Source of the DNA: Verrucomicrobiota bacterium | GTDB lineage: Bacteria; Verrucomicrobiota; Verrucomicrobiia; Chthoniobacterales; JAFAMB01 | Direction of reading: 5' to 3' | Assembly: GCA_019239825.1 (NCBI GenBank) | Contig: JAFAZK010000266.1 | Location: 1-40,938, forward strand | Length of the DNA: 40,938 bases | Shown: positions 1 to 40,938 of the stretch, one piece after another | Numbering within the stretch: the first letter of the stretch is position 1 | How the letters are laid out: each line of letters starts with the position of its first letter | Notes under the pieces: generated by a model | What the model was told of the DNA's origin: nothing | The model's input: the letters and a program-made list of their open reading frames with translations, nothing else | The model's database searches: none | Position numbers and translations under genes: made by a program

Positions 1-302
1 AGGATAGGCTTAAGCAGAGCGGCCAGTCGATCGTTTTTGATCGCGTTGCTGACAACTCACGCCGTGCAATGGCGGGCTTGGAAATCGACAGTTGACCCTT
101 TTCCGATCAGATTGAGTCGCTTTTAAGGACTATCCGCGGCGCTAAGGCAGATGTCGGATAATTGGTTCGGGCCAAGAAAGCCCTGCAGGCCGCTCGGCCA
201 ACTAGCCCGCCGTATGCTGTGCCAGGAGCAACCCTGTGTTTCGCGCGAAGACGCCATTCGAGCCCAGGTCAGCCGGCTGGACAATCTGACTGCCGCCCGG
301 GG
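1..302. other. Left edge, no supported gene
   Basis: This is the region downstream of the last gene of the polysaccharide operon. A plus-strand frame is open from base 3 to a TGA at 93-95 and could be the tail of a gene cut by the window edge, but 30 codons is too short to support a call. An ATG at 151 opens 61 codons with no recognisable domain. I see no clear terminator or RNA gene here. Confidence 0.4.
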
Positions 303-1079
303 TCACCACCTTGCCTCGGAACGAAATCTGCCCTGACTTTTTACGAACGCCAGGTCGACTTGTCCCAAAGCGCCGTCTAATGGTCTTCTCTGGTACCCGG
401 TAATGTCATAAAGTTCATATCCTCGCTCGAACATGAAGGAGATGACTTCACGTGTGATGGGTTGACCCGGCAGGAAGCCAAATAAGGAGGTTTCCACAAC
501 GAACACTTCCGTGCGGCCAAAGGCTGTGCTCGCCCCGGAAAGAGCTTCCAATTCGAACCCTTGAACGTCGAGCTTTATCAGGTCGGGCACGAAGTTCGGA
601 TAAGTCTCACTCAGCAGCGAATCTATCGTAACGACCGGCGTCCTGCGTTGCTTGCCGGATTTGAGTTGGCTGCAGTCTACCTGGGGAGCAAAAGACGAAC
701 CAGCTAGATCCGGCCAGATCGTCAGCACGAGTTCTCCGGCCTCACGGGCAGCTCCTGCCTTTACGTAGTGACGACCCGCAGCGCCACCGCAAAGTTTAGA
801 CAGGTGCGGCTCCATCTCATCCTGCGGCTCGATCATAATCACAGACGCCTCTGGAAAGATGGAAAGCGCCAGCCGAGTCCAGTCACCCCGATTCGCGCCA
901 ACGTCTATAATGCCGCGCGGTTTAAAGCCGCGAGTGCGAATGTCTCCCAGAAAGCCGGCTAGGGTACCGATTCCTCCGCCGCGGTTACGATAGATCTCGA
1001 TTCCAATCGCGGTAAGTCCAGATTTAATTACTGATTTGATGACGTATTTCATGCCACTCGCCATGTCTGTTGAGCTCAT
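303..1079 (-). CDS. FkbM family SAM-dependent methyltransferase
   Basis: This 258-residue protein is predicted to transfer a methyl group from S-adenosylmethionine, probably to a sugar hydroxyl, in the cytoplasm. The SAM-binding motif I reads DVGANRGDW (about residues 59-67), followed by an acidic loop (IEPQ) and the family motif IKLDVQGFELE, which is typical of FkbM enzymes (PF05050). The length is normal for the family. The longest frame starts at TTG 1082; I chose the adjacent ATG at 1079, which leaves a 4-base gap after the preceding glycosyltransferase. It is the last gene of the polysaccharide run, so methylation of a sugar residue in the repeat unit is the likely role. That substrate is inferred from context; the methyltransferase fold is well supported. 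Confidence 0.88.
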   Translation of the reverse strand: MSSTDMASGMKYVIKSVIKSGLTAIGIEIYRNRGGGIGTLAGFLGDIRTRGFKPRGIIDVGANRGDWTRLALSIFPEASVIMIEPQDEMEPHLSKLCGGAAGRHYVKAGAAREAGELVLTIWPDLAGSSFAPQVDCSQLKSGKQRRTPVVTIDSLLSETYPNFVPDLIKLDVQGFELEALSGASTAFGRTEVFVVETSLFGFLPGQPITREVISFMFERGYELYDITGYQRRPLDGALGQVDLAFVKSQGRFRSEARW

Positions 1080-1083
1080 CAAA

Positions 1084-2016
1084 TTATAGGTACGGCTCCC
1101 TGTATCCTATACCGGCCATATAGTTGCGAATATCGGCTCCGTAAGTGTTGCGTCCCCAATCATTAAAATAAGCATTATGAGCCAGGAATTCCGCTTCCAT
1201 TCTATCTTTACGTCTTGCTCGATATCGATACCCGTCCGCATCAACAAATCCTAACTCCAGCTTGGACAGATAATCATCTTTCGATCGATAAACATAATGA
1301 CTGATTTCAATATCATATTGATCGGCGTTTACCGCATAGGTACCGCGAACTGGCGTCCCCAGATAATTGACCGCGCTAGTCAGTCCATTGAAAATAAAGT
1401 TATGCGAATTATAATACGCTTTAACCCGCTCGGGCGTTGCGATAACCTTTACATGGTAGTTTGTTGACGGGTCGGAACGAACAAAGTTATTGGTTAAAAG
1501 ACCCGCCGGCAACCTCTCGTGAAATGAGCTGCCAAAATATCGGCAATTTATAGCCAGCGCTGGTGCCGTATCTAGGGTCGACAGTGCATTTAGCAGAATG
1601 CCCTTCTGTCTTTCTATGATAAACTCATCGGCATCGATAAAAGCGACCCAGGTACTGTCTGAGGCAAACCTGTCAAAGAAATGACTGTAACAGCTTGGCG
1701 ATGCCGGAACGGTTTTCCATGGTATTATTGTTACCATACAACGATCGATAAACGGCCTGAGGACGGCCTCGGGAGCGTCGTCGCTGTTATTATCGTAAAA
1801 ATAGAAATGTTCCGCCCCGAGTAGCGTATGGTGGGCGATAAATTCCGGCAGGAATCTCGCTTCATTTTTGATGCGCGTCATGACGGAAAAAAAGAATACC
1901 GGCCGACGAAGCCGCTTATGGTAGGTTAGTGCACGGTTGGGAAGGGCTGGATGGAATATGCCCATCGCGTTATAGCGGAGCTCGCTTCTAAGGCGAAGAA
2001 TCGATTCTTTAAGCAT
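1084..2016 (-). CDS. Glycosyltransferase, GT2/GT92-like (GT-A fold)
   Basis: The 310-residue protein is a probable cytoplasmic glycosyltransferase. It begins its catalytic domain with the family signature MTRIKNEARFLPEFIAHH (from residue 46), then YFYDNNSDD and the metal-binding DADEF motif (D128-E131). This pattern fits the Glyco_tranf_2_4/GT92-like group. There is no signal peptide and no clear membrane segment. The ATG at 2016 is well supported by a strong AGGAGG ribosome-binding site ten bases upstream. It sits 50 bp after a GT-B glycosyltransferase and 4 bp before the FkbM methyltransferase. It likely adds one sugar of the repeat unit; donor and acceptor cannot be told from sequence. Confidence 0.85.
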   Translation of the reverse strand: MLKESILRLRSELRYNAMGIFHPALPNRALTYHKRLRRPVFFFSVMTRIKNEARFLPEFIAHHTLLGAEHFYFYDNNSDDAPEAVLRPFIDRCMVTIIPWKTVPASPSCYSHFFDRFASDSTWVAFIDADEFIIERQKGILLNALSTLDTAPALAINCRYFGSSFHERLPAGLLTNNFVRSDPSTNYHVKVIATPERVKAYYNSHNFIFNGLTSAVNYLGTPVRGTYAVNADQYDIEISHYVYRSKDDYLSKLELGFVDADGYRYRARRKDRMEAEFLAHNAYFNDWGRNTYGADIRNYMAGIGYREPYL

Positions 2017-2026
2017 GCTGGGTGGG

Positions 2027-2032
2027 CCTCCT
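2027..2032 (-). promoter_or_regulatory. Strong Shine-Dalgarno site AGGAGG
   Basis: A perfect AGGAGG lies on the minus strand ten bases upstream of ATG 2016. It fixes the start of the GT92-like gene. Most genes in this operon have much weaker sites, so this gene may be translated independently of its upstream neighbour. Confidence 0.75.
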
Positions 2033-2066
2033 ATCTTGTGGGATGTTACAACGAGGGAATGTGTGT

Positions 2067-3344
2067 TTAGTCAAAAGACGCCTTGGGTTGTCCTACACTA
2101 CCAAGCCATTTAACCAGGGCCGCGGATTCGTTACGGCTGCAGAGCCAGGTCGTGCGCGGCATCGATAAGACGGCGGTTTCCAGGTCGCGGTATTTTTGCG
2201 GCGTCAGCGTCGTGAAAAAATTTCGCAGCGAATGCGCGAGGGAATCAGTAAGCAGAACGCCGAGGCCGAGTTTTTTGAGGAGCCTGCCGGTTTCGACCGA
2301 GAGCAAAGCGATCGGTACGGCCCCGTACAATCCGCCTTCGTACAGGCGGTTGGGTAGAAGCCAGGATGAATTTAGGCCTGCTTCGAACATATCAATGGCC
2401 CAGTTGAAATGCACATGGCGATAGATGCTTGGTAGATCCTCCGGGTTTCGATAGGGGCCCAGAAATTGTACGCCTGGAACGTTGCCAATGGCTTTTTCGA
2501 AATCGCCGAAAAGATGCTCGAGCGGCTTACCCCGGATAACCACTTGGACGGCGCCTTGGCTTTGTTGGGTAAGCTCGATAAGTAGGCGGAGACTGCGGGT
2601 GCAGCGTATCATTCCGAACCATCCAATCACCCATGGCGGCCCCGGCCTGCGCGAGGACGAGATTTCGTTTGGCGTCGTTTTCTCATTGATGGGGAGCACC
2701 TTGTTCTCGACTAATCGGATAGGGATCTTTAAACGCGCGATGCGCCGAAAGTAATGGTTCACGAAAGCCGGTGAACTGGTTAGGATGGCTGCGGCACGGA
2801 GCGATAATTGGCGCTCGATACAGCGCAAGATCCAGCCAACCGGTCCTCTATCGAGCATGAGCCGATGAATATCGAGACATTCGTAGATTAGCACCGGCTG
2901 CGGTTTGCGATGGCCGCGTCCACACGTAGCGATCACCAGCATATCGAGATTCCTTGCGATAATAACGTCCGTGTCAGTGAATAAAGCTTGGTACCGGCGC
3001 AGGCTGATCAGTTTTTGCGCTACAGAAATGATCCGCTTTAATAACTTGGCATTTAAGGTCTGGCCGAAATCGAGTGCTGCGCATCCGGCGACGCTTTCGA
3101 TAGGCTGCGGCACGCGCCGGAATCCCGCTGCTGTGACTTGGGCTCCTCCGGCGCGTAACATTGCTACCCGTCGGTGGATAGCGGCGTCGGCTAAATCCTG
3201 CGCGAGTACAAGAATTCTAATGGCTCCAGATCTCGGAGGTTCGGTTGCAGAATAATTGCCAACAGTGTTACCGACCGCTCCGACCACCGTTTCCTGATTA
3301 GAAACGCTGTAGGATTCCAAAGACGTATTATCTTGCCTGGTCAC
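2067..3344 (-). CDS. Glycosyltransferase, GT-B fold (GT4-like)
   Basis: The 425-residue protein has a hydrophilic N-terminal extension of about 40 residues, then a Rossmann-like start (IRILVLAQDLADAAIHRRV), a middle containing YECLDIHRL and LTSSPAF, and a second Rossmann domain starting near WVIGWFGMIRC. This two-lobed layout fits a GT-B glycosyltransferase of the GT4/GT1 type. The C-terminal motif NRLYEGGLYGAVPIAL resembles the nucleotide-sugar binding segment in which an acidic residue contacts the donor. The start is a GTG at 3344 with a purine-rich GAAGAAGAAA upstream. It lies 21 bp after the GH16 gene and 50 bp before the next glycosyltransferase. Exact sugar specificity is unknown. Confidence 0.8.
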   Translation of the reverse strand: MTRQDNTSLESYSVSNQETVVGAVGNTVGNYSATEPPRSGAIRILVLAQDLADAAIHRRVAMLRAGGAQVTAAGFRRVPQPIESVAGCAALDFGQTLNAKLLKRIISVAQKLISLRRYQALFTDTDVIIARNLDMLVIATCGRGHRKPQPVLIYECLDIHRLMLDRGPVGWILRCIERQLSLRAAAILTSSPAFVNHYFRRIARLKIPIRLVENKVLPINEKTTPNEISSSRRPGPPWVIGWFGMIRCTRSLRLLIELTQQSQGAVQVVIRGKPLEHLFGDFEKAIGNVPGVQFLGPYRNPEDLPSIYRHVHFNWAIDMFEAGLNSSWLLPNRLYEGGLYGAVPIALLSVETGRLLKKLGLGVLLTDSLAHSLRNFFTTLTPQKYRDLETAVLSMPRTTWLCSRNESAALVKWLGSVGQPKASFD

Positions 3345-3365
3345 AAGCGGTTTCTTCTTCGGATT

Positions 3366-4166
3366 TCACTTTTCCCACACGCGCACCCACTGGACCTGAG
3401 TAATGGGCGGCTGCACCGTGGAGGCTGAGCCATTGACTCCGCCAGGAGCCGCAGTCAGTACTAATTGCATCGGCTGCCAGCTGGATGGAAAAGGCCGTGC
3501 TCTAGCAACCTCCACGTCATCGACATACCAAGTGATCTGGTCCTGAGTCCACAGGAGCCCGTAGGTATGCCAGGCTCCGAGGACCGGGCGATCAATAGAA
3601 AAGCGATGTGGATTATTCAGCTCATCGAATACGCCGCCATCCCCTGAACTATTGGCGTGGAGCGTGCAAAAAGCGACGTTAGGGGAGCCGGGATCAGTCT
3701 CAATGATATCGATCTCGTTAGTCCAAGTCAGCGGGTTCGATGCTCGCACCAGGCTCCCGTAGACATGGGGACGACTCGCGCAGAAGAGCCAGAAGGCCGA
3801 CCAGTCTGTGCAGAACATGCGCGCTTCGAAATAGCCGCCTTGGAAATATCTTCCGCCGGAAACATCATGGTATTGCGTGCAGATCTCTGCGCTTTTCGAA
3901 GCGCTAGCCGTGATCGTGAGGACGCCATCCCGGACTGAGAAATTGCTTGGTGACGGAATTGCTTCCCACCAAAGGCCGGCGTTCCATTTGTGGCCGGTGG
4001 TGCCATAGCCGATATCCAATGACCCTTGGAATTCATCATCGAACCCGAGGTTTCGGAAACCGGCGCTCGAGGCTTGCGCTGGAGGAGTAATAGCAAAACT
4101 GACCGTAGCGACGCAGGCCGCTGATGTTAGAAACGCAGCAATCAGGACTGTGGTGTTTTTGTTCAC
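3366..4166 (-). CDS. Secreted GH16 family glycoside hydrolase
   Basis: The GH16 catalytic signature ExDxxE is present as EIDIIE (E151, D153, E156 counted from the GTG start), with a jelly-roll family pattern around it (GGYFEARMFC, WHTYGLLWTQDQITWYVDDVEV). An N-terminal hydrophobic segment ending in AQA at about residue 32 looks like a Sec signal peptide. The longest frame starts at 4310 but would overlap the upstream gene by about 90 bp and put the signal peptide inside the protein. The GTG at 4166 gives a proper signal peptide and a 52 bp gap, so I use it. GH16 enzymes cut or transglycosylate beta-1,3/1,4 glucans and galactans. Encoded within a polysaccharide operon, it may trim or set the length of the exported polymer. 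Confidence 0.88.
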   Translation of the reverse strand: MNKNTTVLIAAFLTSAACVATVSFAITPPAQASSAGFRNLGFDDEFQGSLDIGYGTTGHKWNAGLWWEAIPSPSNFSVRDGVLTITASASKSAEICTQYHDVSGGRYFQGGYFEARMFCTDWSAFWLFCASRPHVYGSLVRASNPLTWTNEIDIIETDPGSPNVAFCTLHANSSGDGGVFDELNNPHRFSIDRPVLGAWHTYGLLWTQDQITWYVDDVEVARARPFPSSWQPMQLVLTAAPGGVNGSASTVQPPITQVQWVRVWEK

Positions 4167-4218
4167 TACATTTTCTTTGGATAAACGTCCATGAAGCGAA
4201 AGTCTCTCCAGCGGGAGC

Positions 4219-4965
4219 TTAGGCGACCACACTTCGCCTTCGATACTTGGCAATAATGGGAAGCAGGCGTAGTGCGCCCCAGTAGCGCGGCACGAATTTT
4301 CCGGGTGCATCTAGGCAACGGCAGAGCCACCCCAACATGAATTTATCGGCCCAGGGCGGAACACTAGCTTGTATTCCGGAGAAGAATGCGATCGCTGACC
4401 CCACGCAGATAATCGAGGGGAAATAAGAGAGATTTTCTTTTAGGTAAAGGCCCAGCGGCTCTTGTATTCCGCCCCCGATATTAATGATAACATATCTGGG
4501 CTTGTGCGCCTCGACCCAGGTTAGTAGCTCGAGGTCACAAACCTCTTTGCCTTTAGGGTAATGGGGAGCCACATAGCATTCTTGGGCCGTAACCGGAATG
4601 CCATTTCTATTCAGCCAAGCGCGATTAATTTCGGTCTCCTCCTTCGAAGGCATGATCCATACGGAGCTTCCCGTCGTTCGCAGTTGGTCGCTAGCTAGTA
4701 AAAGGCGAAGGAGCCGTGGCCCAGAGATGCGAGGTAAGTTTTCACCGGTAAAAACTTTCCAGAGGATGACCATGAAAGAACTATCGGTGACGGCAAAATC
4801 GCTTTTCTCGACGGATTGTCGGTAGACCGAGTCGGTGGGTAGTGCGGCCAAAGCCGGTGCCGCTGGTGCCACAATGAATTTGCCTTCGGCACACAGCTTT
4901 AAAAGCTCTGAGGTACTGCCTGTGAAAAAGTTGATTGCCAATACGCTTTTGAAGTTTTGTGCCAT
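4219..4965 (-). CDS. WecG/TagA/CpsF family glycosyltransferase (GT26)
   Basis: The 248-residue protein matches the GT26 family in length and order of motifs: an N-terminal Thr/Asp region with VTDSSFMVI (D61, the proposed catalytic Asp position), RISGPRLLRLLL, a central INIGGGIQEP, then GSAIAFFSG and a basic, amphipathic C-terminus with PPWADKFMLGWLCRCLDAP, as in enzymes that add ManNAc or ManNAcA to undecaprenyl-linked GlcNAc. The C-terminal tail usually contacts the membrane. It lies 27 bp downstream of the ligase/polymerase gene and 52 bp upstream of the GH16 gene. It probably adds the second sugar to the lipid-linked primer; the actual sugar is not readable. Confidence 0.88.
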   Translation of the reverse strand: MAQNFKSVLAINFFTGSTSELLKLCAEGKFIVAPAAPALAALPTDSVYRQSVEKSDFAVTDSSFMVILWKVFTGENLPRISGPRLLRLLLASDQLRTTGSSVWIMPSKEETEINRAWLNRNGIPVTAQECYVAPHYPKGKEVCDLELLTWVEAHKPRYVIINIGGGIQEPLGLYLKENLSYFPSIICVGSAIAFFSGIQASVPPWADKFMLGWLCRCLDAPGKFVPRYWGALRLLPIIAKYRRRSVVA

Positions 4966-4992
4966 AGGTTTAATAGGTTTCTTGTTTTGGAT

Positions 4993-6201
4993 CTAAGACC
5001 GGATGGAAGAGAGCGCGCGTACGTCCAGTTTGTTAGGGCGTGCTTCGGGGAGACGGCACTTGGAACAGTTAAATACGATCAGCAGGAATACGACGGAGTA
5101 CGTGTTCCCGAAGCTGAATGCCCGGACCTCAAACGCTCCGTATAGGATGTAGGTCGCGATGACGGTTACTGGTAGCGGATCCTCGACGAAACGCTGAATA
5201 GGTTTAAAGACAAAATAGATGGCCGGACTCATCATGAGGAAATAACTCGCCAATCCAACGACGCCCATGTCTGCGAGCATCGCGATATAGGCGTTATGAG
5301 CCGGCAATTGGTCGGGCATCAATAGGGTGTGGCCTTTGAAACCCACACCGAAGATGGGTTCTGCCTCCCAGAGCTGTATAGCAGCAGCCCATAAGTAGTC
5401 GCGTCCGGACCCGCCACTACTGATGCCGCGATATTTATCGTTGATCATGAACAGATGGGCGAAGCTTTGGCCAATCGAATCTAATACATGGGATCCGGTT
5501 AGAGTCATGACGGCGCAAAGGGCCACGCTTCCGAAAAAGGCCAGTAGCAAATAAATAAAGAACTTCTCCGATCGGTGGCTCCATACCCGGGAGACAATCA
5601 CGACTAACAGCGCGACGGTTGCGGCCAGCAGGGAATCTCGCGATTCAAGCACAACCATCGAATAGACGGGTATAAGGGATAGCGCGGTGGCAAAAATTAT
5701 AGACCTAACACTCAGAGCGCCGATGAAGCCGACCAAAGCCATCATGGCAACATAGTTTGGATTCTCCGTCGGAGTAACCCGTCCCCAAGTCATCGGCGCT
5801 GTCACCAGAACAATCGGCAGCAGGACGTTAATAAAAATGGAAATGAAGATCAGCGTCTTGCCCAGATCCAGATCGATTCTCATCGTGATAAGATATAATG
5901 AGAAAAAGAAGAGCAGGGAGCTGGTGATGTTACCTACGATGAAAACCCAGTCGTATCGTGGCGCATTAAAAAGGTAACTTGCCAAGATGCTGAGATTCAG
6001 CAGTAAGACACCGAGTGAAACTAACGGAGATACAGATGCTATGACGGGCTTCTTGTAGGTCAAGAAAATCAGGGCGATGGCTCCAGCCGCCAATGGAAAA
6101 AAAAGTGGAGCGGCACTTTCTGCACCCGTGAAGTGCATAATGTAAAAGGAAGCAGAGGCCCAGATGGCGACGACGATTTCGTTTAGCCAGCGATTAGTCA
6201 T
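4993..6201 (-). CDS. O-antigen ligase / Wzy-type polymerase (multi-pass)
   Basis: The 402-residue protein is strongly hydrophobic with about ten to twelve membrane segments and the Wzy_C/O-antigen ligase pattern: an SRDSLLAATVALLV segment and, after a periplasmic loop, GVGFKGH followed by AHNAYIAMLADMGVVGL. It either polymerises repeat units (Wzy) or ligates polymer to a lipid (WaaL); these cannot be separated by sequence alone. Operon context with a flippase and a Wzc-like protein favours polymerase. The longest frame starts at 6258 inside the flippase gene. The ATG at 6201 forms an ATGA overlap with the flippase stop, so translational coupling is likely and I chose that start. Confidence 0.85.
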   Translation of the reverse strand: MTNRWLNEIVVAIWASASFYIMHFTGAESAAPLFFPLAAGAIALIFLTYKKPVIASVSPLVSLGVLLLNLSILASYLFNAPRYDWVFIVGNITSSLLFFFSLYLITMRIDLDLGKTLIFISIFINVLLPIVLVTAPMTWGRVTPTENPNYVAMMALVGFIGALSVRSIIFATALSLIPVYSMVVLESRDSLLAATVALLVVIVSRVWSHRSEKFFIYLLLAFFGSVALCAVMTLTGSHVLDSIGQSFAHLFMINDKYRGISSGGSGRDYLWAAAIQLWEAEPIFGVGFKGHTLLMPDQLPAHNAYIAMLADMGVVGLASYFLMMSPAIYFVFKPIQRFVEDPLPVTVIATYILYGAFEVRAFSFGNTYSVVFLLIVFNCSKCRLPEARPNKLDVRALSSIRS

Positions 6202-7718
6202 TTCGCGGGTTCCTCTGGCCGGCCATTGAAAAAGGCGCCGAGCGCGGAAACGGCCCAAGTTCTCGCCTCGGACAAGAGATCGTGACCGATATAGAAGTAG
6301 AGAGCAGCGATCACGAGAATCCAGAGAGCGGAAAGGGCGAGCGTGCTGGCGTAAGCCACGGTGCTTGATTGCCGCAAGAAATCGAAGGGCTCATAGCGTA
6401 CGAAAAGCCACAAACATGTACCCAATAAGGCGCTCGCCAGCGCAGCCACAGAGCCTCGGACCCCGGCCGAGGTGGTGGTTTTTGGGATCCGCAGCATGAA
6501 CAAAAGTGAAATCGTGACCTCAGCGACTAGAATCAAGATCAGCCAAAGCAGTACGGATTTTATTAGGAGAGCGACGGCCGCGAAAATTAGCAAACTGATG
6601 ATGTAGAGGTATTGTCGTTTGGCGATTTCGTGTACCTTTCCGTGCCGCAGCATCAAAGCCTGCATGATTTGGTAGGCATAAAGCGGACTAGCCAGGCCGA
6701 AGGTGATGGCGATTTGCCCGTAGAGAGTTGGGTCGGATCCGACCAACCAAAAAGAGGCTAGCCGAAAATTATCGGCAACGACTATTCCGGTGATCAGAGA
6801 AGCGAAAAACGCCGCAAACAGTACACAGAGTGTGAACTGAGTTTCCGCCAGGGCTGGCTGGTGGGTTTGCTTAAGCCATACGTATTGTACCGAGGCGTAA
6901 CGCGACAGTTGCAGAATCATCTGGCGCGCGGTCCCGAACAACGCCCGCAGCGCGACATAGATGGTGACAGCGACTGGCTGGGCGATGGCAGAGAGCACCA
7001 GGACAGGCACGTATGCACGCATCCAACTGGATGCGGGGTCGGCCATAGTGTAGCGCGCGATGCTTAGCGTTCTGAAGGACAGCCCGGGCGGCATTGGCTC
7101 CAAGAGGCGCAAGAGCCCGAGCCGGCGGCAGAGCCGACCTTGCTGCGCAATGGCGAACAAGCCGCTCAAACACCAGATCCAGGCTAAGATCTCTGGGGGG
7201 GAATGAAAGAAGGTTAGGGCGACCATGGCTAGGCATAACCGCGCGGCCGCTAGCAAAAGGTAACCAGCTTCGGCCTGACGGTACAACTCAAGCGAATCCA
7301 GGTACATCACGCGGACGTACACGATGGTTTCCGAGGCGACTCCGGCGATCAGGGCAGCGCGCCACAGGTAGTAAGGGGTCTTTGTGTAAAGGCAATTGTA
7401 AAATAGGTCTAGACCGATCAAAATTACGGTGGCTACGCCAATGAGGATCCTGATCCAGGCCCACAGATGTTGGAAGTCGATCTTGGCTTGCTTGTCGGCA
7501 GGATTGTGCCCGTAACGGATCAATTCCGCATGGCCGGCGGTACGCAATCCGCAATCCGAGACACTGACAATGGTAGCGATGGCCAGCATGGTGTACCAAT
7601 GAGCCGTGGCGATATTCCCCCAGATCCGAATCTGGATGGGAAGCAGTACAACCTGATTTAGGAGCAATACGCCTTGAGTCAGCATCGTTAGTGAAAAAAA
7701 CTGGAAGAACTTCTGCAC
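6198..7718 (-). CDS. Wzx-like polysaccharide flippase (MOP superfamily)
   Basis: The 506-residue membrane protein has about twelve to fourteen hydrophobic helices spread evenly along its length, and a length typical of Wzx/polysaccharide biosynthesis transporters. The N-terminus (FFSLTMLTQGVLLLNQVVLLPI) and the conserved-looking VSDCGLRTAGHAELI loop fit the MOP flippase layout, in which undecaprenyl-PP-linked repeats are moved to the periplasmic face. The start is a GTG at 7718, six bases after the co-polymerase stop; an in-frame ATG at 7685 is an alternative. The stop overlaps the next ATG by four bases. The assignment rests on topology, length and neighbours rather than on a diagnostic motif. 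Confidence 0.8.
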   Translation of the reverse strand: MQKFFQFFSLTMLTQGVLLLNQVVLLPIQIRIWGNIATAHWYTMLAIATIVSVSDCGLRTAGHAELIRYGHNPADKQAKIDFQHLWAWIRILIGVATVILIGLDLFYNCLYTKTPYYLWRAALIAGVASETIVYVRVMYLDSLELYRQAEAGYLLLAAARLCLAMVALTFFHSPPEILAWIWCLSGLFAIAQQGRLCRRLGLLRLLEPMPPGLSFRTLSIARYTMADPASSWMRAYVPVLVLSAIAQPVAVTIYVALRALFGTARQMILQLSRYASVQYVWLKQTHQPALAETQFTLCVLFAAFFASLITGIVVADNFRLASFWLVGSDPTLYGQIAITFGLASPLYAYQIMQALMLRHGKVHEIAKRQYLYIISLLIFAAVALLIKSVLLWLILILVAEVTISLLFMLRIPKTTTSAGVRGSVAALASALLGTCLWLFVRYEPFDFLRQSSTVAYASTLALSALWILVIAALYFYIGHDLLSEARTWAVSALGAFFNGRPEEPAK

Positions 7719-7724
7719 GGATTT

Positions 7725-10112
7725 TTAGATTTTATCGGCGGGCGTGGCCTCGGTGGTCCGCGAGCGAGCGCCAGTGGTGGCTCTCCAGAGCTTCGCGCTG
7801 GGCTTCAGCTTTTGTTTCTCCCGACGATTGGTGTAGCAGCGGGCGTATCCGGAAAAGTAATGGTGTTTACCAGAACGCAGCGGCATTCGGTTAAAGACGA
7901 AGCCATCCAGGGTGCTACCCGCCTGCGCGAGTAGACTGCAGGCCCTGGCGACGGCGGCGGTCGGGGTTTTGATAGCACGGACGACTAAGCAAACCGATTC
8001 AACGTGTTTGGATAGGAGTTGAGTATCGCTCACGGCGTTGACCGGCGGGCTATCCAGCACAATCTGAGCGAAGTGCGTCCCTAGTTCGTCTAATAAGCTA
8101 ACCAAGTCGCATGAAGCGAATAGTTCCGACGGGCTCGAGGTCCATCGACCCGCGGGGAGCAGAAAAAGATTCTCGATGCCGGTCGGGCTGCAGCAATCTA
8201 CAGCCTTTGCTCGGCCGGTGAGACAATCGGTTAGTCCCTGTGCTTTCGTGTCAGGTAGTGCAATATTAGTTAGTCTAGGCCGCCGGATGTCGGCATCGAT
8301 CAAGAGCGTCCGCTGGCCTGTCTGGGCAAGCGCTACTGAATAGTTTAGGCAGCAAAAGCTTTTGCCTTCCTTGGGATTGGCACTGGTAAAAAGGATCGTC
8401 TTACGTGTCCTGTGACGCCCGAGTAAAGAGATCGCTGTTCGCAGCGAGCGGAATGCTTCCGCTTCGTACGAAGCCGGCTGACTGGTCAAGACTGGTTCTT
8501 TCTTGCGACTTTTTCGCTTCGATTCTGGAACGGCCGCTAAAGCGGTAAGCCCCAACATTCCTTCCGCCTGATCGATCGTCCGGATAGAATTGTCGGCCAA
8601 ATCGATAATAACCACCAGGCCGCATCCGCCGGTGATGCCAATTAAGAGCGCCAGCAAGAGAGTCTTCAATGGGTCTGGTTCGGCTGCTGTTCCCACCAGT
8701 GGAGCTGACACAACGCGGATAGCTTCGCTCGCAATTCGGTTCGCCATATTGGCGCTGTTAGTGTTAGTCAGTTTCACATCGGGTAGAGAGGGTCCGCGGG
8801 CTATGTCGACGTCATGAACCTGAGCGGTGGGGGCGGGGGTCGGGTGGGGTTCGACTGTCTTTTGCTCCTGCTGCAGTGCGTTCACTAGCTCGGCTTCTGC
8901 GGCTTTCTTGGTCTCGTAAGTTTGAGTCACTGTATTTGCCGCTTCGAGTATGGCTCTATTTAGCTCTTGTTTGAGTCTTATGACCTGACCCCTTGCGTGA
9001 CGCCTGGCTTGTGTTTCACTAAGTTGCTCCCGCAGATTTGCGACTTGTGGAGTCGAGGCAATACTGGACAAGGTTAACAACTCGGCCGGGTTCTTTGATT
9101 GCTTGATGGCTGCGACGTCCGCGTCCAATTTCATGCGCTCAGTCCTGGCTTGAGTGAGTTTGAGATTCAATTCTCTGATCTTATCGCTGTTTACGTTCTG
9201 GTGGTTTGCAGGCGAGACTGATCCGTGATCTTCCGGAGACTTTCGACTTGTCTGTTCTGGGTCTGGGAGCTTCGCTTTAAGTTGGTCGACTTCTTGACCG
9301 GGAACATTGATCGCGTGAAGTCCTTGAGAATTCTGATCTATGAATGCTTGGGCGATGGCCTCGGCTAGCCGTGCTGCTCGCTTAGGATCCGTATCCTTAA
9401 CACTCACATCGATGAGCCTGGTACCATGGCGGACGACGGCTTTGACTCTCGACCGAAACTTAGCGACAAGTTCGCTGTCCAAGTAAACCGAGCCATCTTT
9501 TTTCGGTGGAGCGAATGAAGGATCCTTTTCCAGTCCGTTAGATTTTAGAACGCTTAACAGTAGTGTGTCGTTTAGTATCGCTTGCTCGACCGTCTTAATA
9601 TTTTCGTCCAGGTTGACGTCTTGCTCGGCTCCGTTATCGGCAGTATCAAAGTCCTGGCCGTTGCTAATTCGTGTGGTCTCGTAACGCTTTTTTTCAAACT
9701 CATAAGTTGCTGAGCGTTCGTTCGCAGCGATCTGGGCTTTCTGGAAATCAAGGGCAGAGATTAGCCCTCGTTGGGCCAATCGTTCGTCTGCTTGCAACTC
9801 CGCCATTGCGCTATCGCGGTCGGCTTGCGCTTTGGTCAAGGTAGATTGGCGCTCCAACAATTCTGCCTCCAGCGTGGATTGTAGGCGCATGAGCTTGGCC
9901 AGGCCGCTTTTGCTCTCAACCTGGAGGACGGTGCGAGATTCATACAATTTCGGGGTTAGTCGCAAATAGATGACTGCCGCGCACAAACAGAACACGGAAA
10001 AAAGGACGATCAGCCATGCCTTCGATCGGAACAGTTCAAAAAAATAACCAAGACCGAATGATGGGCCCGAGTCTGAGTTATCGAATTGTGACGAGACGGC
10101 TCTTGTGTGCAT
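7725..10112 (-). CDS. Wzc-like polysaccharide co-polymerase with BY-kinase domain and unusual coiled coil
   Basis: This 795-residue inner-membrane protein combines a Wzz-type periplasmic region with a cytoplasmic bacterial tyrosine kinase. Membrane segments lie near residues 33-51 and 484-504. The kinase shows EAFRSLRTAI (552-561), Walker A TSANPKEGKS (576-585), Walker A' LLIDADIRRP (603-612) and Walker B IVLDSPP (684-690). The C-terminus has only three spaced tyrosines (HHYFSGYARCY) instead of a dense cluster. In the periplasmic part the usual order YESRTVLQVE ... ENIKTVEQAI is split by about 80 residues of heptad-like sequence (70-150) resembling an HlyD-type hairpin. A second coiled coil spans about 310-420, followed by a Pro/His-rich linker where a GNVR-like segment is expected. 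It should control chain length and couple synthesis to export. Confidence 0.88.
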   Translation of the reverse strand: MHTRAVSSQFDNSDSGPSFGLGYFFELFRSKAWLIVLFSVFCLCAAVIYLRLTPKLYESRTVLQVESKSGLAKLMRLQSTLEAELLERQSTLTKAQADRDSAMAELQADERLAQRGLISALDFQKAQIAANERSATYEFEKKRYETTRISNGQDFDTADNGAEQDVNLDENIKTVEQAILNDTLLLSVLKSNGLEKDPSFAPPKKDGSVYLDSELVAKFRSRVKAVVRHGTRLIDVSVKDTDPKRAARLAEAIAQAFIDQNSQGLHAINVPGQEVDQLKAKLPDPEQTSRKSPEDHGSVSPANHQNVNSDKIRELNLKLTQARTERMKLDADVAAIKQSKNPAELLTLSSIASTPQVANLREQLSETQARRHARGQVIRLKQELNRAILEAANTVTQTYETKKAAEAELVNALQQEQKTVEPHPTPAPTAQVHDVDIARGPSLPDVKLTNTNSANMANRIASEAIRVVSAPLVGTAAEPDPLKTLLLALLIGITGGCGLVVIIDLADNSIRTIDQAEGMLGLTALAAVPESKRKSRKKEPVLTSQPASYEAEAFRSLRTAISLLGRHRTRKTILFTSANPKEGKSFCCLNYSVALAQTGQRTLLIDADIRRPRLTNIALPDTKAQGLTDCLTGRAKAVDCCSPTGIENLFLLPAGRWTSSPSELFASCDLVSLLDELGTHFAQIVLDSPPVNAVSDTQLLSKHVESVCLVVRAIKTPTAAVARACSLLAQAGSTLDGFVFNRMPLRSGKHHYFSGYARCYTNRREKQKLKPSAKLWRATTGARSRTTEATPADKI

Positions 10113-10130
10113 TACGATTATAAATGTGAG

Positions 10131-12752
10131 TTAGTTGTCGGGGAGGCTTGATTTGATGCACTCCGTGACTTTCTTGGCGAGGATTCGGACGGTCGTATGG
10201 TCGGAAAAGAGTGTGGTGTGACTGCCGGGCACGTCATGAACTTCCACGGCGCCCTGTGCGACTGAGCTCCAGCCCAAGTCAGCCTGGACCTCGAAGTCGA
10301 TAGGTTGATTTAGTGAGCGGAACAGAGTGATCTTGCCAGCGTACGGACGCGGCTCATAAACGAGCGAAGCACAGCAGTGAGCCGTTCGCATTTGCAGAGC
10401 CAGAAGCTCTGCTGGATCACCGTGTCCGCGCATCGCCAACATCTGATACCGTTCGTTCCACTTGAGAAGCTGAGCGCCCAACTTGCCTCCGATATGCGCT
10501 GCCGAGTATTCGAAGATATCTTCTAGAGTGACTCCCTTGGACAACAGACGCGGGATCCTGTAGGGAGCCACTTGCATCCAGGATCGCGTCCGTGGGCGAT
10601 TGCTGGGATTAGCAGTGTCAAAGAGGGCTAAAAAGGCAACCTCTTGGCCGACAGCGCGTAATTCGCAGGCGATCTCGTAGCTCAGCAGTCCACCAAACGA
10701 ATAGCCGCCCAGTAAGTAAGGACCACGGGGTTGGACATTACGGATTTCCTGAAGGTAACAGGCCGCGATTGCTTCGACCGAAGTCTCAGTGCAAGGGTTA
10801 CCGTCTAGTCCCTGTGCTTGGAAACCGTAGAAGGGTTGTTCGTTGCCGAGTAACTCGGAAAGTTGCCGATAAAAAAGGACATTGCCGTCCCCACCGTGAA
10901 TGGCAAAGAACGGCGGATTCTTTCCTTGCAATTGGATGGCAACAAGCGGTCTCCAGTCCCGCTCAGAAGGTCCGCGGACGATCTTCTGTGCCAGCTTCTC
11001 GACGGTCGGCGCCTCAAAGAGCGACGCCAGCGGGAGCCGTTTTCCGAGCGCCTTATCTATCTCCGCAAATATTAGTACCGCCTGCAGAGAGTTGCCACCG
11101 AGCTCGGAGAAGAAGTTGTCGGTAATCCCAATCGCGTGAAGTTTGAGTACTCTTTCCCAGATACCGATGAGTTGAGTTTCGAGTGCATTCCGCGGCGCCA
11201 CTGGTCCATTCTTGCGACCGACAATCGCCGGTTTTGGGAGAGCTCGCCGATTGATCTTACCATGCGACGTGAGGGGGAGTTTATCTAGGAAGACCACCAC
11301 GAAAGGAACCATGTAGGCTGGTAGCGTCTGTTGGGCGTGCTCGCGTAGGTCATCTGAGCTAATGCCGGCAGCAACGACGTAAGCCAGCAGGCGATCCTCA
11401 TCTACCACTACGACGCAGTCGCGCACCGCCGGGTGTTTTCGCAAGACCACCTCGATTTCGCCCAACTCGATTCGCAGCCCATGCAACTTAACTTGATGGT
11501 CTAGCCGCCCGTGAAATTCGACGGCTCCATCTTTCCGGAGGCAGACCAGATCGCCGGTCTTGTAAAGCTGGCCTTCGCCAAATGGATTGGGCACGAAGGC
11601 CTTGTAGGTTAGATCGGGCCGGTGCAAGTAGCCGAGCCCCAGCTGTGGGCCTCCTATATATAGTTCACCCGGGGCGGTAGGTGCGACCGGCTTCATCTGG
11701 CCGTCGAGGATATAGAGTTGTACGTCTGGCAGCGGCAAGCCGATGGGGATGTTTGGGAGTAACTCGTCGCCTGCGCGGCATTTCCATGTTGTAACAGCTA
11801 CCGTCGTTTCTGTTGGCCCGTACGAGTTGTAAAATTCGCAGTCCGGTAATTTGGCGAAAATGCGTGCCACCAAATCGGCAGGCAGAGTTTCGCCGATACA
11901 AAACACTCGCTTCAACGAGTGACACGAATCGGCGTTAGGATGCTCGAGAAATAGTGCTAGGGAGGACGGAACAAAAACCAGCGTCGAAATCTTCTGCGCA
12001 TTGATTTGCGCGACCAGATAATCCGGGTCGGCTTCGAATCCTGGGCGGGCCAACACCATCGCTGCGCCCGTCCCCAAAGACCAAAAGAGTTCCGGGATCG
12101 AGCAATCGAACGTGTAAGCCGCCCTCTGCATGAAGCGATCTTCTGGGCGCAAAGGAAAAGCTTCTTGCATGCGGGACAGGAAGCTGTACACCGCGCGGTG
12201 CGGGATCATTGCTCCTTTGGGTTTCCCGGTCGAACCGGAGGTATACAGGACATAAGCCAAACTTTCCGGGCTAAGTTCGGCAGGAATGGGGCGCCCAAGT
12301 GCCGGGGATTTCTCTTCGAGCCCGAGAATCGGGATCTGGAGTTCGGAAGGCAACTTTCTTCTGAGCTGATCCTGCAATAGGATGGCGGCGGGTCTAGCCT
12401 CCTCGATGATTACCTCAAGTCGCTGGCTCGGGTCTGCCGGATCTAGGGGCAAGTAGGCTGCGCCGGCTTTGAGGATGGCCAATATGCCAATAACCATTTC
12501 CGGAGAGCGTTGGGCCGCCAGAGCAACCAGAGCGCCGGGTCCGACACCCGCGGCCTGTAAACGACAGGCCACTGCGTCCGACGCATTATCTAATTCCTTA
12601 TAGCTGAGCGGCCGGTCCTGGTGGATTATCGCTATGTTTTCTGGCGTCTCAGCTGCCTGTTTGGTAAAGGTCTGATGAAGCAGTATGCCGGTTGGCGTAG
12701 CCGCTTTGCACTGAGGGGCGTCAACAGCTAGTAAACCGGTAGATGGTTTCAT
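10131..12752 (-). CDS. Single-module NRPS-like protein, domains A-T-TE
   Basis: The 873-residue protein activates a carboxylic acid, most likely an amino acid, as an adenylate and loads it on its own carrier domain. The A domain (about 25-515) shows A3 YTSGSTGKPKG (170-180), A5 NSYGPTE (309-315), A7 YKTGDL (397-402), A8 from G415, and A10 SHGKINRR with Lys499. The carrier domain has LGGNSL with the phosphopantetheine serine S555. The thioesterase (about 610-865) has GYSFG with S685, D712 and H845, a complete triad. There is no condensation, reductase or oxidase domain. Hand alignment to the GrsA pocket gives D216, C217, P220, F260, F284, I286, S310, V318, A319, K499. The ATG overlaps the epimerase stop by four bases. 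A role in aminoacyl decoration of the glycan is inferred. Confidence 0.9.
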   Translation of the reverse strand: MKPSTGLLAVDAPQCKAATPTGILLHQTFTKQAAETPENIAIIHQDRPLSYKELDNASDAVACRLQAAGVGPGALVALAAQRSPEMVIGILAILKAGAAYLPLDPADPSQRLEVIIEEARPAAILLQDQLRRKLPSELQIPILGLEEKSPALGRPIPAELSPESLAYVLYTSGSTGKPKGAMIPHRAVYSFLSRMQEAFPLRPEDRFMQRAAYTFDCSIPELFWSLGTGAAMVLARPGFEADPDYLVAQINAQKISTLVFVPSSLALFLEHPNADSCHSLKRVFCIGETLPADLVARIFAKLPDCEFYNSYGPTETTVAVTTWKCRAGDELLPNIPIGLPLPDVQLYILDGQMKPVAPTAPGELYIGGPQLGLGYLHRPDLTYKAFVPNPFGEGQLYKTGDLVCLRKDGAVEFHGRLDHQVKLHGLRIELGEIEVVLRKHPAVRDCVVVVDEDRLLAYVVAAGISSDDLREHAQQTLPAYMVPFVVVFLDKLPLTSHGKINRRALPKPAIVGRKNGPVAPRNALETQLIGIWERVLKLHAIGITDNFFSELGGNSLQAVLIFAEIDKALGKRLPLASLFEAPTVEKLAQKIVRGPSERDWRPLVAIQLQGKNPPFFAIHGGDGNVLFYRQLSELLGNEQPFYGFQAQGLDGNPCTETSVEAIAACYLQEIRNVQPRGPYLLGGYSFGGLLSYEIACELRAVGQEVAFLALFDTANPSNRPRTRSWMQVAPYRIPRLLSKGVTLEDIFEYSAAHIGGKLGAQLLKWNERYQMLAMRGHGDPAELLALQMRTAHCCASLVYEPRPYAGKITLFRSLNQPIDFEVQADLGWSSVAQGAVEVHDVPGSHTTLFSDHTTVRILAKKVTECIKSSLPDN

Positions 12753-13792
12753 CGCAGTACTGTTTCCTTGAGTCGGCGAGGTGGTTTAATCGCAGTCGCA
12801 GCTCCCATTTCCAAGAGGCGGTTCTCGCTTATCTGGTCATAGATCCAGTGATAGGTAAGCTCCAACCCGTCTCGCAATGACGTCGACGGTTCCCAGCCAA
12901 GCACCTTTCGGGTTAACGTGTTGTCGCTGTTGCGCCCGTTTACACCTTTTGGCGCTGAAAGGTTGTATCTTCTCTCCAGCTTGACTCCTGCGATGTCCTC
13001 TACGATGTCGACTAGCTGATTAATCGAAACTAGTTCGCTACTACCTATATTGAGCGGATCAGCGAAGTCGCTTTCCATCAGCATCCGGCTGCCCTTCACA
13101 CAGTCAGTAATGTACATAAAGCTGCGCGTTTGTTGGCCGTCGCCCCAGATCTCGATTTCGGGTCTAGCAGAAAGTTTTGCTTCGATCACCTTTCGGCAGA
13201 TGGCCGCTGGAGCTTTCTCGCGTCCACCCTGGTAGGTTCCCTGCGGGCCGTACACATTGTGATAACGCGCCATTCGCGTAATCAGTCCGTAATCCTCACG
13301 GAAATGGCGGCTCATCCGCTCGCTGAAGAGCTTTTCCCACCCGTACCCATCCTCCGGTAAAGCGGGATAGGCGTCTTCTTCTTTAAGCGCAGTTACGTTC
13401 CAGTCCTTCTGCTTATCGCCGTTGTAGACGCAAGCCGAGGAAGAGAAGAAAAACCGTTCTACCCCGGAGTCCTTCGCCGCAATGAGCAGGTGTGTATTAA
13501 TCAATACACTGAGCATGCAAGCGCCCTTGTTTAACTCGATAAAACCCATCCCTCCCATGTCCGCAGCAAGGTTATAGACAAGCGCGACGTGGTCGGTGGC
13601 TTGCCGGCAGGCATCCAAGCTTTTCAGGTCCAGGGTTAAGTTTTCGGCGTCGGGAAACAGCTGGTACCATTCCGAAAGCGGCTTTATGTCTACCGCCCGG
13701 ACCTCGAAACCATCGCGGCAAAACGCTTTTACGAGATGGCCGCCAATAAAACCACCAGCACCTGTTACCAGAATCCGATTATTTTTGCTCAT
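12749..13792 (-). CDS. GDP-mannose 3,5-epimerase-like extended SDR
   Basis: The 347-residue NAD-dependent sugar-nucleotide epimerase closely follows plant GME as I recall it: GAGGFIG nucleotide-binding loop (11-17), NLAADMGGMGFI, SSSACVY with the catalytic-position Cys121, Y150 and K154 (DGYGWEK), the substrate motif GGREKAPAAICRK with K193, WGDGQQTRSF, and GRNSDN (286-291). In plants this enzyme turns GDP-D-mannose into GDP-L-galactose (and some GDP-L-gulose). Here it is the first gene of the tight operon and overlaps the NRPS-like gene by four bases, so it probably supplies an unusual GDP-hexose for the polymer. No ascorbate genes lie nearby. The activity is a strong family inference; product identity is not proven by sequence. 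Confidence 0.9.
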   Translation of the reverse strand: MSKNNRILVTGAGGFIGGHLVKAFCRDGFEVRAVDIKPLSEWYQLFPDAENLTLDLKSLDACRQATDHVALVYNLAADMGGMGFIELNKGACMLSVLINTHLLIAAKDSGVERFFFSSSACVYNGDKQKDWNVTALKEEDAYPALPEDGYGWEKLFSERMSRHFREDYGLITRMARYHNVYGPQGTYQGGREKAPAAICRKVIEAKLSARPEIEIWGDGQQTRSFMYITDCVKGSRMLMESDFADPLNIGSSELVSINQLVDIVEDIAGVKLERRYNLSAPKGVNGRNSDNTLTRKVLGWEPSTSLRDGLELTYHWIYDQISENRLLEMGAATAIKPPRRLKETVLR

Positions 13793-13845
13793 TTCTTCGT
13801 TCTTTTTTTGTTAAATCATAACCTGCCCACTGGGAGACCTTGTTT

Positions 13846-13907
13846 TCACATTGTGAGTGTCTATTAACGTTGCCTGGTAGGGTTAGCTGGGACCGGTATT
13901 GAATACC
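13846..13907. promoter_or_regulatory. Two short palindromes in the operon leader
   Basis: In the gap ahead of the epimerase gene there are two near-perfect dyads: TCACA-T-TGTGA (13846-13856) and GGTATT-G-AATACC (13895-13907). They lie 54-115 bp upstream of the epimerase ATG, where a promoter for the ten-gene run would be expected. They could be operator sites for a repressor or activator. I could not find a convincing -35/-10 pair, so this is tentative. Confidence 0.3.
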
Positions 13908-14033
13908 CCTCTACTGATTCTCATGGCGTCCGTTAGGCGAGTAGTAGATAGGTGACACCGATTTCAGTAAAGGTTGCGTCCGTGCATATCCAAGTTGTTA
14001 GCAGAAATGCTGATGGGGTTTAGATCGCGACTA

Positions 14034-15530
14034 TCAATCTGCGTTTTTATGTTTAAAAAAAGTGAGCAACATAGTCTGGAGATCGAAGCGCAGGTTCCAG
14101 TGCTCGACGTAATAAAGGTCGTAGGTAATTCGTTCTGTTAAGTCCGTGTCACCACGGAGACCGTTCACTTGCGCCCAGCCGGTCATGCCCGGTTTAACGG
14201 TGTGGCGAGCGTTGTAATGGGGAATCTCCTGCTTGAAGTTGCGAATAAGTTCCGGTCGTTCTGGCCGCGGTCCGACCAGGCTCATGTCGCCTTTGAGCAC
14301 ATTCCAAAATTGAGGGGTCTCGTCGATGTTCCACTTGCGCATGAACTTGCCGATCCGAAGGCGACGTGGGTCGTCTTTGATAGACCAACCGGCCTTACCG
14401 TCCGGCTCGGCGTCCAGGCGCATGCTCCGTATCTTGAGCATATCGAAAGGCTTACCATTCCTGCCGGAACGTCGTTGCCGGTAGAAGATGGGTCCCGGCG
14501 ACTCAAGGTAAAGTACTGCGCCGAAAACCGCGATTAGCGGTAAGGACAGCAACACTCCGACTATACCTCCAATGATATCAAACAGCCGTTTAACCACTCG
14601 GTTGAACAAGCGATCGAGAGGTAGGCGGGATACGCTAAGAATGGGAATCCCGTTTAGCGTTTCCAGATATAGCCCGGAAACCAAGATGCTGAAATAGGAA
14701 GGTACAACCTTAAATTGGACCATTTCCATCTCGCAGAGGGACGCTAACGAATCCAGGTGCTTGACGCCCAGGTTAGCGTCGACAATGAGTACGATATCGA
14801 TCGCCAGGGTTTTGATGAGGTCGGGAATATCGCTGTACCGACCCACGTTCGGAAGATCGTCCGGTGGTTCCTTCTGAAACTCTCCCTCCGGAATGGGGAC
14901 ACAGCAAACTACATCGTAAGGATTGGACGCATCACTTTCAATGATGGCACGCAACCTTTGGGCATACGCAGTCCAACCGACGGTGAGGATTCTGTGCCGG
15001 TGCTTGTGCACTATAAATTCTCGTTGCAGGTAACTGTAAAGGCACCGGCGCCAGGCATAGAGGCCGACTATCGCCGTGCTGGTCGCTAAGGCGACATAAG
15101 CCCGGGAAATGGGAGGACGAAAATTAAATAGAAGAGAGAATCCCAGGAAACCTGCGCCCCAAAGTAAGCAGGGGCTGACTACCTGTTTGAGCCGTGAATG
15201 CCCTTGGAGTAACCACCCGGCATCATAGGTTTGCTTCTGTGCGAATAAGAGGATCAGCGAAACAGAACCGCAAATGATGTAGTTGAAATAGTCGCCTAAC
15301 ATTATCTCTTGCGCGTCTACACCGAACGCGCGCAAGGGGGTATGAAAACGTAGCCAAAAGGCGGCGAGTTGAGATATAAAAACCACTCCGGCGTCGCCGG
15401 CAAGGCAGAGCAAAGCAATTCGGTAAGGAAATTCCCTGCATTCCTCGGTTAAGCTGTGGTCAGCCAGATTTAGCGCAGGTGGCATGAATTCTCTAACTTC
15501 ATTCCGGTACGCGTCTTCCAAGGCTTTCAT
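14034..15530 (-). CDS. Undecaprenyl-phosphate sugar phosphotransferase (polyprenyl glycosylphosphotransferase)
   Basis: The protein (498 residues from ATG 15530; a TTG at 15560 would add ten) starts polymer synthesis by moving a sugar-1-phosphate from a nucleotide sugar to undecaprenyl phosphate. It has several N-terminal membrane segments, a central nucleotide-binding-like domain (HRILTVGWTAYAQRLRAII), and a C-terminal catalytic domain with LESPGPIFYRQRRSGRNGK, KIRSMR, NIDETPQFWNVLKGDMSLVGPRPE and KPGMTGWAQVNG. This is the WcaJ/PssA-like architecture (PF02397). Glucose or galactose is the usual sugar but this cannot be read here. It lies 241 bp upstream of the epimerase gene on the same strand and may be transcribed separately or as the operon's first gene. 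Confidence 0.9.
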   Translation of the reverse strand: MKALEDAYRNEVREFMPPALNLADHSLTEECREFPYRIALLCLAGDAGVVFISQLAAFWLRFHTPLRAFGVDAQEIMLGDYFNYIICGSVSLILLFAQKQTYDAGWLLQGHSRLKQVVSPCLLWGAGFLGFSLLFNFRPPISRAYVALATSTAIVGLYAWRRCLYSYLQREFIVHKHRHRILTVGWTAYAQRLRAIIESDASNPYDVVCCVPIPEGEFQKEPPDDLPNVGRYSDIPDLIKTLAIDIVLIVDANLGVKHLDSLASLCEMEMVQFKVVPSYFSILVSGLYLETLNGIPILSVSRLPLDRLFNRVVKRLFDIIGGIVGVLLSLPLIAVFGAVLYLESPGPIFYRQRRSGRNGKPFDMLKIRSMRLDAEPDGKAGWSIKDDPRRLRIGKFMRKWNIDETPQFWNVLKGDMSLVGPRPERPELIRNFKQEIPHYNARHTVKPGMTGWAQVNGLRGDTDLTERITYDLYYVEHWNLRFDLQTMLLTFFKHKNAD

Positions 15531-15584
15531 TTTGGTTTTGCAACTTACTGTTCTAATCAATGGGTGGTTGGACGCTGGTCGACA

Positions 15585-15619
15585 GCGAGAGTTCTAGCCC
15601 AGCGCCTATGGGCTCTCGC
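15585..15619 (-). promoter_or_regulatory. Leader hairpin ahead of the sugar phosphotransferase gene
   Basis: GCGAGA (15585-15590) pairs with TCTCGC (15614-15619), and inside it GCCCA (15597-15601) pairs with TGGGC (15609-15613), leaving a six-base bulge and a seven-base loop. The structure lies 55-89 bases upstream of the chosen ATG. If transcription starts further upstream it would form in the 5' untranslated RNA. There is no U-run, so it is not a classic terminator. Confidence 0.3.
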
Positions 15620-16434
15620 GTGGCGAAAAGTGTTCGAGCGAGCCGTTGCTCTCAGTTACCGCCGTTTCGGTGGGATCTAAAACGGTCACCAGTGATGCGT
15701 AAACGCTCAGTGGTTAATATTAAATCGGCAGAAGTGTACCCGTTGCGTGTCCTAATCCAGTTGTCGCCCGGTGGCTGGCCTGGCGATTAACTAGGATTCA
15801 AACCCGACGCCAGGTACAAATTGTCATGGGGGTTGCTCATACATGATGAGGGAACAATTCGCTTAAGAGTTAACCGTATAACTATTGCCGAAGTATTTTA
15901 AGCTCACGATCAATCGTATGAACGGAGAGAATCGGATTGGTTATTGTTGATGTCTTTCGAATTATTGGTTAGTTCATGACAGATCTGGAACTCAATCCAA
16001 GGTGTACAGCTGCCGAATTGACTTTGAAGTTAATATGTTTGTCGGAGACGGCAACGAGGTCTCCTTCTCTAAAAGCGTTGGGACTTATGCCCTAACGGAT
16101 TGGGTAGTTTACCTCAGTCAGACAGCCGCAGGGGAAGACTCGATTCATATCGCGGTGGGGACCAGCTCCTCCTGCGCCGTGGCGGCGGCGCCGAGACCGA
16201 AACGAATTCCCTAGAATCAATTGCGGCCCAGGTTCTAAGGCACGAATACGGACGAGGCAGGAGCTCGTCCCTACCGCTGTCTCAAACGTCGTCATCTTTT
16301 GTCTCGAGTTCCTCGGAGGCAACGCTCACCGGCGTCGTCCGCCGTGTAGACCTTGAATCATCGATAGCGGCAGGTTGGACAATAAGAGACGAATTCCTCC
16401 GCGGCATGGTCTATTCCTCGACAATAGAAGCACA
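15620..16434. other. Gene-poor stretch between divergent genes
   Basis: About 815 bp separates the phosphotransferase gene (minus) from the cupin gene (plus). Short frames on both strands (for example 16100-16453 plus and 16092-16322 minus) have skewed composition, no known motif and no good ribosome-binding site. A stem CCTGGCG/CGCCAGG (15779-15785 and 15808-15814) encloses a sequence resembling a tRNA T-loop, but no cloverleaf can be drawn. The part nearest 15620 should hold the promoter of the phosphotransferase gene. Confidence 0.45.
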
Positions 16435-16971
16435 ATGGAAGGACAACAATTGAGCAAACCGAGCGCATACAAGAGATCGCCGGGATTAGACAATTCGACT
16501 TGGTACATGGGCAATCTCGTTAGCCAGATGGCGGGGCCTGCTGACAACGGCCGTGCTTTCGACCTCATTATCTTTAAGATGAGACGGGGCAACGAACCAC
16601 CACCCCATGTCCACGCCCGAGAAGATGAGTTCTTCTACGTTCTCGCAGGTGAAATGCAGGTGTATGTCGAGCGCCAAACCTTCGCAGTGAGGGCCGGCGA
16701 ATGCATGTTTCTACCTCGCGGAAAACCTCATGCATTTCTGGTTACATCTGAGGAGCTGGAGAATATCGCGTTAATCAGTCCTGGCGGCTTCCTTGACGCA
16801 GTTAATAAGATGAACGCCCCGGCAGAGCGGATGGAGGTGCCGACAGACCTCGATACCATAACCTACGCGAACGCGGATCTGGCGGATATCATCAAAGTGT
16901 TTGAGCGGCACGGGGTGCGATTTCTGAGCGCAAATGAGATCGGCGCGGAGATGCCGGAATATCCACGCTAA
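16435..16971 (+). CDS. Cupin domain protein
   Basis: The 178-residue protein has one clear cupin barrel. Motif 1 reads PPPHVHAREDEFFYVLAG with metal ligands H58, H60 and E65, and motif 2 reads GECMFLPRGKPHAF with H99. It resembles small quercetinase-like or sugar-binding cupins; a dioxygenase activity is possible but not shown. The longest frame begins 60 bp earlier at a TTG; the ATG at 16435 is preceded by AGAAG at a suitable distance, so I chose it. It stands alone with large gaps on both sides. The protein is probably cytoplasmic, since no signal peptide is visible. Confidence 0.82.
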   Translation: MEGQQLSKPSAYKRSPGLDNSTWYMGNLVSQMAGPADNGRAFDLIIFKMRRGNEPPPHVHAREDEFFYVLAGEMQVYVERQTFAVRAGECMFLPRGKPHAFLVTSEELENIALISPGGFLDAVNKMNAPAERMEVPTDLDTITYANADLADIIKVFERHGVRFLSANEIGAEMPEYPR

Positions 16972-16997
16972 AACTCATCTCGGACAACCACGTTATC

Positions 16998-17012
16998 CGC
17001 TGCATAGCAGCG
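16998..17012 (+). terminator. Hairpin after the cupin gene
   Basis: CGCTGC-ATA-GCAGCG forms a perfect six-base stem with a three-base loop 27 bases after the cupin stop codon. There is no following T-run, so it may only slow polymerase or protect the 3' end. Confidence 0.3.
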
Positions 17013-17992
17013 AGTGGGGAGCTTAGCTGGAAGGGGCGATTGTGGCTCTCCGCTCGTTTGTGCGGGTATCGCGTGCAGTAGAAGGGTTCGTTAGGCAGAC
17101 TTTTGAATTGAACAGAAGAGCATAAAGCGGCGTACCCGAAATCACAGTCAGCCCCGGAATTCCTCGCGGAATTGATGAATGTGCAACCTCAGTTGCACAA
17201 AGGCCACAAAGAAGGATGTCGGATTTGATTGGGTGGGTCGCCAGCGCGGAAACCCGAATCACGACGCGGTATCGGCCGCCTTGGCCTTAGGGGTGCTGTC
17301 TGCACCGCCCTTCCATAAATGAAAAGATAAGCCGAATCGTGAAGTGCTCAAAACTTCTATATTGAGTGCTATATTATTTAAGGCAAAATTTCTTTGAGAC
17401 CTTTGCTGCCTTCTGTTCAAAGCTTCTTCAGAGTCTCCTGTTTCTCGCGGCCGGTACGCACACCAGACAGCGACAAGCAATTGTAGACTTCCCCGGCTTG
17501 TGACCGTGGGCCCCGAAGCTCAACTGACTTATTTAGCTGCTTTGTCTGCGCAATTCAGAGCCGGCTGTTGGACAATTGACGAGCAATAGGTCTTGTCGGC
17601 TAGAAAGCCAGCAACCGGCGAGCAAATTCTGCCCGTGGTTCCGGTTTGCTTCGACATCGGTAGACGCAACGTGCCCGCAAAGGACATCGATTGGTGGGCT
17701 GATCGGAGAAACGTTAGTCGTCGTTGTTCACATCAAGGCGGTCGGGCATAAAGATTTTTAAGGTGGACGCGGCGCAAAAGCTCACCGCCATGAAGTACTA
17801 CCTATCGGCCGTTAAATATATTCCCGCGATCCGATCTGCCGATTTTTTGGCCTCCGGGAATAAACTCATCTGGATTCGGGTATCCCTAGTTATGCTAGGA
17901 CGCTCCGATTGCGCGAGACGATTTGTCCGGGCAGAGCTCGGGCCGTTATCGCGATTAGTTAGAGCGGGAGTCGGTTCAGGAATAGGAAATCT
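17013..17992. other. Gene-poor stretch, possible decayed sequence
   Basis: Nearly 1 kb carries only short frames without recognisable domains. A 68-codon frame from ATG 17790 ends in an ATGA overlap with the methyltransferase start and could be a small gene, but its sequence is arginine-rich and matches nothing I know. Minus-strand frames at 17023-17262 and 17259-17480 are also unrecognised. I see no repeats or RNA genes. The last bases hold a ribosome-binding site (AGGAAA) for the next gene. Confidence 0.4.
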
Positions 17993-18685
17993 ATGATAGT
18001 ACATTCTGGGACAACGTTAGCCGAGCGTTTCTTTGCAGGAAACAGCGCAACCTATGAACGTATAGCCAATTTATCCTCGCTGGGTCTCGACCAATGGTGG
18101 AAGCGTAAAATCGTCAACAAGATACCGCAAAATCCCGGTCGAATTCTCGATCAGGCATGTGGCACCGGTTTGTTGACCTTCCGGATAGCCCAACGCTTTC
18201 CTCTCTGCAGCATCGTGGGCGTGGATTTACAGGGCGAATACCTGAGGATTGCCAAACAAAAGGCACAAGCACTCCAGCTTACGACCGTCGAATTTATTCA
18301 TGGTAGAGCGGAAGATGTTGTGTTGCAGGGTGATTTTGACTGTATCGTGTCTTGTTACCTGGCCAAGTATGCTGATCTACATCTTTTAGTAAATCACGCA
18401 TACGATATGCTGCGCGAAGGAGGAACGTTGATGATGCACGAATTAACCTATCCAGCTAAACTAGCTGACGCGTTTTTTTGGCGAATTCACTTCAAAGTCT
18501 TGCAGGCCTACGGAGACTGGAAACATCCTGAGTGGAGAGTTGCACTGCGTGAACTCCCCAGGTACCTGAAGGAAACCGTCTGGGTGCATGAACTGATGGA
18601 TGCGCTAAAGGCAAACAAGTTTAGGAATATTAAGGTTGAATATCTCGCCTTTGGCGCATCAGCCATAGTTTCGGCCAGAAAGTAA
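17993..18685 (+). CDS. Class I SAM-dependent methyltransferase (UbiE-like)
   Basis: The 230-residue protein has the class I methyltransferase motif I LDQACGTGLL (52-61), the acidic residue ending strand two (VGVDLQ, D78), and later motifs HGRAEDV and FDCIVSCYLAKYADLH. The opening segment (FAGNSATYERIANL) resembles the UbiE/COQ5-like group that methylates small lipophilic or aromatic substrates. AGGAAA sits just upstream of ATG 17993. It lies alone on the plus strand, convergent with the downstream hydrolase gene, so context does not reveal its substrate. Confidence 0.85.
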   Translation: MIVHSGTTLAERFFAGNSATYERIANLSSLGLDQWWKRKIVNKIPQNPGRILDQACGTGLLTFRIAQRFPLCSIVGVDLQGEYLRIAKQKAQALQLTTVEFIHGRAEDVVLQGDFDCIVSCYLAKYADLHLLVNHAYDMLREGGTLMMHELTYPAKLADAFFWRIHFKVLQAYGDWKHPEWRVALRELPRYLKETVWVHELMDALKANKFRNIKVEYLAFGASAIVSARK

Positions 18686-18740
18686 CGAAGCCGTAAACTA
18701 GTCTGATGGCATTTTCGATGTCCTTGTCCATGATTATTTA

Positions 18741-18766
18741 AAAAGGATACGGGCTCTTTGCCTTTT
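18741..18766. terminator. Weak bidirectional hairpin between convergent genes
   Basis: AAAAGG (18741-18746) and CCTTTT (18761-18766) can pair across a 14-base loop between the convergent methyltransferase and hydrolase genes. The A-rich and T-rich flanks would suit termination in both directions, but the stem is short. Confidence 0.3.
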
Positions 18767-18857
18767 CGATACTAAACGCCCTTGCAGCTTGGTGACTGTC
18801 AGCTAAGCCGGCGCGATAATTTCAACTGCGGCAAAGCGAAGAACCTATAGACGCTCT

Positions 18858-19919
18858 TTAAATGCCAAGATGCCGGGTAAAGAACTCAGCGACAAATCTG
18901 TTCGCCTCCTTAGACTCCGGCAGGTCTGGGTTATGCCAGAACGCGTGAGGCAATGCTTCAAAAACGATTAGGCGAGCGTCAACACCTGCTCGAAGGAATG
19001 CCCGGTGTAGAATGGTGGTCGCGCTCAGTACAACGTCTCGAGTGCTGGTTATGAACAAGGTCGGAGGAAATCCGCTGAGGTCTGAGTAGAGCGGTGACAC
19101 GACCGGGTCTCTTGGGTCGGCGGAGCCGATATACTCGGTGTCTATGTCGTTCAGCCCCGCTGGATCGATCGCTTCGGATAGACCTTGTAGATCAAATAAG
19201 GCCTCAGAGTCTCCGGCCATGCTAGCGTCGCCGCCGGCGGCGAAAATTCCGAGTGCACCGGGCAAGGGCAATTTGAGCTTTCGAAGCTGCGCGGCTACTT
19301 CAGCGGTCAGTGCCGCACCGGCCGAAGTGCCATAGATGCCGATCCTGCCCGGTTGGTAACTCTTTATCAGCTCTTTATAAACCGCGACCGCATCGTCGAT
19401 CGCTGCAGGGAATTTATAGTCGGGTAACAGCCGATACAGAACGGACACAACCTTGATACCCGATAGGTTCGCGATCGGAATCGATTCGGACAACGATCCG
19501 GCGTCGAATCGGAAGCCGCCGCCATGGAGATTGATCAAAACCTTAGAAACGTTTTCTGGAGGTACTGTAATGGGAGTTATTACCCGGACAGGAATTCCTG
19601 CGATTGTGTCGGTTGCGGTCTTGACCGGATAAAGCTTTAACGAGTTCGCGCCCATTTCAGCCGCCCATGTCTCCATCGCTATGCGACGCTGTTGAAGGGT
19701 TTGTCGGGAAGGGGAATCGCGGCTGGTCTTCCTCAAATACTCCTGTGCTTCCGCACTGATGGTCCTTGGAACGGGGACTATCCGCGCTACAATGGCCGTT
19801 CCGTCAGGAGCAACTTGCACGGAAGGGGAGGGCGTCGCTTGAGAGTTTTGGGAATAGATTGGCGATGCCAGCAGCAGCAATGGAATCAGGAGCAGAATAT
19901 GGCGAAGGAGCGGAAACAT
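18858..19919 (-). CDS. Exported alpha/beta hydrolase (HSL/acetyl-hydrolase type)
   Basis: The 353-residue protein begins with a signal peptide (MFPLLRHILLLIPLLLLASPIYS). The hormone-sensitive-lipase oxyanion motif HGGGF (132-136) is followed by YRLLPDYKFPAAIDD and the nucleophile elbow GTSAGA with Ser199. Asp295 (STRDVVL) and His325 (LPHAFW) complete the triad in the expected order. It should hydrolyse a short-chain ester outside the cytoplasm. I chose ATG 19919 over the GTG at 19925. It is monocistronic and convergent with the methyltransferase gene; a 299 bp non-coding gap separates it from phoU. Confidence 0.9.
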   Translation of the reverse strand: MFPLLRHILLLIPLLLLASPIYSQNSQATPSPSVQVAPDGTAIVARIVPVPRTISAEAQEYLRKTSRDSPSRQTLQQRRIAMETWAAEMGANSLKLYPVKTATDTIAGIPVRVITPITVPPENVSKVLINLHGGGFRFDAGSLSESIPIANLSGIKVVSVLYRLLPDYKFPAAIDDAVAVYKELIKSYQPGRIGIYGTSAGAALTAEVAAQLRKLKLPLPGALGIFAAGGDASMAGDSEALFDLQGLSEAIDPAGLNDIDTEYIGSADPRDPVVSPLYSDLSGFPPTLFITSTRDVVLSATTILHRAFLRAGVDARLIVFEALPHAFWHNPDLPESKEANRFVAEFFTRHLGI

Positions 19920-20218
19920 GCCCACACTAGAGGCGCGAATTTGTGCCCGAACAAATGTAATCGGACGACTAGCATTTAGGCGTCACTCGCTTTAGGTCCA
20001 TAGCTGGGCGGGATCGGGGTTTCGTTAACACCCTCGGTAGCAAATCGGCCATAAGAACTTTGAGTCCTGCTCCTATTAGACCGGTGGCTGCGACCGTAAC
20101 CAAAGCGAGATTAACTTTTCGGCGAAAGGCAGCTTACTTAGTGGTTCTGCGCATCAAGTGAAAGACTAAAGCGAAAAAGACTCAGAACGCGATCTGAGCA
20201 GTACGGCATCGCCTCAGA

Positions 20219-20911
20219 CTAAGATTCAAGAATGGCCGTATGGGCATGCCGAATATCCGTGGCTTGGTCGCGCCAGAACGAATCCTCTCCAATATTCGTT
20301 GCATGGTCGCCGATTCGTTCAAGAGCCCGGCTGATGAAGATCAGGTCCAAGTACCCGGGCACGTTCTCCGAGTGAGTGGTAGCCCGGACCACAAGCTTTT
20401 CGCCAATATCCGTCGTGAGTGCGTCTAACTCCTTGTCCCGAGGTTTTAGGGTTCGTGCGAGTGCGCAATCACTTTCTGCAAAAGCGCGTATGCTATCGTG
20501 AAAAATCCCTAAAGCCAGCCGGTAAGGCGGCTCAAGTAAAGCGACTTCGGCCAGCGAGAACCTGCTGTTCAGACGCTTCGCTCTCCGGGCGATGGTCACG
20601 GATTGATCGCCAATCCGTTCCAGGTTTGTGCTGACTTTCATCGCGGAAACCACCTGCCTCATATCGGAGGCAACCGGATGAAATCGAACTAACAATTTAA
20701 CTCCGTCTTGGTCGACCTGCTTTTCAAGCATGTCGATCTGCTCATCTTCAGCAATTACTTGGTCGCAGATTTCGTTGTTGCGAGTTAGAAGCGCTTCGAA
20801 GGCGGTCTGAAGACTCCGGTCGGTGAGGCTAGACATCATTAGAACATCGTTCCTCACGCCATAAAGAGCAGTATCGTAGCTGCTAAGGATATGCTTTGTT
20901 TGCTCCAGCAT
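20219..20911 (-). CDS. phoU: PhoU-like phosphate regulatory protein
   Basis: The 230-residue, all-helical protein has two PhoU repeats with the metal-binding acidic motifs: EDEQIDMLEKQVDQDGVKLL with the DMRQV that follows, and in the second half FISRALERIGDHATNIGED. The first half has NLERIGDQSVTIARRAK. PhoU joins the Pst phosphate transporter to the PhoR sensor and keeps the Pho regulon off when phosphate is plentiful. No pst or phoBR genes are visible here, so this copy is detached from its usual operon. It is divergent from the ClC gene across a 215 bp gap. Confidence 0.93.
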   Translation of the reverse strand: MLEQTKHILSSYDTALYGVRNDVLMMSSLTDRSLQTAFEALLTRNNEICDQVIAEDEQIDMLEKQVDQDGVKLLVRFHPVASDMRQVVSAMKVSTNLERIGDQSVTIARRAKRLNSRFSLAEVALLEPPYRLALGIFHDSIRAFAESDCALARTLKPRDKELDALTTDIGEKLVVRATTHSENVPGYLDLIFISRALERIGDHATNIGEDSFWRDQATDIRHAHTAILES

Positions 20912-21126
20912 TTCGTTTTTTAAGTTTAATGTATTTCTGACGGCTTTACAAAACGATCCGTCGCGCTGCGCGCGATCTAACGAAGGGTGTTAGAATCTTG
21001 TTGTGCTAAATATCTTCTTTCAAGAATGGGCAGAGTTTTTCTACGCTGTAGAAGGTATCTTGAAATCGCACTCTGGTCCGCTGACGTAATTGTGAGCGAC
21101 GTAACATTATAACAGCCGGCAAGCCA

Positions 21127-22500
21127 ATGCAGGAATGGACGGACGAAGCCCAAGGAAGTTCCGCAGTGGGCCAGCCACCCACGCCGCCCCCCGGCTATCA
21201 TGGTCACGATCGCTGGCTACTTTTATTGGCAGCACTAGTCGGTGTCGTGGGAGGCTTGGCCACGGTTGCCTTTCATGAAGGAATGGCGTTTACCGAAAAT
21301 CTTGCTACCGGCCATCCCGGAAGTCTCGTGAGCGCGTCCGAGGGATTGGCGCCCTGGCGGCGCGCCATCACGCCGGCCCTAGGCGGCCTGGTAGCGGGAG
21401 CGATTCTCCTCCTGACACGGCGGGTAACCAAAGGAAAAAAACAACCTGATTACCTTGAAGCGATCGCCATCGGAGACGGCCGCCAAGATGTTCGCGGAAC
21501 CCTTTTGCGGAGTGCATCCTCACTTTGTACCATCGCATCCGGTGGCTCGATTGGCCGGGAAGGCGCCATGGTACAACTGGCTGCCGCCACCGGCTCCTGG
21601 GTTGGCCAATTGTTCCGATTCCGGGGTGATCAACTAAGGCTGCTGTTAGCCTGCGGCGCAGCTGCTGGCTTTGCATCCGCTTATGACGCTGCCATATCCG
21701 GCGCAATTTTTATTGCGGAGGTGGTCTACGGCACTCTGCTCATCCGGCGGCTAGGGCCGCTGATGGTGGCCTCGGTGACAGCCAACGTTACGGTTCATCA
21801 AGTCCTCGGCTATGAACCTGTTTACCAAATCCCCACACTCCACGTGAGTTCGCCGTGGGATTTACCGTTTTTTCTCTTGTTAGGAGGCCTGCTCGGCGCC
21901 TTGGCCCCGGTCTTTATGGGGTTGTTGGACGGAACTCGGCGTTTGATTAGCCGGCTGCCAGTTAATCTCCCGTTTAAGCTCGCTTTGGGCGGGTTGCTGG
22001 TGGGCCTAATCTCGGTCTGGCGTCCTGAAGTTTGGGGCAACGGTTACAGCGTTGTTAATGGGGTACTGCACACCCCCTGGTCGGCAATCTTAGTGCTCTG
22101 GGTTTTGATCGCCAAGGTTTTTGCGACCGCCGCGACTTCAGGTTCAGGGGCAGTGGGCGGTGTGTTTACTCCCACTATTTTCGTGGGAGCCATGCTCGGG
22201 CTTTTAGCTGGTGATTTTTTTAATTGGTGTTGGCCCGGTTCCTCATTGCCTACGGTCTACGCCGTGGTCGGAATGGGCGCCTTTCTAGCCGCCACCACCC
22301 ATGCGCCGTTAATGTCGTTTCTCATCGTGTTCGAAATGACTTTGGAATACCAGCTGGTCCCGGCGCTGATGCTGGCTTGTCTTACTGCCTACCATGTCTC
22401 CCGGGCCATCCGCAGTGAATCCATCTATCACGACGCACTCCATCGCGGGACCGCTATCGAGGAAGAATCCTGCGTCGCGCCAAGCCAGCCACCGAGTTGA
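21127..22500 (+). CDS. ClC-family chloride channel or Cl-/H+ antiporter
   Basis: The 457-residue protein has ten or more membrane helices and the ClC signatures: SGGSIGREGAMVQ (from residue 138, with the gating glutamate E145 kept, although the usual GREGP proline is alanine) and GAVGGVFTPTIFVGAMLG (341-358), which fits the GxFxPxL pore motif. There are no cytoplasmic CBS domains. The family moves chloride through the inner membrane and often helps with acid stress. It starts at ATG 21127, divergent from phoU. A fold-back repeat lies downstream, before the stress protein gene. Confidence 0.92.
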   Translation: MQEWTDEAQGSSAVGQPPTPPPGYHGHDRWLLLLAALVGVVGGLATVAFHEGMAFTENLATGHPGSLVSASEGLAPWRRAITPALGGLVAGAILLLTRRVTKGKKQPDYLEAIAIGDGRQDVRGTLLRSASSLCTIASGGSIGREGAMVQLAAATGSWVGQLFRFRGDQLRLLLACGAAAGFASAYDAAISGAIFIAEVVYGTLLIRRLGPLMVASVTANVTVHQVLGYEPVYQIPTLHVSSPWDLPFFLLLGGLLGALAPVFMGLLDGTRRLISRLPVNLPFKLALGGLLVGLISVWRPEVWGNGYSVVNGVLHTPWSAILVLWVLIAKVFATAATSGSGAVGGVFTPTIFVGAMLGLLAGDFFNWCWPGSSLPTVYAVVGMGAFLAATTHAPLMSFLIVFEMTLEYQLVPALMLACLTAYHVSRAIRSESIYHDALHRGTAIEEESCVAPSQPPS

Positions 22501-22550
22501 ACGCGAAGAGCCGAGGAATAGCCGCAAAAAGACACAAGAAGCTCAAAAAC

Positions 22551-22837
22551 AACCGCGAATGCACACGAATGTAAGGGCGCGAATGGACACTAAGAAGAAC
22601 AACCGCAGATGAACGCAGATGTACGCAGATATGGTTCGAGGCTTCGATTTCGGGCTGGTCCGTGACCACCACTAAAGCCCTTAGCGATGTCTTTCGGGCC
22701 TTGGCAACTGATCCAGTCTGAAAGCGATGGCAAAATGATCCTTGGATCATTCCTATCTGCGCATATCTGCGTTAATCTGCGGTTGTTGTTTTTCTTCGCG
22801 TTCATTCGCGTCCTTCCATTCGTGTCCATTCGCGGTT
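22551..22837. repeat. Long imperfect inverted repeat (MITE-like fold-back element)
   Basis: The left arm (22551-22635) and right arm (22752-22837) are imperfect reverse complements of about 85 bp, each built from short units: ACCGCGAATG..ACACGAATG..GCGCGAATG and AACCGCAGAT..AACGCAGAT..ACGCAGAT. The 116 bp centre ends in an eight-base palindrome AATGATCC-TT-GGATCATT (22734-22751). The element encodes nothing and sits between the ClC and stress protein genes. Single-arm relatives occur at 26029-26092 and perhaps 30229-30247. Confidence 0.85.
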
Positions 22838-22880
22838 ATTCTTCCTAACGCATTCGCTTGTACGCGGTTGAAAGGTCCCA

Positions 22881-23411
22881 ATGAGCGCGACTCCGGTAAG
22901 CCAGAAAGTCGTAGAACATCCTTCCGTGGACTCACCCAGTGAGTTGCAGCTTAAACGAATTTTGGTCCCGACCGACTTTTCCGAAAGCTCGGAACGCGCG
23001 CTGAGATACGCGGTTCGCTTAGGCGCACCGTATAAAGCGGAAGTCGTACTTCTCCACGTTTTCCATCTCAAAGAATACCTGGGGCTATTGTCCCAAAAAG
23101 AAGACATCGATTCCGAGACGGCGAATCAAGTGCTGGAAGCTTCCAAAAACGGGGCAATGGAGAAACTCGAAGACCTGGTCCGTCGCCTTGATGGCAAAGG
23201 AGTGGTGGTGCTCCCGATTCTTTTAATTGGCGTCCCGTTCGAAGAGATTGTCAGATACGCCGGCGAACGGGAGGCCGACCTGATTGTAATGCCAACCCAC
23301 GGACGAACCGGGTTGGCTCATTTTCTATTAGGGAGCACTACTGAACGCGTGATCTCGCATTCGGTTTGTCCGGTTTTAGCTATCAGAGCGCGACCGGGGG
23401 AAGGTGCCTAG
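22881..23411 (+). CDS. Universal stress protein (UspA family)
   Basis: The 176-residue protein has one Usp domain. It starts with LKRILVPTDFSESSERALRYAV, including the ATP-contacting Asp, and ends with the nucleotide motif VMPTHGRTGLAHFLLGSTTERVI in the G-2x-G-9x-G-S/T pattern, so it probably binds ATP. The first 25 residues are a short extension before the domain. AAAGG lies six bases upstream of ATG 22881. Usp proteins act in the cytoplasm under starvation, oxidative or acid stress. The fold-back repeat directly upstream probably contains or borders its promoter. Confidence 0.92.
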   Translation: MSATPVSQKVVEHPSVDSPSELQLKRILVPTDFSESSERALRYAVRLGAPYKAEVVLLHVFHLKEYLGLLSQKEDIDSETANQVLEASKNGAMEKLEDLVRRLDGKGVVVLPILLIGVPFEEIVRYAGEREADLIVMPTHGRTGLAHFLLGSTTERVISHSVCPVLAIRARPGEGA

Positions 23412-23436
23412 CTCCGTAGGAGCGAAATCTTTATAG
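23411..23436 (+). repeat. Dispersed repeat with GCTCCGTAGGAGC core
   Basis: The unit GCTCCGTAGGAGCGAAATCT followed by TTATAG begins at the stop codon of the stress protein gene. Its first 13 bases form a GCTCC-GTA-GGAGC hairpin. A partial inverted relative (GGACCTAAGGAGC) occurs near 23492-23504. Closely matching copies lie at 32145-32267. Between convergent genes it may serve as a terminator. Confidence 0.75.
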
Positions 23437-23505
23437 TTCTGATCGAATACAGCAACCCTTTCGGGACTGGCCCGATTTTAGAGCCGGTCGGGACCTAAGG
23501 AGCTA

Positions 23506-23916
23506 TTATCTCAGTCCGGTCCAGCCCGGTCCACCCCAGCCGCCCCATGTACCCCAATCCGTTTCTTCCCCGAACCCGGCGGCTTCAAGGCTTTCTTTTC
23601 TAAATTGAATCGCTGTACGAATCTGCGTGTAAGCTTGGTACTGAGTTGGACCACCTACGTAAGCCTGATTATTAGCCGCGTCGGCGAAAACGTAGTAGGT
23701 CTTCCCGTCTTTGTGGACCAACGTTAGTCTATCAGATGGGAGTGCTTTGAGTTTTCGTTCCTGCGCGGGGTTACGAGGGACGATCACTTTGAACCCGGCG
23801 GCGATTAGAAGCTCCTCTTTGTGCTGTGTCTCCCTCTGCGTCATCGTGCAGCCAACTGCCAGCGCTAAAAGCACGACGGTACCGATGAGGTTGAATCCGG
23901 CGAATATACGTTTCAT
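23506..23916 (-). CDS. Small putative lipoprotein, unknown function
   Basis: The 136-residue protein starts with a signal sequence and a lipobox-like LAVGC (Cys at about residue 23), which suggests lipid anchoring. The mature part is hydrophilic, with VHKDGKTYYVFADAANNQAYVG, and ends in a Gly/Trp-rich tail (WGTWGGWGGPGW). I do not recognise the family. The ATG at 23916 has AAGCGAAA upstream. It is convergent with the stress protein gene and followed by a gap with one terminator-like hairpin. Confidence 0.75.
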   Translation of the reverse strand: MKRIFAGFNLIGTVVLLALAVGCTMTQRETQHKEELLIAAGFKVIVPRNPAQERKLKALPSDRLTLVHKDGKTYYVFADAANNQAYVGGPTQYQAYTQIRTAIQFRKESLEAAGFGEETDWGTWGGWGGPGWTGLR

Positions 23917-24093
23917 GATTTCGCTTTTCTTCGTTAGTTATTTTGTGATCCAGAATCGGCTATGGGGGTGGGTGATAGTGATCGGATATGATCCAGTTAT
24001 GAACTGGCAAGTCGCTTCTAGACAAGCCTAGCGAGCTGCTCTACAACGCGGGCATTGGCCCATTGTAGGCTAACCGAGATCATGGAAGAACGA

Positions 24094-24129
24094 AAAAGTG
24101 GCTAGGAAACGTAAAATCTTACCACTTTT
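24094..24129 (-). terminator. Possible terminator of the exported protein gene
   Basis: AAAAGTGG (24094-24101) and CCACTTTT (24122-24129) form an eight-base perfect inverted repeat with a 20-base loop. Read on the minus strand, the second arm ends in a run of five T. It lies about 100 bases after the stop of the 24228-24944 gene. The rest of the 311 bp gap 23917-24227 holds nothing I can name. Confidence 0.35.
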
Positions 24130-24227
24130 CTAAGACCCTAGCAGATTCTGGCAAAATGCCGTCTCCCGCGGCAACAGTTTTTGAATCAAAACCCGCAGGC
24201 GGCTTGATTTGAAAATGCTCTCCTGAC

Positions 24228-24944
24228 CTACTTTCGCTCCGCGCTTGATACGCCGTCTGTGGCGGTGAATGCCGACAGCCCATAATCAGCGTTCGTTCCC
24301 CGGCCCTGTCCTTGTCGTACCTGAAGCCAAAACCCGATTCCTGGATTTCCGCCGACGTAAGTCGTATCGGTAGCTCGAATTACCTCGACGCCATTGACGT
24401 AGCCAATAATTAATCCATTTCCATCAATGGTCGCCTTAACTACGTCTCCTGTCTGAATCCCATGATAGTTGCTGTTGGCGTATTGATTGAGGTAAGTGAA
24501 ATTCCCAAGTGCTCCGTTCCATCGAACGATCGTCGCATAACCTCCTGGATGATAAGCCCGGAACAGGATCTCATATCCGGTTGAGCTGTGAGCCGTTATG
24601 GTACTATGAAGGCGAAGCTCCACCTCTTGAAGGCAGGTACTGCTCTGGTTCTGTGAGAATACGGTGGCCTGTACGGTCTGTAACGGTCCCCATGTGCCGG
24701 TGAGAATGGAGGTAGAATCATCATATGGATTCTTGCTTGTGCCGTCTTCGGTGCCGAAAACCAATCCTGACTTTGTACAGCAGTCGGCCCAGTCAACGCC
24801 GTCCGACGCGCCGTTTTGCCAATGGCCAGCTTCAGATATCGGATTCTCCGTCTTCGCAAAGTTGGTGGTGTAGGTCATGGCGGACGCACAGCCGTAAAAG
24901 AAGACCAGGCCGGCGATTAAAATAGACATGGCTGCTTTATACAT
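24228..24944 (-). CDS. Exported protein with probable concanavalin-like fold
   Basis: The 238-residue protein has an N-terminal signal (MSILIAGLVFFYGCASA); the Cys could be a lipoprotein site, although the preceding Tyr is unusual. The mature sequence is rich in Thr, Gly and aromatic residues in a beta-sandwich pattern, with ELRLHSTI, YEILFRAY, DVVKATIDGNGLIIGYVNGVEV and NPGIGFWLQV. This resembles LamG/concanavalin-like domains (as in DUF1080-type proteins) that bind glycans. GGAGAAAA lies just before ATG 24944. It might bind or modify a carbohydrate at the cell surface; there is no catalytic motif. Confidence 0.75.
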   Translation of the reverse strand: MYKAAMSILIAGLVFFYGCASAMTYTTNFAKTENPISEAGHWQNGASDGVDWADCCTKSGLVFGTEDGTSKNPYDDSTSILTGTWGPLQTVQATVFSQNQSSTCLQEVELRLHSTITAHSSTGYEILFRAYHPGGYATIVRWNGALGNFTYLNQYANSNYHGIQTGDVVKATIDGNGLIIGYVNGVEVIRATDTTYVGGNPGIGFWLQVRQGQGRGTNADYGLSAFTATDGVSSAERK

Positions 24945-25251
24945 TTTTTCTCCGTGCGACCAGTTACCTCAGCGCAAACGCGGCAATATTGTAGGGATCA
25001 TCCGGGACTTAAAGCACCGGGGTGTAATCAATTTGCCGGTTCTTATTGCTTTTAGGGCTATTGCGGGGGAAAGCAGGGTCTTCGTACTGTGCCGGGGCCT
25101 GATGCTGCCGGATGCGAAAGCGCTGGGGCGCATCTTGCGAGCTCTATAATGCTGGCGACTGCGATCAAAGCGGGACTCACAATCTGCGTGAGCTTGCTTT
25201 CCGATTTAGAATAACCCAGCCGGACGATCGAATCTACACTGCTCCGAGCCG
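24945..25251. other. Intergenic stretch with a possible gene remnant
   Basis: The plus-strand frame through about 24980-25149 reads like protein (NIVGIIRDLKHRGVINLP...), ending at a TAA, but I recognise no family and there is no convincing start. It may be a decayed fragment. The part next to 24945 should hold the promoter of the exported protein gene. Confidence 0.3.
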
Positions 25252-25851
25252 TTACGACTTTGAATGCTCTGCGTCGTACCGTTCTGCGAACCGCATTGCT
25301 TCTGTGATGGCATTGCCTCCGTCGACCGACTCAAAAGTAATGGTTTGTTTTTCCTCGTTCGGATCCTCGGACCAAATATCTAGCACGGCTCTACCACCAA
25401 CTGATGGCACAATGACGTACTTCGGCATGTTAGCGCTCGCTATGTACGAACAGAGACACCCAGGAGCCATGTCGCATAAGTACCAGAACGGATTATTGAC
25501 GATGATCTTAACGATTTCGCTGTCACTGCTAGCCCAGGGTAAGCCACCCCAAGAACGAGGCGCATCAGTTATCCACACCCGGACACCCGCCCCTAAATGA
25601 TAGGGGCCGAGGCCGGGGTAAACGCTTTCTGTCTCCGTGTCGGGTAAACGTTGCACGGACAGATCTAAAACCAGGTCTAAGCTACCCTCTGGGTAAAGTT
25701 CTCGCCATCTAATAAGAATCGCCTCATAAGCGAATGATCTGGCTTGCGCTTCGAAACCTAATTGGCTTTGGGCACGGCTGTCCGCAACTTCAACAACCGT
25801 TTCTAAGGTGACATCTGTCGCCCGTGCCTTGACCTGATAAACGTTCGGCAT
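25252..25851 (-). CDS. Protein of unknown function
   Basis: I do not recognise this 199-residue protein. It has no signal peptide or membrane helix. The start TDVTLETVVEVADSRAQSQ and the middle EAILIRWRELYPEGSLDLVLDLSVQRLP suggest a mixed alpha/beta domain. A later patch holds three nearby cysteines (YLCDMAPGCLCSY) that could bind metal or form disulfides. The longest frame starts on TTG 25860; ATG 25851 is preferred. A damaged copy of a 62 bp internal piece lies directly upstream, which suggests a former paralogue. It does not clearly belong to an operon. Confidence 0.6.
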   Translation of the reverse strand: MPNVYQVKARATDVTLETVVEVADSRAQSQLGFEAQARSFAYEAILIRWRELYPEGSLDLVLDLSVQRLPDTETESVYPGLGPYHLGAGVRVWITDAPRSWGGLPWASSDSEIVKIIVNNPFWYLCDMAPGCLCSYIASANMPKYVIVPSVGGRAVLDIWSEDPNEEKQTITFESVDGGNAITEAMRFAERYDAEHSKS

Positions 25852-25866
25852 AAGGACCAATTGAGA

Positions 25867-25927
25867 GGCACAATCTTGTACTTCGGCAGGTTACCGCTCC
25901 TTGAGTACGAACAAAACACCCAGGAGC
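25867..25927 (-). pseudogene. Frameshifted fragment of a second copy of the upstream-unknown gene
   Basis: These 61 bases match 25406-25467 inside the neighbouring gene at roughly 80 percent identity in the same orientation. The piece encodes the PGC..KY.IVP part. One base is missing within the segment, which shifts the frame. Similarity stops sharply on both sides, so only a fragment of a former paralogue, or a local duplication, remains. Confidence 0.65.
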
Positions 25928-26028
25928 TAGCCAAGCCTTCTCTTTCTAAGTATATCACGCAAGCGTTTTCCTGTCTGGCGACCGGGAAAGCACGGCAGTG
26001 TGTGAGTCGACACTCGAAAAGAAGACGA

Positions 26029-26092
26029 TCTGCATCTATCTGCCTGCAAGTTGTATTAATTCGTGTTCATTCGCGTCCATTCGCGGTTGATT
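26029..26092 (+). repeat. Half copy of the CGCGAATG/CCGCAGAT repeat
   Basis: The segment reads CTGCATCTATCTGCCTGCA, then ATTCGTGTTCATTCGCGTCC and ATTCGCGGTTGATT, which matches the right arm of the fold-back element at 22752-22837. No matching left arm is visible nearby, so it is a solo arm. It lies in the gap upstream of the unknown gene and its fragment. Confidence 0.7.
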
Positions 26093-26147
26093 CCAACTTT
26101 GCGCCCTTTGGTCAGTCTCGGTATTAGGGGTCACGTTTTAAAGACAT

Positions 26148-26163
26148 GACCCGGATGCGGGTC
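26148..26163 (-). terminator. Hairpin after the MGT glycosyltransferase gene
   Basis: GACCCG-GATG-CGGGTC is a perfect GC-rich six-base stem with a tetraloop, 27 bases past the stop at 26191. A short U-rich sequence (ATGTCTTT) follows on the minus strand. It is a plausible but not canonical terminator. Confidence 0.4.
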
Positions 26164-26190
26164 TCCTTTTCTTTCGTTTATCCGGCTCGG

Positions 26191-27429
26191 CTAAGCCGTC
26201 GATTCTGTTTTGACCTCAAAGGCTCGTTCAACGATATCCGCTGCCATCGAAAGACCATTGGTCCGGCCAATTATTTTCTGAAACTCGCGCGCGTTTTCCC
26301 GGTAAGTCGGGCAGTTCAGTACTTCATCGAGAAGCGTTGACAGGTGCTCCGGCGTCAGATCCGCGAACGACATGGTTACTCCGGTTTTTTTGGCTGCAAT
26401 TCTTGCGGCGATTCCGGGTTGTTCAAAAGTTACCGGTATCGCCAGCTGGGGTACGCCCTCAGTGAGAGATTCCAGCACGGTGTTTAACCCAGCGTGAGTG
26501 ATGCAGACCGAAGTTCGTTTCAGCAATTCCAATTGCGGCGCGTGATTAACCACAATCGCGTTGCTGGGTACTGGCCCGATCTCTTTAGGGTTAAGCCGAT
26601 CCCCGATAGAAAGAACTAGCTGCGTGTCTTTATGCTTGGCAACCCCCGCGGCAATCGCACGGAATACATCCGACCGACCATTCATGATGGTGCCCATGGA
26701 TGCATAAATCAGGGGTTCACCAGTCAATCGGCCCCAAGGGAAGTCCACGGTAGGCCGAGCTTTAGCATCGTGAAACGGACCCGTGTAATGAAACTGCGGA
26801 GGCAGTAAAGGGTGTTGAAAATCGAACTCCTTAGGAAGCTGGGTAATATAAGCGCGCTCGGAGAATACCCACGAGGGATGATCCAAATCGGTTTTGAACC
26901 CGAGTTCTTTAGCGTAAGACTTGGTTCCCTCGTTGTAACAAAACCTTACCGCCTGAGTGATGGCTTCTAGATTTCTGGTTAACGCTTCCGGCGTGGTCTC
27001 GTGCGGCCAACCAAAAATACCGGCGGGAGTATAGCCGGAGAAGTCGATGTAAAGCGCGTTGGCTACTGTGACGTACGGTATCTGCGATTTCATCGCGCCC
27101 AGTTCCACAAAGAATTGTATTGGATCGAGGAGGAGCGCTTCCACGCCGGTCTTGTCCAATAGTCTGGGCAACGATTTAAAAATCGCCTCCGTTTCTTTCG
27201 CGGCGACACTGCAATAGAGAGCCAAAGCTTCATTCCCTTCAAGCATGCTCATTTCCGGCCGGTTCGTGTTCATATCGTCGTGCTTGTCTCCCGGAATACA
27301 CGGGAAGCCATTAGCGCTCGATGAATAGAGAAACACGACTTCGTGGCCGCGCTCCTGAAGCTGTCGGGCCAGCGCAGTCATTGGATTGATGTGACCGGGC
27401 AAGTTCGGACAGATACAACCTATTTTCAT
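26191..27429 (-). CDS. MGT family glycosyltransferase (GT1, UDP-sugar dependent)
   Basis: The 412-residue enzyme has the GT-B layout of macrolide/zeaxanthin-type glycosyltransferases. The N-terminus MKIGCICPNLPGHINPMTALARQLQERGH holds the acceptor-side motif with the His13 base. The donor site reads HAPQLELLKRTSVCITHAGLNTVLESLTEGVP then PVTFEQPGIAARI (H312 to about 342), the classic GT1 signature. It glycosylates a small hydrophobic molecule such as a carotenoid or a polyketide. The AraC regulator lies 54 bp upstream on the same strand and may control it. Confidence 0.92.
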   Translation of the reverse strand: MKIGCICPNLPGHINPMTALARQLQERGHEVVFLYSSSANGFPCIPGDKHDDMNTNRPEMSMLEGNEALALYCSVAAKETEAIFKSLPRLLDKTGVEALLLDPIQFFVELGAMKSQIPYVTVANALYIDFSGYTPAGIFGWPHETTPEALTRNLEAITQAVRFCYNEGTKSYAKELGFKTDLDHPSWVFSERAYITQLPKEFDFQHPLLPPQFHYTGPFHDAKARPTVDFPWGRLTGEPLIYASMGTIMNGRSDVFRAIAAGVAKHKDTQLVLSIGDRLNPKEIGPVPSNAIVVNHAPQLELLKRTSVCITHAGLNTVLESLTEGVPQLAIPVTFEQPGIAARIAAKKTGVTMSFADLTPEHLSTLLDEVLNCPTYRENAREFQKIIGRTNGLSMAADIVERAFEVKTESTA

Positions 27430-27483
27430 GGCCAGTACATTAGAGGGACGATCGTTCCTCGTATTGGTGGAACCCGCTCCCCC

Positions 27484-28419
27484 TTAGGCGATTCTCGACG
27501 CGCGGAATTGTCCAGGTGTAACGCCGGCAATCCGTTTGAAATGAAAGCATAGCTGGCTTTGGTCTGAGAAACCGGCAGATACTGCGATTTCGGCCAGACT
27601 AAGCTCCTGCTGTCCGCGTAGGAGTTGTTGTGCTCGTTCAACTCGTCGCTCAATAACGAATTGGTATGGCGCCAAACCGGTAGCCGCTTTGAATTGACGT
27701 GCGAAATGATCCGGGCTGAGATGGACCAACTCGGCCATTCGTCCCAGTGTGGGTCTGTTGTCTAGGTTCGCCATGATGTAGTCAATAATCGCGGCGAGCT
27801 TTCGGCGAGGGAGCACTCCACCTTCACGAGTTGCTGGCTGGCGGAATCCGAAAACGTGGCGGATCAAATGAACAGCCAAAATGTTGGACAGCGACTCAAT
27901 CAGAAGTGGCCCACCAAGTCCTTTCGCCTCTGACTCCGCTGCTATGGCCAGCATGGCAGAACGGAGGTCAGGCGCGAAAAAAGCGTCGAGCGGCGGGATT
28001 GCCCAAGATAAGTCTCGCTCGAAGGATTTCGCCGCTACTCTTTTAACCCAGGCTGCCTCGAGGTAAACCTGCAAGCAGCCTTTAATACCTCGCCAGCTCA
28101 CGTCCGCGACTTCGCCGGCTGGCACAAGTGCAATTGAACCGAGCGGAGGCGGTGACTTTCTGTTCACTCCCGGGCATCTGATGTTCATCTCCTTGGGAGG
28201 TTTAGTGAACAGGACGATGACATGCTGTGATTTTGCACCGATACGAATCTCGTCGCTCTCGAGTGCGCGATGATGCGACAATTGTAGTCCAAATGAGCCC
28301 AAAGTCTGGCCGCTCGTGTCCGGCCCGGTAGGCGAAAAGTCGGGTGGGGAACTCGTTGTCGTGCCTTCGCTTGATCGCCGAAGTGGCAGATCATTCGCTA
28401 GCTCTCGGTGCAGCTTCAT
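27484..28419 (-). CDS. AraC family transcriptional regulator
   Basis: The 311-residue protein has the C-terminal double helix-turn-helix of AraC/XylS proteins: IIDYIMANLDNRPTLGRMAELVHLSPDHFARQFK, then GLAPYQFVIERRVERAQQLL and LAEIAVSAGFSDQSQLCFHFKRIAGVTPGQFR. The N-terminal half, which should sense a ligand, shows no named domain. The longest frame starts at TTG 28434; ATG 28419 is preferred. It lies 54 bp upstream of the MGT glycosyltransferase on the same strand, so the two may form a regulator-target operon. Confidence 0.92.
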   Translation of the reverse strand: MKLHRELANDLPLRRSSEGTTTSSPPDFSPTGPDTSGQTLGSFGLQLSHHRALESDEIRIGAKSQHVIVLFTKPPKEMNIRCPGVNRKSPPPLGSIALVPAGEVADVSWRGIKGCLQVYLEAAWVKRVAAKSFERDLSWAIPPLDAFFAPDLRSAMLAIAAESEAKGLGGPLLIESLSNILAVHLIRHVFGFRQPATREGGVLPRRKLAAIIDYIMANLDNRPTLGRMAELVHLSPDHFARQFKAATGLAPYQFVIERRVERAQQLLRGQQELSLAEIAVSAGFSDQSQLCFHFKRIAGVTPGQFRASRIA

Positions 28420-28594
28420 GTTAGGAATACACAATTAAGTCGCGCCAACGAGGAACTGGTGATGGTTTGTCTAACCTGCCGTAATCGATGACCCAACTGG
28501 GATACGGGTCTTGGCTGCCCCTCACGCCGCCCGTTAAACGAACATTCGGACTAGGCCGGATGGGTGTAACGCCAGAATGTCGTGCAAAACGCAC

Positions 28595-28600
28595 TATAAT
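28595..28600 (+). promoter_or_regulatory. Possible -10 box TATAAT before the glycoside hydrolase gene
   Basis: A perfect TATAAT occurs 132 bases upstream of ATG 28733. No good TTGACA lies 16-18 bases before it, so the promoter is uncertain. The 313 bp between the AraC gene and this hydrolase contains nothing else I can support. Confidence 0.3.
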
Positions 28601-28732
28601 TAAATAGGAGACGTCTACCCGGTTTCCCCTTGTACGGAAGTACTTCTATGGATAGGACTCTCGCCCCGATAAGGAGGATCATCCTTAATAAGACGGATCG
28701 CGGTAAGAAGTCTATTTCCTATCTAATTAAGT

Positions 28733-29971
28733 ATGCAGAAAAGTCAGTTGTTGGGCGTACTGAGTATCGTGGTCAGTTTCACGGCTGCGCACGCCGGTGA
28801 TGACCGCTTTGGGTTTGCCACACATTTCGAGCAGGGCTGGCCAATTAGTCCGGATATGCAGTATATCGCTGCCACCGGCGTATCGTACATTCGCGATGAT
28901 CTCTACGTCGGGAATTGGGAGCCTACTAAAGGAGTCTATACCCTGCCTTCGCGGGATATGGCTTGGCTCAATGCCGCCCAAGCCAATGGGTTAAAAGTCG
29001 TTGGTGTTCTAGGCCCTAACTACCATTACACAGACAATTACGATCCGATCGCGATGTCCAATCTTGCGACCTGGATCGCCCAGACGGGCTTAGTCACTGC
29101 GTTCGAGATTGTTAATGAACCGAACAACGCATACGCGCGTTATGAAGGGTCTAACTGGGAAGCGAAGCCCGTGGCGCTCACTAACGCGGTAACGGCTGCG
29201 GTTCACGCGGTTAACCCGTCCATTCAAGTGATTGGCCTGGGTGCGCAAGGCACGCAAATTACTGACATGCTGGCAATGGGAAGCTCCATGGATGGTGTCG
29301 TTTACCATCCCTACGGCAACGGGTACGGATTTATTCCCGAGTCAACCTATGAATGGGAATGGCGGGACTATGGAACATGGGTCCAGGTATTAAGCTCGAA
29401 GACCAAATTGCCCAAATGGGAAACCGAATGGGGGATTGGTACCACCTCCAATTTTACCAACACGAACCAAGCGGAATTTATAGCCAGGCGATTACTGGAA
29501 GCGGCTGGCCTTGGCGTCGACCATACATTTATTTACGAATTCCAAGATAACGGCACTGAGCTTTACGGAGTGGCTTCGAGCAATCCGACGACACCTAAGA
29601 TCGGGTATTACGTGGCCCAGCGAGTTATATCGACTGTGGCCGGTGTGCGGGGCGGGACCAGCTTTGTGACCATCAACTCGGTTGCTAACGGGGATTTCGC
29701 CGATGTTAAAGCATTTGCCTATCAGGGTTCGATTAACAAAACCGTGGTTGCTTTTTGGTTCGGAAACTATGACCCTCGCACTCCGCCGCCGGCGAGCACC
29801 TGCGAGCTTACGTTTAGTGTTCCCGGTGCGTTTATCCAAGCCTACGTGATGAACGCGATTACCGGAACTCAGGTGCCATTGTCGTCTTATAGTTGGTCGC
29901 AAAACGGGACCCAGGTTTCTGTCTCCGGGCTGCCGATATCAGATCAACCGGAAATGATCGTCATGCAGTGA
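28733..29971 (+). CDS. Secreted glycoside hydrolase, clan GH-A (GH39/GH5-like)
   Basis: The 412-residue protein has a signal peptide ending at AHA (about residue 21). The TIM-barrel shows the clan A pair: the acid/base in EIVNEPNNA (E129) after strand four, and the nucleophile region PKWETEWGIG (E232 most likely) after strand seven. Between them is VVYHPYG, also common in these enzymes. A C-terminal beta-rich part (residues about 330-412, ending with DQPEMIVM) resembles the all-beta domain found in GH39-like enzymes. It should cut a plant or microbial polysaccharide outside the cell. Confidence 0.82.
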   Translation: MQKSQLLGVLSIVVSFTAAHAGDDRFGFATHFEQGWPISPDMQYIAATGVSYIRDDLYVGNWEPTKGVYTLPSRDMAWLNAAQANGLKVVGVLGPNYHYTDNYDPIAMSNLATWIAQTGLVTAFEIVNEPNNAYARYEGSNWEAKPVALTNAVTAAVHAVNPSIQVIGLGAQGTQITDMLAMGSSMDGVVYHPYGNGYGFIPESTYEWEWRDYGTWVQVLSSKTKLPKWETEWGIGTTSNFTNTNQAEFIARRLLEAAGLGVDHTFIYEFQDNGTELYGVASSNPTTPKIGYYVAQRVISTVAGVRGGTSFVTINSVANGDFADVKAFAYQGSINKTVVAFWFGNYDPRTPPPASTCELTFSVPGAFIQAYVMNAITGTQVPLSSYSWSQNGTQVSVSGLPISDQPEMIVMQ

Positions 29972-30228
29972 CCAACCGATCATCGATCAACTCGCAGGTA
30001 TGATGACCTGCACTTCGATTTCGCAGTGGTTAGGCTTTGCAGCTGTAGCATCAGCGGACGGATCATTTCGTCAGCAGTCACAACGCCTGCGCTTTTTATT
30101 GTCTTCTAGGACAAAATCCGCTGGTGGCCAAACTCTTCGTATTAGGGGGAACCTTTTCTTCAGATCTGGACGGAATCTTTACTAATTCAGTAGACTTTGT
30201 AGTCTTTTAAAGCTACCAATCAAAAGGA

Positions 30229-30247
30229 CAACCCGCAGATCAACGCC
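30229..30247 (+). repeat. Weak trace of the CCGCAGAT repeat
   Basis: ACAACCCGCAGATCAACGC resembles one unit of the fold-back repeat at 22551-22837, just before the DUF2442 gene. It is short and could be chance. The gap 29972-30261 otherwise holds only short frames without motifs. Confidence 0.3.
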
Positions 30248-30261
30248 AAATCGAAACAACC

Positions 30262-30579
30262 ATGATTCGCCAAGCTGGAGAGAAGGAGGGTCGATTTCAC
30301 CAAGCTGCTTCGCGCTTTTTAGCCTTAGCGCCGGTAGTCGAACAGGTAGAGATCAAAGGCAACCACCTCACGTTTGGTCTCAGTGACGGCAACCGCGTCG
30401 CAGTTCACCTACTCCTTTATCCTAAGCTGCTGGATGCTTCCGAGTTGCAGCGTAAGAGCTGGAATCTGATTGCAGGCGGTAAAGGCGTACGTTGGGCAGA
30501 TATCGACGAGAATATCTCGGTTACCGGGCTATTGGCCTTACAGAAGGTCCGACGTCGTGTCGACACTTTGGACGTCTAG
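30262..30579 (+). CDS. DUF2442 domain protein
   Basis: The 105-residue protein matches the DUF2442 pattern from VEQVEIKGNHLTFGLSDGNRVAVHLLLYPKLLDAS to WADIDENISVTGLLAL. In many genomes DUF2442 genes sit beside a DUF4160 gene in a toxin-antitoxin-like pair. No DUF4160 partner is visible on either side, so this copy is solitary. It starts at ATG 30262 and ends 27 bp from the convergent serine hydrolase gene. The biochemical role is unknown. Confidence 0.75.
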   Translation: MIRQAGEKEGRFHQAASRFLALAPVVEQVEIKGNHLTFGLSDGNRVAVHLLLYPKLLDASELQRKSWNLIAGGKGVRWADIDENISVTGLLALQKVRRRVDTLDV

Positions 30580-30606
30580 GATCCTGATCGCGGCCGCAGA
30601 AGCGGA

Positions 30607-31893
30607 CTATGGAGAGGTGTTTGGCGAAGGCGACGGCAGCGGCGACAGTTTGTAGATGTGATCGAGCACCTTCACCCAGAGGGTATTGGCGGTCTGCTGC
30701 TCGTCGAGCGACACAGCCAGATTGGTCCAAACGATAAGCGTCACGTCGTTGGCCGGGTCGTAGCTGATTTTCGAGTTGTAGCCCGGGGTCTCGCCGCCGT
30801 GAAAATAAATCGTGTTCGGTCCCCAGCTAAGTTCGACGATGCCATACCCGTACTTTTGGCCCTCGGGCTTGCTCGGGTCCTCAGGCTTGAGGCTGTCGAG
30901 CCAGCGGCGTTGGTAGGCGGGGTCGAGCACACGGCCTGTAACCAGTGCCTTGATCCAGGTGGCGAGATCGAGGGCGGTGGAAATAACGCCCCCGGCGGCA
31001 GCGGCATTGGAATGGTTCACTCCCGTATAGTCTTTCGGCAGGAGGGTGCCAGCTCGTGCCGCAGACTGAACCTCGGGCGAGTAAGGCGGTTCGCCCACTA
31101 ACGCGACCGAGGAGCTGCCGTACAGGTAGCCGTGCGAGTACGGTTCTGGGAGGGTGTTCACGGTGCCAGCGGGGAGCAGGGTGTTTTGCATTCCCAGTGG
31201 GCCGAACAACCGGTCCTGCATTGCCTTTGCCAGCGGCTTGCCGTCGACCTTTTCAACGACGAGACCGAGAAGCGCATAGTTGGTGTTGTTGTATTCGTAC
31301 TTTGTACCCGGCGCGAAATTGGGTGGGTGCGCAAATGCAATTGCCAGTAACTCGGCGGGGGTCCAAACCTTGGCCGGGTCCGTGTCTATGGTCGCCGAGA
31401 TTATGGGGTCGTTGGTGTAATTGTAGAGGCCGCTGCGCATTTCCAGCAGCTGGGCGATGGTGATGTTGTCGCCGTTGGGCACGCTCGGGACGTACTTGGA
31501 CACCGGATCATTGAGCCCAAGCTTGCTCTCCTGGGCCAGCTGCATGATCACCGCTGCCGTCATGGTCTTGGTATTCGAGGCGATCCTGAAGTGGGTGTCG
31601 ACGCGGGGCGGGTTCTTGGTGTTCAGTTGGGTGGTGCCGCTGACGGCGGTGAAGTCACCTTGAGGTGTGCGCAAGAAAACAACGGCGCCGGGAACAAGCA
31701 GTTCGCGGGACGTCGCGTCGACCAGGTCCTGCAAGGCCACCTGGCTGATTGGCTTCAGCCCGGAGCCGGACGTCGGGGCTGCCATAGTCGATCCCGTCGA
31801 GAATCCGAGCACTGGGCCGCCGAGGATGACGCTCATCAATTGGACATAGCTGCGCCGAAACGCCAGTCGCGATCTCCTCATAAATGTTCGCAT
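30607..31893 (-). CDS. Class C beta-lactamase-fold serine hydrolase, exported
   Basis: The 428-residue protein shows the beta-lactamase/D-Ala-D-Ala peptidase fold: SNTK (S106 to K109, the SxxK active site), YNN (201-203, the YxN motif) and HGGETPGY as the KTG-like box. The N-terminus has a twin-arginine-like stretch (RRSRLAFRR) and a hydrophobic segment, so export is likely. Such proteins are often esterases or peptidases rather than true lactamases. Third codon positions look visibly richer in G and C than in the neighbours, hinting at horizontal origin. The ATG at 31893 has GAGAA upstream. Confidence 0.88.
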   Translation of the reverse strand: MRTFMRRSRLAFRRSYVQLMSVILGGPVLGFSTGSTMAAPTSGSGLKPISQVALQDLVDATSRELLVPGAVVFLRTPQGDFTAVSGTTQLNTKNPPRVDTHFRIASNTKTMTAAVIMQLAQESKLGLNDPVSKYVPSVPNGDNITIAQLLEMRSGLYNYTNDPIISATIDTDPAKVWTPAELLAIAFAHPPNFAPGTKYEYNNTNYALLGLVVEKVDGKPLAKAMQDRLFGPLGMQNTLLPAGTVNTLPEPYSHGYLYGSSSVALVGEPPYSPEVQSAARAGTLLPKDYTGVNHSNAAAAGGVISTALDLATWIKALVTGRVLDPAYQRRWLDSLKPEDPSKPEGQKYGYGIVELSWGPNTIYFHGGETPGYNSKISYDPANDVTLIVWTNLAVSLDEQQTANTLWVKVLDHIYKLSPLPSPSPNTSP

Positions 31894-32144
31894 GCGCAAA
31901 TTCTCATCGTTCTCATACTAATACGCCTGACCGTCCCAACACAACGCTTGGAACCGGTTGGGTCTGGCGTTGTATAGCCGATCGCGAACCAGTCCGTCTA
32001 GTCCTTCAAAGCCCTGGTCGATGGAAAAAGGGGTCAGTCAACAATTCTGGCTCTCCGCGTTTCATGTGGGTACCCGGCCATGAGAAATAGGAAACTCCAA
32101 AAAAGCTTTAAACAGAAGGTCGCAAAGACCTCAAAGGGGAGCGT

Positions 32145-32267
32145 GCTCCGTAGGAGCCAAATCTTTGTAGCCCACCGTATCTCACCAGCGGCAGCTCCGT
32201 AGGACCGACATCCAAGGCGTAATTGAGGTATGCAAATGTTGTCGATATATGCCGCTCCTACGGAGCT
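32145..32267. repeat. Cluster of three GCTCCGTAGGAGC-type repeats
   Basis: Copy one is at 32145-32170 (GCTCCGTAGGAGCCAAATCT then TTGTAG), copy two at 32193-32212 (GCTCCGTAGGACCGACATCC) and an inverted copy at 32241-32267, ending GCCGCTCCTACGGAGCT. Copies one and three can pair into a long fold-back. The same unit follows the universal stress protein gene at 23411. The gap from 31894 to 32532 holds no supported gene. Confidence 0.8.
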
Positions 32268-32532
32268 AAGCCGCAATTTTTTCCAGAGCAGCAAAGGAGC
32301 ACTCAAGGGAGTTTTCAGAGAGAACCGTGCCTGGCCATTGGCCGCGTTGTACAGCGAAGTTGGAACCCGGACGGTAATCCCGAGCTTGCATCACGTTATA
32401 ATCCGGTATTAGCGTCCGACCCGAAGAAGGCCGAGCCGTTTGCGAGGGGTGATGTCGAATTCAAAAACCTGGCCGTGCAGCAGTGCGAACATTTAGAGTT
32501 TAGCGGAATCGTTCCCGAATAATCGATTAGCC

Positions 32533-33363
32533 ATGCAATTCACGATCAATTGTCGTCTCGTCTATCAGGTAATCGGATCGGGCTCGTTTCTTTTCAATGT
32601 GGCAGTCGCACGCAACTCATTCCAACGGGTCATCAGCGAGGATATTGAGATAACCGGCGGGGAATCAGTGGAGGAGGGATTGCAGAGCGGGCAGCGATTG
32701 CATCGCGTCATCGCAAGCAATGGTAGACTTGAGCTGACGTACAACGCAGTCGTTTCTATAGAAGCCGAGCTGCTTGAAGCAAATGGTCTCCATATGGCGC
32801 CGTTGCACGAATTGCCTTCAGAAGCGCTGGTATTCCTCTATCCCAGCCGATTTTGCCAATCAGACTTGCTTGGCCGGTTTGCCCGACGCGAGTTTACTAA
32901 CATTGAATCCGGGTTTGAACGGCTAAGTCGAATCTGTAACTGGATCTACGAGTATGTCGAGTATTTGCAGGGCACTACCAATTCGAGTACTTCGGCTTTT
33001 GATACGGCCACCCAACGAGCAGGCGTGTGCCGCGACTTCGCCCACCTGGGGATTGCTCTTTGCCGGGCTCTGGGAATTCCCGCGCGTTTTGTCAGTGGCT
33101 ATGCCTACGGACTAAACCCACCGGATTTTCATGCCTATTTTGAAGCCTTTCTGGGCGGCCGCTGGCTCCTTGCCGATGCGACTAGGCTGGCACCGCCAAC
33201 GAGTTTTATTAGAATCGGGCAGGGGAGAGATGCAGCGGATACGTCATTTGCTACGATTTTCGGCAATGCGAGCCTGACGGAAATGCGGATCTCCAACGAG
33301 TTAGTGAATCCCGACCTTACTCCGCAATATGTAGCCGGCCCTATCTCCAACTGCCCGCCTTGA
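32533..33363 (+). CDS. Transglutaminase-like protease family protein
   Basis: The 276-residue protein has an N-terminal beta-rich domain (residues 1-100) typical of bacterial transglutaminase-like proteins, then the catalytic core with Cys166 (RAGVCRDFAHLGIALCRALG), His200 (PDFHAYFEAFLGGRW) and Asp215 (WLLADATR). The order and spacing fit the Transglut_core fold. These bacterial members are thought to be peptidases or amidases. No signal peptide is visible. It is preceded by the repeat cluster and is convergent with the next gene. Confidence 0.88.
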   Translation: MQFTINCRLVYQVIGSGSFLFNVAVARNSFQRVISEDIEITGGESVEEGLQSGQRLHRVIASNGRLELTYNAVVSIEAELLEANGLHMAPLHELPSEALVFLYPSRFCQSDLLGRFARREFTNIESGFERLSRICNWIYEYVEYLQGTTNSSTSAFDTATQRAGVCRDFAHLGIALCRALGIPARFVSGYAYGLNPPDFHAYFEAFLGGRWLLADATRLAPPTSFIRIGQGRDAADTSFATIFGNASLTEMRISNELVNPDLTPQYVAGPISNCPP

Positions 33364-33708
33364 ACGTTCAAAAGTAACCAGACAGAAACTGGAAGCGAAG
33401 CGTGGTTGGATTGACCGGCCGGATAGGCAATGGAGTGTTTTAGCGTATGAAGCCGCGCTCCCGGTGGGCGTCTTCTCGATAAAACTGGTAAAACGCTTAT
33501 GTTAACGGGCAGCCAATCCAGGAGCTTTTTTTTGCCGGGCCTGCGACGACCGCTTCGTAGTCATTAAACGATACAGTATGAAGGAAAAAAGCCGGCGTTG
33601 ACATTTAATGTCTACTGACCTCCGGAATATCCGCCTGATGAGAAAGGGTAAATCGAGGGATCTTTGGTCTCGTCGCCTCCTCCAGCGGAACCAACCTATA
33701 TCGGAAAG
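33364..33708. other. Intergenic stretch between convergent genes
   Basis: There is no supported gene. A run of eight T at about 33527-33534 follows a short GC-rich sequence, but I could not draw a stem of useful length before it. Termination of the transglutaminase gene is expected in this stretch. Confidence 0.4.
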
Positions 33709-34233
33709 CTACTTCGCAGTCTTACCTAGTCGGCGTCCAAACCAAGGAAAGACGAACCAAAGCCCTAAAAAGAGTACTAACAAAATGGCGGCAACGACGA
33801 AACTCAATGCCGCGTCATGCAGGATCAGCCGGGCGACCAGAAATACGTCTAAACTGAGCCCTAACGTCAACGGCAGCATTGCGGTAGCCAGGAGTCGCGA
33901 CGCGATTTGTATAAATCGCCTTGAGACAATTCCCCTTTCTGCGATGCGATGATAGGCGGCAGGAGTCATGATCAAGGCGACTGCACTTGCCACCAGAAGG
34001 AGAGCGCACAGGTGCAATTTCTGTTCGACCGGATGCAGATTGTTGAAGCCGTTATTGAGCACCGCGATGAGCTGAAAACCAAAGACCGCCTGAATCCCTG
34101 GTAGCACCATCCTCGCCTCTTCAATAACGGTTTTGGTTTCTTGTTCCAAGCTCGCCGGGTGCCATTCGGTGATCTGATACTCCCGGGATCCTGAATCACC
34201 CTTGAGCTCTTTCGATTTGGGGGTCTCTGTCAT
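33709..34233 (-). CDS. DUF6328-like small membrane protein
   Basis: The 174-residue protein has a charged N-terminus, the segment EEARMVLPGIQAVFGFQLIAVLNNGF, then AYHRIAERG and three or four hydrophobic helices (ALLLVASAVALIMTPA, ATAMLPLTLGLSLDVFLVARLI, FVVAAILLVLFLGLWFVFP). This layout matches the DUF6328 family, sometimes labelled sodium:proton antiporter, although I know of no direct evidence for transport. Location is the inner membrane. It is divergent from the lipid kinase gene over a 331 bp gap. Confidence 0.7.
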   Translation of the reverse strand: MTETPKSKELKGDSGSREYQITEWHPASLEQETKTVIEEARMVLPGIQAVFGFQLIAVLNNGFNNLHPVEQKLHLCALLLVASAVALIMTPAAYHRIAERGIVSRRFIQIASRLLATAMLPLTLGLSLDVFLVARLILHDAALSFVVAAILLVLFLGLWFVFPWFGRRLGKTAK

Positions 34234-34297
34234 CTGGTTCTACTTGTCTGCCCTCCTGGAAAAGACGAAATTGTTTCTATACCAGATCGCCGATGGA

Positions 34298-34341
34298 CTT
34301 TCTAACGGCCCTAAGAGTGCTGTGCCAAGGAAGTTAGAAAG
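34298..34341. promoter_or_regulatory. Nine-base inverted repeat in a divergent promoter
   Basis: CTTTCTAAC (34298-34306) and GTTAGAAAG (34333-34341) are perfect reverse complements, 26 bases apart, in the gap between the DUF6328-like gene and the lipid kinase gene. It could bind a dimeric regulator or form an RNA stem. The rest of the 331 bp gap shows nothing else. Confidence 0.35.
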
Positions 34342-34564
34342 AATTTATGAAATTCGACTCTTTCAGTCGCTGAGCAGCGAATCTTGCGGCCGAACCGCTG
34401 GCGAGTTTCGAAATGCTAGCAAACGGTCGTACCGAAGTTCTGATTTTGCCTCTAGTGGTTTTTTTCATCCCAGTTCCACGATTTAGCAGAGGGCGTCTTA
34501 GACATCTCCTGGAAAAAAGGACGTTAGAGTACCTCGGAGCTGCCAATCAATTTTCTGACGCGAG

Positions 34565-35479
34565 ATGAAAATAACGCTTTTGCACAATCCTAAGGCCGGC
34601 AGCCGGGCGTTCGTCATCTCGGAGGTGGTGCGAAAGCTGGAGAACAAAGGGCATGAGATTCTCTATGTATCAATAAAGGACAAAGATTGGCGCTCCTCAT
34701 TAGGAGCACCTGCCCAGCTCGCGATTTTGGCCGGCGGTGACGGAACGGTAAGTCGGGCTGCTCCGTGGCTCGCGGCACGAAAGCTCCCTTTCTGCATTCT
34801 TCCCCTTGGAACCGCGAACAATTGCGCACGGAGTCTTGTAGAAGTGAATGGCGCCAAGATTATCGGTTCGGATCTGGACCCATTTGCGATAAAAAGCGTT
34901 GACCTTGGAATCGTAACCGTTCCGACCGGCCAACATTCTTTTATAGAATCTTTCGGGATCGGGCTTCTACCTCGGTTCATGGCTGATATGCGAGCCTTAC
35001 AAAAAAAGAACGGTTCCGAGCCCATGACCTCGGCCCAGAACAGACTCGCCATTTCGAAAGAACGTCTATTTTCGACCGCCAGAGAAGCGAAAGCCTTCGA
35101 TTGTGAATTTCTATTGGATGATAAAATCGTGGACGGTCAATATTTGTTAATTGAGGTGGGTAATTTCCGATCAATTGGCCCTGGCCTCCCGCTAGCACGA
35201 AAGGCCGATCCCACGGATGGGTTCTTAAACGTCGTTTGGGTCCGACCGGAGCAAAGAAAAGAGTGGCTTCGATACTTGAAGGCGGCGGGAGCAGGTGAAC
35301 ATGCCTTGCCTCCCGTTGAACAATGCCGGTGCGAAAGCATTACTTTTCGGCACCTGGAAGCTCCCGTGCACGTGGACGGAAAGGTTTTTCCCGAACTGGC
35401 GACCCCGTGCTGTGTCGGCGTGCGTCCCGGTGCTTTGAAATTTGTCTCCATCATGGATCCTCAACCGGGATCTCGATAG
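34565..35479 (+). CDS. Diacylglycerol kinase family lipid kinase (YegS-like)
   Basis: The 304-residue protein carries the ATP-binding GGDGT motif (57-61), the preceding HNPKAGSR (7-14) and LPLGTANNCARS (79-90), all typical of the DAGK catalytic domain. The C-terminal half forms the beta-sandwich domain, with GFLNVVWVRPEQ and VHVDGKVF. It phosphorylates diacylglycerol or a similar lipid in the inner leaflet of the cytoplasmic membrane, using ATP. It starts at ATG 34565, divergent from a small membrane protein gene. Confidence 0.9.
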   Translation: MKITLLHNPKAGSRAFVISEVVRKLENKGHEILYVSIKDKDWRSSLGAPAQLAILAGGDGTVSRAAPWLAARKLPFCILPLGTANNCARSLVEVNGAKIIGSDLDPFAIKSVDLGIVTVPTGQHSFIESFGIGLLPRFMADMRALQKKNGSEPMTSAQNRLAISKERLFSTAREAKAFDCEFLLDDKIVDGQYLLIEVGNFRSIGPGLPLARKADPTDGFLNVVWVRPEQRKEWLRYLKAAGAGEHALPPVEQCRCESITFRHLEAPVHVDGKVFPELATPCCVGVRPGALKFVSIMDPQPGSR

Positions 35480-35633
35480 TAGATCGAAGGGCCACGCTCT
35501 GTTGGCAGAGTAGAAGCAGTAAAGTCGCTGAGCGTTGCTTCGTTGGATGGTAAACGACCAAGGCTCAACGCCTGAATACGGCAGGGGTGCAGTAAAGAGA
35601 GGCGGGACATCGGTCACCGGGACCCTCAGGTGC

Positions 35634-36509
35634 TCACATTGGCATCTGGCCGCCAGTAGCGCCGTAAATCTCTCCTGAAACATAACTTGCCTGATCGCTA
35701 GCCAGGAAGACGAAGATTGGAGCTAACTCAGCCGGCTGAGCGGCTCGGCCAAAGATGGTCTGGGAACCGAATTCCTTTACTTTTTCCTTTGGCAAAGTAG
35801 ACGGAATCAGGGGCGTCCAAACTGGCCCCGGAGCAACCGCATTGACTCGGACCCCTTGCTTAATCGCCAAGCCGGCGAGCGAGCGAGTAAAGCTAACTAT
35901 TGCCGCTTTCGTTGAAGCATATGCGATCAGACTCTCGCTCGGATCAAAAGACTGGATAGAACCCGTATTAATAATCGATGCGCCGGCTTTCATCTGCGGT
36001 AAGACGATTTTGCAGAGCCGAAACATGGCGAAAACATTTATACGGTAGGTTTCTTCAAATTCATCAACGGAAATATCATCAAAGTTCTGATAGGATCGTT
36101 GAAACGCAGCGTTATTTACCAGGATATCAATGCTCCCGAACGCCTTCAGTGCTTTGCCGGCTATTTCCGCGCAGACGGAGCCCTCACTTAAATCACCTCG
36201 TAGTAGAACGGCCTTACGTCCAGCCTTTGTGACCAAACGCTCAGTTTCTTGGGCATCCTCGTCTTCGCACAGATAGGAAATGGCGACGTCCGCGCCTTCC
36301 CGAGCGAACGCGAGCGCCACCGCCCGCCCGATGCCGCTGTCAGCTCCGGTAATCAACGCGTGGCGATCTTTAAGCCGGCCGCTACCTTGGTAACTCGATT
36401 CTCCATGGTCCACGGTTGGACTCATTTCTTTCTCCGTCCCTGGAGGAGTTTGTTGCTTATCTGAGTACGGCGGCTGCTCGTAAATCTTCCGAGGATCGGT
36501 TGCTTTCAT
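35634..36509 (-). CDS. Short-chain dehydrogenase/reductase (GSP39/YhdG-like)
   Basis: The 291-residue enzyme has a 45-residue hydrophilic N-terminal extension (KIYEQPPYSDKQQTPPGTE), typical of general stress protein 39-type SDRs, then the NAD(P) motif TGADSGIG (54-61), VNNAAF, Ser184, and Tyr197-Lys201 (YASTK), completing the catalytic set. It probably reduces or oxidises a sugar alcohol or aldehyde. GGAGAAGA gives a strong ribosome-binding site. It lies 284 bp from a zinc dehydrogenase gene on the same strand; both may belong to a stress response. Confidence 0.93.
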   Translation of the reverse strand: MKATDPRKIYEQPPYSDKQQTPPGTEKEMSPTVDHGESSYQGSGRLKDRHALITGADSGIGRAVALAFAREGADVAISYLCEDEDAQETERLVTKAGRKAVLLRGDLSEGSVCAEIAGKALKAFGSIDILVNNAAFQRSYQNFDDISVDEFEETYRINVFAMFRLCKIVLPQMKAGASIINTGSIQSFDPSESLIAYASTKAAIVSFTRSLAGLAIKQGVRVNAVAPGPVWTPLIPSTLPKEKVKEFGSQTIFGRAAQPAELAPIFVFLASDQASYVSGEIYGATGGQMPM

Positions 36510-36793
36510 TAGATCTTCTCCTTTGGCTCTTATTGGCTTTCGTTTGCTAGCAAGTCGCTGGTCGGGTCATTGTTCGAGCGTAAGCCGCGCCCGGAGAACA
36601 GAAAGTTGACGGTTATTGCTGATAAGTGGGGCAGCGGCGACCTCGTGATTTTCATTTCCATCAAATCCGCTGAGAGCTCTTAAAACTCAATTTCCCATCA
36701 GGGATGGCTATCCCGATCATCTTACCTAGGAGACGATACCGGCAGGAACTCTTTGTGGTGTTAATGAGAAATGGTAGGAGCCCGGAATCCTTC

Positions 36794-37951
36794 TCAGGGG
36801 CTCAAGACCACTTTTACGCACTGATCTTCTTTGTCCCTAAAGATCTGGTAGGCATATGGAGCCTCATCGATCGACAAACGATGACTAATGATATCATCGA
36901 GTCTGATCTTCCGGCTCTTTACCAAATCGATCAATTCATCGATGTATTTCTGTACCGGCGCTTGCCCAAAGTACAGAGACAAACCCTTATCAAAGATCTG
37001 ACCGAGAGGAAACTTGTCGTAAGGTAATCCGTAGACGCCGACCACGCTGACGACTCCCCCGCGTCGAGCCGCGCTAATCGCCATGGTAAGCGCACTGATG
37101 CTACCTTGTTGCAAATGTAAAAGATTTCCGATCTTATCCAGAGTTGATCGATCCGCCTCCATACCGACTGCATCGACGCAAACGTCGGCACCTCGCCCGT
37201 CGGTCATGTCGCGAATTCTCCCGACCGCGTCTTCCTCCTGAATATTGATTATTTCTGAACCGGCCACTCGTTCGGCCGCTTGCAAACGATAGGGCTGGAG
37301 ATCAACACCGATGACCCTTTTGGCGCCTTTCAGCCAGGCGGCTTTTTGCGCCATGAGACCTACGGGCCCGCAACCAAACACGGCCACCGTTTCGCCGCCT
37401 GTCATTCTGCTCCACTCAATTGCCGTATAACCGGTCGGCAGGATGTCGGTGAGAAAAAGAACCTCCTCATCCTGAAGGTCCTCAGGAACTTTGCGCGGGC
37501 CAACGTTCGCGAATGGGACGCGAACATACTCTGCCTGCCCACCGGAATAGCCACCATAGAGATCCGTGTAACCGAATAAGCCGCCTCCCTTCTCGTCCAG
37601 GAGGCCTCCCTCAGGACCATATTTTTCGGGATTTGAATTCTCGCAATGTCCGGGGAAACCGTGCTCGCAAAAGAAGCAGATGCCGCAGGCAATCGGAAAT
37701 GGCACGACCACTCGATCTCCTTTGTTTAAGGCTCTGATGTCGCTCCCTGTCTCTTCGACTATCCCCATAAATTCGTGACCCATGACCAAAGGCTCAGACT
37801 GGGGGATGAGGCCGTTCAGGATATGAAGATCCGATCCGCAAATCGCCGTTCTGGTAACCCTTAAGATGACGTCCTGGGCATGCTCGATCTTCGGGTCTGG
37901 AACTTGATCAACACGCACATCGCCCGGTTTGTGGAAAACGACCGCCTTCAT
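36794..37951 (-). CDS. Zinc-dependent alcohol dehydrogenase (MDR family)
   Basis: The 385-residue enzyme carries catalytic zinc ligands Cys39 (CGSDLH), His59-Glu60 (GHEFMG) and Asp169, structural zinc cysteines 89, 92, 95 and 103, and the NAD-binding GCGPVG (193-198). Asp216 (GVDLQP) suggests NAD preference. The insertion after the zinc lobe resembles glutathione-independent formaldehyde dehydrogenases, so an aldehyde substrate is plausible. It is transcribed toward the SDR gene and could act with it. Confidence 0.9.
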   Translation of the reverse strand: MKAVVFHKPGDVRVDQVPDPKIEHAQDVILRVTRTAICGSDLHILNGLIPQSEPLVMGHEFMGIVEETGSDIRALNKGDRVVVPFPIACGICFFCEHGFPGHCENSNPEKYGPEGGLLDEKGGGLFGYTDLYGGYSGGQAEYVRVPFANVGPRKVPEDLQDEEVLFLTDILPTGYTAIEWSRMTGGETVAVFGCGPVGLMAQKAAWLKGAKRVIGVDLQPYRLQAAERVAGSEIINIQEEDAVGRIRDMTDGRGADVCVDAVGMEADRSTLDKIGNLLHLQQGSISALTMAISAARRGGVVSVVGVYGLPYDKFPLGQIFDKGLSLYFGQAPVQKYIDELIDLVKSRKIRLDDIISHRLSIDEAPYAYQIFRDKEDQCVKVVLSP

Positions 37952-38269
37952 ATTGGCAGTTCGTTATTCGAGAACAGTCCGGTCCTTCACTTAAAGAGCT
38001 GCACCGAAGGTGAACCGTGATCCGGGTTATAACCGGCATGAATTCCAGAGGCGTGTCGCACAAAGCGGGATCGGCACTATAAGCTCAGAAAGAAGACTAA
38101 AGACATCCGCCCTCACTCTTGTGGCTCTTGCGGCGGATGACAAGGCAATTCCTAACGAGGTCAGAGAGGTAGTCGGCGAAAGGGGGGCCCAGGGGAGGTT
38201 GCGACTCGACTGAGCCCAAGGACAACTTGAGCTCAGCCGAATTCTGCGAAGAGGGACTATTCGCTTTTT
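37952..38269. other. Gap upstream of the dehydrogenase
   Basis: This holds no supported gene. A plus-strand hairpin GCGAA-N9-TTCGC (38246-38264) is followed by seven T (38265-38271), a terminator shape without a clear gene upstream on that strand. A 67-codon frame at 38010 has no known motif. The end near 37952 should contain the dehydrogenase promoter. Confidence 0.4.
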
Positions 38270-38863
38270 TTAATAAAACCAGCGGTATTGATCTTCCCAG
38301 TTTTGGTCGGCCTTCTTAACGTTTGTTTCTAAGTTCGACTTGAACTCTTTCTCTGCGTCCGGCGACGCGCAGACATAGAGTTTTCCTTTTAGAACAAAGA
38401 AAACGCTAGGATCGATATCTGATGATTGCTTATTGGCCATACCGTTGGCGCAAAACCCGCCGTACTGAGGAACGTATTTGCCGGGGCTCTTTTTAAAGGT
38501 GGCTAAGTCCGCTGCTGAACTGAAATAATAGACCGCTCCTTCATACGTCGTCTGGAACTTCGGACTACCTTTCACCGCCTTCTTTTGCGTGAAATAAGCA
38601 ACGGCATCATAGCCCTTTAAAATGACACCTTTGCTATCCAGGTTTTGCTTGTGCTCACCTTTTTTTAGCCACACCTGTACCCCTCGATCTGTGAGATCTT
38701 TGGCCAAGGAAGGCAGACTACTCGCACTGCTATTAGAAACCGAGATCGCCCAAAACGCTAAAGCGACGGTCGTTGATTGGACCAGAGTTTTCCACTGCCA
38801 ATTGAATTGGTGCTTAGCTTTACCGCCGTGACGAGCGAGATAAAGTTGCCTGATTTGTTTCAT
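38270..38863 (-). CDS. Exported YHS domain protein
   Basis: The 197-residue protein begins with a basic N-terminus and a hydrophobic signal-like segment (TTVALAFWAISVSNSSASS). The YHS domain (about 70-160) contains LKGYDAVAYFTQKKAVKG, YEGAVYYFSSAADLATFKKSPGKYVPQYGGFCANGMA. This family is thought to bind metal, often copper or iron, through its Cys and nearby residues. A hydrophilic tail with paired Trp and Tyr follows. It stands alone, with long gaps either side. Confidence 0.88.
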   Translation of the reverse strand: MKQIRQLYLARHGGKAKHQFNWQWKTLVQSTTVALAFWAISVSNSSASSLPSLAKDLTDRGVQVWLKKGEHKQNLDSKGVILKGYDAVAYFTQKKAVKGSPKFQTTYEGAVYYFSSAADLATFKKSPGKYVPQYGGFCANGMANKQSSDIDPSVFFVLKGKLYVCASPDAEKEFKSNLETNVKKADQNWEDQYRWFY

Positions 38864-39292
38864 ATAGTTCTGCTGATCGTTCTCTGTATGACTGAAGCCG
38901 ATCGTTTCTTATTCCAGAAACGACTTATCATATCCCGTGTCCAAGAATTAGTTATTCACTAATTATTCGCATCCAGGTTGGATCCGTTGGCGGAAGCAAC
39001 TTCTGGAAAATAGCGAGGGTCAAAACATTACTACCTCGTCTACAACAATTTCAGGGTCAGCGGGCTGTCGAAAATTACTGTCAAAATTTCCGCTTGGATA
39101 CAATACTAATTTGGTAATATATCACGATCTCAAAACCGGAAGGCGCGCCCGACCCCGGACATGCGTCGTGGCTGCTGGACCCGATGCCGGGAGGATCGCT
39201 TCCCCGGGACCGGGTCTTTTCGAGGCCACGACAGACCTGATCCGGCGTCACCTATTTCACAATATGCTTGGAGTTGAGGAACTGGCTCGCAG
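38864..39292. other. Gap between the YHS gene and the integrase remnant
   Basis: Only short frames without motifs are visible. A 61-codon plus-strand frame (39111-39296) has no recognisable domain. I found no tRNA gene that could serve as an attachment site for the neighbouring integrase remnant. Confidence 0.4.
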
Positions 39293-40019
39293 TTAACCAA
39301 AGAATGGTACGCTAGAGTCCAGTTTTGAGGGCAACGTCAATACTTTTCCCTCGGCACGCCGAACAAAGCGGCAGCCGCCGCTAAAGCCCGTGACATTTAT
39401 CTCTCGTTGGTGGCGGCTGGATGGGACCTTACTTTGCGGCGTTACAAAGCCGCGTCAGCGATCCCGAAGAAGGTGGCTTCCAACGGAGGGACGGTCGGGG
39501 ATTTCCTGGCCGAGCTGAAGGAGAAATCAGACGCAAAGCCGAAAACACTGGAAGGTTACGCCGTCGCGCTTCGTAAGATTGTTGCTAACCTCATTGGGCA
39601 GGGACATGGCCAAGGGGGAGCCAGCAAGCGGACCGCGTGGCGGCAGGCCGTTGAAGCGGTACCGTTGGCGGATTTAACACCAGCCAAGGTTCAACAATGG
39701 AAGCTCTCCTTTGTGGCCAACGCCGGCGATGACCCTGTAAAGCAGCGCGCGCCCGATTTCTGCGAATTCATTTCTGCGCCGGGCGAAATCCCTATTTGCG
39801 CCTAGTATGACCAAGACTGGCGCGGTATCCCGAAGCCTCGCCGTCGCCCGTTCTGTAAACAGGCGAAGGGCGAGATTCATCGCGAAGCCTCATTTTACGA
39901 TGAAGTTTCGGAAGCAAGGGGGCGCGGGACGGACCCTTGTCGGGCCTCCGCAACGTCCCGCCGACCGTGTTCTTCATATCGACCACCTGTTTGCGCGCAT
40001 GCAGCGTCTTAATACATAG
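39293..40019 (+). pseudogene. Degenerate tyrosine recombinase (phage-type integrase), N-terminal part
   Basis: The frame from about 39293 reads LTKEWYARVQF, then a TGA (39326-39328), then GQRQYFSLGTPNKAAAAAKA and GGTVGDFLAELKEKSD with the SAM-like core-binding domain pattern. The stop most likely replaced an Arg codon. After VKQRA the frame shifts by +1 near 39750, and the family sequence ISANSFLRRAKSLFAPSM continues to a stop at 40019. The catalytic RHRY domain is missing. This is a broken and truncated integrase, probably left by a lost mobile element. Its end overlaps the DoxX-like gene on the other strand. Confidence 0.8.
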
Positions 40020-40393
40020 GAAGCAAAGACGAACGCCATGACGAGAATCGGATCAAATTTATCCCAAGTACTGCCGCCGCCATTCAGTTGAGAATAGAAC
40101 ACCAGAAAAAGATTGATCGTGAGACCAGCATAAACCCACTCAGTCAATCGAGGCACATTGGGAATCAGAAGGCCGACCCCACCAAGGATGTGGGTCACGC
40201 CAATCAGAGGGATGATATAGAGCGGGTATCCGAGCTGCCGATTGGCGATCCTCCATTCGTCGGGATCATGGATTAAATATAACCTTCCGAAGTACACCCA
40301 GATGAAGGCGACAAGGGCAGTTATTACCATCGCGGCTATTTGAGTGACTCTACCTGCCCGCTCGGGTTTATCTATTGTCTGTTCAGCTTTCAT
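39974..40393 (-). CDS. DoxX-like small membrane protein
   Basis: The 139-residue protein has four hydrophobic helices, with VITALVAFIWVYFGRLYLI, YIIPLIGVTHILGGVGLLI, WVYAGLTINLFLVFYSQL and ILVMAFVFASYVL. The layout and the PRLTEW turn fit the DoxX/DoxX_2 group of inner-membrane proteins, whose role is poorly known. The longest frame starts at 40483, but ATG 40393 follows an AGAGGA site and fits the family length. Its 3' end overlaps the integrase remnant by about 46 bp, suggesting the insertion damaged or reshaped its C-terminus. Confidence 0.7.
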   Translation of the reverse strand: MKAEQTIDKPERAGRVTQIAAMVITALVAFIWVYFGRLYLIHDPDEWRIANRQLGYPLYIIPLIGVTHILGGVGLLIPNVPRLTEWVYAGLTINLFLVFYSQLNGGGSTWDKFDPILVMAFVFASYVLRRCMRANRWSI

Positions 40394-40552
40394 ATAAAAA
40401 GCGATCCTCTTCTTGCGGTTTAAATGGTTTAAATCGTTCTGCACTGATGGTCGCGCGATTCGGGACGGTCGGCCGCGACGCATTCATTCCGAAGGGGATG
40501 CGAATTTCCGGAGCAGGTCCCGAAAGTCGCATCCCATCGCTGATCAGCGGAC

Positions 40553-40938
40553 CTACTCCCTGGCGGCCTTCTGGGCCGCCGCGAAGACATCGCGAGGGGA
40601 CGTCGTGCCCCCGACGTGCTCTGTACCCGCGACCCCGAGATCCATCCAGCCCGAGTTGACGGCCTCAAACATCGCTTCGGCCGGTCCGGTCTGGCCCTTC
40701 GGGATGCCGAACTGCTCGAAAGCTGCCGGCCACTCGGCTCGCGGGACGGCACAGGCTTTGACGTCGAGCTTCAGGACTTCCCCCAATTGCGCCGCGACTT
40801 CATCCGCGCTGACCATCGAACCGAGCTCGATGACCCGACGTCCCAACCACGACGGGCCGGTCAGAAGCGTTGCGACCTCGGCGCCGATATCGTTGGTGGC
40901 AACCATGGTCGATTTCCGATTTGTCGGGTTGTAGAAGA
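40553..40938 (-). CDS. NmrA-like NAD(P)-binding protein, C-terminal part (cut by window edge)
   Basis: The frame is open through the right edge, so only the last 128 residues are visible and the nucleotide-binding N-terminus is missing. The segment FYNPTNRKSTMVATNDIGAE and the following GSMVSADEVAAQLGEVL fit the C-terminal half of NmrA-like or azoreductase-type atypical SDRs, where MVATxDIG is a common motif. The apparent ATG at 40906 is internal to this motif and should not be taken as the start. It lies 159 bp upstream of the DoxX-like gene on the same strand. Confidence 0.8.
   Translation of the reverse strand, partial: FYNPTNRKSTMVATNDIGAEVATLLTGPSWLGRRVIELGSMVSADEVAAQLGEVLKLDVKACAVPRAEWPAAFEQFGIPKGQTGPAEAMFEAVNSGWMDLGVAGTEHVGGTTSPRDVFAAAQKAARE

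Follow-up and report, generated by a model that had tools for sequence, protein, structure and literature searches.

The window analysed here, a stretch of 40,938 nucleotides from a Verrucomicrobiota bacterium, carries on its minus strand a polysaccharide operon with an embedded gene for an NRPS-like protein composed of adenylation (A), carrier (T) and thioesterase (TE) domains (Table 1, genes in operon order). Of the parts of a Wzx/Wzy locus, the initiating transferase, Wzc and Wzy are assigned by family, and the flippase candidate by hydrophobicity alone. The latter displays 8-12 hydrophobic segments in two Kyte-Doolittle scans, has no match in Pfam or NCBIfam and an AlphaFold model with a pLDDT of 50; it is 86% conserved in a sister species, and no homologue was found in the other 55 relatives searched. 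The initial annotation had described these neighbours as building, flipping and polymerising a lipid-linked glycan: family matches uphold the building and the polymerising, but flipping (no family) and the glycosyltransferase at 3344..2067 (E 0.007) are less secure than claimed. Its statement that no MBOAT or DltB-like acyltransferase is visible in the window is supported for the operon, in which profile searches recognised no acyltransferase; one MBOAT is encoded elsewhere in the genome, unlinked. Further along the window (20219-22500), a PhoU-domain gene and a voltage-gated chloride channel gene are divergent neighbours.

Table 1. Genes of the polysaccharide operon, with positions in the window.
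Position	Strand	Predicted product	Basis
14034..15560	(-)	WcaJ-type polyprenyl-phosphate hexose-1-phosphate transferase, initiating enzyme	PF02397, TIGR03025 (376 bits)/TIGR03023
12749..13792	(-)	GDP-mannose 3,5-epimerase	PDB sequence match to GME, E about 1e-90
10131..12752	(-)	A-T-TE synthetase (adenylation, adenylation-C, carrier, thioesterase)	873 aa; Pfam, motifs, catalytic residues, pocket code DCPVFISVA
7725..10112	(-)	Wzc-type chain-length protein with tyrosine autokinase	PF02706, TIGR01007
6198..7718	(-)	Putative Wzx-like flippase, polytopic	Hydrophobicity; no family match
4993..6258	(-)	Wzy_C polymerase/O-antigen ligase family protein	PF04932, E 2e-14
4219..4965	(-)	WecG/TagA/CpsF glycosyltransferase	PF03808
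3366..4310	(-)	GH16 glycoside hydrolase	PF00722
2067..3344	(-)	Putative GT4-like glycosyltransferase	Weak PF13579, E 0.007
1084..2016	(-)	GT92/GT2-like glycosyltransferase	PF01697, PF13704
303..1082	(-)	FkbM-family methyltransferase	PF05050, TIGR01444

Both Pfam and motif reading agree with the earlier description of complete A, T and TE motifs without a condensation (C) domain. Pfam places AMP-binding at residues 29-376 (E 1e-84), AMP-binding_C at 432-499, PP-binding at 527-589 and Thioesterase from 614 onwards (E 3e-22), and finds no condensation domain anywhere in the 873 aa, so that the protein has the NRPS-like A-T-TE layout. The adenylation motifs (YTSGSTGKPKG in the A3 loop, the A10 lysine within PLTSHGKIN) and the carrier serine motif LGGNS are intact, and the thioesterase shows a GYSFGG nucleophile motif, the histidine of GSH845 and D712, the last assigned by eye. 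In a sequence search the TE domain matches those of EntF and Pks13 (E 4e-12 for Pks13); its AlphaFold model has a pLDDT of 38. By eye, no signal peptide or membrane span is evident, and the protein should therefore act in the cytoplasm, before export. Pocket residues were taken from a MAFFT alignment to GrsA (its sequence checked against 1amu), which gave the code DCPVFISVAK for the window protein and DFPDFGLVAK for its sister. Asp at GrsA position 235 is the mark of amino-acid substrates in A domains, and its presence together with the A10 lysine assigns the A domain of the window protein to the amino-acid-activating type. The code fits no canonical signature known to us and differs from that of the sister at 4 of 9 positions; a substrate call from it would thus be unsafe, and the substrates of the two proteins may differ. 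The only phosphopantetheinyl transferase match in the genome is a 163-aa frame, a size that makes an AcpS-type enzyme probable; an NRPS carrier would be expected to need an Sfp-type one. The same genome encodes a second NRPS protein in a frame of about 1374 aa (G000:C220 4582-7158, L046), 35% identical over the A-T-TE; its code is glycine-like, and a glycan gene was not detected in its vicinity.

The sister, a Verrucomicrobiota MAG of the same genus (G006, contig JAFAHI010000591.1), keeps the gene order from WcaJ to GT92 at 70-88% identity, after which FkbM genes follow. Between the two A-T-TEs, which are 78% identical, dN/dS amounts to 0.176 (A 0.17, T 0.13, TE 0.18), with the other operon genes in the same range; such a value, similar in each domain, indicates that purifying selection has kept the A-T-TE working. 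One could argue that the protein is left over from an NRPS and hitch-hikes in an operon in which it has no role, given that its ortholog is restricted to one genus and that C-domain remnants in relatives show how such modules erode; yet its motifs are intact, dN/dS is 0.13-0.18 in every domain and its position is conserved in the sister operon, so that we hold this explanation to be highly improbable. The ortholog occurs in only two MAGs, both of this genus: no close one exists among 384 genomes of the class, in which the matches are NRPS modules of roughly 35-46% identity, and a scan of genome contigs returned only the sister MAG plus one distant ligase. Between WcaJ and the epimerase, the sister carries a NusG/RfaH-like antiterminator gene (L045 13551-14117, minus strand) at a place where the window has a 241-bp gap alone (13793-14033); the closest homologue in the window genome lies on another contig (C195) and is 64% identical. 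Beyond its operon end the sister encodes a second GH16-like protein (L084 9174-9989), similar to the operon's own.

A specific partnership between A-T-TE and epimerase, as emphasised by the initial annotation, did not withstand these comparisons. The epimerase itself is nearer to solved GDP-mannose 3,5-epimerases (GME; 8sg0 and 2c59, E about 1e-90) than to other SDR epimerases (E 4e-92 against 5e-29 for the next family), and the four-base overlap reported between its stop and the A-T-TE start can be read in the sequence as ATGA. However, a 105-bp gap replaces this overlap in the sister, and the epimerase is present without A-T-TE in other genera: of 13 further genomes with it among 57 relatives, the 12 whose loci were read have no A-T-TE there, and most have a glycosyltransferase-like gene in reach. 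Moreover, no GME homologue was detected in the A-T-TE operon shared by two other genomes (G366 and G408), and the operons of family f116 (both described below) have nothing closer than an SDR epimerase, distant at about 26% identity. Because of the gap in the sister and the epimerase loci devoid of A-T-TE in the order, the pairing looks incidental, and by these genome comparisons the glycan operon acquired the A-T-TE as an addition at genus level, with no special tie to the epimerase.

The pairing of A-T-TE with glycan genes, on the contrary, does not look incidental as judged from gene neighbourhoods. In G366, a C-less A-T-TE gene lies directly between those of an FkbM protein and a Wzx-family flippase, with GT2 and GT4 genes after the flippase and an initiating sugar transferase upstream of the A-T-TE; G408 has the same operon, its A-T-TE retaining part of a condensation domain. 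A phylum-wide search further retrieved two genomes outside the class, G656 with three tandem A-T-TEs and G522 with one, in an operon of the order GT4-GT4-hexapeptide-GT2-epimerase-GT2 followed by one to three A-T-TEs. A search for their family (f116) matched 15 of 29 genomes, and among the 14 loci read, glycosyltransferases stand beside the A-T-TE in 12, the other two being on contigs broken near it. A-T-TE copy number (one to three) and pocket codes vary in f116 while the glycosyltransferases remain constant, as expected of variable decoration; the codes, read as Gly-, Pro- and Val/Leu-like, are DVQFIAQVI in most, then DILQLGMIW or DILQLAMIW, DVYLMGGVN or DVFLMGAVN, DAFWLGGTF, and DAFLLGGTF. 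The proposed link of the A-T-TE to polysaccharide synthesis is therefore strengthened, with the operon kept in the sister and distant A-T-TEs found in conserved glycan operons elsewhere in the phylum. Finding the gene pair apart from polysaccharide genes in most relatives had been named as an observation that would speak against it, and here the result is divided: the close ortholog is always with such genes (2/2), but stand-alone A-T-TEs mostly are not. Those of L049-L054, L096-L101, L116 and L118 have no convincing glycan gene nearby in tblastn with a limited set of queries, by which some could be missed. As most other stand-alone A-T-TEs are without detected glycan genes, the layout by itself does not imply a glycan role. 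The A-T-TE/sugar-transferase pair of G182 (L047) was not counted, as a 67%-identical relative in G470 is without an adjoining sugar transferase.

A second explanation, in which the A-T-TE makes a free small molecule (a dimerised amino acid, a diketopiperazine or a cyclic ester) and has its place in the operon solely in order to be co-expressed, seems unlikely to us: no small-molecule tailoring or export gene was recognised in the operon, repeated placement in glycan operons of separate lineages would be unexpected, and the window protein has Asp235, which to our knowledge the keto-acid type of fungal A-T-TEs does not. This residue and the setting in a glycan operon distinguish the protein from the fungal enzymes, and the former speaks against an identity as a furanone/atromentin-type synthetase. 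What the small-molecule explanation has in its favour is the lack of detected glycan genes near most stand-alone A-T-TEs of the phylum, and the precedent of the fungal non-reducing NRPS-like synthetases for atromentin, furanone or polyporic acid, which have the same three-domain layout and dimerise two aromatic keto acids into small molecules (PMC9047271).

Among other known systems, NRPS termination modules (C-A-T-TE, such as EntF) resemble the window protein in the order of A, T and TE, in motifs, amino-acid-type pocket and place in the tree, but the latter has no condensation domain or partner modules and is set in a polysaccharide operon. DltABCD would be a functional analogue, in that adenylation and a carrier there load an amino acid (D-alanine) for a surface polymer, teichoic acid; in the window, however, T and TE are fused to A, no DltB or DltD was recognised nearby, and the protein scores below the curated DltA cut-offs (298 vs 559.85 bits and 307 vs 476 bits). 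The TE of Pks13 is a sugar acyltransferase that places mycolate onto trehalose, the role proposed here for the TE it matches, although Pks13 works with a polyketide acyl chain, a PKS module and a free disaccharide as acceptor. Exosortase-A-associated EPS loci encode an AMP-forming ligase (TIGR03098), a carrier protein and hydrolases, and so combine the same activities in an EPS locus, there as separate proteins; the window protein, with 182.8 bits against a cut-off of 592.35, is not this ligase. Our literature searches, with partial coverage of the literature, found no described A-T-TE in a Wzx/Wzy locus, in agreement with the initial annotation.

In a tree of 55 A-T-TE regions, glycan-locus proteins appear in three places among ordinary NRPS termination modules; this is a quick tree with SH-aLRT support only, whose well-supported branches force at least two changes. 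Eroded N-terminal condensation-domain remnants are visible in L095 8126-11581 (G408) and in L097 7406-10318 (G402), and in one relative half of the domain is still there. The placement in the tree and the remnant in G408 indicate that glycan-locus A-T-TEs derive from NRPS modules, and the three positions together with this remnant suggest more than one recruitment of NRPS end modules into glycan operons. A proline-like code, with Gln as residue 322, is common to two of the three glycan-locus groups; their A domains either converged on it or inherited it from one ancestor. For the proteins of f116 and G366 with the code DVQFIAQV-, proline or a related amino acid is the predicted substrate.

We propose, with a probability of about one half, that the window protein descends from an NRPS termination module (C-A-T-TE), has lost the condensation domain and today adds an amino acid as decoration to the polysaccharide of the operon. 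The A domain would adenylate the amino acid and load it onto the carrier pantetheine, from which the TE serine S685 would take it over as an acyl-enzyme; the TE would then pass it on, in the cytoplasm and ahead of export and polymerisation, to a hydroxyl group on a sugar, either in the undecaprenyl-diphosphate-linked repeat unit or in a sugar nucleotide. An acceptor is to be expected, since ATP would be spent to no purpose if the unmodified aminoacyl carrier were hydrolysed, and with no acyltransferase recognised in the operon, we infer that a sugar hydroxyl receives the amino acid from the TE itself. Ester formation with a hydroxyl is known for the TEs of EntF and Pks13. The earlier notion of a glycan-linked amino-acid loader thus gains support from the separate operons and the amino-acid-type pocket while losing its emphasis on the epimerase, and the probable task of the A-T-TE is to put an amino acid on the sugar chain. 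Several points weigh against this proposal, namely the ortholog confined to one genus, the stand-alone A-T-TEs mostly without glycan genes, the lone, probably AcpS-type phosphopantetheinyl transferase, the differing pockets and the unlinked MBOAT; the TE could also be a simple hydrolase. In this respect, the A-T-TE might only load the amino acid, like DltA/DltC with a built-in proofreader; its TE would then only edit, hydrolysing what has been loaded onto the carrier in error, and attachment to the glycan would fall to another transferase, encoded inside or outside the operon. TE domains can indeed edit, one MBOAT is encoded elsewhere in the genome, and in G656 an Acyl_transf_3 protein is encoded upstream of the tandem A-T-TEs, at a distance of two genes; but the other f116 loci yielded no such gene, profile searches recognised no acyltransferase in the window operon, and the TE keeps its catalytic residues and evolves like the remainder of the protein (dN/dS 0.18), which makes this division of labour rather improbable.

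Returning to decoration by the TE itself, the recurrence of the arrangement in two or more further lineages of Verrucomicrobiota suggests that bacterial polysaccharides are decorated in a way not yet described. A wider proposal, to which we give somewhat less than even chances, is that in Verrucomicrobiota NRPS termination modules have repeatedly become enzymes that aminoacylate glycans autonomously, the TE delivering to lipid-linked repeats and copy number and codes setting a variable pattern. If true, amino acids would reach bacterial surface polymers by a route derived from NRPSs as well as by Dlt, the specificity codes of glycan aminoacylation would be partly readable, TE domains would be usable as sugar aminoacyltransferases, and enzymes of secondary metabolism would be tied to the diversity of surface glycans in a phylum with few cultured members. 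The system is built of known parts, and its interest is that it is recurrent and testable.

Three tandem A-T-TEs with Gly-like, unassigned and Pro-like codes lie inside the glycan operon in two f116 loci (L117 8076-16594 in G656, L131 7375-15248 in G752). The TE nucleophile is a cysteine (G-x-C-x-G) in the f116 A-T-TEs and in those of L047 and L048/L095, and a serine in the window and sister proteins. Directly after the A-T-TEs, most f116 loci encode a conserved LamG-VanZ protein (L117 16477-17616, L119 3607-4770).
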